DNA of 64,000 nucleotides, taken from positions 62,001-126,000 of the forward strand of contig NZ_DRFV01000015.1 of the NCBI RefSeq assembly GCF_011050365.1, read 5' to 3'. Made by a program: the position numbers and the translations under genes. The notes under the pieces are model-generated. The model was not told the DNA's origin. It ran no database searches and saw only the letters and a program-made list of their open reading frames with translations. Source of the stretch: Pseudohongiella sp. GTDB taxonomy: Bacteria; Pseudomonadota; Gammaproteobacteria; Pseudomonadales; Pseudohongiellaceae. This document shows, piece after piece, positions 1 to 64,000 of this stretch; positions within the stretch are counted from its first letter, which is position 1, and each line of letters begins with the position of its first letter.

Positions 1-806
1 TCTTCACTTTGCCGCGATACTGTCGCGACATCTATCAGGGCAATCTGGTCGGTACTGCCGGGTCTGCCGATGCGCAATGATTCGATATTGCTGACGCTGT
101 CCAGGCCGGGCCGGGAGCTGATACGTACGTTCAGGTCGTCGACACGGGCCGCGCCGGCGCTTTGCACAGTGTTCTCCGCCTGAATGCTGTTGACAATTTG
201 TGCCAGTGGCAGGCCGGTGGCGATAAGCCTGTCATTGGGCAATTCAACGTAGATGGCCTCTTCCGGCAAGCCACGGGTTTCGACCTTGGCGACGCCGTTT
301 ACAGTCAGCAGTTCGCGTCGCAAAAAGGAGGCGACATCGCGGATTTCATTGTCGTCGAACGCGGGCGCTGTAACCGCGTAAAAAATGCCGAAGACATCTG
401 CAAAATCATCGTTGACCATGGACGGACCCGCGCCGTCGGGCAGGTTACGTTGAAAGTCGCCGACCTTGCGGCGCAACTCATCCCATACCTGCGGGATTTC
501 GTCGCCGTCATAGGTGTCCTGAATTTCGACGGTGATTTCCGAGCGCCCAGGGACCGACTTGGAGGTAATGCGTTTAAGCTGGGACAGCTGCTGGATGGCA
601 GATTCCAGGTGCTCGGTGACCTCAAGTTCAACCTCTTGCGCGGTGGCGCCGGGGTACGGTGTCACGACCACCGCCTGCTTCAGGGTGAATGCCGGATCCT
701 CCAGGCGCCCCAGGGTCAGGATGCCCCAGAGTCCGCCCAACATCAGGATCAGAATGAACAACCATGTATTGACCGGACGGTCGATGGCATAACGCGCAAA
801 ATCCAT
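1..806 (-). CDS. RND efflux pump permease, N-terminal part (cut by window edge)
   Basis: The frame reads from an ATG at 806 to the left edge with no stop, so at least 268 residues of a protein normally about 1,000 long are present. The start, MDFARYAIDRPVNTWLF, followed by a hydrophobic segment and a LEDPAFTLKQAVVVTPYPG-type stretch, is typical of inner-membrane RND permeases of the AcrB/heavy-metal superfamily, which export drugs or other toxic compounds using the proton gradient. The remainder visible here is the first periplasmic (porter) region. The gene lies 12 bases downstream of the adaptor gene at 819-1898 and is surely its partner in a tripartite pump. The substrate cannot be told from this fragment. 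Confidence 0.88.
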   Translation of the reverse strand, partial: MDFARYAIDRPVNTWLFILILMLGGLWGILTLGRLEDPAFTLKQAVVVTPYPGATAQEVELEVTEHLESAIQQLSQLKRITSKSVPGRSEITVEIQDTYDGDEIPQVWDELRRKVGDFQRNLPDGAGPSMVNDDFADVFGIFYAVTAPAFDDNEIRDVASFLRRELLTVNGVAKVETRGLPEEAIYVELPNDRLIATGLPLAQIVNSIQAENTVQSAGAARVDDLNVRISSRPGLDSVSNIESLRIGRPGSTDQIALIDVATVSRQSE

Positions 807-818
807 CTTGTTGTTCCC

Positions 819-1898
819 TCAGCGAGCGTTTCGGTAAGGTGTCACGGCCATGCCGTCATACAGCATGTGGGCGCCTGCGGTAACGATCTGTTCGCCCGGC
901 TGCAAACCTTCATGAATAACGACGCGGTTGGAGCCCAGTGCGCCCACGGTGACCGTTCTCGGACTGACAATGCCCTCACCTGCGTTATAGACCCAGACCC
1001 GAAAGCTGCCGTCATCGGCCGTATCAAGTGCCGCAGCCGGCACATCAATACGCGGCACCAGGAAATTGTCGCTGGACTGCACTGCCACGGTCGCTGTCAT
1101 GCCCGGCAGGATATTGATGCCCTCCTGGCGTGCGAGTCCGAAACTGACCTGATAGGTCTGGGTTACGGGATCCGCCTCGGTCGCGTGCTCGCGGTAACTC
1201 AGCGGAAACTGGCGCCCGGGATAGGCGGAAATCTCGGTTGTGACAGTAAAGCGTTCCGGAGTTTGCAGCATGGCCATCAGGCTTTCCGGCACCGAAATGT
1301 GGACGCGAAGCTCGGTAACATCCTGTACCCGCACGACTGCGGTGCCCGCCTGCACCTGGGTAAATGAATCTACAATGCGGCGCGTGATCAGGGCATCGAA
1401 AGGTGCCTCAATGCGGGTGTAGGCAAGATTTCGTTGTGCGGCACGCAAGGCCAGTTCGCGCATCTCCAGGTCCGACGCGGCACGATCGTAGGTGGCGCGC
1501 GGGATCGCCCCGCTGTCCAGCATCTTGCGGTTACGCTCGTAATCCAGCGTGCTCAGGTCGAGCGCGACCCTGGCCTCGCTGACGGCGAGTGCGTAATCAG
1601 CGTCGTCCAGTTCCGCGATCAGTTCGCCACGCGGCACAATGGCGCCCTGCTGGACCGGCATGCGGGCGATACGACCGCCAACCTGGAAGGCAAGATCAAC
1701 CGTACTCAGGGCGTCGACAACGCCGACAAAACGACGCACACCCTCGGCGCGATCCTGACCAATGGTTTCCAGGCGCACCGTACGCAGCTCGCGTCCGTTG
1801 TCCTGCTCTGCCGTGCTTTCCTGGCAGGCGCTAAGAATGGAAAACAGACTCAACAGCAACGTGACGCGAACCAGCAGCGACCGTAAGGAGCGGCTCAT
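819..1898 (-). CDS. RND efflux periplasmic adaptor (membrane fusion protein)
   Basis: This 359-residue protein links an inner-membrane RND pump to an outer-membrane channel. Residues 1-30 form a lipoprotein-like signal (hydrophobic run, then LSACQ, so Cys25 is probably lipidated). It then has a biotinyl-lipoyl-like half (VDLAFQVGGRIARMPVQQG), a helical hairpin around residues 95-150, the second lipoyl half (RIEAPFDALITRR), and beta-barrel and membrane-proximal domains ending VTAGAHMLYDGMAVTPYR. The order is standard for the HlyD/AcrA family and the length is normal. Its start overlaps the stop of the TetR gene by four bases (ATGA), so translation is probably coupled. No outer-membrane factor gene lies in the window. 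Confidence 0.92.
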   Translation of the reverse strand: MSRSLRSLLVRVTLLLSLFSILSACQESTAEQDNGRELRTVRLETIGQDRAEGVRRFVGVVDALSTVDLAFQVGGRIARMPVQQGAIVPRGELIAELDDADYALAVSEARVALDLSTLDYERNRKMLDSGAIPRATYDRAASDLEMRELALRAAQRNLAYTRIEAPFDALITRRIVDSFTQVQAGTAVVRVQDVTELRVHISVPESLMAMLQTPERFTVTTEISAYPGRQFPLSYREHATEADPVTQTYQVSFGLARQEGINILPGMTATVAVQSSDNFLVPRIDVPAAALDTADDGSFRVWVYNAGEGIVSPRTVTVGALGSNRVVIHEGLQPGEQIVTAGAHMLYDGMAVTPYRNAR

Positions 1899-2443
1899 GA
1901 CATTTCCTCGGATAATTGCAGAAGTTTTTGAAAAAGCTTGGTTTTCTCAGCCTGTGGATACGGCGAGATACCCAATATGTGATGGAACCAGATGCCGTCG
2001 GCAGCAGCCCATAACAACAGGCCCATATCGGGATCTGTGCATTCCGCGCTGATACGCTGGTAACTTTCCTGGAAAGCCGTACGCAGGGGTTCCAATAGCT
2101 CAGGATTTTCTGCCGACGCGGTCAGAATACACATGTAAATACCAGGGTCGACCATTTGATGCCCGGCAACAGCGCGCAATGTGGCGCGCAAATGCGCGTT
2201 GGGCTCACCGGTCATGGCACGTTCTTCGGTTGCAGTAATGCTCTTGAATTGCTCGACGAGTCGGGCCAGCATTCCCCGCAGCAAGGCTTCCTTGTTTGGG
2301 TAGTTGTATAACAGACCGCCCTTGCTCAGACCACATTCGCAGGCGACCTTGTCCAGGGTCAGGTGCCCCGCGCCTTCGCGCTCAGCCACGCGCTGCGCGG
2401 CGTCGAGAATATTGTCACGCGAATTGGATCTGAGTTGCGCCAT
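1895..2443 (-). CDS. TetR/AcrR-family transcriptional regulator of the RND operon
   Basis: The protein is 182 residues when started at the ATG at 2443. It begins MAQLRSNSRDNILDAAQRVA and has a helix-turn-helix near residues 25-50 (LTLDKVACECGLSKGGLLYNYPNKEALL), the hallmark of TetR repressors; the rest is a ligand-binding helical domain with a TetR_C-like region. A longer frame opens at 2488, but the extra 15 codons run through a dyad at 2449-2464 that looks like the operator, so the shorter start is preferred. The regulator is the first gene of the efflux operon. By family rule it represses itself and the pump until a ligand binds. Confidence 0.9.
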   Translation of the reverse strand: MAQLRSNSRDNILDAAQRVAEREGAGHLTLDKVACECGLSKGGLLYNYPNKEALLRGMLARLVEQFKSITATEERAMTGEPNAHLRATLRAVAGHQMVDPGIYMCILTASAENPELLEPLRTAFQESYQRISAECTDPDMGLLLWAAADGIWFHHILGISPYPQAEKTKLFQKLLQLSEEMS

Positions 2444-2448
2444 TACTT

Positions 2449-2464
2449 TACCGTCCGGATGGTA
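2449..2464 (-). promoter_or_regulatory. Probable TetR operator upstream of the efflux operon
   Basis: TACCGTCCGGATGGTA is a 16-bp inverted repeat with seven of eight pairs matching, and partial symmetry extends outward to about 2445-2468. It sits just before the tetR start. On the minus strand a possible promoter (TTGTTA, 16-bp spacer, TATACC) has its -10 overlapping the dyad. The position fits autorepression. This is inferred from symmetry and context only. Confidence 0.5.
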
Positions 2465-2512
2465 TAGTTTAAAGCGCAAGCTTAACAAATAAGTGTTACT
2501 TAATGCAACGTT

Positions 2513-3871
2513 TTAGCTGGGGTCAGATGTGTCTGTGTCGACTGTTGCGGGGTCAGACCCCGCCGCCGCTGGAACTTTCGGCCAATCCGGCATGGACTTG
2601 ATATAAACATCCTGTTGCGGATATGGGATGGTAATGTTGGCCTTCTTGAATGCCCGCCAGATGGCAACGTTGATATCCGAACGGACCGGCGTAAAGCCAT
2701 TGTTGGGGTCGTTGATCCATACCCTGACCTCCAGAGCGATGCCGCTGTCGGCAAATTCGGTGAGCCGGACGGTGGGTGGCGGATCCTGTAACACCCGGGA
2801 AGAAGCAAAGGCGCAGTCCAGCATAAGCTGCATGGCCACTTCCGGATCATTGTCGTAACTGATCTGCACCGGCACGGTGACCCGCACGTTGGGATCAGCG
2901 TAGCTCCAGTTGATCACTTGTGAGGTGATCAGGTTCTCATTGGGGATCAGGGTATCGACCCCCTCCCTGTTGCGAACCACAATATAGCGGGCATTAAGCT
3001 CCTGTACCCAGCCAAACTTGGTGCCGACAGTAATAATATCACCGGGTTTGATGGAGCGATCCAGTACCAGAATAAAACCACTGATGAAGTTTGACGCGAT
3101 ACTTTGCAGGCCAAAGCCCAAACCGACACCCAGAGCCCCGCCAAATATCGCCAGCGAACTCAGGTTGATGCCGACTGCGTTAAGGGCAAGCAGAAACGCC
3201 AGTGTCAGCAGCAGAAACCGGCTCAGTTTGCTGACCCCGACCTGCATGCTGGGCGAGATTCCCGGTACGCGGGCGACCTGGCGGTTGATGAGGTCGGCAA
3301 TCCACACGGCCAGGATGAACGCGAGTGCGACGATAAACAGGAGCTGGAACGTCGACAATACGGTGATGCGTGTTTCCCCGATCGTCAGTCCCATATTGTC
3401 GAGCAGCGCCAGCACCCCCGGCAACCAGCCGAGCAAATGCATGATCACGATTGACCAGACCAGCAGCACCAGCGCATTTTCGGATGAGCGCATGATCGGA
3501 TTTGATGCAAACGATTTGCGCAGTATGTAAACGCATAGCCGGATCAGCGCCAGCGCCGCCAGTATTGGCGAGATGACATTGAGGATGGCGGTGGGCAGGC
3601 CATAGTTCTCCAGAATGCCGATGGCAATCAGAATGAACACCAGTGCCGTTAATGGCCAGACGATGCGCTGGGCGCCGCGAACTGCGATGTGTCTGAGCCC
3701 GGTGCTCTGGGTGTTGCTCTGTTCCAGTACGGATTGCATCCGGGCATTAATCAGCGCCGCCAATGCCAGGGCGGATAACAGCACCAGAAACTGCCACCAG
3801 TATTCGGGTGTCTGCAGCGCGACGATGACTTGCTGGGAGCGTTCCTGCAGCAACGTAAGCAACTCTTGCAT
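2513..3871 (-). CDS. MscS-family mechanosensitive ion channel
   Basis: This 452-residue inner-membrane protein has about five or six hydrophobic segments in its first 250 residues. The MscS core follows: the pore-lining helix (LAIFGGALGVGLGFGLQSI, Gly/Ala-rich, about residues 235-255), then the conserved beta domain (FISGFILVLDRSIKPGDIITV, residues 260-280) and the cytoplasmic vestibule with IPNENLITSQVINWS. Such channels open under membrane tension and release osmolytes on hypo-osmotic shock. It is larger than E. coli MscS (286 residues) because of additional N-terminal helices, as in YbdG/YnaI-type proteins. It ends 69 bases before tetR and may be transcribed independently. The C-terminal tail is Asp/Ser/Thr-rich and probably disordered. 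Confidence 0.9.
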   Translation of the reverse strand: MQELLTLLQERSQQVIVALQTPEYWWQFLVLLSALALAALINARMQSVLEQSNTQSTGLRHIAVRGAQRIVWPLTALVFILIAIGILENYGLPTAILNVISPILAALALIRLCVYILRKSFASNPIMRSSENALVLLVWSIVIMHLLGWLPGVLALLDNMGLTIGETRITVLSTFQLLFIVALAFILAVWIADLINRQVARVPGISPSMQVGVSKLSRFLLLTLAFLLALNAVGINLSSLAIFGGALGVGLGFGLQSIASNFISGFILVLDRSIKPGDIITVGTKFGWVQELNARYIVVRNREGVDTLIPNENLITSQVINWSYADPNVRVTVPVQISYDNDPEVAMQLMLDCAFASSRVLQDPPPTVRLTEFADSGIALEVRVWINDPNNGFTPVRSDINVAIWRAFKKANITIPYPQQDVYIKSMPDWPKVPAAAGSDPATVDTDTSDPS

Positions 3872-3959
3872 GATTGGTATGGCTCTCCTGCAACTTTATT
3901 TCGGGTTAACGCCAAGCATATCTATCATCGCTGGCCAATAACAGCGAAAATATTGACCC

Positions 3960-5171
3960 ATGAAAGCACCCTACCCTTTGTTCGACACTCTGGACAACAT
4001 GCCCAATCCGTGGCGCGAGCCCCCGCGCATCAGCGCAGCTATGCTGGCATCCTGCAAACAGGCGTTGCCGGCGAGTGCTGCTGACGACTACCGCAGTGCC
4101 AGCGAGTTTCTGTATAGCTACCGCGGCAGCCCCGATACTTTTACGGCCTATCGTCGTGAGCTGGAACACTTTCTGCAATGGAGCTGGCTGATTGCTGGCC
4201 TGTCGTTGCGCGAGATCCAGCGCGAACATCTCGAGTCCTACGTTGAATTCTCCCGGCAGCCGCCTGATACCTGGATTGGTCGCAAGCAGGTGCCCCGTTT
4301 TATCGAACGCCAGGGTGAGCGTGTTGCGAACCCGGACTGGCGGCCCTACCAGGCCCACCCTGATCAGCCTTATGCCCTGTCCCAGTCGGGTTTGCAGGCC
4401 ATGTTCGCGGTACTGAGCAGTTTCTTTAATTACCTGGTGCAGGAGAACCAGCTGCAGGCGAACCCGGTGGCGCGCATTCGTCAGAAAGGCAAGTTCCTGC
4501 GTAAACGTCAGGGTCAGGACAAGATACGTCGCTTGTCGCAAATACAATGGGACGTCGTGATCGAGACGGCCGAGGAAATGGCAGACAAGGATGGGGACAC
4601 GCATGAACGCACGCTTTTCATCATGACCGCTCTGTTTGCCATGTATCTGCGTATCTCGGAATTGGTGGAAACTGAACGCTGGATTCCGCAAATGGGTCAC
4701 TTTCAGCGCGATCTGGAAGGCAACTGGTGGTTTCTGACGGTCGGCAAAGGCAACAAGGAGCGTGAGGTTTCAGTCAGCGATGCCATGCTGCAGGCGCTGC
4801 GCCGGTACCGCGAGTCACGGGGGCTGTCTGTCATGCCCCTGCCGGGCGAGGCGACACCGCTGATCCACAAGACGCGGGGCAAAGGCGGCATCACCAGTAC
4901 CCGGCAGATTCGCAGTATCGTGCAAAAATGTTTTAACCAGGCTGAAGCAAAGCTGCGCGCCGAAGGGTCTATTGAGGAGGCTGAAAGGCTGGCGACGGCT
5001 ACGGTGCACTGGTTGCGACATACCGGTATCTCGGAAGACGTCAAACACAGGCCTCGTGAACACGTGCGTGACGACGCCGGTCACGGCTCCAGTGCTATCA
5101 CGGATCGTTACATTGATGTGGAGCGGGCGGAGCGACATGCCAGCGCCCGCAATAAGCCTGTCACTAAATAA
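3960..5171 (+). CDS. Solitary tyrosine recombinase (site-specific integrase)
   Basis: This 403-residue protein has an N-terminal SAM-like core-binding domain (about residues 40-190; SPDTFTAYRRELEHFLQWS, then LSSFFNYLVQENQLQANP) and a C-terminal catalytic domain. The catalytic set looks complete: Arg231 (MYLRISEL), Lys266 in the beta-hairpin (GKGNKERE), His350 and Arg353 (HWLRHT), His375 (GHGSS), and the nucleophile Tyr384 (ITDRYID), nine residues after His375. The family cuts and rejoins DNA at specific sites. It is not XerC or XerD by visible sequence, being about 100 residues longer with an enlarged N-terminal part. No excisionase, phage gene, tRNA or direct repeat is seen beside it, so its target site is unknown. 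Confidence 0.9.
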   Translation: MKAPYPLFDTLDNMPNPWREPPRISAAMLASCKQALPASAADDYRSASEFLYSYRGSPDTFTAYRRELEHFLQWSWLIAGLSLREIQREHLESYVEFSRQPPDTWIGRKQVPRFIERQGERVANPDWRPYQAHPDQPYALSQSGLQAMFAVLSSFFNYLVQENQLQANPVARIRQKGKFLRKRQGQDKIRRLSQIQWDVVIETAEEMADKDGDTHERTLFIMTALFAMYLRISELVETERWIPQMGHFQRDLEGNWWFLTVGKGNKEREVSVSDAMLQALRRYRESRGLSVMPLPGEATPLIHKTRGKGGITSTRQIRSIVQKCFNQAEAKLRAEGSIEEAERLATATVHWLRHTGISEDVKHRPREHVRDDAGHGSSAITDRYIDVERAERHASARNKPVTK

Positions 5172-5213
5172 CACAACTAAACGGGCGTTTAGCTGATAAA
5201 TTCTTGGGTGACC

Positions 5214-5240
5214 TTGACATACCGCGTCAAATCGTAATAT
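5214..5240 (+). promoter_or_regulatory. Candidate sigma-70 promoter of prc
   Basis: A perfect TTGACA at 5214-5219 is followed after 15 bp by TAATAT at 5235-5240, about 38 bases before the prc start. The spacer is shorter than the ideal 17 bp, so the -10 assignment is uncertain. Confidence 0.4.
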
Positions 5241-5277
5241 CAAGGATCTGAAATTCAGGCAATAAATTGTGTGAGGT

Positions 5278-7602
5278 ATGACGTTGAATACTGAGACTCA
5301 TGAGTTCAAATCGACACCAGATCAGCCGCAGCCGGTGACATTGTTGCCGACCCTGTTGCGCAAAGCAGGCGCCATCATCAGCCTGTCCGCAGTACTGGCC
5401 TGGATGTTTGCTTGTCCGGCGGCGGCGCAGGACGCTGGACTGCAGGCTGAGTCGGGTGTGACAGCGCCGGCTGCCGAAGACGAGCTGCTGGAGCTGGATG
5501 CTGACAGCCTGTATGCCGCCATGGCGCCGCTGCCGATTTACGGCCGCACGGCCATTGAGCTGCTTCGTGAGCTGGAAACCAAACACTACTCGCCGGTGAC
5601 GTTTGATAATAACTTTTCCACGGAAGTCTTTGATAACTATGTTGATATGCTGGATGGTTCGCGCCTGTACCTGACGCAGACCGATATCGACACCATTGAA
5701 AGTCTTCGCGACTCACTGGACGAAAGCCTGAAAAATGGCGACCTTCAGCCCGGCTTCGAAATCTACAATCTGTACCATCGACGGGTACTCGATCGGCTGG
5801 TGTGGACGGTTGAATTTGTCGAAAACGAGCTGGATACCTTCGACTTCACACTCGACGAAGAGCTGATCATTGATCGTGAGGATGCACCCTGGGCAGCATC
5901 TGAGGCGGCGCTCGATGAATTGTGGCGCAAACGCATCAAGAACAGCACCCTGAGTCTGTCGTTGACAGGCATGGAAATGGACAAGGTAGAGGAGCGCCTG
6001 AGCAAGCGTTACCGTAACCAGTTGACCCAGGTTGCCAAGACCAACGAGCGCGACGTCTTCCAGGCCTACATGGCGACGATTGCACGCACGGTTGACCCGC
6101 ACACCAGTTATTTCTCACCGCGCGACTCGGAAAACTTCAACATGGGCCTGCGTGGCTCGTTGCAGGGCATCGGCGCCCAGCTCACGTCGGAAGATGAATA
6201 CACCAAAGTTGCCGAGCTCATCAAAGGTGGTCCGGCCGAGCAGGCCGGCGAGCTGAAAGCCGGTGATCGTATCATCGGTATTGCACAGGGCGAAGAAGGT
6301 GAAATGCAGGACGTGATCGGTTTGCGCCTGGATGATGTGGTGGATCAGATCCGTGGTGAGAAAGGCACCCTGGTGCGACTTAATGTGCTGCCGGCCGAAG
6401 CCACCAGCGAAATCGGCGCGCGCGAGATTCTCATCACCCGTGATACCGTCGAGCTGTCGGAACAGTTTGCCCGCAGCGACGTGCTGGAAGTCGACATCGA
6501 TGATGATATCTATCGCATCGGTGTGATCACCCTGCCCTCGTTTTATTTTGATTTCGAGGCGGCATCAGCCGGCCTGACAGATTACCGTAGTTCCGCCCGC
6601 GATGTACGTGCCCTGCTGGAAGACTTAAAGCAGGATGATGTGGAAGCCGTGGTGGTGGATCTGCGTTACAACGGTGGTGGTTCGCTTAATGAAGCCAACG
6701 AGCTGGTTGGGCTGTTTATCGAGTCGGGTCCGACAGTGCAGATTCGCTACTCCGGTCAACGCAATGGTTTTGTTCGCTCTTATGGCGATGCCGACCCGGA
6801 AGTGGTTTACGACGGTCCGCTGGCAGTGTTGGTGAACCGTGCCAGTGCGTCTGCGTCGGAAATCTTTGCGGGTGCCATTCAGGATTACCAGCGTGGCATT
6901 GTTCTTGGTGGACAGACATTCGGTAAAGGCACGGTGCAGGAAATCATTCCGATGGACTATGGTCAGGTCAAACTGACGCGCTCCAAGTTCTATCGTATCT
7001 CCGGTGCCAGCACCCAGCACCGCGGCGTGTTGCCCGATATTGACTTCCCTGACCGCTACCAGGCGATTGAGACCATGGGCGAGAGCAATCTTGATGGCGC
7101 CCTGCCCTGGGATACGGTGCGTCCGGTGGAATACCGCTCTTACCACGCGCTGCGCGAGATCATTCCCGAGCTGCAGGCGCGACATCAGCAGCGGGCGGAG
7201 AATGATCCTGATTTCATCTATCTGGAAGGCACCGTTGAGCGCATGATGGAAGCCCGTCAGCGTGAAACCATACCGCTGAACAGGGAATTACTGAAAGCAC
7301 AGCGAGATGCCGATCGACGTGAAGCATTCGAGGCGAACAATGCTCGCCTGGCCGCCAAAGGGCTGCCGCTGGAAGAATGGCGCGACGAGACCTTTGAGGA
7401 AGACAGTGAGGAGCTGGACGTCGCGGTTGTTGACGAGGAAGCGGAGTCAGAGGACGAGCGTGAGGAAGACGATCCGCTGTTGCAGGAAAGTGGTCGTATC
7501 CTGGTAGATATGGCGGAGCTGTTGGGCAATCCGATGGCCGCCGCGCACGATTCCGGCAATGTGCGGGCAGCGCTGAACACTATGGAGCTGTCTGAGCAGT
7601 AA
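5278..7602 (+). CDS. prc: Tail-specific (C-terminal processing) protease Prc/Tsp
   Basis: This 774-residue periplasmic S41 serine protease degrades proteins by recognising their C termini. A hydrophobic segment at about residues 28-50 ending AAAQ is the signal peptide or anchor. An N-terminal helical region follows, then a PDZ domain (about residues 285-370; MGLRGSLQGIGAQL, AGDRIIGI) and the protease core. By alignment with the E. coli Tsp motif (Ser430, Asp441, Lys455) the active site is Ser525 (SASASEIF), with Asp536 and Lys550 (GKGTVQ). The C-terminal DUF3340-like part holds a strongly acidic insert at about residues 700-735, which helps explain the extra length over E. coli Prc (682). Known roles in the family are processing of PBP3 and control of murein hydrolases. 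Confidence 0.93.
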   Translation: MTLNTETHEFKSTPDQPQPVTLLPTLLRKAGAIISLSAVLAWMFACPAAAQDAGLQAESGVTAPAAEDELLELDADSLYAAMAPLPIYGRTAIELLRELETKHYSPVTFDNNFSTEVFDNYVDMLDGSRLYLTQTDIDTIESLRDSLDESLKNGDLQPGFEIYNLYHRRVLDRLVWTVEFVENELDTFDFTLDEELIIDREDAPWAASEAALDELWRKRIKNSTLSLSLTGMEMDKVEERLSKRYRNQLTQVAKTNERDVFQAYMATIARTVDPHTSYFSPRDSENFNMGLRGSLQGIGAQLTSEDEYTKVAELIKGGPAEQAGELKAGDRIIGIAQGEEGEMQDVIGLRLDDVVDQIRGEKGTLVRLNVLPAEATSEIGAREILITRDTVELSEQFARSDVLEVDIDDDIYRIGVITLPSFYFDFEAASAGLTDYRSSARDVRALLEDLKQDDVEAVVVDLRYNGGGSLNEANELVGLFIESGPTVQIRYSGQRNGFVRSYGDADPEVVYDGPLAVLVNRASASASEIFAGAIQDYQRGIVLGGQTFGKGTVQEIIPMDYGQVKLTRSKFYRISGASTQHRGVLPDIDFPDRYQAIETMGESNLDGALPWDTVRPVEYRSYHALREIIPELQARHQQRAENDPDFIYLEGTVERMMEARQRETIPLNRELLKAQRDADRREAFEANNARLAAKGLPLEEWRDETFEEDSEELDVAVVDEEAESEDEREEDDPLLQESGRILVDMAELLGNPMAAAHDSGNVRAALNTMELSEQ

Positions 7603-7624
7603 TCTGCGGTTGACGGATACAAAA

Positions 7625-7651
7625 ACGGGAGCCTTGGCTCCCGTTTTTTTT
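7625..7651. terminator. Bidirectional rho-independent terminator between prc and the DUF3089 gene
   Basis: ACGGGAGCC and GGCTCCCGT form a perfect 9-bp stem (7625-7633 with 7636-7644), followed by a run of T to 7651 and preceded by A at 7620-7625. It lies between two convergent stops (7602 and 7688), so it can end transcription in both directions. Confidence 0.9.
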
Positions 7652-7687
7652 ACTGCTCTATTTTTCCGGACAACCAACAGCCGTCAT

Positions 7688-8872
7688 TCAACGCCACTGA
7701 TAGGCGTGCGCCTGTCTGGAGACCAGTTCAATCAGATCGCCCATGGTCGCATTGACGTCAATCAGATGCAGGCCCCAGCCTTCATTGATGCTGCCATCCG
7801 GATTCAGGACATCGCCACTGATAGTGTCGGTACGCGGGTCATCAGGGTTGGCATTGACCGTGATTTCCAGATACGAAAACTGATCATTACTGACACATTC
7901 CGCACTGAGTAGTCCGGGCACGCTGACAAAAGGCGTGCTGATATTGGTGCCATAGCTGCTCGTCCACGGCGTGGGGCCGACGGAGGAAAAACCTTCCGGA
8001 GCAACATTGCTGAGATAAGCATCAAGCTCATTGCTGCCCTTGGCCAGCTGCGCCGGGTTGGTACACGCACTGACCGTGCCGTTGCCGTTGCGTCCGAACA
8101 GCGCCATTGGAGGCGGTGGATTGGTGGCACGATAGGAGGCATAGGTGATGATGCAGCCCGTCTGATCACCGCGCTCACACAAGGGCATATGTTTAAACGT
8201 TCCGCCAACGACCGCATCTTCAGGCACCTGTATGGTCGTGCCCAACAACATGGCGGAGACAATCTGGTCCTCTACATCCTTGCCTTCAATTTCATTTACA
8301 ATCAGTCGGGTCAGAACGCCGGCGCCCTGGGAGTGGCCTATCAGGACAACGCCACGGCCTTCATTATCGTTCTCGAGGTAGTAATTCCACGCATTCAGCA
8401 CGTCCTGATAACCCAGTTCCCGGTCAGGCACCAGATCCGAGTCTCCGGTCATATTTGCGCGCAACGCAGTCAGTGTTACCTGCCGGTATAAAGGCGCAAA
8501 CGCACGGCACTGTGACCCCATCCGGGTAAATTGACTGCGTACCACGTCGTATTCTTCCGGGCCGGCAACCATGTCACTGTTCGCCGTTGCATCCTGCGAC
8601 ACCGTGGGATAAACGTAAAAGCAGTCAACCGGGGCGAACGGGTTGTCCGACCATGGCTCCAGCCCAATGGATCCGTCTGCCTTGACAATGGTTGTACTCA
8701 TGTCAACTTCACATGCCCGCGAGTTACTGGGCCGGCACAGCCAGTTACTGACATCAGAATAGTCGACAGCCTCGGCTGCCTGGGTGGATGCCAACGGCAT
8801 CAGGGCGCCGCTCAGCCCAAGCACCAGAGCTCCCAGACTTGTGCCTGGCATCAAGTGTTTGTGGATTGTCAT
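7688..8872 (-). CDS. Secreted DUF3089-family alpha/beta-hydrolase-like protein
   Basis: This 394-residue protein has a signal peptide (about residues 1-33, ending STQAAEA). The mature part matches DUF3089: VSNWLCRPS near the start, CFYVYPTVS, FAPLYRQVTL, and a nucleophile elbow GHSQG (VVLIGHSQGAGVLTRLI, around residue 180) as in alpha/beta hydrolases. The substrate of this family is not known to me; a lipase or esterase role is a guess from the fold. Several Cys pairs (WLCRPSNSRACE, LCERGDQTGC) fit disulfide bonds in an exported protein. It faces prc across a shared terminator and is divergent from the NhaC gene, so probably monocistronic. Confidence 0.85.
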   Translation of the reverse strand: MTIHKHLMPGTSLGALVLGLSGALMPLASTQAAEAVDYSDVSNWLCRPSNSRACEVDMSTTIVKADGSIGLEPWSDNPFAPVDCFYVYPTVSQDATANSDMVAGPEEYDVVRSQFTRMGSQCRAFAPLYRQVTLTALRANMTGDSDLVPDRELGYQDVLNAWNYYLENDNEGRGVVLIGHSQGAGVLTRLIVNEIEGKDVEDQIVSAMLLGTTIQVPEDAVVGGTFKHMPLCERGDQTGCIITYASYRATNPPPPMALFGRNGNGTVSACTNPAQLAKGSNELDAYLSNVAPEGFSSVGPTPWTSSYGTNISTPFVSVPGLLSAECVSNDQFSYLEITVNANPDDPRTDTISGDVLNPDGSINEGWGLHLIDVNATMGDLIELVSRQAHAYQWR

Positions 8873-9097
8873 TTAGATTACATCTCCATAGTCGGATAAA
8901 AAATTCTCCCAACCAGCATAAGTCACTGATGGGACGCAAACAAGCGAGCGTCATTTTGCGTATCGCCGGTTTTCGCCGAGCGTTTCATATTCTGGGCTCA
9001 AACAACTGAACATGCGGGATATTTTCTCCGATCACTGGGATTGTGCGGCAGAACCGGTTAAAGTTGACTAAACCACAGCAAAAGGATTTATTGAAGG

Positions 9098-10564
9098 ATG
9101 ACAGCGCCCCGTACCAGCCCCTCTTTGTTTCTGTCCGTCATCCCTCTGCTCGTGCTGTTTGCCCTGCTGGGATACAACGTTGCAGTCTATGGTGACGACT
9201 CGCTCAGCGGCGCCAACCAGAGCGCATTGATCATCGCCGCTGCCCTGGCGGCAGCCCTGGGTCTGGCCCGGGGCGAAGCGTGGGCCGATATTCAGGACAA
9301 GATCATCGACAACATCAAGGCTGCCACGCCGGCCGTGTTGATTCTGTTGATGGTGGGCGCGCTGACCGGCAGCTGGCTGATCAGCGGCATTGTCCCGGCC
9401 ATGATCTACTACGGCCTGCAGATCTTCAGCCCGACATTTTTTATTGCCAGCGCCTGCCTGATTACCGCGATCGCGGCTGTGGTCATTGGCAGCTCGTGGT
9501 CGACGTCGGCGACTCTGGGCGTGGCCTTGATGAGCATCGGTTATGCCATGGGCCTGAACCCGGGTCTGGTCGCTGGGGCGATTGTCTCCGGCGCTTATTT
9601 CGGCGACAAAATGTCGCCGCTGTCCGACACCACCAATCTGGCCTCCGGGGTCAGTGGTGTAGATCTGTTTAGCCATATCCGCTATCTCAGTCTGACCGCC
9701 CTGCCCTCGATCATCATTACCCTGGTTGTGTATTTCATGCTGGGGTTATTTATGGGGGCTGATGCTGTCGATGTTAACGATACTGACCGCTATCGTGCCC
9801 TGATCGCCGAGCAGTTCCGGGTATCACCACTGCTTTTGCTGGTACCGGTAGGCGTGATTTTCCTGATCGTGAAAAAAGTGGCGGCGTTGCCGGCATTGTT
9901 CATGGGGGCGCTGGCCGGTGTTGTCTGCGCGGTATTGTTTCAGCAATCGGTGCTGGCCGAGCTGGCGGTGTCCACTGGCGGTCTGTATCAAAGCGTGATG
10001 CAGGCACTGTACGGCAGTACCGCCATTGTCTCCGGCGACCCGGTGCTGGATGAACTGCTGAGCACTGGCGGCATGGCCGGCATGCTCAACACTATCTGGC
10101 TGATTCTGTCAGCCATGGTGTTTGGTGGCGCCATGGAGGCCGGTGGTTTCCTGGCCCGCATCACCCAGGCTTTGATCAGTCGTGTCAGGTCCGATGCCGG
10201 ACTGGTGACAGCGACTGGTGCGACCTGTGTTGTGACCAACGTATCAGCATCGGATCAGTATCTGTCAATTGTGGTACCTGGTCGCATGTTCACCGAAGCC
10301 TATCGTAAACGTGGGCTGGCGCCGCAAAACCTGAGTCGCACCCTGGAAGACACCGGCACCGTGACCTCTGTGCTGGTGCCCTGGAATACCTGTGGTGCTT
10401 ACCATGCCAGCGTGCTGGGTGTGGCAACCCTGGCCTACGCACCCTGGGCGTTTTTCTGTTTGTTGAGCCCGGCGATGACACTGATATTTGCCTGGGCGCG
10501 AATCCGCATCGCGCGCGTTGAAGATGATCCGGCTATTGACGCTGTCATGAAACCGTCTTCTTGA
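9098..10564 (+). CDS. NhaC-family Na+/H+ antiporter
   Basis: This 488-residue inner-membrane protein has about 11-12 hydrophobic segments. NhaC-type signatures include GALTGSWLISGIVPAMIYYGL, SSWSTSATLGVALMSIG, and GAYFGDKMSPLSDTTNLAS around residues 165-185, the conserved ion-path region. Members exchange sodium, or in some cases malate/lactate with sodium, for protons; NhaC proper is a Na+/H+ antiporter. An AAAGGA sequence about 10 bases before the ATG and a GAAGG touching it can serve the ribosome. Downstream, 42 bases away, is a PI-PLC-like gene on the same strand, possibly co-transcribed but with no evident functional link. Confidence 0.88.
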   Translation: MTAPRTSPSLFLSVIPLLVLFALLGYNVAVYGDDSLSGANQSALIIAAALAAALGLARGEAWADIQDKIIDNIKAATPAVLILLMVGALTGSWLISGIVPAMIYYGLQIFSPTFFIASACLITAIAAVVIGSSWSTSATLGVALMSIGYAMGLNPGLVAGAIVSGAYFGDKMSPLSDTTNLASGVSGVDLFSHIRYLSLTALPSIIITLVVYFMLGLFMGADAVDVNDTDRYRALIAEQFRVSPLLLLVPVGVIFLIVKKVAALPALFMGALAGVVCAVLFQQSVLAELAVSTGGLYQSVMQALYGSTAIVSGDPVLDELLSTGGMAGMLNTIWLILSAMVFGGAMEAGGFLARITQALISRVRSDAGLVTATGATCVVTNVSASDQYLSIVVPGRMFTEAYRKRGLAPQNLSRTLEDTGTVTSVLVPWNTCGAYHASVLGVATLAYAPWAFFCLLSPAMTLIFAWARIRIARVEDDPAIDAVMKPSS

Positions 10565-10606
10565 CGTTGCAGACTCGACAGATAACTATCTGACCGAGGA
10601 TGTTGC

Positions 10607-11767
10607 ATGAAATTGACCCTGCCCGCCCTGCTCGCCGGGGCGATGTTGCTGCCCTTTGTGTCCGTCACCCTGGACGCCGACGCTGACCATTGTGCAGCGC
10701 TCAGCGCAAGCAATGCTGAGCAATGCCTGCGTCTCAATCATGTGCAGGTGTTGGGCACCCACAATAGCTACAAGCGTTTCCCGGCACCGGCGTTAGTCTC
10801 CCTGCTCAATGCTTATCGTGACGGCTGGGCCGACGACATCAGCTATCAGCACCGGCCGTTGCCGGAACAGCTGGAAGTACTCGGCATCAGACAATTCGAA
10901 CTCGATGTGTTTGCCGACCCCGACGGAGGCCTGTTTTCACAACCGGCGGGTGGACTGCTGATTGATGACCCGGAGATCAGTCGGATTTCTGAGCGGATGG
11001 ATGCGCCGGGTCTGAAGGTGCTGCATTCCCAGGATGTCGACTATCGGACTACCTGTTCGACCCTGATCGTATGCCTGACACAGATCCGTGACTGGTCAAC
11101 ACAAAACCCAACGCATCTGCCCATCATGATCATGCTGGAACTCAAGGATGGTGCTCGCCAGGATTGGGGGCCGCTGGTTTATACGACGCCGGTGGCTATC
11201 AATACAGATAACATTTTCAGCGTGGATGAGGAAATCTGGCGGGTGTTCGAGCGTTCCCATGTCATCACGCCGGATGATGTGCGTGGCGATTATCCAACGC
11301 TCAATGCGGCCGTTATGGAGGGTGGCTGGCCAACCCTGGCCGAGAGTCGTGGCAAAGTTCTTTTTGCCCTGGACAATACCGGTCGTCATTTGAGCGATTA
11401 TCTGTCGCGTTCGCCCGTGCTGGCGAATCGGGCACTATTCGTGAGCGCAGAGCCGGGCCATCCGGCATCCGGGTTTCTGAAAATGAACAATGTTATTGCC
11501 GAGGCTGACACCATCAGCGCTTATGCAGCCCAGGGTTATCTTATACGTACTCGCTCTGATGTGCCCAGCCACGAAGCCCGCACGGGTGATACCACCCGCC
11601 GCGACCTGGCGCTGGCAAGCGGTGCCCAATACATCAGTACCGATTATGCGGAGCCGTCGCCACTGGGCTCTGATTATCAGGTTGTGCTACCTGATACCGA
11701 CGGTGTCGCCCGCTGCAACCCGGTCAGTGCCCCGGCCGCTTGCCGCAGTTCCTGGCTGGATGAATAA
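10607..11767 (+). CDS. Secreted PI-PLC-like phosphodiesterase (Ca2+-dependent PLC-C1 type)
   Basis: This 386-residue protein has a clear signal peptide (about residues 1-24). The mature part has the TIM-barrel phosphodiesterase pattern of the bacterial Ca2+-dependent phosphatidylinositol-specific phospholipase C1-like group: LNHVQVLGTHNSYK with the first catalytic His, QFELDVFADPDGG with metal-binding acidic residues, VLHSQDVDYRTTC with the second His, and LPIMIMLELKDG. It ends YISTDYAEPSP, a metal- or substrate-side motif common in these barrels. The natural substrate is uncertain; bacteria of this kind often lack phosphatidylinositol, so another phosphodiester or environmental lipid is possible. 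It converges on eda with only 16 bases between stops. Confidence 0.85.
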   Translation: MKLTLPALLAGAMLLPFVSVTLDADADHCAALSASNAEQCLRLNHVQVLGTHNSYKRFPAPALVSLLNAYRDGWADDISYQHRPLPEQLEVLGIRQFELDVFADPDGGLFSQPAGGLLIDDPEISRISERMDAPGLKVLHSQDVDYRTTCSTLIVCLTQIRDWSTQNPTHLPIMIMLELKDGARQDWGPLVYTTPVAINTDNIFSVDEEIWRVFERSHVITPDDVRGDYPTLNAAVMEGGWPTLAESRGKVLFALDNTGRHLSDYLSRSPVLANRALFVSAEPGHPASGFLKMNNVIAEADTISAYAAQGYLIRTRSDVPSHEARTGDTTRRDLALASGAQYISTDYAEPSPLGSDYQVVLPDTDGVARCNPVSAPAACRSSWLDE

Positions 11768-11783
11768 CGCTGATGAGTAACAG

Positions 11784-12425
11784 TCAGGCGCGCTTGAACC
11801 GGGCCAGATGGGCAAGACTGTCGCGGGTGCTGTTGCGGATGGATACCCAGTCTGCAGCGGCGACGCTGTCAGCCTGAAGCATCCAGGAGCCACCGACGCA
11901 CAACACATTGGGTAGTGCCAGGTAGTCGCCGGCATTGCTGGCGTTGATACCACCCGTGGGGCAAAAACTCACCCCGGCCAGCGGGGCGGACAACGCCTTG
12001 AGTAATGCCGGTCCACCGCAGGCGGATGCAGGAAAGAATTTGAAACAGTCGAATCCCAGCTCCATGCCCCCTAGCACTTCTGATGCGGTACTGACGCCGG
12101 GCAGGAATGGCAGTTCCAGTGCCCGTGCGCATTCAGCCAGACTGCTGGTCAGGCCGGGACTGACCGCAAAATCAACATCGACACCGGCGACAGCTTCCAT
12201 GTCAGCTACCGTGTTGACAGTCCCTGCCGCGACGACCAGGGAAGGTATTGCCTGTTTTACCGCCTGAATGGCCGCCAGGGCTGCCGGTGTTCGCAAGGTG
12301 ATCTCCACGGCTCCGATACCGGCATCAAACAGCGCCTGACTGATACTGACGGCCTCTGCTTCCGAATTCACTACCAGCACCGGTAATATGGTCAGGCGGT
12401 TGAGCTGCTCACGTATGTGTGACAT
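11784..12425 (-). CDS. eda: KDPG/KHG aldolase (Entner-Doudoroff)
   Basis: This 213-residue class I aldolase splits 2-keto-3-deoxy-6-phosphogluconate into pyruvate and glyceraldehyde-3-phosphate. The Schiff-base lysine is in FDCFKFFPAS (about residue 130). Other family marks are the catalytic Glu region GAVEITLRTP and the phosphate-binding FCPTGGI. Length is normal for the trimeric enzyme. It is the last gene of the zwf-pgl-edd-eda operon, 30 bases after edd. It could also act on 4-hydroxy-2-oxoglutarate, as E. coli Eda does. Confidence 0.95.
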   Translation of the reverse strand: MSHIREQLNRLTILPVLVVNSEAEAVSISQALFDAGIGAVEITLRTPAALAAIQAVKQAIPSLVVAAGTVNTVADMEAVAGVDVDFAVSPGLTSSLAECARALELPFLPGVSTASEVLGGMELGFDCFKFFPASACGGPALLKALSAPLAGVSFCPTGGINASNAGDYLALPNVLCVGGSWMLQADSVAAADWVSIRNSTRDSLAHLARFKRA

Positions 12426-12455
12426 CTGGTTTTGGCTCCCTGAAGAGATGCATGG

Positions 12456-14285
12456 TTAGTCGAAAACTGAAGCGCCGTTATGGGCGACACCAGCGGCCCG
12501 CCTGAAGGTGGAGAACAGCCCTCGTCCCAGACTGTCAGGCAAAGTATCTTCGTCCGGGGTGAAAATGGCAGCATCGCGTGCTTGCAGGATGTCATCATCG
12601 ACCAGTACCTGTAGCAGGCCAGTGCTGGCGTCAAGTGACAGATGATCTCCGTCCCGAAGCCTGGCAAGTGGTCCTCCATCCAGCGCTTCCGGGCTCATAT
12701 GAATAGCTGCAGCAACCTTTCCGGATGCCCCTGACATGCGGCCGTCAGTCACCAGGGCGACGCGAAACCCCTGATCCTGGAGTGCCCCCAGGCAAGGCGT
12801 CAATTGATGCAGCTCGGGCATGCCGTTGGCCTTTGGACCCTGGAAGCGAACCACGGCAATGACATCCTGCTGCAGTTCACCGGCCTTGAACGCTGCTACC
12901 ATGTCATCCTGGCTGTCGAAGACGCGACATGGCGCTTCGATATGTTGATGCTCAGGCTTGACGGCTGATGTTTTCACGACCCCTTCGCCCAGATTACCGT
13001 GTATCAGCTTCAGTCCACCATGAGCGGAGAATGCATTGTTGATCGGTCGCAGTACATCAAGACGTTGTGATGGCGCGTCGTATTCGACCCACTCGACGTC
13101 ACCGCTCCCGGTCAGCACTGGCTGTCGGGTATACATGTCCATGCCGTCACCCATCAGGCTGTGAACATCTTCGTTGAGCAGGCCGGCCGAGCGCAGCTCC
13201 CGCACCAGATAGGCCATGCCGCCTGCCTGTTGAAATGCATTCACGTCCGCCTCCCCGTTCGGGTAGACACGGGCCAGCAATGGCGTGACGTGTGACAATT
13301 CATCCAGGTCTTGCCAGGTCAGGACGATGCCGGCAGCGCGTGCGATAGCCACCAGATGCAAGGTGTGATTGGTTGAACCGCCGCTGGCGAGCAGGGCCAC
13401 CGCCGCATTCACCAGCGAAGCTTCACAAATCAACTCGGTCAAGGGCCTGGGCTGGTTGCCCTGCTCGGTTGCTGCCAGTACCCGGCGAACTGTCTCTTTG
13501 GTCAATGCTTCGCGCAACGGATCGTCCGGGTTGACGAATGAGGCGCCGGCAAGTTGCACCCCCAGCATTTCAACCATGACCTGGTTGCTGTTGGCGGTGC
13601 CGTAAAAATTGCAGGTGCCGGGGCTGTGGTATGACCCCGATTCCACTGCCAATAGTTCCTCCCGCTCAGCACGCCCCTGGGCATAGCGCTGTCGCACCTC
13701 GGCCTTGGTCTTATTGGGGACACCCGGTCCCATGGGGCCGGCTGGAATGAACCCGGCGGGCAGGTGTCCGAACTGAAGTGCGCCGATCAACAAGCCGGGC
13801 ACGATCTTGTCGCAAACCCCAAGGCACAGTATGCCATCAAACACATTGTGGCTCAGGCTGACTGCAGTTGCCATGGCGATGACTTCGCGGCTGAACAGGC
13901 TGAGTTCCATGCCGGGCTGGCCCTGAGTCACGCCATCACACATTGCCGGCACGCCCCCGGCGACCTGTGCCGTGCAATCATGTTCGGCTGCGGTGGCCTT
14001 GATAATGTCAGGGTAGCTCTGTAGCGGCTGATGTGCAGACAACATGTCATTGTAGGCGGTGACGATGCCCAGGTTGGCGGTTTGCATGCCGGCAATACGC
14101 GTTTTGTCAGGCGCCGAACAGGCGGCAAATGCGTGGGCTATATTGCCACATGACAGCGTCTTGCGAGGTGGGAACCTGGCCATGGTCCGCTGAGCATTGC
14201 TCAGATAGGTCTGCCTTGTTTGCTGACTGCGTGTTCTGATTCGCTCAGTGACGGCTTCAACGGTGGTGTTAATCGTCTGGGGCAT
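12456..14285 (-). CDS. edd: Phosphogluconate dehydratase (Entner-Doudoroff)
   Basis: This 609-residue enzyme of the IlvD/Edd family dehydrates 6-phosphogluconate to 2-keto-3-deoxy-6-phosphogluconate with an iron-sulfur cluster. Conserved parts include [61 protein letters not shown] (cluster-ligand cysteines) and the C-terminal [21 protein letters not shown]. Length is right for Edd. Its start overlaps the end of pgl by 17 bases, suggesting coupled translation. Confidence 0.96.
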
Positions 14286-14985
14286 AATAGATCTCGGTCA
14301 GGGTGGTGTTGTGATGTAGCACTGCGCGCACCGGCATGTCCGTGACAGGACCGGGCGCGAATGCTTCTTCCAGTACCTGTCGTTTGGCTTCGCCGCTGAT
14401 ATACAGTATACGTTGATGTGCTGTCAGGATTGTTCTGAGACTCAGGGTCATTCTCGCCACGGGTGCAGCGTCTTCCTTATTACTCTGTGGCTGAATGGCG
14501 CAACAGACCTGTCTGCTGTTACTGGACAGCGCCTCTGTCAGACCTTCCGCATCAGGAAAAAAAGAGGCTGTGTGGCCATCAAGGCCCATGCCCAGCAAAA
14601 CCATGTCCAACGGCAGGGTCTGGCGAGCGATAATGCCACTCAGGGAGTTGGCTGCCGCGAAAACATCAGTATGCGAGGTTTTCATGCCGATGAAAGTGGC
14701 CCGTTGGGCTGCATTCTGAATCAGGCTGTTTTTGACCAGTCTGGCATTGGACTGCGGATGGACTTCGCTAACCCAGCGCTCATCAACCAGACTGACCGTG
14801 ACCGATTGCCAGGGCAAGGCCTGATGTGACATGTGCTGATAAAAACGCTGTGGCGTGCTGCCGCCTGACAACGCGATAGAGGCCTTGCCACGATCAGCGA
14901 CACAACCTTTGATACACTCACCGACTTTGGCGCTTAGCGCCTCCAGCAGTGTTGTCTGGTCCTTGAATTCATGCAACTCCCACAT
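14269..14985 (-). CDS. pgl: 6-phosphogluconolactonase
   Basis: This 238-residue DevB-type lactonase hydrolyses 6-phosphogluconolactone to 6-phosphogluconate. Sequence marks are IALSGGSTPQRFYQHMSHQALPW near the N terminus, VSLVDERWV, and LLGMGLDGHTASFFPDAEGL, all typical of the glucosamine-6-phosphate isomerase/6PGL family. It sits between zwf (22-base gap) and edd (17-base overlap), which confirms the role. Confidence 0.95.
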   Translation of the reverse strand: MWELHEFKDQTTLLEALSAKVGECIKGCVADRGKASIALSGGSTPQRFYQHMSHQALPWQSVTVSLVDERWVSEVHPQSNARLVKNSLIQNAAQRATFIGMKTSHTDVFAAANSLSGIIARQTLPLDMVLLGMGLDGHTASFFPDAEGLTEALSSNSRQVCCAIQPQSNKEDAAPVARMTLSLRTILTAHQRILYISGEAKRQVLEEAFAPGPVTDMPVRAVLHHNTTLTEIYYAPDD

Positions 14986-15007
14986 CTACATACTCCTGTC
15001 TGGCAGT

Positions 15008-16462
15008 TCAATCCTGCCAGCGTCGGCCATCTCTGGCAATAAGCGCGATACTGTCTGCGGGTCCGTTTGATCCAGCCATGTAGTGTAATGACTTTTGTTT
15101 GTTCTGCGTCCAGCCCTCGGCAATATCATCAACCCATTGCCAGGCAGCTTCTACCTGATCAGCGCGCATGAATAGCGTTGAATTGGAGCGCATGACGTCA
15201 TACAGCAGGCGTTCATAGGCTTCCGGGACTCTGCGCTCGGTAAAGGCTTCGGACAGGGACAGGTCCAGCGACACGTTTTCCATGGGAAAGCTTTCATCCA
15301 GGCCAGGGACCTTGTTTAACAGATAAAGCCGAATGCCTTCTTGCGGCTGCAGCTGAATTACCAGACGGTTAGCGCTGTCCTGATGAGTCTGGTCCGGGAA
15401 AATGGCATGTGGCAGTTTCTTGAACTGTACAACAATCTCGCAGAAACGCCTTTGCATGCGTTTTCCGGTGCGCATGTAAAATGGGACACCCGCCCATCTC
15501 CAGTTATTTATGGAGGCCTTGATGGCGACAAATGTTTCAGTTCCAGAGTTTCCGGTAGCATCGCTTTCGTGCTGATAGGATGGCACTGACTGACCATCGA
15601 CGGTACCTGCTGTATATTGCCCGCGCACAGTATGGTCGGTGACGTCCCGTCCTGTCAGCGGTGCCAGGCTGCGTAGTACTTTGAGCTTTTCATCGTGTAC
15701 TGCGCGCGCATCCAATGATGCGGGTGGCTCCATGGCGAGCAGACACAGCAGTTGCATCAGGTGGTTTTGCACCATGTCCCGAAGCGCGCCGGCTTCATCA
15801 TAGAATGGCCAGCGTCCGCCGGAGCCGATGGTTTCTGCCGCGGTTATCTGTACATGATCAATATAGTTGTTACTCCACAGTGGCTCGAACAGGGAGTTGG
15901 CAAAACGAAGTGTCAGCAGGTTCTGGACAGTCTCTTTGCCCAGGTAATGATCAATACGGTAGATCTGATGCTCATTAAAAATATCAGTGAGACTGTTGTT
16001 GATGGCGAGAAATGTTTCACGGCTGCTGCCCAGTGGTTTTTCGATGACCAGCCGCATGTTGTCGCGCACCAGCCCGACCGCCCACAGTGACTGACAAATC
16101 GGTGCAAAAATGCCGGGTGGTGTCGCCAGATAGGTGACCAGGTCACGGTCCGTGTCGGTAAATACTTTGCGTGCCAGCGCGGATAATTCCGCCTCATTGC
16201 TGGCATCCAGCGCATAGTGGGTCAATCGGGTATTGAAGCGTTTCCAGGTGGTTGCGTCGAGTTTCCTGTCCCCCAGTTGTTCCTGCAGCATCTGGCGGGT
16301 TTTTTGTGAAAACGCCCTGGCGGTGTGTCTGGTCCGTGACACGCTGATGATTTTCAGACAATCAGGCAGACACTGGTCCAGATCCAGATGATAGAGCGCC
16401 GGATACAGTTTGCGGAATGCAAGGTCGCCGTCGCCACCGATTATCAGAAAATCACAGATCAT
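15008..16462 (-). CDS. zwf: Glucose-6-phosphate 1-dehydrogenase
   Basis: This 484-residue enzyme oxidises glucose-6-phosphate to the lactone with NAD(P)+, feeding the operon downstream of it. It has the N-terminal nucleotide-binding segment (IIGGDGDLAFRKLYPALY), the active-site signature RIDHYLGKE around residue 170, and the usual C-terminal substrate domain with FYMRTGKRM. The usual GASGDLA is GGDGDLA here, a mild variant. It is the first gene of the operon. No hexR regulator gene is adjacent or in the window. Confidence 0.96.
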   Translation of the reverse strand: MICDFLIIGGDGDLAFRKLYPALYHLDLDQCLPDCLKIISVSRTRHTARAFSQKTRQMLQEQLGDRKLDATTWKRFNTRLTHYALDASNEAELSALARKVFTDTDRDLVTYLATPPGIFAPICQSLWAVGLVRDNMRLVIEKPLGSSRETFLAINNSLTDIFNEHQIYRIDHYLGKETVQNLLTLRFANSLFEPLWSNNYIDHVQITAAETIGSGGRWPFYDEAGALRDMVQNHLMQLLCLLAMEPPASLDARAVHDEKLKVLRSLAPLTGRDVTDHTVRGQYTAGTVDGQSVPSYQHESDATGNSGTETFVAIKASINNWRWAGVPFYMRTGKRMQRRFCEIVVQFKKLPHAIFPDQTHQDSANRLVIQLQPQEGIRLYLLNKVPGLDESFPMENVSLDLSLSEAFTERRVPEAYERLLYDVMRSNSTLFMRADQVEAAWQWVDDIAEGWTQNKQKSLHYMAGSNGPADSIALIARDGRRWQD

Positions 16463-16513
16463 GGTTAACCCCGTCAGTTACTTCAGCAATCGTCCTGCTT
16501 TTGGTTTAAACAA

Positions 16514-16526
16514 GCAAGCTTCTTGC
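16514..16526 (-). terminator. Weak hairpin after the TonB-dependent receptor gene
   Basis: GCAAG and CTTGC form a 5-bp stem with a 3-base loop, followed on the minus strand by TTGTTT. It lies between the receptor stop (16571) and the zwf start. The stem is short, so this is at best a weak terminator. Confidence 0.3.
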
Positions 16527-16570
16527 CAGAAAGTAATCTGACGCGGTTAATCCTGTCATTGGTGGCCGGA

Positions 16571-18802
16571 TCAAAAGCGTCCGCGGATACCTACAATGAC
16601 GTTCCGGCCCGGCAATGGCGCGTAATCTCGCAGGTAGGATGTCGCCACTCTGGCGTCCTCGTTGCCCAGGTTGCGGCCCTGAATGAAGGCCTCCAGTGTA
16701 TTGGCACCAACGTCGAACTCGTAGGCCACGCGCAGATTCACCATGGTATAACCCGGGGTTGCTGTTTCCAGTGCCGGCACCTTGTCCTGCTTCAGCATAC
16801 GGTACACGTCAACACCACCCCGCCAGCCACCGAGATGCCAGTCAACACCAGTACTGACCCGTTCCGGAGAGATACGTGGCAAATAGCTGTTGTCCGCCAA
16901 CCGGGCATTGACGCGGTCATAACCGGCATGCAGGTCGAAGTGACCCCAGTCACTGGTGATCAACTGCCAGACGCCCTGCACTTCCATGCCAGTGATTTCC
17001 GCATCCTGTTGCTCGGTTTCGCGCACCGGGAAGCCCAGGGCAACTTCATCTGTGGTCGCCAGGTAGATAAAATCGGCAACGTCCTTGCGAAATACACTGA
17101 TTTCAAAGTCGAAGAAATCGGCATGACGGTGCAGCGTCAGGTCCCAGGCCTTGGCTGTTTCTGTGCGCAACTCTGCATTACCCTCTTCGTAGCTGAAGGT
17201 GGCCAGGTGCGGACCATCAGCAAACAGTTCGGATTGTGACGGCGCCCGCTGCACCCGGGAAAAGTTGACCGAGGCCTGCCAGGTGTCATTGAACTCATAG
17301 ATACCGCCAATGCTGGCGGAGACATTGCGGAAAGTCCGGCTGTCAACGTCGGCAAGGGCGCCGTGATCATCATGTTCCTCTTCATGCTCGTCATCATGCC
17401 CGTGCTCGCGCAGGTTTACCCTGGTGCGCTCGGCACGTGCACCAAGACTGAGCGTAAAGGCGTCCCACTGGCGTTCCTGAAGCACAAATATACCCGTTGA
17501 GCGGGTTTCATTGTCAGGGACAAATGCTTCGGCGCCTTCTGCTTCGAAGCGCTCACGTTCAAGTTGCAGGCCAAAAGCGCCTTCCCAGCCCCAGATCGGA
17601 ACAGTTTCGAACGACAGTCTGCTTTGCAGCGTCTGCACATCAAACACAGTACCTGCGCCGTGTTCATGATCGTGATCGTCGCCTTCATCTTCCTCGTCAT
17701 GCGCATCCTCGTGCATGCCGCCCATCTCGATCTCGCTATGGGTATAGTCGTTATAGCCCAGACGGAAAGTCGCTCGGCTGATGCCGCGCAGAGGTGAATC
17801 CAGGCCTGCTTTTACGTCCCAGCTGCGCTGCTCCATATCAATGTAGGCAAACTCTTCCTCGTCGGCGTGCTCTTCCCCGTCATGTTCATCCTCGTGATCG
17901 TGCTCTTCTTCAGCGTGGAAATGGGGTGCCGGGACACCGTACTCGGAGTTGTAGGCACGGAACGAGCCACCTATAAAACCGCGCTCACCGATCCAGCTCA
18001 GGCCAGCTGTGCCGGATTGAGACTCGACAAAGCTGTTGAATAACTGGTTGCTTTCGTTGTGGGCTTCGTCTTCATGGGTCTCTTCTTCATGTTCATGGTC
18101 GTCGTTGATGCGTGCCTCGCCCGGAATGCGATAGTCGTCAGCCTCCCGCCAGGAACCATCCAGATGCCAGGCAATATTGCCGGCGCCGCCATCGAGTCTC
18201 AGTACGCCACTGCGTTCATCGGCAACATTGTCACCGCGAATTTCGAAGCGACCTGTCAGCGGCTCTTCAGCGCGCTGTTCCGGGATCCGGCCGTCAATGA
18301 TATTGACCACGCCGGCCGAGGCTGACGAACCATATAGCAGCGTCGCCGGGCCGCGCAGAATCTCGATCTGATCGATCAGCATGGGGTCTACCGTCACCGC
18401 ATGGTCGTCGCTTTGAGTTGAGGTATCGGCGGTAGCCAGGCCGTCTTCCAGAATGCGCACACGGGGACCACCCAGGCCACGGATAATGGGTCTGCCCGAA
18501 CCGGCGCCGTAAAAACTGGACTGCACGCCGGGTTGCTGTTGCAGGGTTTCACCCAGCGTCATGCCGCGACGGTCGGCCAGGTTTTCACCCACCATGACGT
18601 CTACCGGTTGCGCTGATTGCAGCCTGGTGCGGCTCAAGGGCAGCGCCCTGACTATGATTTCTTCCACTTCGGAATAATGCAGGCTGCTGCTTTCCGCTGC
18701 CTCCTCTGTCTGGGCACTGATATTGCTGGAGGCAAGTGATAACAGGGCAGAACTCATCAAGGCGGGAACAATGATGGACAACTTCTTGCGATGAACGAAC
18801 AT
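16571..18802 (-). CDS. TonB-dependent outer-membrane receptor, probably for zinc (ZnuD-like)
   Basis: With the ATG at 18802 the protein is 743 residues. A signal peptide (MFVHRKKLSIIVPALMSSA, cleaved after NISA) is followed by the plug domain: MTLGETLQQQPGVQSS, RPIIRGLGGPRVRILEDG, IEILRGPATLLYGSSASAGVVNI. A 22-stranded barrel follows, ending in Phe (VIVGIRGRF). Four predicted loops, encoded near 18050-18115, 17860-17930, 17640-17725 and 17350-17410, are packed with His, Asp and Glu, such as EEHDHEDEHDGEEH. The family includes Neisseria ZnuD, which binds zinc through a His-rich loop, so zinc is the likeliest cargo; nickel, cobalt or copper are possible. The longer frame to 18877 runs through the dyad at 18827-18845, so the shorter start is chosen. 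Confidence 0.88.
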   Translation of the reverse strand: MFVHRKKLSIIVPALMSSALLSLASSNISAQTEEAAESSSLHYSEVEEIIVRALPLSRTRLQSAQPVDVMVGENLADRRGMTLGETLQQQPGVQSSFYGAGSGRPIIRGLGGPRVRILEDGLATADTSTQSDDHAVTVDPMLIDQIEILRGPATLLYGSSASAGVVNIIDGRIPEQRAEEPLTGRFEIRGDNVADERSGVLRLDGGAGNIAWHLDGSWREADDYRIPGEARINDDHEHEEETHEDEAHNESNQLFNSFVESQSGTAGLSWIGERGFIGGSFRAYNSEYGVPAPHFHAEEEHDHEDEHDGEEHADEEEFAYIDMEQRSWDVKAGLDSPLRGISRATFRLGYNDYTHSEIEMGGMHEDAHDEEDEGDDHDHEHGAGTVFDVQTLQSRLSFETVPIWGWEGAFGLQLERERFEAEGAEAFVPDNETRSTGIFVLQERQWDAFTLSLGARAERTRVNLREHGHDDEHEEEHDDHGALADVDSRTFRNVSASIGGIYEFNDTWQASVNFSRVQRAPSQSELFADGPHLATFSYEEGNAELRTETAKAWDLTLHRHADFFDFEISVFRKDVADFIYLATTDEVALGFPVRETEQQDAEITGMEVQGVWQLITSDWGHFDLHAGYDRVNARLADNSYLPRISPERVSTGVDWHLGGWRGGVDVYRMLKQDKVPALETATPGYTMVNLRVAYEFDVGANTLEAFIQGRNLGNEDARVATSYLRDYAPLPGRNVIVGIRGRF

Positions 18803-18826
18803 GGGTTGGCTCCGACGGCTAATTAA

Positions 18827-18845
18827 TATGATATAGCATATCATA
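18827..18845 (-). promoter_or_regulatory. Zur-like dyad operator before the metal receptor gene
   Basis: TATGATAT-AGC-ATATCATA is a perfect 8-bp inverted repeat with a 3-bp centre, 24 bases before the chosen start. AT-rich dyads of this kind are the binding sites of Fur-family proteins such as Zur. The match is by general form and by the zinc-type target, not by a scored motif. Confidence 0.5.
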
Positions 18846-18922
18846 ATCGTCGGCGCCGGCAAGCGCGAATGTTGCAAGTTTGAAAAAAATGGGTCGATTG
18901 ACGTAGCTGACTACCGGGATGC

Positions 18923-19468
18923 TTACCACATCAGGTCATCGGGCACCGGGTAGTCTTTGTAGGGATCGTCTTCCGCCAGCGTGTCATTCTTATAATCGGC
19001 AAGGAAGATCACTGCCTCCTGGAAACGCTGCGCAATCTTGTCCGCGATATTTCTGGGTACCAGCACGTATTGGTCGGTTTCCGAGCACACCGCGAGCTGC
19101 CCCTGTGCCAACTGATTTTGCTGCCTGGCGCTGACATACAACGATTTGATTTTGTTACTGCGCGGGTCGTTAAAGTTGAAGCGGATATCACCGTCGGACT
19201 TGATGCCACTATGTTCAAGCATCTGCCGAACCTGAGCGCGCATTGCTTTCAGGTTTTCGACATCCCGACGCTGCTGGTTGAGTGCGCGGTCGCGCTCGGC
19301 CTTGGCAGCGCGCTCCTGTGCCAGTCTGGTCTGGGTCTGGTCAGCAGCTGGTTGCTTGAGTTTGTGCTGCGCGCGGGTTTCCTTGCGCTTTTCCTGCTGT
19401 GCCTGTTTCGCCTTTTTCTTGTCTACCAGGCCTGCACCCAGCAATTGTTCCGATAGTGATTTTGCCAT
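18923..19468 (-). CDS. DUF2058 (YaiL-type) protein
   Basis: This 181-residue soluble protein begins MAKSLSEQLLGAGLVDKKKAKQ, the standard start of DUF2058 proteins. Residues 15-75 form a highly charged Lys/Arg/Gln/Glu helix, probably coiled coil, followed by a compact C-terminal domain (IRFNFND, then YVLVPRNIADKIAQRF). It is named after E. coli YaiL, which I know only as a nucleoprotein/polysaccharide-like annotation without firm function. The open frame extends four codons to a TTG at 19480, but the ATG at 19468 has GGAAA five bases ahead and is preferred. It is divergent from the MFS gene. Confidence 0.87.
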   Translation of the reverse strand: MAKSLSEQLLGAGLVDKKKAKQAQQEKRKETRAQHKLKQPAADQTQTRLAQERAAKAERDRALNQQRRDVENLKAMRAQVRQMLEHSGIKSDGDIRFNFNDPRSNKIKSLYVSARQQNQLAQGQLAVCSETDQYVLVPRNIADKIAQRFQEAVIFLADYKNDTLAEDDPYKDYPVPDDLMW

Positions 19469-19583
19469 GACTGTTTCCAAGCTGTGCCGCGATCCGTAAG
19501 AATGTCGCTAGACTACCGCAAACAGTGGAAAATCGACAACTGCCAACGTTGCCAATGATGCTAGGATATGAGCTCTGACTGGC

Positions 19584-21086
19584 TTGAAGCGAGTTTTTTG
19601 TTTGCTGAACCCTGAAACTGACAATCCGGTTGTCGACACTGGTCCGCCTCGAAGTGCGTGGCTGCGGCGAACACTGAATCTTTCGCAGAAAGAAGCCGTG
19701 GCATCGTCGACCATGACAGCTACCGGCGACAATTTTTTTAATGCCTTTGCCATCCATCTGCAGGCGTCAGCTGTGCAAATGGGTTGGCTGATGGCCGTGC
19801 CGCAGTTGTTTGGCGCACTACTGCAACTGTTGTCGGCCTGGCTGGGTAACTACCTGCCCCGCAAGCCCATGGTGGTGGTGACGGCGGTCGCACAGACCGT
19901 TGTGGTCGTGTTACTGGCAGCGCTGGCAGCCAGCCAGCCGGACAACGCGGTACGCTGGCTTATTTTGCTGGCAGTCTTGTACTTTTCCTGCATCAATTTC
20001 ATTCAGCCACAGTGGCGAGCCTGGATGGGCAGCATCGTGCCCCAGCGACGGCGCGGCGCGTTTTTTGCCGCGCGCACACGCTTGACCATGATTGCGTCGT
20101 TGCTGGTGTTTATCGGTGGCGGCATATTGCTGACCTTTAGTGAGCGTGCAGAGATGGCGTGGCTGGGTTTTACCCTGCTGTTCAGTCTTGCTGCTATCGG
20201 CCGTGCGATGTCTGCACGATTGCTGGCATTGATGCATGATCCGGATCCCCGGCCCCATCCTGAGCGGCGCAAAGGATTTCGTCAAAGTATGCAGCAGCTC
20301 TATCAGTCCCTGCACGACAAGACCTTTCGTGATTACAGTTTTTTTGTCGCCGGCATGCAGGGTGTGGTCGCGATTTCTGCGCCCTTTTTTGCGTTATACA
20401 TGCTGCGTGACCTGGGCTTCACCTATCTTGAGTACAGCCTCAATGCAATCGCATCGATAGTGACCCAGTTCCTGATGTTGAGTTTTTGGGGACGATTTAC
20501 CGACCGGTTTGGCAACCGTCTGGTCATGCGCTTTTGTTGTCTGACAATACCGCTAATCCCGTTGCTATGGCTGGTTTCTGCCAATTTTTATTATTTGCTG
20601 CTGGTGCAAATGGTGTCGGGTCTGGTCTGGAGCGGGTTTACGCTGAGTACAGCCAACTACCTGTATGATATCCGTCCCGGTAAAAGCGACTTCGCTGTGT
20701 ATGCTGCTACCCAGTCTGCACTGGGCGCCAGCATGGTGTTCGTGGGAGCACTGGCCGGCGGGTATATTGCCGCCGGTTCGACGCAACTGGTGCTCGCCTG
20801 GGACTGGCTGAGCGGGATTGGTAGCCCGCTGTTTGTTGTGTTTTGTGTCAGCGCGGGTCTGCGTGCAGTCATTTCGGTCTGGTTCTGGGCTCGTGCTGTT
20901 GAGCCCAGGCTTCGTCGACGGCCACGGTTTCTGCAGATTATTTATCGCGTGTCCCGCTTCAATGCCATTTCAGGTGTGACTCTGGACTGGCTGAGTGTGA
21001 CCAGCCGCAATCGACCTGGCGACATTCCCGGCTCTTCAAATGACAATGAGGATATTCATGAACGAGATTCTGACCGCCCATCCTGA
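19584..21086 (+). CDS. Major facilitator superfamily transporter, probable TTG start
   Basis: This 500-residue inner-membrane protein has about 12 transmembrane segments between residues 50 and 440. A loop PQRRRGAFFAARTR between helices 4 and 5 resembles the family's basic signature, and the second half holds WGRFTDRFGNRLVMRF, the repeated MFS loop motif. The substrate is not recognisable. The longest frame starts at TTG 19584; no ATG occurs before residue 44, and no strong ribosome site is visible, so the exact start is unsure. Its last 10 codons overlap the start region of the beta-lactamase gene, suggesting one transcript. It does not look like the muropeptide permease AmpG. Confidence 0.82.
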   Translation: MKRVFCLLNPETDNPVVDTGPPRSAWLRRTLNLSQKEAVASSTMTATGDNFFNAFAIHLQASAVQMGWLMAVPQLFGALLQLLSAWLGNYLPRKPMVVVTAVAQTVVVVLLAALAASQPDNAVRWLILLAVLYFSCINFIQPQWRAWMGSIVPQRRRGAFFAARTRLTMIASLLVFIGGGILLTFSERAEMAWLGFTLLFSLAAIGRAMSARLLALMHDPDPRPHPERRKGFRQSMQQLYQSLHDKTFRDYSFFVAGMQGVVAISAPFFALYMLRDLGFTYLEYSLNAIASIVTQFLMLSFWGRFTDRFGNRLVMRFCCLTIPLIPLLWLVSANFYYLLLVQMVSGLVWSGFTLSTANYLYDIRPGKSDFAVYAATQSALGASMVFVGALAGGYIAAGSTQLVLAWDWLSGIGSPLFVVFCVSAGLRAVISVWFWARAVEPRLRRRPRFLQIIYRVSRFNAISGVTLDWLSVTSRNRPGDIPGSSNDNEDIHERDSDRPS

Positions 21087-21945
21087 GTGTGACAGACGCA
21101 CCCTGCTGCCGACCCTGGCGGCCATTCACGTCAGCATTGCCCTGCTCTGCAGTTTGCTGCTGACATCCAGAGTAATGGCGCAGGCAAATGCCGGGATTGA
21201 AGAATTACCCTACGCCCGGGCTGCCATTGAGGCCACTGGCTACCAGGGCACGATGTTGCTCTATGACCTGAATCGGGAACAGTACTACGCGGCCAATGCT
21301 GGCAATGTCACACAAGCACACATCCCCGCTTCCACGTTCAAGATCATGAGTTCGTTGATTGCGATCGAAGCGGGATTGGTGGCGACTGCCGACACGGTCC
21401 TGCCCTGGGATGGTGTCACTCGGGGGCGCACAGCAACCAATGCCGACCTGACATTGCGTGATGCGTTTCAGCTGTCATCGGTGCCCCACTATCAGGCGTT
21501 GGTGCGTGCCGTTGGCGCGCCGGCCATGCAACGCGCACTGTCGGACATCGCATACGGTAATCAGAATATCAGCGGTGGCATTGATCAATTCTGGCTGACC
21601 GGTGAGCTGCGGATTTCACCCGCCCAACAGATAAGCCTGTTGCGCCGGCTGCACGATGAACAACTGCCCTTCTCTACTGACACCATGCAGACCGTGAAAG
21701 ACATCATGGTCATTGAGTCAGGCGAGGACTATGTGTTGCGAGCCAAGACCGGCCTGGCAATATCGGAAGATGATCGGCACACTGGTTGGTGGGTGGGCTG
21801 GGTCGAGCACGATGGCAATGTTACATTCTTTGCCACCGTGCTCACCGCCACCGCACCGGATTCAGGTTTTATTCCGGCGCGGCTGTCCGTGACCAGAGAC
21901 GTTCTGCATGAACTGGAGGTTTTGCCTGCCGCCACTCACAATTAA
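21058..21945 (+). CDS. Class D (OXA-type) beta-lactamase
   Basis: This 295-residue protein carries a signal peptide (hydrophobic residues about 23-43, cleaved near RVMA-QA). All class D motifs are present: Ser92-Thr-Phe-Lys95 (the nucleophile and the lysine normally carboxylated), Ser140-Ser-Val142, Tyr166-Gly-Asn, FWLTGELRISPAQQ holding the conserved Trp, and Lys230-Thr-Gly. Members hydrolyse penicillins and often other beta-lactams in the periplasm; spectrum cannot be read from sequence. The ATG at 21058 follows GAGGA by five bases and is preferred over ATG 21040. It overlaps the MFS gene and converges on a BlaR1-like gene 23 bases away. Codon use looks like the neighbours, so it is probably an intrinsic gene. 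Confidence 0.9.
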   Translation: MNEILTAHPECDRRTLLPTLAAIHVSIALLCSLLLTSRVMAQANAGIEELPYARAAIEATGYQGTMLLYDLNREQYYAANAGNVTQAHIPASTFKIMSSLIAIEAGLVATADTVLPWDGVTRGRTATNADLTLRDAFQLSSVPHYQALVRAVGAPAMQRALSDIAYGNQNISGGIDQFWLTGELRISPAQQISLLRRLHDEQLPFSTDTMQTVKDIMVIESGEDYVLRAKTGLAISEDDRHTGWWVGWVEHDGNVTFFATVLTATAPDSGFIPARLSVTRDVLHELEVLPAATHN

Positions 21946-21968
21946 ATGGGAGGCATGTCACCAAGCGT

Positions 21969-23468
21969 TCAGCCCGCTGGAGCGACCGGGGGTTTTGGCG
22001 CCAATGGCGCCCGCGTGTCCAGCGGATCTTTGCTGCTCAATGGATCTGCTGGATCAACCGGATCTGCCGCGTCATCATTCAACTTGAAGCGGAACACGTA
22101 CTGGACGTTATCTACTGCCACCGCTTCGCCATCAACAGTTCTCGGACGGAACTGAAATTTCTCTGCAGCGTTGACAGCGCTGTTATTAAAAATATCTGCA
22201 GGCTCAGCTTCAATCACGCTGATTGAACTGGCCGGTACGGCACCGTCAGCACCAACGGTAAAACGAACGTGCACCCAACCTTCAATACGTCCTTCGGCGG
22301 CTACACGCGGGTAAACGGGCGTTTCAGAATGAATAGGCAGCATTTCCTCGGTGACACTGCGGGTTGCGGGCGCCGGTCTCTGGGTCTGGGCAGCGGTTTC
22401 CTGAGCTGATAACAGCTGTGTGGTGCTCAATGCGGCGAGCATGGTGGTTGATATCAGGCCCAGGGCCAGGGCTGATCGTTTGATCTGCTTTTTCAATACG
22501 GTTGATTGCATTTTATTGTCCTCAAGCACATGGCTTATTCTGATTGTCAGTGAGTTGTGGTCGAGCATGGGTTGCATCAGCGGATCGCTGGTGCGCTGAC
22601 GGTGCCTGGCATGTCGACACCGGGTAGCGACGTCTAGCAGGCTTTCCGCATAATCAGTATCACAGCGGCCAGCCGCCAGTACGGCGCTGTCGCAACTGTG
22701 TTCAGACTGGTCGCGCAGGTGTCTCAGGGCGAGCCAGACCAGGGGATTAATCCAGTACAGGCTGGCCACCAGATAGGCCAGCAGTGTCGTCAACCAGTCC
22801 AGGCGTTTGATATGTGATAACTCGTGCAACAGCACATCGGTCATGATGGATTCGTTCCAGTCACGTGCCTGCAACGGCAACAAAATGACAGGCCTGAGCA
22901 GGCCGAATGAAACCGGTGAATCGATTGCGGCACTGATGCGCACTTGCACCCGCCGCGACACGCCGAGGGCCGGCTTGAGCTTCTGCAACAATTTCAGGGT
23001 AACAGCGTCGATGTTTGGATCGGCCATCTGAAATAGCTGGCGTGATTTGTATAGGGCAACAATCAACCTGCCCAGTAGCAGGGAAAGTGGCAGCAGATAG
23101 GCGACAAGCAAGACCGTGCCTGCTTGCATAAACGTGCCGGGTGACATATCAGGCCTGACGGTCAGTTCGATTAACGACACCGGTGTAACCATGCCCCCTG
23201 CTCCGGCGCTGTCGGGCCACCATGCCGTCAGGGCCGGAAGCCATGGCAGCAACGCGAGGCAAAGCAGTGCGTTTAACCAGACAAGATGTCGACTGGCACT
23301 GCCAAGTCGGCGCCCTATCAAGCGGTCAATCAGCACGAATGCGCAAAGCAGACCCACTGACTTGACCAGATTATCCAGTAGCAACTGCAAGGCGGGCATT
23401 TGCAAAAAGGGGGTAGCAAGTAGTTGGCCGGCTTCAGCCATCCAGATCGAATTGTCCATGGTCGTCAC
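21969..23468 (-). CDS. BlaR1-like M56 membrane metalloprotease fused to a TonB C-terminal domain
   Basis: This 499-residue protein begins with three to four hydrophobic segments and a cytoplasmic zinc-protease domain: His215-Glu216-Leu-Ser-His219, then SEHSCDSAVLAAG with a third ligand, as in BlaR1/MecR1. After a further membrane segment (about residues 320-350) comes not a penicillin-binding sensor but a TonB-type C-terminal domain (about residues 375-475; YPRVAAEGRIEGWVHVRFTVGADG, then FQFRPRTVDGEAV, and FRFKL). In classical systems BlaR1 senses beta-lactam and triggers loss of the repressor BlaI. Here the sensor part is different, so the signal is unknown. It follows the blaI-like gene by 3 bases. 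Confidence 0.88.
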   Translation of the reverse strand: MTTMDNSIWMAEAGQLLATPFLQMPALQLLLDNLVKSVGLLCAFVLIDRLIGRRLGSASRHLVWLNALLCLALLPWLPALTAWWPDSAGAGGMVTPVSLIELTVRPDMSPGTFMQAGTVLLVAYLLPLSLLLGRLIVALYKSRQLFQMADPNIDAVTLKLLQKLKPALGVSRRVQVRISAAIDSPVSFGLLRPVILLPLQARDWNESIMTDVLLHELSHIKRLDWLTTLLAYLVASLYWINPLVWLALRHLRDQSEHSCDSAVLAAGRCDTDYAESLLDVATRCRHARHRQRTSDPLMQPMLDHNSLTIRISHVLEDNKMQSTVLKKQIKRSALALGLISTTMLAALSTTQLLSAQETAAQTQRPAPATRSVTEEMLPIHSETPVYPRVAAEGRIEGWVHVRFTVGADGAVPASSISVIEAEPADIFNNSAVNAAEKFQFRPRTVDGEAVAVDNVQYVFRFKLNDDAADPVDPADPLSSKDPLDTRAPLAPKPPVAPAG

Positions 23469-23471
23469 CTG

Positions 23472-23864
23472 TTATTTTTTATCGTTCTGAGTTTTCTTGC
23501 GTGCCTGAATCATGGCTTTCAGTTTGTCCAGTTCCTGATCCGACAAGTCATTGATCGACATGTCCAGCAAGGAGTTCACTGCCAGATAGGGTGAGTCATC
23601 AAAAAAGGTTTTCACCACATTGCCCAATGCCGAACGTGACGCTTTCTCTCGGGCAATCAACGGAAAATAGACGTATTTCAACCCGCTTTCGCGGTGATCG
23701 ACATGACCTTTTTCTACAAGCTTGCCCAGCAATGTGCGCACCGACGAGTAACCGGGGGCATCGTCCATGTTGTGCATGACATCTTTGGCACTGGCCTGTC
23801 CAAGGCGATACAGTATGTCCATGATCTGTCGTTCCCGGCGGCTGAGCTGGTCTGCTTGAGTCAT
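23472..23864 (-). CDS. BlaI/MecI-family repressor
   Basis: This 130-residue protein starts MTQADQLSRRERQIMDILYRLGQASAKDVM, the winged-helix N terminus of the BlaI/MecI/CopY family. It continues SVRTLLGKLVEKGHVDHRE for the recognition helix and wing, with a C-terminal dimerisation part. Family members bind dyad operators as dimers and are cleaved or released when the partner M56 protease is activated. It is the first gene of a two-gene operon with the BlaR1-like gene. Two dyads lie upstream at 23914-23931 and 23975-23992. Whether the convergent beta-lactamase is a target is not shown by its own upstream sequence. Confidence 0.92.
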   Translation of the reverse strand: MTQADQLSRRERQIMDILYRLGQASAKDVMHNMDDAPGYSSVRTLLGKLVEKGHVDHRESGLKYVYFPLIAREKASRSALGNVVKTFFDDSPYLAVNSLLDMSINDLSDQELDKLKAMIQARKKTQNDKK

Positions 23865-23913
23865 TGGTTTATTCCTGGTCGTTCCATTCGTTGTTTAAAA
23901 TCTGTAAGCAAAG

Positions 23914-23931
23914 GTGTTAAATAATTAGCAC
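23914..23931 (-). promoter_or_regulatory. Dyad operator candidate 1 for the BlaI-like repressor
   Basis: GTGTTAAATAATTAGCAC has inverted-repeat symmetry (GTGTTAAAT against GTGCTAATT, seven of nine positions). It lies 50 bases before the repressor start, in the expected promoter region, and recurs in related form at 23975-23992. Confidence 0.45.
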
Positions 23932-23974
23932 CTGTGGGCCAAAATAACACAAGGGGCAGAATAAGCAAGCCCTT

Positions 23975-23992
23975 ATGTTAATTTATTAGCAC
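23975..23992 (-). promoter_or_regulatory. Dyad operator candidate 2 for the BlaI-like repressor
   Basis: ATGTTAATTTATTAGCAC closely repeats the element at 23914-23931 with the same TTAGCAC end and the same TGTTAA start, 61 bases upstream of it. Two copies in one intergenic stretch support a role as a repressor-binding pair. Confidence 0.42.
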
Positions 23993-24058
23993 AAGCTGGA
24001 TTGTCGCCCGAGACGCGGTCAGCAAAGGACCCCGCGGGCACAGTTCACCGCACGCGTG

Positions 24059-25438
24059 TCAGTCATATACCACGTTGCGAATAACTGCATCGTAATCGCT
24101 GACACCCCGACGGAACGCCGCTTCCGGCACCCGCTCATCGTTGCCATGCACACCGGTATGTTCTCCGTCATCGGTGATCAGTGGATTAAACCCATAACTG
24201 ATGATACCGAGATCGCGGGTGAAATGACTGTCGGTAAAGCCTGTGGTGACAGATGGCAGCACGCGGGATCCGGGGTGAAGCTCTGCGGTGACATTCTGAA
24301 TGGCCTGATACAGACGCGAATTGGTGGTAGAGATTGCCGGTGTAAATGCCATGATCACATCGACGGTGACACCGGTATGTTCGACCAGCGCCGTAAGCTC
24401 CTCAACAAACTGACCGGCGGGTTTATCCGGCAGAATCCGGCAATCCAGTTCTGCCCAGGCTTCCGGAGCGACCACATTGATCTTGTTGGAGCTTTCCATA
24501 CGGGTCATCGAACAGGTGTCGCGAATCAGGGAGTGATGTCCCGGTCGCCTTTCATGCAGACGTTGTACGAAGGCCGGATCCTGAATCGATTGACGGATAT
24601 CGGCGTAGTTGTCTGCCCATTCAGGGCCCTGTGCCAGCGACATACCCGCAAAATAGTCCTCTACCGGCGGAATGATGCGTGGTGGGAACGGGTTTTCAAT
24701 CAGCGTGTTCAAGGCACGGACGACGCGGGTCATCGAACTGGTGGTGCGCGGCGATGAGCCGTGGCCTGGCTCATCAACCGCCGTCAGGCGCAGCCAGACC
24801 GGGACTTTCTGTGTCACTTCTACACCAAAGACAATTTCACCATCGCTGCGGCTTCCGCCACCGCCTTCGTTAAGCAGAATACCGGCACCGTCAAAAATTT
24901 CCGGATGGTTGTCAATCAGCCAGCCGACACCAAAGGCACCGCCCGCCTCTTCATCTGCGGTGGCCAGAAACACGACATCGCGATTCAGGGGTTCACCGGA
25001 GGCGTGCAACTGCAAAAAAGCGACCAGTTGGGCAATGCCCAGTCCCTTCATGTCACGCGTACCCCGACCGTAGATATAACCATCATCAAGATTGCCTGCC
25101 AACGGATCAAACGACCAGTACTGGCGATCCGCCGGCACCACATCAGTATGCTGCAGCAGAATCAGTCCCGGCTCATTTCCGCCCGGCAAACGCGCCCAGA
25201 TATTGCCACGTCCCGGCGCACTCTCTGCGGTTTCATAAGCAATCCCGGCGGCGTCAAAAATACGCGCGTAAAACTCTACTGCACGGTATTCGTTGCCCGG
25301 GGGATTGATGGTGTCAATCTGAATAAATTCCTGCAGCCAGGCGACGGCCTGATCACTGGTTTCAATGTCAATCTGGGCACTCAGAGGCGCTGCCGGAATC
25401 ATTAATGCTGCAGCTAAAAACCATGGTTTGACAATCAC
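24059..25438 (-). CDS. Secreted M20-family metallopeptidase
   Basis: With a GTG start at 25438 the protein is 459 residues. AGGAG lies six bases ahead of that GTG, and the resulting N terminus is a clean signal peptide (MIVKPWFLAAALMIPAAPLSAQ); the longer frame to 25513 has no such features. M20 dizinc motifs are in order: LLQHTDVVPAD (first His and the Asp), GRGTRDMKG (bridging Asp), TADEEAGG (catalytic Glu and ligand Glu), and the C-terminal His region GVHGNDERV. The lid domain lies between about residues 200 and 320. Members are carboxypeptidases or aminoacylases; the exact peptide substrate is unknown. Export suggests peptide scavenging. Confidence 0.9.
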   Translation of the reverse strand: MIVKPWFLAAALMIPAAPLSAQIDIETSDQAVAWLQEFIQIDTINPPGNEYRAVEFYARIFDAAGIAYETAESAPGRGNIWARLPGGNEPGLILLQHTDVVPADRQYWSFDPLAGNLDDGYIYGRGTRDMKGLGIAQLVAFLQLHASGEPLNRDVVFLATADEEAGGAFGVGWLIDNHPEIFDGAGILLNEGGGGSRSDGEIVFGVEVTQKVPVWLRLTAVDEPGHGSSPRTTSSMTRVVRALNTLIENPFPPRIIPPVEDYFAGMSLAQGPEWADNYADIRQSIQDPAFVQRLHERRPGHHSLIRDTCSMTRMESSNKINVVAPEAWAELDCRILPDKPAGQFVEELTALVEHTGVTVDVIMAFTPAISTTNSRLYQAIQNVTAELHPGSRVLPSVTTGFTDSHFTRDLGIISYGFNPLITDDGEHTGVHGNDERVPEAAFRRGVSDYDAVIRNVVYD

Positions 25439-25502
25439 ATTGAACTCCTGGTTATCCGTAATATGAAGACGCGGGTATGGCCTGAGTATAGTGCAATGAT
25501 GC

Positions 25503-26936
25503 CTAGCATTCACTCAGGCTGATGGGAATATTCACTGCCAGACCGCCATCGGATGTTTCCTTGTAGCGGCTACTCATGTCCTGAGCGGTGTCCCACATGG
25601 TTTTCACGACCCCGTCCAGTGAGACTTTTGCCTGGGATGGATCACTGTGCAGCGCCAATTGGGAAGCGGTAATCGCCTTGATTGCACCCATGGTGTTGCG
25701 CTCGATGCAGGGTACCTGGACCAGTCCGCCAATCGGATCACAGGTCATGCCAAGGTGATGTTCCATAGCGATTTCTGCCGCCATCAGGCATTGTTCAGGA
25801 TTGCCGCCCAGCAATTCGGTCAAACCGGCAGCAGCCATGGCTGATGACACCCCGATTTCTGCCTGGCAACCACCCATGGCCGCCGAAATGGTCGCCCGCT
25901 TCTTGAAAATGCACCCTATCTCGGACGCCGTAAACAAAAACCGGGTAATCAATGCCGGGTCAGGTGCCTGCTGATTAAACTGTTTGTTGAACGTCAGCAA
26001 ATATTGAAGTACGGCCGGGATGACGCCAGCAGCACCATTCGTGGGAGCAGTGACCACGCGTGCAAACGCCGCGTTCTGCTCATTGACCGCCAGGGCAAAA
26101 CAGCTGACCCAATCCAGGGTATAGGCAAACCCCTCACCGCTGTCGCGGATGGCCTGTCGCCACCCTTCATAGTCGCTATAGGTCGCCGTTTTCAACAGTC
26201 GCTCGTTGAACAGTGATGCCCTTCTCTTGACTTGCAGACCACCCGGTAAGGTACCGCCGGTGTGGCATCCCTTGAACATGCATTCACTCATGACCTGCCA
26301 GATCTTCATGATCGCCTGTTCCGTGTCAGCGGCGGAGCGCCAGGCTTTTTCATTCTCAGCGACCACGCCAGAAATGGGTAAACCGGTTTCGCGGCACCAG
26401 CGGGACAACTCAGTGGCCGACTCGATTGGATACGGCAGCGATGTCTGCGCGCCCATGCTTTTGTTGCTGTCGTTCTCCTGCATGACAAATCCGCCACCAA
26501 CCGAATACCAGATCTCATTTATGACAGAGCCATCTTTCAGTTGCGCACAGAACTCTATGCCGTTGGGGTGAAACGGCAGTATTTGCTCCTTCAGGAAAAT
26601 AATGTCTTTGGCCGGATCAAACGGCAATTCGTACCGTGCATTCAAGCTCAGAGTTTTGCGTTGGCGAATGTTTTTGATGGTCGGCGCTATCTGCTCGATC
26701 TCGCAGGCAACCGGATCTTCGCCGCTCAGGCCCATCATTAACGCAATATCGGTGCCATGGCCTTTCCCGGTCTTGGCGATGGAGCCATAGAGCTTGATTT
26801 GCAGCGAGGCCAGTTGGCCAAGCGTGTCGTTTATGCTTGACATAAAGCGCGTTGCGGCACGCCATGGCCCCAGCGTATGCGAGCTGCTGGGGCCGACACC
26901 AACCTTGAAGATATCGAGAACGGACAGTGATTCCAT
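25503..26936 (-). CDS. sdaA: L-serine ammonia-lyase (single-chain, iron-sulfur)
   Basis: This 477-residue enzyme deaminates L-serine to pyruvate and ammonia with a 4Fe-4S cluster. The N-terminal beta domain starts [24 protein letters not shown], diagnostic for the SdaA/SdaB family. The C-terminal alpha domain has [41 protein letters not shown] and [18 protein letters not shown], which carry the cluster cysteines. Length matches the fused E. coli type. It stands downstream of the catabolic gene run at 27-34.7 kb on the same strand, 96 bases after an aminotransferase, and could drain serine-like products to pyruvate. The symbol sdaA is used for the family; sdaB is equally possible. Confidence 0.94.
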
Positions 26937-27032
26937 GTTATCCAGTTTAGGGTTTGACAGCGGGAAATGCTACCGGTCCCTGCGATCAGGCAGTGCCATG
27001 GTGGCATTGCCTGGGTAACCTTGGGTATGGCC

Positions 27033-28238
27033 TCAGCCAAAGTCCTGTTTGCTCATCCAGGGAATGATGCGCTCGAATGCCTCTTCGATATTCGCCAGCG
27101 ATGTCGAATAACTCAGACGCAGGGCGTTGTTACAGCTGCTTCCGAAGGTCTCGCCGGGAATGGTACAGACGCCGGTCTCCTTAAGTAGCCGCAGCGCCAC
27201 GTTGGTGCCATTGACCCCTTCCGGTAATGCGGGAAAGAGGTAAAAGGCGCCCTCCGGCTTATAGCCGGTCAGGTGCGGCGTCTGCTCTACCAGTTCCACC
27301 AAACGGTCACGCCGTCGGGTGTATTCGGCCAGCATATGATCGGTAAACCCGGTGCCACCATTCAGAGCCGCCACGCCGGCCCACTGAAAGGGCGTGTTCG
27401 CCACCGTGGTGGTGAACATGTGATAGCGCCGCAACTTCTTGATGGCTGCCTGACTGGCAATCAGCCAGCCAATGCGCATACCCGCCATACTGTAGGTCTT
27501 GGAGAAACTGCTAACCACCATGACATGGTCCAGGTCACTGCAGCATGACAGCACCGAGGGGTACTCCTTGCCGTCGTATATCAGGTGGTCATACACCTCA
27601 TCACTGATCACATGAATACCGCGGTAGGCGGCCTCTTCCAGGATTGCTTCCAGCGTTTCCCTGGGGTACAGAGTGCCGGTCGGGTTGCTGGGCGAATTAA
27701 GCACAATGGCGTGGGTATGAGGTTCTATCGCGTCGATCACTTCGTTGGGATCGAGTTGATGGTTGTTCTCGGCCCGGGTCGGAATTTCAGTGACCTCACC
27801 ACCGTTCATGCGAATCAGAGGTGCATACAGCATGAAAGCCGGGTCGGGCACAATAAAGTGGCGGCCGGGCGCCGCAACGGCTGTCAACGCCAGATATATC
27901 GCCTCGGTGGCGCCGGTGGTAATCAGGATATTTTCCATCGTCAGCTCGCGCTGATATCGGCCACCATAATAACTTGCCAGGGATTCCAGCAGTTCCGGCA
28001 GGCCGGCATCCATGGTGTACCCGGTCTGCCCGGCCTGCAGGGCCTCAACCGCAGCATCCACCACGTTTCTGGGCGCCGGCAAATCCGGCTGGCCAATCGA
28101 CAGGTGAATGACATCATCAAGGCTGGAGGCCAGATTGACCATTTTGCGAATGCCGGGAATGGGAATAGTCAGCAGTGCCGGATTCCACACCGGGTCTTCG
28201 GATTCGTACAGATCGATATCACTTGTGCCAAGTGCCAT
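27033..28238 (-). CDS. PLP-dependent class I/II aminotransferase
   Basis: This 401-residue fold-type I enzyme of the aspartate aminotransferase family moves an amino group between an amino acid and a keto acid. The PLP lysine is in VVSSFSKTYSMAGMRIGW (about residue 245). Other marks are IGQPDLPAPRNV at the N terminus, LNSPSNPTGTLYP for the cofactor-ring Asn, ISDEVYDHLIYDG, and LRLSYSTSLANIEEAFERI with the carboxylate-binding Arg. Specific substrate is not evident. It follows the amidase gene by 15 bases and is likely in the same operon. Confidence 0.9.
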   Translation of the reverse strand: MALGTSDIDLYESEDPVWNPALLTIPIPGIRKMVNLASSLDDVIHLSIGQPDLPAPRNVVDAAVEALQAGQTGYTMDAGLPELLESLASYYGGRYQRELTMENILITTGATEAIYLALTAVAAPGRHFIVPDPAFMLYAPLIRMNGGEVTEIPTRAENNHQLDPNEVIDAIEPHTHAIVLNSPSNPTGTLYPRETLEAILEEAAYRGIHVISDEVYDHLIYDGKEYPSVLSCCSDLDHVMVVSSFSKTYSMAGMRIGWLIASQAAIKKLRRYHMFTTTVANTPFQWAGVAALNGGTGFTDHMLAEYTRRRDRLVELVEQTPHLTGYKPEGAFYLFPALPEGVNGTNVALRLLKETGVCTIPGETFGSSCNNALRLSYSTSLANIEEAFERIIPWMSKQDFG

Positions 28239-28253
28239 AAAACTCTCCCGTGA

Positions 28254-29663
28254 TCACGCGGTAAACAAATCTGGACGACGGTCGGTCAAAGGTGCCGCCT
28301 GCTGGTAGGCGTAACCTGCCTGTAATACCAACGCGTCGTTGAAACGTGCGCCCACCAGCTGCAGGCCCATTGGCAGGCCTTTGCTGTCAAAGCCACAGGG
28401 CACCGACAGCCCCGGCTGACCGGTCATGTTGAAGGGGTAGGTAAAGGGCGTCCAGGTTGGCCAGCGCGTGCTGGGCCAATCTTCCGGCACTTCGCGTCCG
28501 GTCTTGAAGGCCGTGATCGGTAACGTCGGTGTCAGCAGCAGGTCGTACTTCTGATGGAATCCGGCCATGCGCTCACGCAGCGCCATCGACTCGTTCACCG
28601 CCCCCATGTAGTCCAGCATGCTCAGACGCGACGCTTTTTCTGCCACCTTGACCAGCTCCGGATCCATCACCGCACGTTTCTTGCTACCCAGATCGCGGAT
28701 AGCATTGGCCGCGCCACCGTAGAACAGGTGGCCAAACGCAGCCAGCGGATCGCTGAAACCGGGATCAACCCGCACCACCTGAGCGCCAAGCGACTCAAAT
28801 ACTTTGGCTGCCTCGGCCACAGAGGCTTCCACTTCCTTGTCTACATCCACGTAACCCAGATTGGGGCTATAGGCGATTTTCAGGCCCTTCACACCGTCTT
28901 TAAGCTTGGCCAGGTAATCGATATGGCGACGTGGTACCGCATTGGTGTCGCGGTAGTCGGCCTCACTCAGCACATTCATCAGCAGCGCGCAGTCTTCCAC
29001 TGTCCAGGTCATGGGACCGGCATGAGCCAGCGTGCCGAACGGGCTGGATGGCCAGTGTGGTACTTCACCAAAGGAAGGTTTCAGGCCGACGACGCCGCAG
29101 AACGCGGCGGGAATGCGAATTGAGCCGCCGGCATCGGTACCCAGTGCCAGCGGCGCCATACCCAGTGCCACCGCTACACCGCTGCCACCGCTCGACCCGC
29201 CGGAGGTGGTATCCGGGTTCCAGGGATTATTGGTGACCCCGTTTACCGGATTGTCGGTTACGCCCTTCCAGCCCAGTTCGGGTGTGGTGGTCTTGCCAAT
29301 AGGGACATAACCGTGACGCGCCAGCGCGGCAGTACAGGGAGCAGATTTACCCAGCGTGCTTTTCGCGTCGACGGTATTCGAGCCTTTGATGGTCGGCCAC
29401 ATGGGCGTCAGAAATACATCCTTGACCGCGACGGGCACGCCATCGAGCAGGCCATGCGCCTCGCCGCGCTGATAGCGTTGCTCTGACTCGCGGGCAAAGC
29501 CGATGGACGTCTCACGATCAACGAGGCAGAAGCCGTTGGTGTGCTTATCCAGCCTCTCGATCTGATCCAGCATCGCAGTGGTGACCTCAACCGGGGACAA
29601 CTGCTTATCGGCATAATGCTCCCGAAGTTGTACTGCGGTCATCGTAAGAATGTCCTGGGACAT
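28254..29663 (-). CDS. Amidase-signature-family amidase
   Basis: This 469-residue enzyme belongs to the amidase signature family, with the Ser-cisSer-Lys triad: Lys in GVPVAVKDVFLT, the cis-Ser in TSGGSSGGSGVAVALG, and the nucleophile Ser in GTDAGGSIRIPAAFCGVVGLKPS. It hydrolyses an amide bond; the substrate is unknown. The chosen ATG at 29663 has a strong AAGGAGG just ahead; the open frame reaches 29714 without support. GatA is unlikely because gatB and gatC are absent and the C-terminal part differs from the usual GatA pattern. Its place among transaminases and dehydrogenases suggests degradation of an amide- or N-acyl-type nitrogen compound. Confidence 0.9.
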   Translation of the reverse strand: MSQDILTMTAVQLREHYADKQLSPVEVTTAMLDQIERLDKHTNGFCLVDRETSIGFARESEQRYQRGEAHGLLDGVPVAVKDVFLTPMWPTIKGSNTVDAKSTLGKSAPCTAALARHGYVPIGKTTTPELGWKGVTDNPVNGVTNNPWNPDTTSGGSSGGSGVAVALGMAPLALGTDAGGSIRIPAAFCGVVGLKPSFGEVPHWPSSPFGTLAHAGPMTWTVEDCALLMNVLSEADYRDTNAVPRRHIDYLAKLKDGVKGLKIAYSPNLGYVDVDKEVEASVAEAAKVFESLGAQVVRVDPGFSDPLAAFGHLFYGGAANAIRDLGSKKRAVMDPELVKVAEKASRLSMLDYMGAVNESMALRERMAGFHQKYDLLLTPTLPITAFKTGREVPEDWPSTRWPTWTPFTYPFNMTGQPGLSVPCGFDSKGLPMGLQLVGARFNDALVLQAGYAYQQAAPLTDRRPDLFTA

Positions 29664-29723
29664 ACCCTCCTCCTTAGGTGTAAAAACAACGTTGAAAAAC
29701 TGAACGGGCGCCACGCCCGGCTT

Positions 29724-30674
29724 TCAGTTTTTCCCTTTATCGACCTGATTAAACAGACTCTCATCTGCCAGCCAATGTGTCAGGTTTGCCATGAACTGTT
29801 CGCCCAGCGCACGGCGCCAGCCCACAAAATCGCCTGCCATGTGGGCCGACATCATCACGTTGGGCATATCCCACAGCGGATGATTCTCCGGCAGCGGCTC
29901 GGGCTCGAATACATCCAGCGCCGCGCCGGCAATCACTTCCTGCTGCAACGCGTCGACCAGATCATCAGTTACCACCACAGCGCCCCGGCCGACGTTGACC
30001 AGCACCGCCTGCGGCTTCATCTGCGCCAGCGTCTGGCGGTTGATCAGACCCTCTGTTGTGGGCGTCAGCGGCGCGGTAACAATGACATAGTCGGCGTCAG
30101 GCAGGTATTGTTCGAGGTCAGCATTGGCCACTATCTGTTTGAAATAAGGTGCTTCCCGTGCGCTGCGGGCCACACCGGTAACGTCCAGGCCCAGCGCATC
30201 GAGCAGGCGTGCGACCTCGCTGCCAATGGAACCGGCGCCGATAATCAGCGCCTGCTTGCCGCTAATGAGCCGGGTTTCCCGGTGCCGCCATGCGTGCGCT
30301 TGCTGGTGCCGTAAATTGCCGAGGGTATCCTTGGCAAACAGCAGCACGGCGCCGAGCACATATTCGGCTATGCCCAGATCAAACACCCCGCGTGCGTTGG
30401 TCAGCTGCAAATCACTTGCCACCAGTGCCGGGAATAACAGCGCATCGACGCCGGCGCTGGTGGCGTGTACCCATTTGATGCTGTGCTGTGCCGGCCAGCA
30501 GCGTTCCAGCAGACCGGTTCGGAAATCGGTAACCACCAGGATATCGGTCTGCGGCAGCTGCGCGCGCAGCTCGGCTTCAGCGCTGACGGTGGTCAGCTCA
30601 ACACCCTTGGGCAATGATTCAAGGCCCGGCAAATTTGCCTCGCCGGGCGCAAGCAGTACCAGAATACGGGTCAC
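29724..30674 (-). CDS. D-2-hydroxyacid dehydrogenase family protein
   Basis: This 316-residue NAD(P)-dependent enzyme interconverts 2-keto acids and D-2-hydroxy acids. It has the Rossmann signature LIIGAGSIGSEVARLLDALGLDV (about residues 137-160), NVGRGAVVVTDDLVDALQ with the catalytic Arg region upstream, DVFEPEPLPENHPLWDMPNVMMSAHMAG with the catalytic His near its end, and the GDFVGWRR tail. It resembles the glyoxylate/hydroxypyruvate reductase branch, but specificity cannot be settled by eye. It overlaps the preceding class III aminotransferase gene by four bases and precedes the amidase by 60. Confidence 0.9.
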   Translation of the reverse strand: MTRILVLLAPGEANLPGLESLPKGVELTTVSAEAELRAQLPQTDILVVTDFRTGLLERCWPAQHSIKWVHATSAGVDALLFPALVASDLQLTNARGVFDLGIAEYVLGAVLLFAKDTLGNLRHQQAHAWRHRETRLISGKQALIIGAGSIGSEVARLLDALGLDVTGVARSAREAPYFKQIVANADLEQYLPDADYVIVTAPLTPTTEGLINRQTLAQMKPQAVLVNVGRGAVVVTDDLVDALQQEVIAGAALDVFEPEPLPENHPLWDMPNVMMSAHMAGDFVGWRRALGEQFMANLTHWLADESLFNQVDKGKN

Positions 30675-31924
30675 CCGGCCACCTCCTGCAGTGCCTTGCC
30701 AAAGCGTGAAACGGCGTCGTCAATTTCGCTCTCCGACACTGTCAGTGGTGGCAGCCAGCGGACAATCTGGCCATCGGTGCCACAACGCAGCAATAGCAGA
30801 CCATGGGCTTCGGCGGCGGCGCTGAGCCTGGCCGCGAGATCAGCTCTGGGTGTGCGGTGATTGTCAGCAATCTCCATGCCCAGCATCAGACCTTTGCCGC
30901 GAATCGCGTCGATAAAGTCATAGCGTTGTTGCAGCTCGTGCAGCTGGTTCAACAGACGATCACCCTGCTTTGCAGCATTGGCCACCAGTTGCTCCTCGTC
31001 GAACACCTCCAGGGTTGCCAGGGCGGCGGCGCAGGCTACCGCGTTGGCGCCGTAGGTGCCGCCCTGAGAGCCAGGCATGCCTTTGTTCATCAACGCTTCC
31101 GGCGCTGCGATGGCTGACAGCGGGAAACCGCTGGCCAGGCCCTTGGCGGTAATCACTACGTCGGGCTGTACGTCAAAATAGTCATGACTCCAGAACTTGC
31201 CGGTACGACCGTACCCGGCCTGAATCTCATCGCAGATAAACAGGATGCCATGCTGTTTGCAGCGCTCGGCCAGCCCCTGCATGAATGCTTTGTTGGCAGG
31301 ATAATAACCAAACTCACCCTGCACCGGTTCGATCATCATGGCAGCGGTGTCGCTGGGCGCCGACTGCGTTTTCATGATGTGATCCAGCTCGTGCAAGGCA
31401 AAATCAGTCGCCTGTTCTTCTGTCCAGCCGTGACGATACGGGTGCGGAAAAGGCGATATCACCACACCTGCCATCATTGGATGAAAGCCGGTACGTACTT
31501 TGGTGCTGGAAGTGGTCAATGAGGCCGCGCCCATGGTGCGGCCATGGAAGCCACCATCAAAAACGATGATATTGGCCCGACCGGTGGCATGGCGCGCCAA
31601 TCGCAGGGCGGCCTCTACCGCTTCGGAGCCCGAATTGGTAAAAGCCAGCGAATCGATGGGGCCAGGCATACGTTCGGCCAGCCGGTCAGACAGCTCCAGC
31701 ATGGGCTGATGACTCACCGTGGTGTATTGCGCGTGAACAATTTTGCCCACCTGCTCACGTGCAGCCGCCACTACTTTGGGATGGCAATGTCCGGTGCTGG
31801 TAACCCCAATGCCCGAAGTGAAGTCCAGATAGCGTTTGCCGTTGACGTCAAACAGCCAACTGCCTTCGCCGCGATCAACACACACTTTACTGGCTTGTTT
31901 CAGCAACGGTGATAGATGACTCAT
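30671..31924 (-). CDS. Class III aminotransferase (GABA/omega-amino acid type)
   Basis: This 417-residue PLP enzyme has the class III pattern: SGIGVTSTGHCHPKVVAAAREQ near the N terminus, FTNSGSEAVEAALRLARHATGR, HGRTMGAASLTTS, ICDEIQAGYGRTGKFWSHDYFDVQPDVVITAKGLASGFPLSA with the PLP lysine, and GGTYGANAVACAAALATL. Such enzymes transfer amino groups from 4-aminobutyrate, beta-alanine or similar omega-amines. The nearby succinate-semialdehyde-type dehydrogenase supports a GABA-like route (gabT/gabD), but the two are separated by an isopropylmalate-dehydrogenase-like gene. Confidence 0.9.
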   Translation of the reverse strand: MSHLSPLLKQASKVCVDRGEGSWLFDVNGKRYLDFTSGIGVTSTGHCHPKVVAAAREQVGKIVHAQYTTVSHQPMLELSDRLAERMPGPIDSLAFTNSGSEAVEAALRLARHATGRANIIVFDGGFHGRTMGAASLTTSSTKVRTGFHPMMAGVVISPFPHPYRHGWTEEQATDFALHELDHIMKTQSAPSDTAAMMIEPVQGEFGYYPANKAFMQGLAERCKQHGILFICDEIQAGYGRTGKFWSHDYFDVQPDVVITAKGLASGFPLSAIAAPEALMNKGMPGSQGGTYGANAVACAAALATLEVFDEEQLVANAAKQGDRLLNQLHELQQRYDFIDAIRGKGLMLGMEIADNHRTPRADLAARLSAAAEAHGLLLLRCGTDGQIVRWLPPLTVSESEIDDAVSRFGKALQEVAG

Positions 31925-32026
31925 AGTCTGTCTCCTGTCCTTTCAGCGGGCATCGCGCCCACCCGTGCCCGAAAATCCGATAGGCCAGCCACTTCGCCAT
32001 GCAGGTCCTGACACTGCCAAAGGCGA

Positions 32027-33163
32027 TTACAGCTCGGCGATGACGCCGGCAGTAATCTCCTGACAAGTTCGCCGCGCCCCTGCGAGCGTCACCAGGTCTT
32101 TGGCGACGGCCAGGCGCAGGCGCTCGGCAGCCTGTATGCAGCCTACCCAGTCCAGCATCATGGCTGTGGTAAGCAGCATGGCAGCAGGATTGGCTTTCCC
32201 CTGGCCGGCGATATCCGGCGCGCTGCCATGTGTTGGTTCAAACAGCGCCGGCATGTCCCGGCTGTCCGGGTTAATATTGCTTGACGGTGCCAGCCCCAAA
32301 CCGCCTGACAGCACTGCGGCCAGATCCGTCAATATGTCGCCATGCAAGTTACTCGCCACCACAACATCAAAGTCCCATGGGCTCTGTACAAATTTCATGC
32401 AGGCGGCGTCGACCAGTTCATGATGAACGCCTATTTGCGGGAACTCAGTAGCGATTTCAGCAAACACTTCGGTATACATATCGCCCCAAAAGGGCTGCGC
32501 ATTGCGCTTGGTAATCAGGCATACCTGTGCACCAGCGTTGCCCTTTTCAGCACAAAAGAAAGCCTTCATGCCCTTTGGCCGCGCAGCCAGACGTTGCTGC
32601 GCCCGACGAAAGGCGTGGCGAATGAGCCGCTCGGTGCCGTGCCGGGTGAACACTTCCAGCTGCGTCGCCACTTCCTGGTCAGTGCCGCGATTCAGGCGCC
32701 CGCCCTGGTTAACGTACTCCCCCTCGCTATTTTCGCGAATTACCAGCATATCGACGCCTGCTGCACGCGGGTCGGCCAGGTATTGCGGCGCGCCCGGCAA
32801 TAATCTGGCGGGTCGCTCGCAAGCCCAGAGTTGCAACCCCTTGCGAAAAGTCAGCAGCGGCGCCAGCGAAATACTGTCGGGCAACCGGTAACGCTGAGCA
32901 TCACTGATCGGGCCAGGATCACCCAGGGCGCCCATCAGCAGCGCGTCGTAGCGCTGTACCTGCTGTAGCGCATCCTTCGGCATCATCTCGCCGTGTGCCT
33001 GATGCCAAGCGGTACTGGGCCATGGCAGCGTTTCCCAGTCGAGCGGCAATGGTTCAATCTCATGCAATGCCTGCAACACCGAATCGGCCGACGCCATGAC
33101 CTCGTGACCGATACCGTCGCCCGGCATCAGTGCGATTTTCTTGTGTGCAGCCTGTTCGACCAT
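32027..33163 (-). CDS. Isocitrate/isopropylmalate/tartrate dehydrogenase family protein
   Basis: Started at the ATG at 33163 the protein is 378 residues: MVEQAAHKKIALMPGDGIGHEVM. It has the decarboxylating hydroxyacid-dehydrogenase pattern: IRENSEGEYVNQGG, the Lys/Asn segment, and WDFDVVVASNLHGDILTDLAAVLSGGLGLAPS with metal-binding Asp residues, ending FEPTHGSAPDIAGQGKANPAA. The genes around are catabolic and no leuA/C/D is present, so a tartrate/D-malate dehydrogenase-like role is more likely than leucine synthesis. The open frame runs on to 33619, but that part is antisense-frame reading inside the neighbouring aldehyde dehydrogenase. Its start lies four bases after that gene's stop. Confidence 0.87.
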   Translation of the reverse strand: MVEQAAHKKIALMPGDGIGHEVMASADSVLQALHEIEPLPLDWETLPWPSTAWHQAHGEMMPKDALQQVQRYDALLMGALGDPGPISDAQRYRLPDSISLAPLLTFRKGLQLWACERPARLLPGAPQYLADPRAAGVDMLVIRENSEGEYVNQGGRLNRGTDQEVATQLEVFTRHGTERLIRHAFRRAQQRLAARPKGMKAFFCAEKGNAGAQVCLITKRNAQPFWGDMYTEVFAEIATEFPQIGVHHELVDAACMKFVQSPWDFDVVVASNLHGDILTDLAAVLSGGLGLAPSSNINPDSRDMPALFEPTHGSAPDIAGQGKANPAAMLLTTAMMLDWVGCIQAAERLRLAVAKDLVTLAGARRTCQEITAGVIAEL

Positions 33164-33167
33164 GGGC

Positions 33168-34628
33168 TTATTCTGTCCCCATGCACAGGTATTTGATTTC
33201 CATGTACTCTTCGATGCCGTGGCTGGAGCCCTCGCGGCCCAGGCCTGACTCCTTGACACCACCGAACGGCGCCGCAGCATTGGACACCGCGCCTTCGTTG
33301 ACGCCAATGATGCCGGCTTCCAGCGCATCGGCGACGCGCCATACGCGATGAATGTTGGTGCTATAGAAATACGCCGCCAGGCCATAGGGCGTGTCGTTGG
33401 CGATCTCGATGGCTTCTTCTTCGCTATCAAATTTGATAACAGCAGCCAGCGGACCGAAGGTCTCGTCGTCGCACAGTTGCATGTCGCGGGTGACACCGGT
33501 GACCAGAACTGGCTCCACGAAATTGCCGTTGTCGCCTTTCGGGGCTGCGCCGGCAACATGTCTGGCACCTTTGTCCAGAGCATCCTGGAAATGGTCCTGC
33601 ACCTTTTCAACGGCGGCACGGTTTATCAAGGCCGATTGGGTAACGCCCTCGGCAAAACCATCACCCAATTTTAGTTTGGCCATCGCTGCGGAGAGCTTTT
33701 CAACAAAACGGTCATGGATACCGGACTGCACCAGAAAGCGGTTGGCGCACACACAGGTCTGCCCGGTGTTGCGGAACTTGCAGATCATTGCCCCTTCTAC
33801 CGCACGATCCAGATCAGCGTCATCAAACACCAGGAAAGGTGCGTTACCGCCCAGTTCCAGCGACACCTTCTGAATATGTTGTGCACACTGCGCCATAAGC
33901 TGGCTACCCACATTCGTCGAACCGGTAAAGCTGAGCTTGCGTACAATCGGGCTGCCAGTCAGCACATCACTGATCAGCGATGCCTTGCCTGTCACCACGT
34001 TGAAAACACCTGCCGGAATACCTGCTTCATCGGCCAGTTCGGCCAGCGCCAGCGCAGTGTAGGGTGTGGCGCTCGCCGGCTTGACGATCATTGAGCAGCC
34101 TGCCGCCAAAGCCGCACCCGCCTTGCGGGTAATCATCGCAGCGGGGAAATTCCAGGGCGTGATCGCGGCGGTCACGCCGATGGCCTGCTTGGTTACGACA
34201 ATGTGCTGACCCGGCTTGGCTCCGGGAATGGTTTCACCGTAAACCCGGCGCGCTTCCTCAGCAAACCAGCGAATGAAAGACGCTGCGTATTCCACCTCGC
34301 CGCGTGACTCGCCCAGAGGTTTACCCTGCTCCAGCGTCATCAGGCTGGCGATGTCTTCCTTGTGCTGCAGAATCAGGTCATTCCAGCGCAACAGCAGATC
34401 GGCGCGCTCCTGTGCAGTTTTTTTACGCCAAACCCTGAAGCCGGCGTCTGCCTGCTTGATGGCATCCTTTAATTGCGCCTCACCGAGTACCGGCACAGTA
34501 CCCAATATGTCACCATTGGCCGGGTTATCCACCTCAATGGTGCTGCCATCACTGGCCTCCACCCACTGACCGCCGACGTAACATTGCTGGCGAAATAAAC
34601 GTTTGGTTTTAAGTCGGGTTACAGACAT
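33168..34628 (-). CDS. gabD: NAD(P)-dependent succinate-semialdehyde dehydrogenase family protein
   Basis: This 486-residue aldehyde dehydrogenase oxidises an aldehyde to its acid. The nucleotide-binding [27 protein letters not shown], the general-base Glu in [19 protein letters not shown], and the catalytic Cys in [14 protein letters not shown] are all present, and the overall sequence pattern ([29 protein letters not shown]-like end) is that of GabD. The start at 34628 is chosen because GGAGGAA sits just ahead of it; the frame opens at 34685. It is the first gene of the run to 27033, and with the class III aminotransferase could complete GABA or 5-aminovalerate breakdown. Confidence 0.88.
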   Translation of the reverse strand: [486 protein letters not shown]

Positions 34629-35011
34629 GGACAAATTCCTCCAAAACAGTCTTAAGCAAGATCCGGTCAGTTGTGTCTGATGCAATGCGCTGCCATTTAA
34701 AAACGCACGACAGGGTCGGTCACCGCAGGCATCAAACCTTGACCCCCTACCCTAGGCTGAATCGGCGGCAGAAGCAAACCGCTCAACCACAGCAAAGGCC
34801 AGCCGACGTTTGGGGGTAGCTGTGTAAAGGATCTGTGCAAAGGTTCTGTGTAAAGGACGAACAAGGGCTATCCCCGGGATTTAGCATGCCGTACCCGGTC
34901 TGCTCCGGTTAAATCATCATCGTATTCTGGAACGCGGTGAGGCTGATGCCTTTGTGAACGCCAAGCTGTATGCTTTAATGAAGATCTTACCGGACCCGTT
35001 TCCAGCAGGGC
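34629..35011. other. 383-base intergenic region with a tandem repeat
   Basis: This stretch separates the divergent gabD-like and TonB-like-anchor genes. No convincing ORF or RNA gene is visible. It must hold both promoters. The one structured element is the 13-bp triplicate at 34820-34858. Confidence 0.6.
34820..34858. repeat. Three tandem 13-bp repeats
   Basis: Units CTGTGTAAAGGAT, CTGTGCAAAGGTT and CTGTGTAAAGGAC lie head to tail with no gap. They could be repeated protein-binding sites for the divergent promoters, or a chance slippage expansion. Confidence 0.8.
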
Positions 35012-35017
35012 ATGATC

Positions 35018-36607
35018 ATGCCGAAGGAAAGCAATACCGGAACTTCGCAGCTGTCAGGATCGACAGCGTCACTACAGGCATCGTCGCCAAGGCCCTTGCT
35101 TGCAGCCTTAATATTGTCTGCGATTTTACATGCGGCGCTGCTGGCAGGTACTTTGCTGACGCCTGCCGCTCCCTCACCCGCGTCCGACGGCACCACAGCG
35201 GCGCTGGAAGTCGCATTGCTGGGTACGGTAAGCGACCCGGTGCGCGATAGTGCTGATGACGCTGCGGCGGGTGCCCCGGCAGACACCGGCTACGACGGGG
35301 CAAACACGCAGGCGGTTGCTCCCGCTCCGCTTCCCGCAGCCCGGCAAGCACCCGGGATAGCCACCAGAACACCTGTTGTAGTAACCAGGGCTGACGCTGC
35401 GAACCGGCTTGACGTAGCCCAGGCAGCAGTTGACCTGAAGGTATCGGCCAGCATCGAGCCCTGGCGGCCGCAGAACCTGGCGCTGGCCTGGCAGGAACAG
35501 GAAAGCACGATGCTGCGCGAGCGCGTTGCGCAGTGGCTGGAGGATCCGGAGCAACTCCTGAATCAGCCAGAGCCGCTTCGCTGGCAACATGATGGCAGGC
35601 AGTATCAGGCAGCGGTCCGACATTTGCCGGCCGGATCAGCCACCGCAATGGAGCGCGCCGTGGTGGAGATAAGCACCGAATACGACGGTCGGCAGGTTCA
35701 CAGCTCCATTCAGTTGCAGCGCCTGCCCTTCTCTCACTACGCACAATTTATCGACAGTTGGGATCCGGATGTCACTCTATCCGAAGACATCGTCACTGGC
35801 CGTTTTCACTCCAACACTGCCATCAATATCAGTACCGAACGCGGGGCTGCGCCGCAATTCCGGGGGCCTGTCAGCATTGCCACCTCGCTGACCTGGGCTG
35901 GCGCTTACCTTGCTGCCGGCATGTTTGCAGATGGCTTGGAACTGCAGGCCGGGCGCATTGATCTGCCGACTATGACAATGCCCTTGTTTGCTGCAGAGGT
36001 AAACCCGAACGACTCCGGGGGGCAACGATCAGAACCGCACTATTTTGACCGGGCCAGTTGGATCACCTTTCATGCCACGGGAGAGTACAGCTGGAAACAC
36101 AGCCCCGATGGACCTGTACAGGGGCATCGCACTACAAGTGCCGGCACGGTTTATCTGATTGCCAATGACGGCGTCAACCTGTCAGTCCAGGGTCAATTGT
36201 CGGGACAGGTCGTGGTTTACTCCCCCTATCGAATCAGCATTACCGGCCACCTGCGCTATGCAGATAATCCGCAGGATTCAGCAGATTCGCCGGACCTTCT
36301 CAGTCTAATCAGTGACCATACCATTCAGATCGAAACACCGAGCGTGACCGGGCCCGGTGATCTGCATATACAGGCAGCCATCTATGCGGGCAGACGCTTC
36401 AGCGTTCGGCAGTTTCGCGCGCGCAATAATGGCATGCTGTATATTTATGGCAGTGTCGTGGCGGGTTCAATGTCTGCGACCGAACCCAGATACGCGACAC
36501 GCATAGAATTCGATCACCGGCTCGATTCCATTCGTGCGCCCGGCTTCCCCATGACCGATCGTTACGCCCTGGAGTCACAGGATCCCCACTGGCGCGTTGC
36601 CAGATAA
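35018..36607 (+). CDS. Uncharacterised membrane-anchored protein with TonB-like N terminus
   Basis: I do not recognise the family with certainty. Started at ATG 35018 (AGGG eight bases ahead) the protein is 529 residues. Residues about 25-50 form one hydrophobic segment (LLAALILSAILHAALLAG), followed by a Pro/Ala/Ser-rich stretch and LEVALLGT, the layout of TonB-type or type II anchored periplasmic proteins. The remainder is beta-rich. The last 200 residues (SAGTVYLIANDGVNLSVQGQ, GHLRYADN, SPDLLSLISDH, DLHIQAAIYAG, FDHRL) resemble the repeating beta pattern of PilX-like or polymer-forming surface/pilus proteins such as DUF4900. It converges on the next gene with 14 bases between. Function unknown. 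Confidence 0.75.
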   Translation: MPKESNTGTSQLSGSTASLQASSPRPLLAALILSAILHAALLAGTLLTPAAPSPASDGTTAALEVALLGTVSDPVRDSADDAAAGAPADTGYDGANTQAVAPAPLPAARQAPGIATRTPVVVTRADAANRLDVAQAAVDLKVSASIEPWRPQNLALAWQEQESTMLRERVAQWLEDPEQLLNQPEPLRWQHDGRQYQAAVRHLPAGSATAMERAVVEISTEYDGRQVHSSIQLQRLPFSHYAQFIDSWDPDVTLSEDIVTGRFHSNTAINISTERGAAPQFRGPVSIATSLTWAGAYLAAGMFADGLELQAGRIDLPTMTMPLFAAEVNPNDSGGQRSEPHYFDRASWITFHATGEYSWKHSPDGPVQGHRTTSAGTVYLIANDGVNLSVQGQLSGQVVVYSPYRISITGHLRYADNPQDSADSPDLLSLISDHTIQIETPSVTGPGDLHIQAAIYAGRRFSVRQFRARNNGMLYIYGSVVAGSMSATEPRYATRIEFDHRLDSIRAPGFPMTDRYALESQDPHWRVAR

Positions 36608-36621
36608 CGGGCCCGTAACAC

Positions 36622-38283
36622 TCAATACAGACGGCGCATCTCCGCAAGGCGTCCGGCACAAGCGCTGGCGTTATCCAGTACCGTAATACACTGCGCAAGC
36701 CTCGCCATCGCCTGCTGACGGTCCTCATCCAGCCAGTCCTGATTAGCCCAGTTGAGGTATGCCGAGGCAAGGTTTTCCCGGATCACCGTTTCGTCTTCAC
36801 TGCCCAGATCAAGTGCCAGGTAGTCCTCGTAACGGGCAACCACATCAGGCCAGTCTCCCATCGCCCAATGCGCCGCGGCCCAGTCGGAATACAGCCGGGT
36901 CATTGCTGTGATGCAGGCAGCGGTAAGTGCACAGTCCGGTTCCAGACCGGCGAAGGCCTGGCGGGCCCGGGCAAACGCCTGCTGCTCAACCAATTGCTGT
37001 GCATAACGATCCAGCGCCAGGTACAGGTTATTGCGAATTGCAGCCGCATTCGGCAAGTCATCGCCAAGTGCCTCCAGATTCGAGCGCGCCAGTGTCATCC
37101 CAGCCGCGGGATTATTGCCAAGCACGGCGGTATTGGCGTGCCCCGCTTGCAACCAGGCCAGGAGACTGCGGAATTCGGCATCCGCTTCAGCTGTGCCTGT
37201 TGCCAACGCCTCCATGGCCTGCAGGTAGGGTGCGAGATGCTGAAACATTCGCGTCAGCGTGTGCATTTCGTTTTGCGCGGAAAGATACTGCAGTTCACGG
37301 GTATAATAGATCAGCCGGTTCTTTTGTGCTGCATGGTTATCTGGTCGCAGGTAACTGTGTATTTCGGCAAGTCGCATACGATCACGGTAACTCATTCGCT
37401 CTGCCCCGGTATGCTGATGCCACATATTCTCCAGGCCAAGCTCTCTCGCTGTCACGATCTGCCGGGCCAGGTAATCCTCGTATGTCGGCACCTCCAGATC
37501 GCGTGCAACGAACCAGTCATTGTCATCATTATTATAGAACTCTGCGTCGTGAATCAGGCCGTAACCATTGATCGCAGTGGTTTCCACCTCTACCAGGTCT
37601 CCATCCGGCAGGTGCAGTTGGACAAATGCATGCGACGGCAGCAGCACACCGCTGGCCTGCAAGCCGAAGTGCTCGGCAAGGACAATATACAACAGGGAGG
37701 AGCTGATGCAGTTATACACCCCATGCGAAAGTACCCGGGTCAACCGGCTTTGCGCGGCATCGTAGGCGGCCAGGATGTCTGCATCGGCGCCTTCCATGTC
37801 GGCAAAGAAATATTCGTGCATACCATGTAGCAGCAGCTCACCTTTTTCCGCAGCACCAGTGATCCCCGCCAGGCGTGACTCCAGGCGAGACACGCCGCGG
37901 TCGAAAAGTGCGCGATAGTAGGCAAATTCGGTATCGCTCCTGACGTCACCGGAAGCCAGGAGGTACAGAGCCAGACGTGTGGCAGCGTCATTTTCACGAC
38001 GAACGGCATCTGAGTTATTAGCCAGCGTTCTCAGTTCAAAGGCAGTCAACGAGCTCCACACAGGATGGGTGGTATGACCAAAATCAGAGCGATCAAAATC
38101 CTGATCAGGGCCATACTCAGGCTCGTTTGCGTGCCCCTGTTCTGCGGCAGTTGTTAGAAGGCTGAATGCGAGCCCGATCACCAGCAGGACAGGCATCGTC
38201 AGTTTCCGTGCCAGTGCAGACAAAACAACCCGTCTATCGTTCTCCTGAACCCGGGAGAAAGGTGTATCTGGCACGGCATGCAT
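36622..38283 (-). CDS. Transglutaminase-like domain protein with C-terminal helical repeats
   Basis: This 553-residue protein has a membrane segment or signal at about residues 29-48 (TMPVLLVIGLAFSLLTTAA). A SirB1/transglutaminase-like core follows, with Cys192 in YNCISSSLLYIVLAEHFGL, His218 in PSHAFVQLHLPDG and an acidic residue (Glu232 or Glu234, VEVETT) in the order of a papain-like triad. From about residue 330 to the end the sequence is Ala/Leu-rich helical, with TPR-like pairs (ARQAFAGLEPDCALTAACITAMTRLYSDWAAAHWAMGDW). The core may cleave peptide bonds or only bind. Its start lies 2 bases after the dynamin-like gene, so they are co-transcribed. Confidence 0.8.
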   Translation of the reverse strand: MHAVPDTPFSRVQENDRRVVLSALARKLTMPVLLVIGLAFSLLTTAAEQGHANEPEYGPDQDFDRSDFGHTTHPVWSSLTAFELRTLANNSDAVRRENDAATRLALYLLASGDVRSDTEFAYYRALFDRGVSRLESRLAGITGAAEKGELLLHGMHEYFFADMEGADADILAAYDAAQSRLTRVLSHGVYNCISSSLLYIVLAEHFGLQASGVLLPSHAFVQLHLPDGDLVEVETTAINGYGLIHDAEFYNNDDNDWFVARDLEVPTYEDYLARQIVTARELGLENMWHQHTGAERMSYRDRMRLAEIHSYLRPDNHAAQKNRLIYYTRELQYLSAQNEMHTLTRMFQHLAPYLQAMEALATGTAEADAEFRSLLAWLQAGHANTAVLGNNPAAGMTLARSNLEALGDDLPNAAAIRNNLYLALDRYAQQLVEQQAFARARQAFAGLEPDCALTAACITAMTRLYSDWAAAHWAMGDWPDVVARYEDYLALDLGSEDETVIRENLASAYLNWANQDWLDEDRQQAMARLAQCITVLDNASACAGRLAEMRRLY

Positions 38284-38285
38284 GG

Positions 38286-39725
38286 TTACTGTTCCTTGGT
38301 GTCACTCCCGGATGGGCGGGTAAAGCGGTCATTGAGCTTCTGTACCAGAATATCGGCGCTGGCAATCAGTTTGTCCAGCTTGCGTTGTGTGCGGCCGGAC
38401 CAGCCATGCGGATGTTCCGCAGACATATGTTTTGACCAGGACTCAAGGTTCCTCTCAAATGCCATCGACAGCCGTTTACCGTCTTTGCCCGGACGACCGT
38501 CGCGCTGCAGCTTACGCAATACCGAACGTCCTGCCAGCTGACGAAGGTATGCGTAAAGAATGCCCAACACCACAACCACGGTGCCACCCGCCAGTAGTTG
38601 CAGCGCTGGCGCGAGACCCGCCATCGGTGTGAACATGAAACCATCCCAGGTGTCCGAGCTCAGGCTCCAGTACGCAAACCCAATGATGATGGCAGCGAAC
38701 ACCACACCGTTTAACCTGCGCGCGCGCTTGAACCACAACCGACGGGCGTCGATCAATTCGGGGATCAACACATCACGCAGATGTTTGCCGCTCTGCTCAA
38801 GCAGACCTGTGATGCGATAAGCCCGGTCGACGTCCAGTTGCTCTATCCGGCTTTTGATGTCACCGAGGTCTTCGTCTCGCTTTGCTCGCATTCGATCGAG
38901 AATCTGTTGATCCGCAATGGGTGCTGCCGCAGATTCTGAATAAATACGGTAGAAACGTCCGGCGGTCAGGCCGGACTGTGCCATTGCCCGTTGCCAGGCG
39001 GCTACAACTTCTTCCGGATTATCCTCGCGCACCGTATTATCAATCTGATTGAGGATATAGAGGAATTTGTCGGAGTCCTGACGGTTGATGGTGTTGGCCA
39101 CCAGATGCTCCAGCGTGTCTGTCATGGCGCCTGGTTCGGGATGACGGGCATCAAAGAATACCAGCACCAGATCGGACAGACCCATGATGTGATCGGTAAT
39201 CAGCAGGGTCGCATTGCGCTGTTTGTCGGCATCAAATCCTGGCGAGTCAATCAGGATTTTTCCTTTTAACACATCCGCATTGCAGGTTTTCAGCTGCAGG
39301 TAGGAGTCGATCCGCTTGCCTTCGCCTTCGGCACCGGACTCAATCTCCTGGCTGATCTGATAAAAGGGAAAGCGCGGATCGCTGTCCAGCGCCAAGCCGG
39401 GCAATTGCTTGGGTTCTTCATTACTGCCGTAGCTGATGACGGTAAACTTGTCGTCCACCGCCTGATTGCCGGTGCGTTGCAGGGACTGTCCGAGATACTC
39501 ATTCAGGAAGGTGGATTTGCCTGCGGAGAATGTCCCCAGCACGGCCACGACCGGCCACCAGGCAATCTGTATTGCGTAGGAGTCATCAGCATTCATGAAG
39601 CCCAGTTTGCGAGCCACCGCATCAAGTTCCTGGAAATATTCCACCACTTCGGCCAGTGATGGGTTCTCCTGCTCAAGATGGGATTTCAGGCGTTTGATAC
39701 GTTCCTCAGTTGCTGTCTTGGCCAC
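38286..39725 (-). CDS. Dynamin-like GTPase with a membrane hairpin
   Basis: This 479-residue protein has an N-terminal GTPase domain: P-loop GTFSAGKSTFLNEYLG (about residues 60-76), a switch Thr nearby in FTVIS, G3 in IDSPGFD (about 156-162), and G4-like NQID (about 224-227). After a helical stretch come two hydrophobic segments (VVFAAIIIGFAYWSL and LLAGGTVVVVLGILYAYL, about 345-400) that would form a membrane hairpin or paddle, then a charged C-terminal tail. Bacterial dynamin-like proteins bind and remodel membranes using GTP. It is operonic with the transglutaminase-like gene 2 bases downstream. The specific role is unknown. Confidence 0.85.
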   Translation of the reverse strand: MAKTATEERIKRLKSHLEQENPSLAEVVEYFQELDAVARKLGFMNADDSYAIQIAWWPVVAVLGTFSAGKSTFLNEYLGQSLQRTGNQAVDDKFTVISYGSNEEPKQLPGLALDSDPRFPFYQISQEIESGAEGEGKRIDSYLQLKTCNADVLKGKILIDSPGFDADKQRNATLLITDHIMGLSDLVLVFFDARHPEPGAMTDTLEHLVANTINRQDSDKFLYILNQIDNTVREDNPEEVVAAWQRAMAQSGLTAGRFYRIYSESAAAPIADQQILDRMRAKRDEDLGDIKSRIEQLDVDRAYRITGLLEQSGKHLRDVLIPELIDARRLWFKRARRLNGVVFAAIIIGFAYWSLSSDTWDGFMFTPMAGLAPALQLLAGGTVVVVLGILYAYLRQLAGRSVLRKLQRDGRPGKDGKRLSMAFERNLESWSKHMSAEHPHGWSGRTQRKLDKLIASADILVQKLNDRFTRPSGSDTKEQ

Positions 39726-39860
39726 GTTACTTCCTCATAGCATTTGTCGTATAGGTTCCAGCATCAAGCCCGGCGGACAGCCAGTGCCTGTGCACATCAT
39801 TATTTTATTGCCTGGCTTGCCGGTGTAAACGGCATCAGCGACGGGCAAGCCATCAGGCGA

Positions 39861-40118
39861 CTACAGTCGATCATTGCTGTCAGTCCGGGCCGGATCGGGC
39901 TTTGTGCCGGATCCGGCCAGGCGGCGAAATATGGATTGGCGCACCGTCTTCAACAGCAGTATACGAATTGAATAGGCCAACACCAGCCCCATCACAATGG
40001 AGAACAACATACCCAGGCCGACACGGAACATCAGTGCGGTAAAGAATGCGGTCATGCCTGCGGTGGCTATTTCTTCAAGATGATCTTTGATCCAGAGCCA
40101 TGATTGCTGATTTGCCAT
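39861..40118 (-). CDS. Small membrane protein, function unknown
   Basis: This 85-residue protein is started at ATG 40118 (MANQQSWLWIKDHLEEI). One long hydrophobic region (about residues 20-55, TAFFTALMFRVGLGMLFSIVMGLVLAYSIRILL) would span the membrane once or twice, and the tail is basic then polar. The open frame extends to 40292 but that upstream part is Pro/Arg-rich and not convincing. It is upstream of the dynamin-like gene on the same strand and could belong to that transcript, 135 bases apart. Confidence 0.6.
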   Translation of the reverse strand: MANQQSWLWIKDHLEEIATAGMTAFFTALMFRVGLGMLFSIVMGLVLAYSIRILLLKTVRQSIFRRLAGSGTKPDPARTDSNDRL

Positions 40119-40284
40119 AACAGATAGTGCCTGCTCGTTCCCGGTGAATATAACGTTGAGTATCCCATATCTGGCGCATATCTGCATTGAAGGCCGGAAG
40201 CTGATGGGGGCTGGCGGGTTCAGTACGAGATACTGCCCTTTGTGAGGTCTTGTCAGGGAGCATCGCAAGCTCAGACGGCTTGGC

Positions 40285-40314
40285 GTTGGCATGACTGCCG
40301 GAGACTTCGATAAA
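40285..40314 (-). repeat. Truncated third copy of the 191-bp tRNA-linked repeat
   Basis: About 30 bases (TTGGCATGACTGCCGGAGAC and following) repeat the first part of the two full units. Similarity fades left of about 40285, which marks the distal end of the array. Confidence 0.85.
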
Positions 40315-40505
40315 TGGCGGAGGGGCAGGATTGATTTAACAGCTTTTTGGGCTGTTAAACCCTTCGGGCTTCGCGCTGGCGCGCTCGTCTCAACTTGCTA
40401 TGCAAGTTGTCGAACCCTGTAACGGGTTCACATCCCTGCCCGCTTCGAACGGTTGGGGATTCTATTGGAGTTGGGGTTGGCATGACTGCCAGAGACTTCG
40501 ATAAA
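40315..40505 (-). repeat. 191-bp repeat unit 2 downstream of tRNA-Ser
   Basis: This unit matches unit 1 along its full 191 bases, with only a handful of substitutions. Its distal end on the minus strand (40315-40333) again carries the tRNA 3' terminal sequence TGCCCCTCCGCCA, including CCA. It contains GAACCC/GGGTTC, CAACTTG/CAAGTTG and TTTAACAGC/GCTGTTAAA hairpins. It begins directly after the tRNA-tail copy of unit 1. Confidence 0.93.
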
Positions 40506-40696
40506 TGGCGGAGGGGCAGGATTGATTTAACAGCCTTTTGGGCTGTTAAACCCTTCGGGCTTCGCGCTGACGCGCTCGTCTCAACTTGCTGCACAAGTTG
40601 TCGAACCCTGTAACGGGTTCACATCCCTGCCCGCTTCGAACGGTTGGGGATTCTATTAGAGTTGGGGGTGGCATGACTGCCGGAGACTTCGATAAA
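40506..40696 (-). repeat. 191-bp repeat unit 1 directly after tRNA-Ser
   Basis: The unit begins at the base after the tRNA CCA and ends with a copy of about 18 bases of the tRNA 3' end (40506-40524; one base shorter than the tRNA within the CCC run). Hairpins visible are GAACCC/GGGTTC (40603-40620), CAACTTG/CAAGTTG (40582-40600) and TTTAACAGCC/GGCTGTTAAA (40526-40550). The layout, tRNA then repeats that each end in a partial tRNA tail, matches that known for E. coli tyrT, whose 178-bp repeats yield rtT RNA. An untranslated RNA product is inferred. Confidence 0.93.
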
Positions 40697-40787
40697 TGGC
40701 GGAGGGGCAGGGATTCGAACCCTGGGTAGGTTATTAGCCTACGCCGGTTTTCAAGACCGGTGCATTCAACCGCTCTGCCACCCCTCC
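40697..40787 (-). tRNA. tRNA-Ser (UGA anticodon)
   Basis: The minus strand folds as a serine tRNA: acceptor GGAGGGG/CCCCTCC, D arm from GCAGAGCGGTTGAATGC, anticodon stem CCGGT/ACCGG around loop CTTGAAA with anticodon TGA, a long variable arm (TAGG/CCTA), and T arm CAGGG-TTCGAAT-CCCTG. Discriminator G and an encoded CCA follow (40697-40700), for 91 bases in all. It reads UCA and related serine codons. The 3' end is duplicated in the downstream repeats. Confidence 0.97.
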
Positions 40788-40957
40788 GCAGCGCGAAGCG
40801 GCATGTTACTATAATTTTGTCATCAGTCAACTATTGATTGCCAGGCTGGCGACAACCGGCGCATCTTCGTCCGATATTCATTGATTTCGCCGGGCTGACC
40901 GGTATGATTATGGCTTGAAAGATTACGGTGACGTTACCGATCTTTATCACAGAAGAT

Positions 40958-40979
40958 GTAACACCCATCCGGGTGTTAC
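40958..40979 (+). promoter_or_regulatory. Stem-loop in the leader of yccA
   Basis: GTAACACCC-ATCC-GGGTGTTAC is a perfect 9-bp stem with a 4-base loop ending 13 bases before the GGAGG ribosome site of yccA. No T run follows, so it is not a standard terminator; it may affect mRNA stability or translation. Confidence 0.6.
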
Positions 40980-41006
40980 TGGATGTTTAGCCGGAGGTTT
41001 ACCTGT

Positions 41007-41675
41007 ATGAGTCAGTACCAAGTCAATGCCACGCGGACCGGCGAGTCTGCGGTTGTAGTTAACAAGGTTCTCAAGAACACCTATCTGTTACTGGCATTAA
41101 CGCTGGCATTCAGCGCCTTGACTGCAAGCTTAGCCATGGCCAGCAACGCAGCACCCGTCAACATCTTTGTGATGCTGATCGGCTTTTATGGTCTGTTGTT
41201 CGCTACCCACAAGCTGGCGAACAGCGCCTGGGGTCTGCTAGCTGTGTTCGCCCTCACCGGTTTCATGGGTTACACTCTGGGACCGATTCTCAGTTATTAC
41301 ATGGCGACCTCAAATGGTAGCCAGCTGGTAATGACAGCGCTGGGCGGCACCGCATTCATATTCTTTGGCCTTTCCGGCTATGCTCTGGTGTCGCGCAAGG
41401 ACTTCTCCTTCCTCAGCGGCTTCATGATGGCCGGTTTTCTGGTTATCGTAGCGGCATTTATCGCCAATCTGTTTCTGCAGATTCCTGCGCTGCAACTGGC
41501 GTTGTCAGCTGCGTTCATGCTGTTCTCCAGTGCAGCAATCCTGATGCAGACGGGTGCGATCATCAACGGTGGCGAGCGCAATTACATTCTGGCTACGGTC
41601 ACGCTGTATGTGTCGTTATACAATATCTTCATCAGCCTGCTGAACCTGCTGACGGCGTTTGGCGGCGAAGAGTAA
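41007..41675 (+). CDS. yccA: Bax inhibitor-1/YccA-family inner-membrane protein
   Basis: This 222-residue protein has seven hydrophobic segments and family marks such as NKVLKNTYLLLALTLAFSALTA near the N terminus, FALTGFMGYTLGPI, and LYVSLYNIFISLLNLLTAFGG at the end with the Asp/Tyr-type pore region altered to YVSLYN. E. coli YccA is a substrate and modulator of FtsH; others in the superfamily are calcium-leak channels. The start at 41007 follows GGAGG at 40993-40997; the frame opens at 40983. Its place before tusDCBE is common in gammaproteobacteria. Confidence 0.93.
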   Translation: MSQYQVNATRTGESAVVVNKVLKNTYLLLALTLAFSALTASLAMASNAAPVNIFVMLIGFYGLLFATHKLANSAWGLLAVFALTGFMGYTLGPILSYYMATSNGSQLVMTALGGTAFIFFGLSGYALVSRKDFSFLSGFMMAGFLVIVAAFIANLFLQIPALQLALSAAFMLFSSAAILMQTGAIINGGERNYILATVTLYVSLYNIFISLLNLLTAFGGEE

Positions 41676-41698
41676 ACCTTCGTCAGTCAGCATTGCCC

Positions 41699-41730
41699 AA
41701 AAAAGCCCCGGCATCGTCCGGGGCTTTTTT
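41699..41730 (+). terminator. Rho-independent terminator after yccA
   Basis: GCCCCGG-CATCGT-CCGGGGC forms a perfect 7-bp GC stem, extended by A6/T6 flanks, with a T run to 41730. It lies 24 bases after the yccA stop. Confidence 0.92.
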
Positions 41731-41799
41731 GTTTCCGGCGGGCAGTTTGCGGCATAATGGCGGTATTGCGACTCTATCAGGACTCAAAGGACAAATAAG

Positions 41800-42192
41800 G
41801 TGATTATCAGCTTGGTCATTCATGCCGCGCCCGGAACCAGTCAGGGTGCACAAACGGCGCTGACGTTCTGCCAGGCCGCACTGGATGCCGGGCATCAGAT
41901 CTATCGTCTGTTTTTTTACGAAGATGGTGTACACAACGCCCACGCACTGGCCGTGTGGCCACAGGACGAGCGTGACCTGAACGCGGCATGGGCAACCCTG
42001 ATCCGGGACCATAGGCTGGATGCCGTGGTTTGTGTGGCTTCGGCATTGAAGCGTGGGGTTCTGAACACGGACGAGGCTGCGCGATATGAAAAAAACGCAG
42101 CCAGTCTGGAGCCGTCCTTCGAAATCTCCGGCCTGGGCCAGTGGGTTGACGCCTGTCTGCACTCGGACCGCGTTGTCAGTTTCGGAGTCTAG
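41800..42192 (+). CDS. tusD: Sulfurtransferase complex subunit TusD
   Basis: This 130-residue DsrE-like protein is the sulfur-accepting subunit of the TusBCD complex, which carries persulfide sulfur from TusA to TusE for 2-thiolation of tRNA wobble uridine. The active Cys78 (VVCVASALKRGV) matches the position in E. coli TusD. N-terminal SLVIHAAPGTSQGAQTALTFC and FYEDGVH are family-typical. Translation probably starts at GTG 41800 after AAAGGA. Confidence 0.94.
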   Translation: MIISLVIHAAPGTSQGAQTALTFCQAALDAGHQIYRLFFYEDGVHNAHALAVWPQDERDLNAAWATLIRDHRLDAVVCVASALKRGVLNTDEAARYEKNAASLEPSFEISGLGQWVDACLHSDRVVSFGV

Positions 42193-42198
42193 AGCATC

Positions 42199-42555
42199 AT
42201 GAAAACCCTGACCTTTCTCGCCCGCAGTGGCCCTTACGGCAGCAGCAAAGCCAAAGCCCTGCTTGATATGGTGCTGTCAGCAGCCGTGTTTGAACAAAAA
42301 ATTCAGTACATCTTTCTGGATGATGGCGTGTATCAGCTATTGTCCGACCAGGATTCGGCACAGCTTGGTGCCAAAAACGTCAGTGCCGCTCTGCCCGCGC
42401 TGGACCTGTACGGCGTTGACAGGATTTATCTGGATACGGAATCATTGCAGGCGCGCGGGCTGCAGTCACGGCAACTGTTGATACCGGCGCAACCCTGCAA
42501 CAGTGATGAGATCAGATCACTGATTGCGGACTCGGATATGGTATTCAGCCTGTGA
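42199..42555 (+). CDS. tusC: Sulfurtransferase complex subunit TusC
   Basis: This 118-residue DsrF-like protein begins MKTLTFLARSGPYGSSKAKALLDMVLSAAVF and has FLDDGVYQLLSDQDS, both normal for TusC. It lacks an active cysteine, as other TusC proteins do, and forms the hetero-hexamer with TusB and TusD. It starts 6 bases after tusD and overlaps tusB by four bases. Confidence 0.93.
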   Translation: MKTLTFLARSGPYGSSKAKALLDMVLSAAVFEQKIQYIFLDDGVYQLLSDQDSAQLGAKNVSAALPALDLYGVDRIYLDTESLQARGLQSRQLLIPAQPCNSDEIRSLIADSDMVFSL

Positions 42556-42845
42556 GCACCCTGCATATTGTCAGCAAAAGCCCGTTTCGTACCGATGCGC
42601 TGCAAAGATGCCTGTCGCTGGTCGCGCCAGGTGACAGTATCATCCTGATAGAAGACGGCGTGCTGGCCGTCAACCTGTCGATACTGGGCGAGCGGATTTC
42701 CGGCACCGACGTTAGCTGCTTTGCCTTGGCCGGGGATCTGATCGCACGCAGTCTGACGACTGCCGGAACTGAGATTCAGCAGGCCGATGCTGCCAGCTTT
42801 GTTGCGCTGGTCTGTGAGCACAGGAACAGTATTTCTTATGGGTAG
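42552..42845 (+). CDS. tusB: Sulfurtransferase complex subunit TusB
   Basis: This 97-residue DsrH-like protein begins at a GTG overlapping the tusC stop (GTGA) and reads MSTLHIVSKSPFRTDALQRCLSLVAPGDSIILIEDGVL, standard for TusB. It completes the TusBCD complex of tRNA thiolation. It overlaps tusE by 8 bases, which points to coupled translation of all four genes. Confidence 0.93.
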   Translation: MSTLHIVSKSPFRTDALQRCLSLVAPGDSIILIEDGVLAVNLSILGERISGTDVSCFALAGDLIARSLTTAGTEIQQADAASFVALVCEHRNSISYG

Positions 42846-43182
42846 GCCCGCTCTTACGCTGCCTCATGGACGTCATGTTGCGCTGGATAAGGACGGCTAT
42901 CTGGCCCGCCTGAGTGACTGGGACATTGAGGTTGCTGCCGCGCTTGCACATCAGGAAGGCATGACGCTGACACCGGCACACTGGGATGTCATCAATCTGG
43001 TTCGGCAGTTCTATCAGGAGTTCGGTCTCTCGCCGGCCACCCGGGCTCTGGTAAAATACACCGGCCAGCATCTGGGCGCAGAGAAAGGTAAAAGCCTGTA
43101 TCTGATGACACTGTTTGGCGGCAAGCCGGCGTTAACAATCAGCCGCCTGGCTGGTCTGCCCCGCCCGGCGAATTGCTTCTGA
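42838..43182 (+). CDS. tusE: TusE/DsrC-family sulfur carrier
   Basis: This 114-residue protein accepts sulfur from TusBCD and passes it to MnmA on tRNA. DsrC-family marks are DKDGYLARLSDWDIEVAAALA, LTPAHWDVINLVRQFYQEF, and the C-terminal GLPRPANCF with the carrier Cys113 as the penultimate residue. Only one C-terminal Cys is present, as in TusE, unlike dissimilatory DsrC with two. The ATG at 42838 is chosen; the frame opening at 42787 lies inside tusB. Confidence 0.93.
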   Translation: MGRPALTLPHGRHVALDKDGYLARLSDWDIEVAAALAHQEGMTLTPAHWDVINLVRQFYQEFGLSPATRALVKYTGQHLGAEKGKSLYLMTLFGGKPALTISRLAGLPRPANCF

Positions 43183-43274
43183 TGCATGCGTTGGTTTATG
43201 CCTAGTGTGACTGAATCTGTTATGCTTCGCGCCTTGCAGGCTGAACATCAATTCTTATCAAGGTCATCTTTTAT

Positions 43275-44393
43275 ATGCGTCCTGCCGACAGTGTTCTAGC
43301 GGTCAACAACGACCTCCCCATCCGGACCCGGCAAGCGGTTCATAGCGGCAAAGTGCGCTCGGTATACTGGTTGACGGAAGAAGACAGCGCCCGGCTGATT
43401 CGTGAGCGCAATTACCCGGTCCTGCCGGATGCGCCGCTGGCCATCATGGTAATCAGCGACCGGCTGTCAGCATTCGATTGTGTCTGGCACGCTGAGGGCG
43501 GCATGGCCGGTGTACCGGGTAAAGGCGCGGCGCTGAACGCCATCGCCAGCCACTGGTTTGAGCTTTTCCGCAAAGAGGGTCTGGCTGACAGTCATATTCT
43601 GGATATTCCCCACCCCTTCGTATGGATTGTACAAAAAGCCCGCCCCGTGATGATTGAGGCAATCTGTCGCCAGTACATCACCGGCTCCATGTGGCGAGCT
43701 TACAGTAACGGTGAACGCGAATTCTGCGGTATCACCCTGCCCGATAACCTGCACAAGGACCAGCGCTTGCCGGAATTGCTGATGACGCCTTCCACCAAAG
43801 GCATTCTGCGAGGCATACCAGGCGTGCCGGAGGCTGACGACGTCAATATCAGCCGTCAGGACATACTCGACAATTATGCCGCCTTCAACTTTCGCTCGGC
43901 AGATGATGTTTCCCAATATGAGAAACTGCTGCGTGATGGTTTTGCGGTTATCAGTCAATCACTGACGAAGCTGGACCAGGTGTTTGTGGATACCAAATTC
44001 GAATTTGGTTACGTCAGTGATCAGACGGGTGTCGAGAAACTGATTTACATGGATGAGGTCGGCACGCCGGACTCATCGCGGATCTGGGATGGCCCGGCGT
44101 ATCGCAACGGCCGGATTGTGGAGCAATCGAAGGAGGCTTTCCGGCAGTTCCTGCTGCAGTATTTCCCCGATCCAGATATTCTGCTGAATAAAAATCGTAT
44201 GCCGGAGCGCATTGCTCTGGCCCGCGACAATGCCCTGCCGCTCGATGCCCTGATGCAGGTGTCAGCAACCTACGTTGGTATGGCCGAAAAGATAACCGAT
44301 CAGAAAATCCGGCTGCCCGATAACCCCAAAGCCGAAATCATCGACATTCTGCACCAGCAATACGGGCTGATAGACCCGGCGCAACTCAGCTAA
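43275..44393 (+). CDS. purC: SAICAR synthase, long form
   Basis: This 372-residue enzyme joins aspartate to CAIR with ATP in purine synthesis. It is the longer PurC type (about 370 residues, against 237 in E. coli). Conserved parts are [67 protein letters not shown]-type segment and [15 protein letters not shown]. It stands alone after tusE with 92 bases between, ahead of rraA by 12. Confidence 0.95.
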
Positions 44394-44405
44394 CAGGAGT
44401 CATCA

Positions 44406-44912
44406 ATGAAGGATTCAATACACGATTTGCTGCCCGAACTGTGTGATCATTTCCCCGATCAGGTCAAGGTTGCCGAAGCCATGTTTATCAACTTTGGTGG
44501 TCGCGAGGCGTTCGGTGGTGAAATCGTCACTGTGAAAGCCTGCGAGGACAACTCTCTGGTCAGGGAGCAGCTTGGTAAATCGGGTGTGGGTAAAGTGCTG
44601 GTGGTGGATGGTGCCGGTTCCATGCGTCGCGCCATGCTGGGTGACATGATTGCCGAGTCGGCAGTCGATCATGGCTGGGAAGGCGTCATCGTATATGGCT
44701 GTATCCGCGACGTTAACGCCATCAGCCAGCTTGATCTGGGTGTGCAGGCATTGGGCGTACATCCCTTAAAAAGCGTGCGTAAAGGTGTCGGCGAATTGAA
44801 TGTTGAGGTCAGTTTTGCCGGCATCACATTTGTGCCGGGTCAGTATGTTTATGGTGACAACAATGGGTTGTTGGTGTGCGCGCAGCAACTTGTGCTGCCG
44901 GGTTTACACTAG
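44406..44912 (+). CDS. rraA: Ribonuclease E activity regulator RraA
   Basis: This 168-residue protein inhibits RNase E by binding its C-terminal part. Family marks are [60 protein letters not shown] and [20 protein letters not shown]. Some relatives in the wider fold are hydroxymethyl-ketoacid aldolases, but length and sequence favour true RraA. It is 12 bases after purC. Confidence 0.94.
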
Positions 44913-44930
44913 AATGAGTCGGATCCTGTC

Positions 44931-45794
44931 ATGAAAACGCCAGCACGATTACAGCCATTGATGGATGACGGCCTGATTGACGAGGTCGTCAGTCAGTTGA
45001 TGAGCGGCAAGGAAGCACAGGTTTATGTTGTGCGATGCGGCTCCAAGCTGCGCTGCGCCAAAATCTACAAGGAAGCCAATAACCGCAGTTTCAAGCAGGC
45101 GGCGACCTATCAGGAGGGCCGCAAGGTGCGCAACAGCCGCGATGCCCGCGCTATGGGCCGCCGCAGCAAATATGGTCAGCGCGGCCATGAAGAAGCCTGG
45201 CTAAATGCGGAAGTCGATGCCTTGCGCCGGCTGCACCTGGCAAATGTGCGTGTTCCCAGAACGCATGGTTTTGTCGATGGTGTGTTGCTGATGGATATGA
45301 TTGTCGATGCTGAAGGAGATGTCGCACCGCGGCTTAATGATGTCGAGTTGACACATGAACAGGCTCTGCTCCACCACGCGCGTATTATGGATGATGTGGT
45401 GAAAATGCTGAGCGCCGGACTTATTCACGGTGATCTGTCTGAATTCAACGTTTTGCTGGCGGATGATGGTCCGGTAATCATTGATTTACCCCAGGCAGTC
45501 AATGCCGCCGGTAATAACAACGCGGCGTCCATGCTGATCCGTGATGTTGAGAACATGACACGCTATTTTGGTCGTTTCGCTCCCGAGCTGCTCAATACCT
45601 ACTACGGCCCGGAAATCTGGGATCTGTATGAGCGCGGACGGCTACGTCCAGGTGTGGTATTGACCGGCCAGTTTGAGCGTCGCGCGGAAAATGCCAATAT
45701 TGATGAAATCCTGATGGTCATTGAGCACGCCCGTGCCGAGGCCCAGGAAGCTGAAGAACGTCGTCTGGCCGCTGAATCCGGTGATGATGAGTAA
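44931..45794 (+). CDS. RIO1-like serine protein kinase
   Basis: This 287-residue kinase of the RIO family resembles the bacterial group represented by Pseudomonas PA4780. Marks are LMSGKEAQVYVVRCGSKLRCAKIYKEANNRSF with the ATP-binding Lys, the RIO flexible-loop region with RSKYGQRGHEEAW, the catalytic LIHGDLSEFNVLL (Asp and Asn of the HGDLSxxN loop), and PVIIDLPQAV with the metal Asp. Its role and substrates in bacteria are not established. It follows rraA by 18 bases and its end overlaps the MATE gene by 8 bases. Confidence 0.92.
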   Translation: MKTPARLQPLMDDGLIDEVVSQLMSGKEAQVYVVRCGSKLRCAKIYKEANNRSFKQAATYQEGRKVRNSRDARAMGRRSKYGQRGHEEAWLNAEVDALRRLHLANVRVPRTHGFVDGVLLMDMIVDAEGDVAPRLNDVELTHEQALLHHARIMDDVVKMLSAGLIHGDLSEFNVLLADDGPVIIDLPQAVNAAGNNNAASMLIRDVENMTRYFGRFAPELLNTYYGPEIWDLYERGRLRPGVVLTGQFERRAENANIDEILMVIEHARAEAQEAEERRLAAESGDDE

Positions 45795-47169
45795 TACCGG
45801 AACTACTCCGGTGACGTCCCTGCGACGTAGTGAGATTCTGCGTCGTGCCTGGCCGGTCATGCTGGCCAATGCCTCCGTCCCCCTGCTCGGCTTGTCCGAC
45901 ACTGCCGTCATTGGTAATACCGGTTCGCTATCAGCACTGGGTGCGATCGCGTTCGGCGCTATCATCTTCAGTTTTGTCTATTGGGGTTTTGGTTTTCTGC
46001 GTATGGGCACAACCGGCTTCACCGCGCAGGCCGTGGGTGCCGGAGACGAAGCCGAAGTGCGTACCGTGCTATGGCGGGCACTACTGCTGGCGGTTGCTTT
46101 AGGTCTGACGCTGATTGTCCTGCAGGCCCCCATCAGCGCTGTATCGCTGTCCCTGATGAACGGCAGTGACAGCGTCGATGTGCTGACACAAGGCTATATC
46201 GCCATCCGCATCTGGGGCGCTCCCGCGGCTTTGGCGCTGTTCGCGCTGATGGGATGTCTGATTGGTCTGGGTCACAGTAAAACCCTGCTACTGGTACAGG
46301 TATTCCTGAATGGTGTGAATATCGCTCTGGACATCTGGTTTGCCGGCGTTCTCGGCATGGGTGTTGAAGGCATAGCGTTGGGTACTGTGGTGGCAGAATG
46401 GAGCAGTGTCGGTCTCGGCCTGTTTCTGGTGCTGCGAATTCTGCGTCAGCGTCATGTCGATGCAGAAGCCTTCATTCCCTTACCCCGTCTGCGTGACTGG
46501 GTCCGGCTGCGACACACGTTAAGCGTCAACAGCCACATCATGATCCGCACGCTGTTACTGGTGTTCAGTTTCGCCTGGTTTGTGCGGCAAAGTGCGCAGT
46601 TCGGGGATGATGTATTGGCCGCCAATCATATTTTATTACAATTGATTTCCTTTTCAGCGTTTTTCCTCGACGCCTATGCTTATGTGACTGAGGCGCTTGT
46701 GGGCGAGGCCGCCGGCGCCAACAATGTGCAGCGTTTCGATGATGCCGTGCGCAAAAGCAGTGAACTGGCGCTGGCGTCTGCTGCAGTGCTGGCGGCGATA
46801 ATTCTGTTTGGTGGCGACTACGCAGCACAGTTATTGAGTGCACATGAACAGGTCAGGTATCAGGTGTCTCAGGTATTGCCGTGGGCATCGCTTTATGTGC
46901 TGTTGGCGGTGGTAGCGTTCCAGCTTGACGGTATATTCATCGGTACCACGCGTACACGCGAAATGCGTAATGCGGCCATGTTCGGTACAGCAATATTCTT
47001 GCCGCTGAGCTTGCTGGCGATCCTTGTCGCTGGCATCCATGGTTTGTGGTTGTCGTTTGTCACCTACGTATGCCTGCGCGCGATCTTCCTGTTGATCTAT
47101 CTGCCCGGCTTGCGACGTGCGCTAGATACGGCGTCGAACTCAATCGTTAGCCCGGATCAGTCGCGGTAA
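45787..47169 (+). CDS. MATE-family (DinF-like) multidrug/sodium exporter
   Basis: This 460-residue inner-membrane protein has 12 hydrophobic segments and the N-terminal MATE pattern RAWPVMLANASVPLLGLSDTAVIGNTGSLSALGAIAFG, FLRMGTTGFTAQAVGAGDEAEV, and a second-half SAFFLDAYAYVTEALVGEAAGANN. The SDTAVIG and FLRMGTTG forms suggest the DinF branch. Such pumps expel drugs in exchange for Na+ or H+. The ATG pair at 45784/45787 lies inside the end of the kinase gene; the frame from 45721 is not used. Its 3' end overlaps the ACR3-like gene on the other strand by 30 bases. Confidence 0.9.
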   Translation: MSNTGTTPVTSLRRSEILRRAWPVMLANASVPLLGLSDTAVIGNTGSLSALGAIAFGAIIFSFVYWGFGFLRMGTTGFTAQAVGAGDEAEVRTVLWRALLLAVALGLTLIVLQAPISAVSLSLMNGSDSVDVLTQGYIAIRIWGAPAALALFALMGCLIGLGHSKTLLLVQVFLNGVNIALDIWFAGVLGMGVEGIALGTVVAEWSSVGLGLFLVLRILRQRHVDAEAFIPLPRLRDWVRLRHTLSVNSHIMIRTLLLVFSFAWFVRQSAQFGDDVLAANHILLQLISFSAFFLDAYAYVTEALVGEAAGANNVQRFDDAVRKSSELALASAAVLAAIILFGGDYAAQLLSAHEQVRYQVSQVLPWASLYVLLAVVAFQLDGIFIGTTRTREMRNAAMFGTAIFLPLSLLAILVAGIHGLWLSFVTYVCLRAIFLLIYLPGLRRALDTASNSIVSPDQSR

Positions 47170-48123
47170 CCAGCGCAGGTAGACGATCATGCCAAACAAT
47201 TCGACCAGTGACTGCAATACTATGACCACAACTGCCAGGTGCCAGGCCTCCGGCAATGACAGCGCCAGTGGCAGCATGACAAATGAGTTGCGCGTGCCCA
47301 GGCTGTAGGTCAGCGTTCGCCCGACAGGCACACTGAGCCTGAATTGCGCACTTAGCCACCTGCCAGTAAAGGCGGCAGTGACCAGGAAAAGTACAAAGAC
47401 CAGCAACACTGACCACAGATGAGCGCCATACGCGAGCACCACGCTAACCTGCGAACCCGCGATCAGAAATACCACCAGGGTCAACAATGGCACAGGCAGC
47501 AAACCTGCCAATGTAACCAGTTTCCTGGCCGCCTGTTGCCGTTGCGAAAACCACTCGGTTAACCAGGCCAATATCAGTGGCGTGACTATCAGGCCGATGA
47601 ATGCCGGCAGCATATAGCTGCTGATTGCCAGTTCAAGTACCTGGTCACCCATAAAAAGCCAGATATAGAAAGGCAGCAGGACCAGCTGCGCGAGTAGCAG
47701 CACCGGTGTCGCGGCGATGGCTTTGACACTGTCGCCGCCACCAAGGTGAGTGAAACTGATAAACCAGTCCGTGCAGGGCACCGTCAGTACCAGGAGTACG
47801 CCGAGACGGATCGCAGCGTCATCCGGCAATAACAGCAGCAGCGCGCCAACCACCAGCGGCATCAGGATAAAATTACCCGTCAGCAAGGCGATCAGGAAAC
47901 GTCGGTCGCGAAATGCTGATGGCAGATGGGGCAATGGTATCTGGGTAAACGTGGTGTACAGCAAACAACCAAGCACAGGCCAGAGTAGCAGCTCCCAATA
48001 TCGGGTCTGCGCCGGCAAGGCCCAGCCGATGGTCATGCCAAGTAAAATGGCAACCAGATAGAACCAGACCTGTTGTTGCTCCAGAGTTTGACGCATAGGG
48101 TTATGTTCAAGCCTCGTCAGCAT
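47140..48123 (-). CDS. ACR3/BASS-superfamily carrier (arsenite-exporter-like)
   Basis: This 327-residue inner-membrane protein has about 10 hydrophobic segments. The VPCTDWFISFTHLGGGD motif in the fourth segment region contains the conserved Cys of ACR3 arsenite carriers, and the N-terminal WFYLVAILLGMTIGWALP and C-terminal TYSLGTRNSFVMLPLAL fit that group. Members export arsenite or, in other branches, move bile-acid-like or organic anions. No arsR, arsC or arsH is near, so arsenite is not certain. ATG 48123 is the longest start; ATG 48096 (318 residues) is an alternative. Confidence 0.83.
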   Translation of the reverse strand: MLTRLEHNPMRQTLEQQQVWFYLVAILLGMTIGWALPAQTRYWELLLWPVLGCLLYTTFTQIPLPHLPSAFRDRRFLIALLTGNFILMPLVVGALLLLLPDDAAIRLGVLLVLTVPCTDWFISFTHLGGGDSVKAIAATPVLLLAQLVLLPFYIWLFMGDQVLELAISSYMLPAFIGLIVTPLILAWLTEWFSQRQQAARKLVTLAGLLPVPLLTLVVFLIAGSQVSVVLAYGAHLWSVLLVFVLFLVTAAFTGRWLSAQFRLSVPVGRTLTYSLGTRNSFVMLPLALSLPEAWHLAVVVIVLQSLVELFGMIVYLRWLPRLIRAND

Positions 48124-48218
48124 CTGCCAGGGTGAATTCCCCGTCAGCTTAGATGACAGCTACGCCGCTGCTGCTAATCTGTTTTAGTTGCAGTATTTTT
48201 TAGCTCCGCAAGTGCTAT

Positions 48219-49127
48219 TTATCCGTGTCCATAAATCTCGGCATCGCGGTGCCTGTGGTCCGGGTGTTCAAATTCCAGTGTCGAGTGACGTATAGCGAAG
48301 TCCGCCTGCAAAACCATCTTTATTCTGTGCTTGATATCCTCAAACTGATCCCAGGCGCCGGTGTCGATGACCACATGGGCGTCCAGCGAGGCCTCATGCT
48401 CATCCATCTGCCAACAATGCACATGATGAACATCAATAACGCCGTCGATTCCCTTCAGCGCCAGAATGACGGCATCGGTATCAATATTCAAGGGACTGCC
48501 CAGCATCAGTGTTTTGATGGTTCCCCCGATTTCTGTCAGGCCCAGGTAGAGAATATAGCCTGCAATGCCGATGGTGATGGCAGGATCGACCCAGCGCAGG
48601 TCGTAGAGCAGAATAAGAGCACCGCCGGTGATTACGGCGACGGACGCGAGTGCATCGGAAAGATTGTGCAGGAACAGCGCGCGAATGTTGACGCTGTCTT
48701 TCTGCATTGAGTACGTGAGCAAGGCTGTGAGTGTATCGACGGCCAATGCAATAGCGCCCAGCCAGACGACCCACCAGCCTTTGATTTGTGGCGGATCAAT
48801 GAGCCGCATTCCGCCTTCATAGATCAGGTAGAAACCGACAATGATCAGGGTCGTGTAGTTGATGAGGGCCGCAACCACCTCAATTCGCTTGTAGCCAAAG
48901 GTCATACTGGCGTCAGCGGGACGGCGCGAGATTTTCCGGGCAGCGAATGCGATAACCAGTGACGCCATATCTGAAAAGTTGTGCAGGGCGTCGGCGATCA
49001 GAGCCAGGCTGCCGGCAAAGATGCCGCCCGCGATCTGCGCCAGGGTCAGAATGGCATTGGCCCAGATGGCGATGGCAACGCGCTTGTCCTTCGATTCGGG
49101 AGACATGTCATCGTGTTCGTGACCCAC
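48219..49127 (-). CDS. Cation diffusion facilitator (zinc/metal exporter)
   Basis: This 302-residue protein has six transmembrane segments and the CDF metal-site motifs DALHNFSD (second segment) and FLHNLSDALASV (fifth segment). It has a His-containing N terminus (GHEHDD) and a C-terminal cytoplasmic domain (HHVHCWQMDEHEASLDAHVVIDTG) that binds metal. It exports Zn2+ or another divalent metal against protons, like ZitB or CzcD. GTG 49127, with GAGG eight bases ahead, is preferred over GTG 49136. Confidence 0.92.
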   Translation of the reverse strand: MGHEHDDMSPESKDKRVAIAIWANAILTLAQIAGGIFAGSLALIADALHNFSDMASLVIAFAARKISRRPADASMTFGYKRIEVVAALINYTTLIIVGFYLIYEGGMRLIDPPQIKGWWVVWLGAIALAVDTLTALLTYSMQKDSVNIRALFLHNLSDALASVAVITGGALILLYDLRWVDPAITIGIAGYILYLGLTEIGGTIKTLMLGSPLNIDTDAVILALKGIDGVIDVHHVHCWQMDEHEASLDAHVVIDTGAWDQFEDIKHRIKMVLQADFAIRHSTLEFEHPDHRHRDAEIYGHG

Positions 49128-49169
49128 TGCGTACACCTCGGCTGGTTCGCTGGTTTAGCAAGGACCTGG

Positions 49170-49191
49170 CCCCGGCAATTCAGCACCGGGG
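49170..49191 (-). other. GC-rich hairpin after cysG
   Basis: CCCCGG and CCGGGG pair across a 10-base loop, just downstream of the cysG stop on the minus strand. There is no T run after it. It may be a weak or rho-assisted end signal. Confidence 0.35.
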
Positions 49192-49200
49192 ACAGAACAA

Positions 49201-50637
49201 TCACCGCTCTTCAGGTTTTTGGCTTTTCTGGGCAGTCGAGCCTATCTCCCCGGCGTCGGGGTTAAACCATGATAACTGACGATGCAGTTTGACCACTTGC
49301 CCGATGATGATAATGGCGGGTGCTTTTAACTGCGCTGCTTCAACCTTTTCCGCAATGTCCTGCAGGGTGCCGGTGACAACACGCTGTTGTGGCAAGGTGC
49401 CCTGCTCCACGATCCCTACTGGCATCGCACTGCTCATGCCATAGGCCTGAAGTTGTTCACAAATCACTGCCAGAGTAATCAGACCCATGTAAATCACCAG
49501 GGTCTGCTCTTCCCTGGCCAGCACCGGCCAGTCCAGGTCGGGTAAATTGTTTTTCATATGGCCGGTGACAAAACGCACCGACTGTGAATAGTCCCGATGC
49601 GTCAGTGGAATGCCAGCGTAGGCGGCACAGCCCGATGCTGCTGTGACACCAGGCACCACCTGAAACGGCAAGCCGGCAGCGGCAAGCTTATCAATCTCTT
49701 CGCCGCCGCGGCCGAAAATAAACGGATCACCACCTTTCAGGCGCAGCACCTTTTTGCCCTCACGCGTCAGACGCACCAGCAACTCATTGATCTGCTCCTG
49801 CGGCACCGGATGATGCTTGGCCTCTTTACCCACAAAGATACGTTCAGCGTCCGGCCGCACACGTTTCATGATCTCGGGTGACACCAGCCGGTCGTACAAC
49901 ACCACATCGGCGGCATACATCAGGCGCAAGGCTTTGAGTGTTAACAAATCCGGGTCGCCGGGGCCTGCGCCGACGAGGTAGACTTCGCCCTGCAGGCTTT
50001 GATTATCAGCGTCTGCCAGGCTGGCCTCAAACAACTGCATGGCTTCCTGCTCACGGCCTGCCAGCATCAGTTCGGGCATGGGCCCGGCTAACAGTTTTTC
50101 CCAGAATCGCGTGCGCCGAGCGAAGTCCCGGACGCCCTGTTTGACACGCTCACGCAGAGTGCCCAGCACAAAAGCCAGCCGACCGTATGCCGCTGGCAGC
50201 ATAATGTCGATTTTTTCCTTGAGCTGCCGGGTCAGTACCGGAGAACTGCCACCGGTAGAAATCGCCACCACGACCGGGGAGCGATCAACAATGGCCGGCA
50301 CAATGAAACTGCACAGCTCGGTCTGGTCAACGACATTAACAGGCAGTTTGCGTTCACGGGCCAGCACCGACACGCGTTTGTTAACGTCGTCATTGTCGGT
50401 GGCGGCAACGGCGAGTACCACATCATCCAGGTCGCCATCTGCAAATCCGCGTTCGTGAATTTCGCCGCCGTGTTCTTTTACCAGTTCACGAACGGCGTCA
50501 CTGACCCAGGGGGCGACCACAATCAGTGTGGCACCGGTGCGCACCAGCAAGGCAGCCTTGCGACTGGCCACCTCGCCTGCTCCGACCAACAGACAGCGCT
50601 GGCCGCGCACGTTCATAAAGACCGGAAGATAATCCAT
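49201..50637 (-). CDS. cysG: Siroheme synthase (trifunctional)
   Basis: This 478-residue enzyme makes siroheme from uroporphyrinogen III. The N-terminal third is precorrin-2 dehydrogenase/ferrochelatase (MDYLPVFMNVRGQRCLLVGAGEVASRKAALL, then ISTGGSSPVLTRQLKEKI). The C-terminal part from about residue 217 is the SAM methyltransferase (VYLVGAGPGDPDLLTLKALRLMYAADVVLYDRLV, RLKGGDPFIFGRGGEEI, VVPGVTAASGCAAYAGIPLTHRD). Siroheme is needed by sulfite and nitrite reductases. It stands 54 bases after serS. Confidence 0.96.
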   Translation of the reverse strand: MDYLPVFMNVRGQRCLLVGAGEVASRKAALLVRTGATLIVVAPWVSDAVRELVKEHGGEIHERGFADGDLDDVVLAVAATDNDDVNKRVSVLARERKLPVNVVDQTELCSFIVPAIVDRSPVVVAISTGGSSPVLTRQLKEKIDIMLPAAYGRLAFVLGTLRERVKQGVRDFARRTRFWEKLLAGPMPELMLAGREQEAMQLFEASLADADNQSLQGEVYLVGAGPGDPDLLTLKALRLMYAADVVLYDRLVSPEIMKRVRPDAERIFVGKEAKHHPVPQEQINELLVRLTREGKKVLRLKGGDPFIFGRGGEEIDKLAAAGLPFQVVPGVTAASGCAAYAGIPLTHRDYSQSVRFVTGHMKNNLPDLDWPVLAREEQTLVIYMGLITLAVICEQLQAYGMSSAMPVGIVEQGTLPQQRVVTGTLQDIAEKVEAAQLKAPAIIIIGQVVKLHRQLSWFNPDAGEIGSTAQKSQKPEER

Positions 50638-50691
50638 GACCTGTTGTCCTGTCCTGTGTTGCTTTGCTGCAAGTCTGTGTCAGGTTGCGTT

Positions 50692-52395
<1,704 letters not shown>

Positions 52396-52399
<4 letters not shown>

Positions 52400-53784
52400 G
52401 CCTTGCCTCCGGCATCTTTAGCCGGATAGCGTTTAACCGGACTGGCGGCGTCGCGCTGTCGCAGCCACTGCAGTTTCTCGCTGATTTTTTGTTCAAGGCC
52501 ATTGTCGCCCGGATGATAATAACGCGTGTCCTTCAGTGCGTCGGGGAAGTAGTTCTCGCCGGCGGCGTAGGCACCCTCTTCGTCGTGCGCGTAGCGATAC
52601 TCGGCGCCATATGCCAGATCTTTCATCAGGGCGGTAGCGGCGTTGCGCAAGTGCAGCGGTACTTCGTGCGAGGGCTGGCGGGCGACATCGGCCCTGGCGG
52701 CATTGAAGGCCATATACACCGCATTACTCTTGGGCGCACATGCCAGATAAATGACCGCATGAGCGAGCACCAGTTCACCTTCCGGGCTGCCCAGGCGGGT
52801 CAGCGCATCCCACGCCGACAGGGCCATCTGCAGGCAGCGCGGATCGGCATTGCCAATATCTTCACTGGCCATGCGCACAACCCGGCGGGCAACGTACAAA
52901 GGGTCACAGCCGCCATCCAGCATGCGTATTAACCAGTACAGCGCTGCATCCGGCGAAGAGCCACGCACCGCCTTGTGCAGGGCTGATATCTGGTCGTAGA
53001 ACAGGTCGCCACCCTTGTCAAAGCGACGCGGACTGCCAAACAACACCTGCTCCAGAATGTCATCGCCGATAGCTTCACCATCGGCCACCAGATCGGCAGC
53101 AATCTCCAGCAGGTTGAGAGATTTTCGGGCGTCGCCGTCAGCGGCCGCTGCCAGGCGGTCCAGAGCGTTGGCATCAAGCTGCAACTGACGCTGCCCGAGT
53201 CCCCGGAGGGGGTCTTCACAGGCCTGCGTCAGTACTTCCATCAGTTCCGCATCAGTCAGGCTTTTCAGGACATAAACGCGTGCACGCGACAAAAGTGCAT
53301 TGTTGAGTTCAAACGAGGGATTTTCGGTGGTGGCGCCGACAAATATCAGCGTGCCGTCTTCAATATGTGGCAGAAATGCATCCTGCTGGCTCTTATTGAA
53401 GCGGTGTACCTCATCCACGAACAGGATGGTGGCCTGCCCGTTGTACTGTTTGCGCTGTTTGGCGCGTTCGACGGCGGCCCGTATTTCCTTGACGCCGGAC
53501 AGCACCGCGGAAATGCTTTCAAAACTGGCGTCGCTGGCGATCGCCACCATACGTGCCAATGTCGTTTTACCGGTACCCGGCGGGCCCCACAGGATCATTG
53601 AATGCGGCAGACCGCGACTGATTGCCTCCCGCAGCGGTTTACCGGGGCCCAGAATATGTGATTGCCCGATATACTCATCCAGCGAGCGCGGGCGCATGCG
53701 GGCGGCCAAGGGCTGGGACTGCAGCGGTGCCTGTTCTGCTTCCGCCGTGGCACTGGTCATGTCGTCAAAGCTGGTCTGTTTCAT
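52396..53784 (-). CDS. rarA: Replication-associated recombination ATPase RarA (MgsA)
   Basis: This 462-residue AAA+ protein acts at stalled replication forks. Marks are [27 protein letters not shown], Walker [14 protein letters not shown], Walker [21 protein letters not shown], and sensor 1 [15 protein letters not shown], with the MgsA C-terminal region [17 protein letters not shown]. The ATG at 53784 overlaps the end of lolA by 20 bases and is chosen over the frame opening at 53913; an inner ATG at 53760 is also possible. Confidence 0.95.
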
Positions 53785-54460
53785 CAGTGTCTGGCGAACG
53801 GTTGTCGATGACATCCAGAAAGTCATCTTCAGGTGCTTCGAAAGTGAACACAGTGTCTTCGATGGGTTCATTGACCTGCCGGTTATAGAACTCCCACAGG
53901 GTGCGTTGCCCATTGGTATTAATCAGCAGGATGGATTCCAGCAGGCCGTCCACGAAATACAGCATTACGCGCTCATAAAGACTGCCCGGATCCAGCGGAC
54001 GCAACACAAACTCCCAGTCATTGTCGGACACCGGCACCGCGTCGATGCTGTACTGGTCAGCGATAGCGTCGGTTTCACCGCCCAGCAGTTGCGCCGCCAG
54101 CTCTGATTCATCGGGGTTCCAGTCTTCAATGGTCAACTGCAGCAAGTCGGGCTGGTAATTCCACAAGGTGGCGCCATCGGTGACAATGAGCTCCGGGAAA
54201 GGTGCCTGGGTTTCCCAATAGAAACCGTGAGGCCGCTTGAGCATGAACAGAATGTCACTTTCTTCCAGCACGCCGCCGCTGGACTCGGTAATGAGCTGTC
54301 TGACATCGGCACGCAATGTATTCAGATCAGCAAGCAGGCCAGACAGGCGCTCGACTGCAGTCACTGTCTCTTGCGCCGCAGCACTGGCGCGCGGCGCCAG
54401 CAAGGTCGGGGTCGCCGCCAGACTGAGGCTGAGCACACAGAACAGAAGATAGGGTTTCAC
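53765..54460 (-). CDS. lolA: Outer-membrane lipoprotein carrier LolA
   Basis: This 231-residue periplasmic chaperone takes lipoproteins from LolCDE to the outer membrane. A signal peptide of about 28 residues (ending RASAAA) is followed by the LolA pattern: [58 protein letters not shown], and [20 protein letters not shown]. Length is slightly above E. coli LolA with an acidic tail. It lies between ftsK and rarA, the usual order. Confidence 0.95.
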
Positions 54461-54519
54461 TGGCAGTCCTTTTCACATTGAGTTTCGGTAAGTCTAAGCG
54501 CAATCGGGTTAACCGGGGC

Positions 54520-56847
54520 TTAACGCGGCGGCGGTGGTGCCAGCACCTCCCGGCTGCCATTGGTGCCCATTTCCGTAACCACACCGGCCGCCTCCATGGC
54601 TTCAATCATTCGGGCGGCACGGTTATAACCGATACGCAGTTTGCGTTGCACCGCAGAAATCGACGCCTTGCGTGATTCACAGACGAAAGCGACAGCCTCA
54701 TCGTAAAGCGCATCATCTTCCTCGGCGCCGTCACTGCTGCCACCACCGCCCATGTTCATATCGCGCTCTTCAACGCCCTGGGTGATTTCCTCGATATATA
54801 CAGGTTCACCGCGTGACTTCCAGTCTGCCACCACCCGATGTACTTCCTCATCGCTGACAAAGGCACCATGAACACGTTTGGCGATGCCACCACCGGGCGG
54901 CAGAAACAGCATGTCACCATTGCCCAGCAACTGCTCGGCGCCGCCTTCACCCAGAATCGTGCGCGAGTCGACCTTGGACTGCACCATGAATGACAACCGC
55001 GTGGGGATATTGGCTTTGATCAGACCGGTCAGTACATCCACCGAGGGGCGCTGGGTGGCAAGAATAAGGTGAATACCGGCGGCACGCGCCTTTTGTGCGA
55101 TGCGGGCGATGAGTTCCTCAACTTTTTTGCCCACCACCATCATCATGTCGGCAAGCTCATCGACCACCACAACAATGTTGGGCAACTCTTCCAGCGGAGG
55201 GGCTTCCTGATCGTCCTGCAATGCCATCGGGTCCGGGCGCCAGATGGGATCGATGATGGGCTCACCTGCCTTGATCGCGTCCTGTACCTTCTTGTTATAG
55301 CCGGCCAGGTTGCGCACACCCAATGCTGACATCAGTTTGTAACGCCGTTCCATCTCCGCAACACTCCAGCGCAAGGCGTTGGCAGCGTCCTTCATGTCCG
55401 TTACCACCGGCGTCAACAGATGCGGAATACCATCGTACACAGACAGTTCCAGCATTTTCGGATCGATCATGATCATGCGGACGTGTTCGGGTGTGGACTT
55501 GTACAACAGGCTCAGGATCATGGCGTTGATACCCACCGATTTGCCCGAGCCGGTGGTCCCTGCCACCAGCAAATGCGGCATCTTGGCCAGGTCCACAATC
55601 ACCGGTTTGCCGACAATATCGTGTCCCAGCGCCATACTCAGCGCCGATTGCGCCTTGTCGAACTCAGGCGATGCCAGCACCTGGCTGAGCATGATCATTT
55701 CGCGATGTTCATTGGGGATCTCTATGCCGATAACGGTTTTGCCCGGGATGACTTCGACCACCCGGACGCTGACCACGGCCAGTGAACGCGCCAGATCCCG
55801 ACCCAGGCCGGTAATGCGGCTGGCCTTGATGCCGGGCGCAGGCTGCACTTCAAAGCGGGTAATGACCGGCCCCGGGTTGACTGCGGTGACTTCGATTTCG
55901 ATGCCAAAGTCCTGCAGCTTGAGCTCCAGGAGTTTGGACATGGCTTCCAGTGACTCGGTTGAGTAACCTTTATTGCCGGGGTTCTTGTGCTCGTCCAGCA
56001 GACTGACGGCAGGCAGATCACCCGGTGCGCTATCCGTGAACAACTTGGTTTGCCGCTCTTTTTCGACCCGTTGACTGCGTTGTGGAGGGGTGCTGATCAC
56101 CGGCTCAATGCGCGGCGGTGTGCGCTTCTTGTCTTTCTCGATACGCACATCCAGCGCTTTTTTGCGTTTTTCCACACCCTGGCGCACTTTGGTGTCCTCT
56201 GCGCGCTTTTCCTGCCATGCGCGTAGTGCCTCGGTCGCCAGCGTGGCGCCATTCATGGTCAGATAGCCAATGCGGTCCACCACTTTCAGCCAGGAGATTT
56301 CAAAGGTGACGGTGAGACCAAACAGGAAAATGCTCAGGTACACCAGCGTGCTGCCGAACACGGCCAGAACGGGCACGCTGGCATCAGCCATGGCGGAGCC
56401 GATAAGTCCGCCGGCAGGCCAGGTGCTGTCCTCGGGAATAGAGAAATGCAGGGTCGCGAGCGTACAGGCACCGATCACCAGTAGCACAATGCCCATGGCC
56501 TTGAGCGATACCACCATCCAGGAAAATTCACGATCACGGGCGGAGTCCCGGAACAGGGTGAACACCTTGAAGCCAAGCGCCAGCGGGAAAATATAGGCGA
56601 AATAGCCGAACATGTGCAGGAGTACATCGGCCAGCCATGCGCCCATATTACCGATGGCATTTTCTACCGGATCACCGGAACCGGTGGTGGTGAAACCAGG
56701 ATCCTGCGGTGAGTAGCTGAGCAGCGCCACCAACAGCACCACACCCAGCAAAAACGCGCTGATCAATGCCCCTTCACGCATGATACGTTGCGACAGGCTT
56801 CGTAGCCGGTCATCCGTTACCGCTTTTTGTTTCGACGCATTTTTCAA
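54520..56847 (-). CDS. ftsK: DNA translocase FtsK
   Basis: This 775-residue protein pumps chromosomal DNA at the division septum and activates XerCD at dif. Four to five membrane segments lie in the first 200 residues; a charged linker of about 100 residues is short compared with E. coli FtsK (1,329). The motor follows: Walker A GTTGSGKS at 430-437 (Lys436), Walker [12 protein letters not shown], and [14 protein letters not shown]. The C-terminal gamma winged helix ([21 protein letters not shown]) recognises KOPS. The size is that of the SpoIIIE-like forms common in many bacteria. Confidence 0.96.
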
Positions 56848-57045
56848 AATTTATCAGTCGCCTGCGTAGTTAATCTAAATCTTTTTCAAGGTAAGTGAGC
56901 GCTATCATAATGGATTTGAGCGGTCAGTCAAACAATGGCGTTCCGCATGACAGTCAATCCTGCCCGATGGTTGACCCTGAGCCGCTGGACACCTGATGTT
57001 GAGAATATCACATTGCGCCAGGCCTTGACTGTATCCCTGATCACA

Positions 57046-57060
57046 GCTTGATAATCAAGC
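57046..57060. promoter_or_regulatory. Perfect 15-bp palindrome upstream of trxB
   Basis: GCTTGAT-A-ATCAAGC is a perfect 7-bp inverted repeat around one base, ending 19 bases before the TATAAT at 57080. It overlaps the expected -35 area and may be an operator. No known motif was matched. Confidence 0.4.
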
Positions 57061-57076
57061 ACCCCGCCGCTATTGA

Positions 57077-58102
<1,026 letters not shown>

Positions 58103-58129
58103 ACGTCCCTTTATCGGCATCGGCTTTAC

Positions 58130-58843
58130 ATGAAAACCATCACCTGGTTAGGTACGGACAGCCTGCACTTCCCGCCCGTTGACCAGGCCTTCGACGATCC
58201 GCCGGGGCTGCTTGCCGCCGGCGGTGATCTGCGTCCGGATCGCCTGCTGGCGGCCTATGCGCGCGGCATTTTTCCATGGTATGACGATGACAGCCCGATT
58301 TTGTGGTGGTCACCGGATCCCCGTATGGTATTGCCACCCGATGCTGTTCATGTCTCGCGCAGTCTGGCCAAGCTGATCCGACAGGATCGTTATCGTATTA
58401 CCATGGATACCGCGTTTGCCGATGTCATCGGCCATTGCGCGGGCCTGCGCGCTGACCGGGAAGGCACCTGGATCACAGAGGAAATGCAGGCTGCCTATAG
58501 GGAGTTGCATCGTCTGGGACATGCCCATTCAGTTGAGGTCTGGCAGGCTGATCGGCTGGTCGGTGGTCTGTACGGTATCGCGATGGGGAAACTGTTTTTT
58601 GGTGAATCCATGTTCAGTCTGGCGGCCAGTACCTCAAAAATCGCTTTTGTGGCGCTGGCCAGGCAATTGCAGCAATGGGAGTTTGCCCTGATTGATTGCC
58701 AGATGCCCACTGATCACTTGCAAAGCCTGGGTGCGTGCGAAATGTCGCGAGCTGAATTCCAGGACGTTTTGCAACGCTGGCGTGACGATGAAACGCAACC
58801 AGGACAGTGGACATTTGACAATAACGTGCTGAAAAAACACTAA
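58130..58843 (+). CDS. aat: Leucyl/phenylalanyl-tRNA-protein transferase
   Basis: This 237-residue enzyme adds Leu or Phe to proteins starting with Lys or Arg, marking them for ClpS-ClpAP. Family marks are [85 protein letters not shown] and [19 protein letters not shown]. It is 27 bases after trxB. Its partner genes clpA and clpS are 0.4-3 kb away. The bpt/ate gene often found between aat and infA is absent here. Confidence 0.96.
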
Positions 58844-58847
58844 TGCT

Positions 58848-58876
58848 TTGCCAAATTAGCGTATATCAGGCAAAAT
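58848..58876 (+). promoter_or_regulatory. Promoter of infA
   Basis: TTGCCA at 58848-58853 and CAAAAT at 58871-58876 are spaced by 17 bp, starting just after the aat stop and 36-64 bases before infA. Five and four matches to the sigma-70 consensus and ideal spacing make this a good candidate. Confidence 0.55.
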
Positions 58877-58911
58877 ACGCGCTTATTTTTCGCAGTGAGA
58901 TATTCTTTTAG

Positions 58912-59130
58912 ATGGCTAAAGAAGACCAGATAGAGATGGAAGGCGAAGTGGTAGACACCCTTCCCAACACCATGTTCCGTGTAAAACTGGAAAACGGTCA
59001 TATTGTGACCGCACACATCTCCGGCAAAATGCGTAAGAACTACATCCGTATTCTTACCGGCGACATGGTAAAAGTGGAACTGACACCATACGACCTGACC
59101 AAGGGCCGTATCACCTATCGCGCCCGCTAA
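58912..59130 (+). CDS. infA: Translation initiation factor IF-1
   Basis: This 72-residue S1/OB-fold protein ([20 protein letters not shown], then [20 protein letters not shown], ending ITYRAR) is the complete, normal-length IF-1, which binds the 30S A site during initiation. It has its own promoter ahead and converges on clpA with 77 bases between. Confidence 0.98.
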
Positions 59131-59168
59131 TTCCCCACGGTAGTGCCAGCCAGGCCGTGACTGACGCT

Positions 59169-59193
59169 GGTTCAGCCGACTCTCGACTGAACC
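59169..59193. other. Hairpin between infA and clpA
   Basis: GGTTCAG and CTGAACC form a 7-bp stem with an 11-base loop in the 77-base convergent gap. There is no T run, so it may be a weak two-way end signal. Confidence 0.35.
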
Positions 59194-59207
59194 GGGCATC
59201 AGCGAGT

Positions 59208-61520
59208 TCAGCTATCCGCTGAACTCAGCTCCTTACCTTCCGCTTTCTCCGCCTTGCTGCGAATCTCCAGCTCGACCTCGTTGTTGCGGATGGAGACCAT
59301 AGCTTCACCGCCGTTGCTCAGTCGGCCAAACAGAATTTCCTCGGCCAGTGCCTTCTTCAGTTTTTCCTGAATCAGACGGCCCATGGGGCGTGCGCCCATA
59401 GCCGGACTGTAACCGTGCTCGGCAAACCACTCGCGCGCACTTTCGTCCACGTGCAATGTCACTTTCTTACTGTCGAGCTGTACCTGCAGTTCAACCAGGA
59501 ACTTGTCCACCACTGTACGGATGGTTTCCACGTTAAGCGGACCGAATTGCACCACCGCATCAAGCCGGTTGCGGAATTCCGGGGTGAAGCTCTTTTTGAT
59601 GACTTCCATACCGTCAGTGCTGTGATCCTGGTGCGTGAAACCAATGGACGCTCGCGACATCTCCTGCGCGCCGGCGTTGGTGGTCATGATCAGGATGACA
59701 TTACGGAAATCCGCTTTACGCCCGTTGTTATCGGTCAGCGTGCCATGATCCATAACCTGAAGCAGAATATTAAACACGTCCGGATGCGCTTTTTCGATCT
59801 CATCGAGCAGCAATACACAATGCGGATGTTTATTGACCGCCTCGGTCAGCAGGCCGCCCTGATCAAAGCCGACGTAACCAGGTGGCGCCCCGATCAGGCG
59901 CGACACTGTATGACGCTCCATATATTCCGACATATCAAAGCGCAGCAGTTCAATGCCCATGATGCGGGCAAGCTGACGACTGACCTCGGTTTTACCGACA
60001 CCCGTCGGCCCCGAGAACAGATAGGAACCAATGGGTTTGTCCGGGGTGTTCAGGCCGGCACGCGACAGTTTGATGGCTGTCGCCAGTGAACCGATGGCTT
60101 CATCCTGGCCAAACACGACCATTTTCAGGTTGGCTTCCAGGGTTTTCAGATTCTCCACGTCGGAGCTGGTGACATGTTGCGGCGGAATTCGGGCGATGGA
60201 GGCCACCACCTTTTCCATGTCCGTCGCCTGAATCAGTTTCTTGCGGCGGCTTTCGGGCAACAGGCGTTGCCATGCACCGGCTTCGTCAATGACATCGATG
60301 GCCTTGTCTGGCATGAACCTGTCATTGATATAACGACCTGCCAGCTCCGAGGCGGCGCGCAACGCATTATCGCTGTAACGCAATTTATGATGCTCTTCAA
60401 AGCGTGACTTCAGGCCTTTGAGAATCTTATAGGTGGTTTCGACATCAGGCTCTTCCACATCAATTTTCTGGAAACGACGCGATAAGGCGCGATCTTTCTC
60501 AAAGATACCGCGATATTCCTGATACGTGGTCGATCCGACGCAACGCAAATCGCCTGACGTGAGGATAGGTTTGAGCAGGTTGGAGGCATCCATGACACCC
60601 CCGGAAGCCGCGCCGGCACCAATGATGGTGTGAATTTCATCAATAAAAAGCACGGACTCAGGCTTCTTCTTCAGCTCAGCCAGCAAGGTCTTGAAGCGTT
60701 TTTCGAAATCACCACGGTACTTGGTGCCAGCCAGCAGCGCACCCAGGTCCAGCGAATAGATGACACTGCCTTTTAATATATCCGGCACCTGATCTTCCAC
60801 GATCAGACGCGCCAGGCCCTCGATAACCGCAGTCTTGCCGACGCCGGATTCACCGACCAGCAACGGGTTGTTCTTGCGCCGACGGCACAACACCTGGATA
60901 ACGCGGGTCACTTCCTTTTCGCGTCCGATCAGCGGGTCAATTTTACCCTGGCGCGCCATTTCGTTGAGGTTGGTGGCATAGGTTTCCAGCGCGCTGGCAG
61001 ATCCGGCATGGTCTTCGTCGCCGTCAATACCTTCCTGCTGCTGGCCTTCCTGGGCGCCCTCTCCCGCACTGCCGTCGCCGGCCGCATGGCGGCTGATACC
61101 ATGGCTGATGTAGTTCACTACATCCAGGCGCGCGATGTCCTGTTGGCCGAGCAGATACACAGCCTGACTTTCCTGTTCGCTAAAGATAGCCACCAGCACG
61201 TTGGCGCCGCTGACCTCCTGGCGACCGGAAGACTGCACATGGAATACGGCACGCTGCAGCACGCGCTGGAAGCCCAGTGTCGGTTGCGTTTCGCGCTCGG
61301 TTTCTTCGTCCGGCACCACGGGTGTAGTGCTGTCGATATAATCCACCAGATTGGCCCGCAAGCGGGCAAGATCTGCGCCGCAGTGCAACAGCACATCGAC
61401 TGCCACATCATTATCGAGCAAGGCCAGTAGTAAATGCTCAACGGTCATGTATTCATGACGCCTGCCACGAGCGCTGGAAAAAGCACTGTTCAGGGTTACT
61501 TCCAAATCCCGACTTAACAT
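59208..61520 (-). CDS. clpA: ATP-dependent Clp protease ATP-binding subunit ClpA
   Basis: This 770-residue AAA+ unfoldase feeds ClpP. The N domain (about residues 1-145; [19 protein letters not shown]) binds ClpS. The linker after it carries an acidic/Gln-rich stretch ([18 protein letters not shown]). Module 1 has [26 protein letters not shown] and module 2 has [18 protein letters not shown]. The ClpP-docking loop Ile626-Gly627-Phe628 lies in [15 protein letters not shown], where E. coli ClpA has IGL. Length is close to E. coli (758). ClpS is encoded upstream on the same strand. Confidence 0.97.
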
Positions 61521-61584
61521 CGCTTAGTTCTCCCCGGCGATACAATCAACGAACGCCTGATAATCAGCATAAGCCCAACTGAAC

Positions 61585-61920
61585 TCACTGATCAACCTCA
61601 ACGTGACACAGCAAAGGCTGATTGTTCTCTCGCGAAAAATCATTGACCTGCTGTGCTTTGGTTTCTGCGACATCCCTGCTGAATACGCCACACACGGCTT
61701 TCCCTTCGGTGTGGATCTTGAGCATGATCTGAGTGGCTTTTTCTGTCGGCATATGGAAAAACTCAACCAGAATAACCACGACAAAGTCCATGGGTGTGTA
61801 GTCATCATTGAAAATGAGGACTTTGTACAGCGGTGGTTTGGCCAGTTTGGGTTTACTGGCGGCGGTCGCCAGATCGCCTTCGCGGCCATCATCCGGCTTA
61901 TTAAACTTCTCGTCGGACAT
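61585..61920 (-). CDS. clpS: ClpA adaptor ClpS
   Basis: This 111-residue adaptor delivers N-degron substrates to ClpAP. The core begins [29 protein letters not shown], holding the Asn-Asp-Asp substrate pocket, followed by [34 protein letters not shown]. The N-terminal tail of about 28 residues is polar. The start at 61920 is chosen from the family; the frame to 62022 includes intergenic sequence. It is 64 bases ahead of clpA. Confidence 0.96.
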
Positions 61921-62149
61921 AGTGTTTACTACCAATTCACGGCTAACGTGTGTGTTATATGGGGACGGTTGCAGGTTATCACAAGCCACTTTAGTGTACT
62001 GCGTGATTACAACCTGTTGCAATTAGACAAAAATGGTGAATAATACGCTTTGACAGGGACGGCAAAAACCGTTAAGGATAACACTTGGGTCAAAGAACCC
62101 GACGTGTACGACAATTAAAATAAAATTATACGTAGAACGGAGTATTACA

Positions 62150-62371
62150 ATGGCTACGGGGCAAGTAAAGTGGTTTAACAACGCAAAGGGTTTTGGTTTC
62201 ATTCTGCCGGATGACGGTGGTAGCGACCTGTTCGCACACTATTCAGCTATCGGAATGGACGGCTACAAAACACTCAAAGCGGGACAGCCCGTTGAATTCG
62301 AAACTCTGCAGGGACCCAAAGGATTGCACGCAACCAATATCAGGCCCGCTGAACAGCAACAGCAAGCCTGA
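62150..62371 (+). CDS. cspD: Cold-shock-domain protein CspD
   Basis: This 73-residue protein has the cold-shock fold with RNP1 (KGFGFI) and RNP2 (LFAHYS) motifs, starting [20 protein letters not shown]. Its position divergent from clpS-clpA is the standard location of cspD, whose E. coli product inhibits replication in stationary phase. The Gln-rich tail is typical. The aromatic His/Tyr change (HYSAI where many Csp proteins have HFSAI) is the CspD form. Confidence 0.95.
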
Positions 62372-62421
62372 GCTTCAGGGTCTAACGGCAGCATTAATGA
62401 TGCTGATAGCGGCGTCAGGGG

Positions 62422-62456
62422 CGGCGGTAACCAGATACAGTGGTTATCGCCGTTTT
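62422..62456 (+). terminator. Rho-independent terminator after cspD
   Basis: CGGCGGTAACCA and TGGTTATCGCCG form a 12-bp stem with one G-T wobble around a 7-base loop (62434-62440), followed by TTTT. It lies 51 bases after the cspD stop. Confidence 0.8.
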
Positions 62457-62524
62457 GCATTCTGTCCGGGGTGTTGCAAGAGCGGCGTGCATGCAGGACG
62501 TCCAATTCAGCTATAATACGCCAC

Positions 62525-63094
62525 ATGCCGCAACTCATACTGTTCAATAAACCATTCAATGTGCTGTCGCAATTCACCGGTGCTGCGCCCGAGGAAACCC
62601 TCGCCCACTATCTGCAGGCGCCCGGGTTTTATCCGGCGGGACGACTGGACAAGGATTCCGAAGGTCTGTTGCTGCTGACCGATTGCGGCGAAACCCAGCA
62701 ACGAATCAGCAACCCAAAACACAAACTTGGCAAGATCTATTGGTCCCAGGTCGAAGGTCTGGTGTCAGATGAGGCACTACAGAGGCTGCAGCAGGGGGTA
62801 AAGCTAAAGGATGGGCGCAGTCGTCCGGCAGGGGCCCAAATCTTGTCGGACCCTGAGGTTAATGCGCAAATCTGGTCGCGCATGCCACCCATCCGTGAAC
62901 GCAAACTGATTCCAACATCCTGGCTGGCGCTAACCTTGTACGAAGGACGCAATCGGCAGGTTCGCAGGATGACAGCAGCCGTCGGTTGCCCGACCTTGCG
63001 CCTGATCCGTCAGAGTATCGGCGACTGGCAGCTTGGGGATCTGCAGCCGGGTGATTACCGGATCCTCACCCTGCCCCCACGCTGGTGGCAATGA
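62525..63094 (+). CDS. rluE: 23S rRNA pseudouridine synthase, RluE type
   Basis: This 189-residue enzyme of the RsuA/RluB/E/F family has the motif I/II pattern PGFYPAGRLDKDSEGLLLLTDCGE, in which the catalytic Asp is the one in GRLD. It also has TLYEGRNRQVRRMTAAVGCPTLRLIRQSIG near the end. It lacks the N-terminal S4 domain, as E. coli RluE does, which modifies U2457. The start is ATG 62525; the frame opening at 62471 lies in the cspD terminator region. It converges on moaE with 6 bases between. Confidence 0.92.
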   Translation: MPQLILFNKPFNVLSQFTGAAPEETLAHYLQAPGFYPAGRLDKDSEGLLLLTDCGETQQRISNPKHKLGKIYWSQVEGLVSDEALQRLQQGVKLKDGRSRPAGAQILSDPEVNAQIWSRMPPIRERKLIPTSWLALTLYEGRNRQVRRMTAAVGCPTLRLIRQSIGDWQLGDLQPGDYRILTLPPRWWQ

Positions 63095-63100
63095 CATCGG

Positions 63101-63583
63101 CTATTCCGCGCCCTGTTTGTTTTGCCAGCGCGCCGCGGCCTCATGATCAGAGGTCCGGCTGTCGACCCAGAAATTCTGCGTCCCGGTGACCTGCTTCTTC
63201 CAGAACGGCGCCGACGTCTTGAGATAGTCCATGATGAAATGAGCCGCCTCAAACGCTGCTTCCCGGTGCGAGCTGGCTGTCGCTACCAGGACTATCTGAT
63301 CCCCCGGCTGCAGTGTTCCCACGCGATGAATAATGCGACACACAGACAGCGGCCAGCGATCCGCGGCCTGTTCGGCAATGTCCTGCAAGGCCTTTTCTGT
63401 CATGCCCGGGTAGTGCTCCAGTGTCAGGCTCTGTTCTGCACTGCCGCTGTCCTGCAGCTCACGCACCAGGCCGCTGAAAATTGTTACCGCGCCGGGATTG
63501 TCTGCCTTGTCCCGGACCGAGGCATACTCCGTTGCCAGATCAAAGTCCTGCGGCTGCACATCTACACGTATCATGGTGGCCAT
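63101..63583 (-). CDS. moaE: Molybdopterin synthase catalytic subunit MoaE
   Basis: This 160-residue protein adds sulfur from MoaD to precursor Z. Marks are ATIFSGLVRE-type GAVTIFSGLVRELQ, LTLEHYPGMTEKALQDIAEQA, RIIHRVGTLQPGDQIVLVATASSHREAAFEAAHFIMDYLKTSAPFWKKQ, with the active-site Lys residues in the last part. ATG 63583 has GGGGG ahead; ATG 63574 is an alternative. It starts 2 bases after moaD. Confidence 0.96.
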   Translation of the reverse strand: MATMIRVDVQPQDFDLATEYASVRDKADNPGAVTIFSGLVRELQDSGSAEQSLTLEHYPGMTEKALQDIAEQAADRWPLSVCRIIHRVGTLQPGDQIVLVATASSHREAAFEAAHFIMDYLKTSAPFWKKQVTGTQNFWVDSRTSDHEAAARWQNKQGAE

Positions 63584-63585
63584 TG

Positions 63586-63837
63586 TCAGCCCCCTGTCAT
63601 CGGCGGGAAGAACGCAATCTCTTCATTCCCTGTCAGTGTCTGATCACGGTCAGCAACCGCCTGATTGACCGCGACAAGTATCCGGTTGCGATCTTCCAGC
63701 AACGGCCATGCGCCGCCGCGCGCGCTCAGCATGGCAATCAGGTCGGCCACGGTACTGATCTGCGCTGCCTGTTCGATGGTTTCGCTGTCGCGGCCAAGTG
63801 CTTCCCGCACACTGGCAAAATAGTGAATGCTAAGCAT
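63586..63837 (-). CDS. moaD: Molybdopterin synthase sulfur carrier subunit MoaD
   Basis: This 83-residue ubiquitin-like protein ends in the Gly-Gly needed for thiocarboxylation (EEIAFFPPMTGG). The N terminus MLSIHYFASVREALGRDSE is typical. It lies between moaC and moaE in the usual order moaC-moaD-moaE, with gaps of 5 and 2 bases. Confidence 0.96.
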   Translation of the reverse strand: MLSIHYFASVREALGRDSETIEQAAQISTVADLIAMLSARGGAWPLLEDRNRILVAVNQAVADRDQTLTGNEEIAFFPPMTGG

Positions 63838-63842
63838 AATGT

Positions 63843-64000
63843 TTAGTCTGCCTTTCTCTGATAATCACCTGATTTTCCGCCTTTTTTCTCAAGCACGCGG
63901 ATATTGCTGATGACCATGTTCTTGTCTACTGCCTTACACATATCGTATATGGTCAGTGCGGCCACCGACACCGCTGTCAGCGCTTCCATCTCAACGCCTG
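63843..64000 (-). CDS. moaC: Cyclic pyranopterin monophosphate synthase MoaC, C-terminal part (cut by window edge)
   Basis: The minus strand reads [20 protein letters not shown], then [26 protein letters not shown], and a stop at 63843-63845. This is the C terminus of MoaC, with the family's TGVEMEAL and DMCKAVDK motifs. Only about 52 codons are inside the window; the N-terminal two thirds lies to the right. MoaC works with MoaA to make cyclic pyranopterin monophosphate. Confidence 0.95.

Follow-up and report, generated by a model that had tools for sequence, protein, structure and literature searches.

The analyzed window, a 64,000-nucleotide stretch of a Pseudohongiella sp. contig (NZ_DRFV01000015.1), contains a tandem array on its minus strand behind a serine tRNA gene. 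This gene, tRNA-Ser(TGA), is the sole tRNA reported by ARAGORN within the window and is followed without a gap by the array, the first base of unit 1 coming directly after the encoded CCA on the same strand. We consider the units likely tRNA-linked repeats (TLRs), and the locus comprises the following features.

40697..40787, minus strand: tRNA-Ser(TGA), CCA encoded (ARAGORN; Rfam tRNA model, 60.2 bits at 40700-40787)
40506..40696, minus strand: TLR unit 1, 191 nt (TRF and repeat finder; RtT match of 27.8 bits, model positions 1-130)
40615..40632, minus strand: inverted T-arm of unit 1 (GGGCAGGGATGTGAACCC), complementary to the tRNA T-arm at 16/18 bases (inverted repeat I3)
40601..40608, minus strand: copy of the T-arm 5' half in unit 1 (GGGTTCGA; sequence reading)
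40523..40600, minus strand: core of unit 1, 78 nt, four hairpins, between GGGTTCGA and the T-loop ATCC (R1 match 40519-40607)
40506..40522, minus strand: copy of the T-arm/acceptor 3' half with CCA in unit 1 (sequence reading)
40315..40505, minus strand: TLR unit 2, 191 nt, 96% identical to unit 1 (TRF and repeat finder; RtT match of 29.6 bits, model positions 1-130)
40424..40441, minus strand: inverted T-arm of unit 2 (inverted repeat I2)
40410..40417, minus strand: copy of the T-arm 5' half in unit 2 (sequence reading)
40332..40409, minus strand: core of unit 2, 78 nt (R1 match 40328-40416)
40315..40331, minus strand: copy of the T-arm/acceptor 3' half with CCA in unit 2 (sequence reading)
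40280..40314, minus strand: third unit, beginning only, spacer followed by divergence (third copy of the 50-nt junction)

TRF placed the array at 40280-40711 (period 191, matches 95%, score 801), and a repeat finder returned two 191-nt copies that are 96% alike together with a 50-nt junction occurring three times at spacings of 191 and 191. The tail copies thus end at 40697, 40506 and 40315 with a period of 191, exactly as a preliminary description of this DNA had placed them. That description also credited each copy with about 18 bases of the tRNA 3' end; 15 contiguous bases are indeed common to both, and 18 are reached with a one-base gap (AATCC-TGCCCCTCCGCCA vs AATCCCTGCCCCTCCGCCA). TLRs are recognized by 18–19 bp identical to the gene's 3' end, which the window units nearly attain (15 contiguous, 18 gapped), and the copy number of two units plus a partial third lies within the TLR range of one to five. 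Unit 1, minus its last base, folds at a z-score of -4.2 (200 shuffles), and the search of related genomes that the preliminary description had proposed returned DNA similar to the unit in 17 of the 37 genomes searched, the own genome counted; the array is therefore not a product of chance.

Read on the minus strand, unit 1 consists of a 64-nt spacer, an inverted T-arm, six bases, a T-arm 5' half, the core, and a 3' half ending in CCA. This order of parts places the core at the point at which the copied T-arm would close its T-loop. The inverted T-arm copy is present in each window unit (16/18 bases) and was absent from the preliminary description. The consensus core has four hairpins, variable ones at both ends, a GCGC hairpin, and a constant CCC-loop-GGG hairpin. 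The R1 model scores unit 1 at 102.2 bits and unit 2 at 102.3 bits, both units being themselves included in R1. As read from the sequence, each unit is a composite of outer arms that correspond to the tRNA and an exchangeable four-hairpin core inserted between GGTTCGA and ATCC. A listed open reading frame at 39861-40292 (minus strand) opens within the partial third unit, its true start probably being a later ATG near 40119. Elsewhere in the window, a 13-bp tandem repeat of 2.9 copies lies at 34820-34857 (CTGTGTAAAGGAT).

Three lines of evidence identify the units as probable TLRs homologous to E. coli rtT: their position, tail copy and tandem period; the end-to-end alignment of the Rfam RtT model; and the identical layout of the E. 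coli tyrT locus. In a permissive search, RtT (RF00391) aligned to both units over model positions 1-130, at scores (29.6 and 27.8 bits) that lie under the 45-bit gathering score, so that the units are not RF00391 members by Rfam's rule despite the end-to-end alignment. The arrangement at tyrT, where rtT/RttR resides, is the same as in the window: a spacer, an inverted arm with a GGATGAGAA-like junction, GGTTCGA, and then hairpins, including one with GCCCGAAGGG or a similar sequence, before an AATCC tail and CCA. The window units differ from rtT in falling below the Rfam cut-off, in following a tRNA-Ser rather than a tRNA-Tyr, in the sequence of the variable hairpins, and in lacking the tpr frame. 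RtT matches above the cut-off in other genomes also stand behind Ser and Gln tRNAs. The likeness to tyrT drawn in the preliminary description is accordingly stronger than was claimed, and its statement that the repeat sequence is unrelated to rtT is contradicted by the alignment and the shared arrangement. Among the weak Rfam matches, RtT was the only one to run end to end at the five loci tried, except at tRNA-Ser(GCT) (L023), where none was listed. Weak matches to sX4, RNAI, C4, istR, Leu_leader, mascRNA, and Plastid-psbl-rps4 were taken as tRNA overlap or chance. No Rfam family besides tRNA reached its cut-off in the window, and readings as a group II intron or an integron attC site were rejected on that basis.

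The preliminary description had further seen in each unit a short basic reading frame reminiscent of Tpr, which is not supported: both window units read ATGTGA at that place, and several relatives have no ATG there. The E. coli tpr start is an ATG inside the inverted-arm motif GGATGAGAA, and in the window units no ATG in this motif opens a basic frame. The basic stretch noted earlier is the translation of the GCGC and CCCGAAGGG hairpins. This comparison suggests that the window frame and the E. coli tpr frame are both by-products, and from the class-wide set described below the annotated E. coli gene tpr may be a by-product.

TLRs themselves are a known kind of element. Stenum et al. 2021 (PMC8144298) describe 22 TLRs at ten E. 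coli loci, with one to five copies per locus and a function not known, date their first description to 1978, and cite Egan and Landy 1978, Rudd 1999, and Bosl and Kersten 1991 and 1994. RtT has been reported from Pasteurellaceae by Rossi et al. 2016 (PMC4986893), who also mention ‘many other tRNA operons’. Other papers list it among RNAs raised at low temperature in Thioalkalivibrio (PMC8092127), liken some enteric attenuators to rtT (a 2010 study, PMC2965389), and count rttR among REP-bearing sRNAs (a 2025 study, PMC12306157). A literature search with older subscription papers outside its scope found no earlier description of TLRs in this part of the class and no published survey of RtT across tRNA genes; as older literature lay outside the search, we do not claim the T-loop anatomy as a first.

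E. coli K-12 TLRs, including rrA/rrB/rrF, resemble the window units in standing directly behind a tRNA or rRNA gene whose 3' end they copy. Among ten E. coli tRNA/5S genes inspected, the tail copy is complete (18/18) at argV, argZ, argQ, and lysV and partial at rrfB (13/18), and a GCCC-loop-GGG hairpin precedes each of these tail copies. No tail copy was found within 420 nt of glnX, proM, argX, or leuV, nor within 60 nt of glnV. By eye, rrfB has all four hairpins, in the same order as in the window core, whereas the arg units have the last three and miss the first. The window and its relatives differ from the E. coli TLRs in their Ser and Phe tRNAs, in a clear inverted T-arm where argV/Z/Q and rrfB have none, and in an RNA product that is putative here; lysV does carry the inverted T-arm (by eye). 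Judged by eye, the missing inverted arm of the arg and 5S TLRs and the missing first hairpin of the arg units count against our account. The window's candidate RNA shares an origin in a tRNA trailer with the sponge RNA 3'ETS-leuZ and differs in that no tail copy or repeat is described for the latter in the consulted part of PMC8144298, the comparison being one of descriptions only.

TLR-like sequences occur across the class. RF00391 matched at E ≤ 0.1 in at least 74/274 class genomes, at least 18 of them with a match over the cut-off, and at E ≤ 0.01 in at least 48/398 phylum genomes; these counts are low because only the best 8 or 11 candidates were scored per genome. The R1 model matched at E ≤ 0.01 in 52/274 class genomes. 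Among 14 control genomes, RF00391 was positive only in E. coli. A single family from another class of the phylum (f212) contributed 24 of the 48 positive phylum genomes. For genomic context, 134 RtT matches were taken among the matches listed, leaving out 16 listed ones with E above 0.0125, and context was obtained for 133 of them, each unit of a tandem being counted separately and one match coming from the own genome. A tRNA or tmRNA gene lies upstream on the same strand within 700 nt in 107/133 cases and farther away in one, and the tail copy agrees with the upstream gene at ≥12/14 bases in 87 of the 108 matches with any upstream tRNA. The remaining 25/133 have no upstream tRNA in the stretch taken, which counts against our account. 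The 107 upstream genes comprise Ser (55: GGA 20, GCT 17, CGA 9, TGA 9), Gln (30), Tyr (9), Arg (5), Glu (3), Pro (2), Val (1), Thr (1), and tmRNA (1); the tail is mismatched in one Pro case and in one Glu case. The tmRNA case (L092, G084:C182) is a TLR directly behind the gene, with a tail copying the tmRNA 3' end.

Searching genome contigs for the exact core pattern returned 49 stretches. Named carriers are Pseudohongiella, Microbulbifer, Litorivivens, Neptuniibacter, Alteromonas sediminis, and a Cellvibrionaceae isolate; exact cores also occur in MAGs called SAR86 and Rhodoferax and in other gammaproteobacteria. Exact cores number 56. Upstream of 37 of them, a tRNA stands within 700 nt (23 Phe, 11 Ser, two Met, and one Leu), as it does for none of the other 19; the two Met and one Leu neighbors are probably coincidental, as the tails do not match. 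The preliminary description would have been undone by a dispersed mobile repeat unrelated to tRNAs, and with an upstream tRNA or tmRNA at 107/133 RtT matches and a tRNA near 37/56 exact cores the unit is not of that kind.

The core is maintained as a fold. In an alignment of 39 cores, mostly from the genus, 95.5% of cells pair, and at 19/24 pairs at least one row shows changes on both sides; double-change cells number 157, vs 41.4 after shuffling and 12–32 with partners slid. This pattern argues that the core hairpins covary strongly, the fold being kept through paired changes. Of 79 class cores, 60 fold better on the tRNA-sense strand than on the complementary one and 19 fold worse (p = 2.5e-7), a bias that may have been favored by finding the class set with an RNA model; among 12 genus cores, the sense strand folds better in six and the complement in six, so that selection may act on the RNA or on the DNA. 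Fold z-scores fall below -2 in 47/79 class cores (mononucleotide shuffles).

Arms and cores follow different partners. For this comparison, 13/133 units could not be split, and 83 of the other 120 were kept as non-redundant with a tRNA. Across these 83 elements, the inverted arm matches its own tRNA at 7.76 of 10 bases, vs 6.39 with shuffled tRNAs, a value that none of 2000 shuffles reached. Core identity within a genome is 0.690, vs 0.633 when shuffled (0/1000 reach), and core identity within a tRNA type is 0.632 both observed and shuffled (477/1000 reach). By these values, arms go with the tRNA and cores with the genome, the genome effect being modest and kinship being ignored in the statistics. 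Corrected for base composition, excess core identity amounts to 0.157 for pairs of the same genome and different amino acid (31 pairs), 0.217 for the same amino acid (9 pairs), and 0.118 between genomes (400 sampled pairs).

Individual loci illustrate how cores may be exchanged. In G051, in a family search that covered this genome alone, the cores behind tRNA-Gln(TTG) and tRNA-Val(GAC) share 95% identity. The Ser(CGA) unit has the same first 50 core bases as the Gln unit and a different last hairpin, so that the T-loop was not where this exchange ended. Every inverted arm of these Gln, Val, and Ser units matches its own tRNA. On contig C59 of this genome (L309), a core with a Ser-like tail at position 1505 stands in front of tRNA-Ser(CGA) rather than behind a called tRNA; it was found by a 54-base match, and its first 50 core bases are those of the Gln and Ser units. 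In Pseudohongiella sp. O18 (L045), neighboring units behind tRNA-Ser(GGA) are 91% alike in their left parts and 100% in their tails, vs 63% in their cores, the second core having a different sequence and a similar fold; here one core has been replaced while the arms stayed shared. In these two genomes, cores can thus be swapped at boundaries that lie in the T-loop, although one of the two boundaries may fall elsewhere. Together, the comparisons suggest that TLRs are built from an exchangeable hairpin core set between arms tailored to the host tRNA.

The genome of the window carries sister arrays. Diverged units of 189 bp stand behind tRNA-Ser(GGA), three in number, the third with two head-to-tail cores, and two diverged units of 190 bp stand behind tRNA-Ser(GCT); both sets carry an exact 18-base copy of their own tRNA tail. 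Head-to-tail double cores within one split T-loop occur at L021 and L022, with a period of about 80 bp and joined via ATTACTA. A further unit lies behind a bare tRNA-Phe tail (L022, G000:C2:16000-18200), apart from the tRNA-Phe gene (L349, G000:C11), whose 3' neighbor is a frame that we take to be a tyrosine integrase; gene and TLR are separated as if an island had inserted between them. Bare tRNA tails likewise precede TLRs at L033, L048, and L066. Another core lies just in front of tRNA-Arg(TCG), in an apparent broken tRNA-Arg 3' half. Halves from the 3' side of tRNA-Phe or tRNA-Arg, starting near the anticodon loop with a core directly interrupting the T-loop, were seen at L264, L265, L298, and L299 and, in the own genome, at L236; their lack of a spacer or inverted arm perhaps reflects a deletion between two GGTTCGA copies. 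An own-genome R1 match at C1:101317 (E = 7e-4) was rejected for lying in an apparent ABC-transporter frame. In the same genome, the tRNA 3' end and flank are repeated 98 nt downstream of tRNA-Leu(CAA) (L373) and 236 nt downstream of tRNA-Met (L355) without a TLR core, the tRNA-Met repeat enclosing a long hairpin (by eye).

Within the genus, all 15 genomes searched gave R1 matches with an E-value of 0.01 or less, not all of them strong, and Phe and Arg loci are frequent among the TLR-bearing tRNAs. G001, of the same genus, retains core matches at four tRNA-Arg loci; its Ser(TGA) unit has decayed, with most of the core deleted, and no unit was recognised there behind Ser(GCT) and Phe. Several of these TLRs having been lost or broken in one species of the genus, they are dispensable. 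An examinable locus was available for 30/38 tRNA places in G001 and 30/36 in the own genome.

We propose that the array would be transcribed as a trailer of the tRNA and that enzymes of tRNA 3' maturation would cut it into one structured small RNA per unit, its end mimicking the tRNA 3' end. Unequal recombination between tail copies would generate the tandem copies, and the T-loop sequence, being nearly universal, may be the site at which recombination or template switching spreads cores or homogenizes them. Taken as a whole, this account of the window units as TLRs homologous to rtT is in our judgment likely to be right. The class-wide set separates the tRNA-like arms from the exchangeable core and makes questions of TLR function testable. 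It also demonstrates that the RtT model from Rfam picks up units of this type behind many tRNAs as well as one tmRNA.

The core data could alternatively describe a bacterial counterpart of SINEs, a non-autonomous mobile element whose core enters the T-loops of tRNA genes as DNA or RNA, with the insertion itself creating the tailored arms and any host function incidental. Such insertion would fit the occurrence, within one genome, of nearly identical cores (or parts of them) after different tRNAs, with arms that differ and yet match, as it would the head-to-tail double cores in one T-loop at two own-genome loci and, by eye, the long palindrome formed by the tRNA-Phe end, the spacer-terminator, and the inverted arm, as if from a fold-back copy. 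However, among the 56 exact cores none was established as lying clearly away from tRNA pieces: by eye, 16 of the 19 tRNA-less ones sit at a contig end or beside a visible tRNA 3' piece, the exceptions being two at L256 and one at L296. The exact core is absent from viral contigs, and phage and plasmid collections contained no DNA like the window unit, absences on which a phage, plasmid, or viral origin was also rejected. No empty site was found either. A recent insertion was sought in G001, where the Ser(TGA) place holds the decayed, core-deleted unit and the Ser(GCT) and Phe places none. The core data are equally well accounted for if TLRs already in place swap their cores. We regard this mobile-element reading as tentative and rather unlikely. 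An origin as remnants of integrative elements that use the tRNA end as attachment site would account for the direct copies of the tRNA 3' end and for islands using the same places. The 191-bp unit is, however, too small for an integrase, an inverted T-arm is foreign to attachment duplication, and plain core-less tail duplications exist in the own genome and look different; already disfavored because the core, which is conserved, covaries, this origin has next to no credence with us.

If TLRs do act on their host tRNA, they might serve as a strand-swap switch, in which the T-arm and acceptor 3' half of the tRNA are drawn into a long duplex with the inverted arm, the tail copy substitutes on the acceptor 5' strand, and the tRNA is held back or destroyed. 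In 70/83 loci, the predicted lowest-energy fold has the first unit pairing with the 3' half of the tRNA as well as with its acceptor 5' strand, compared with 59/249 with mismatched units, a figure not independent of the arm matching since any matched inverted arm would give the swap. The mean predicted gain is -9.7 kcal/mol vs -3.6 for mismatched units, with -9.8 at the window (where the inverted arm and the tail copy are predicted to take part in the pairing), -12.0 at tyrV, -13.3 at tyrT, and -25.7 to -30.3 at three tRNA-Phe loci of the genus. Where the unit tail differs from the tRNA (n = 21), the better fit to the tRNA is that of the inverted arm in 11 cases and that of the tail in three, the other seven being ties, though some of these tails belong to decayed last units. 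These are thermodynamic predictions that ignore modified bases, whereas the tRNA folds first during transcription; moreover, the own-genome Ser(GGA) and Ser(GCT) loci and E. coli lysV swap the acceptor strand only, and argV neither. We consider such a switch quite unlikely, and a broader version decidedly so, in which TLRs would be class-wide strand-swap cassettes on selected tRNAs, locking the 3' half, supplying a substitute end, and setting the timing through a covarying core passed on at the T-loop. The predicted alternative pre-tRNA fold can be probed in E. coli K-12. By analogy with the TLRs behind three E. coli rRNA operons, the product could also be a small regulatory RNA that sequesters Hfq or CsrA. 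RrA/B/F bind both proteins according to Stenum et al. 2021 (PMC8144298), and by eye the hairpin order of the window core is that of rrB, but the same paper reports CsrB-family predictor values < 0.01 for 19 tRNA-operon TLRs, and we judge such a role very unlikely for the window units.

No terminator-like site was found behind the window array in the scanned stretch 39900-41100, which counts against our account. So does the position of the tRNA-Phe and tRNA-Arg units of the genus, which lie beyond a terminator (by eye) and so may be transcribed little. Terminator-like hairpins flank units on both sides at tRNA-Arg loci (L238, L239, L247, L250), at a tRNA-Phe locus (L060), and at E. coli lysV (L233), because the hairpin is part of the repeat, and this arrangement recalls the dual terminators of E. 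coli rRNA operons.
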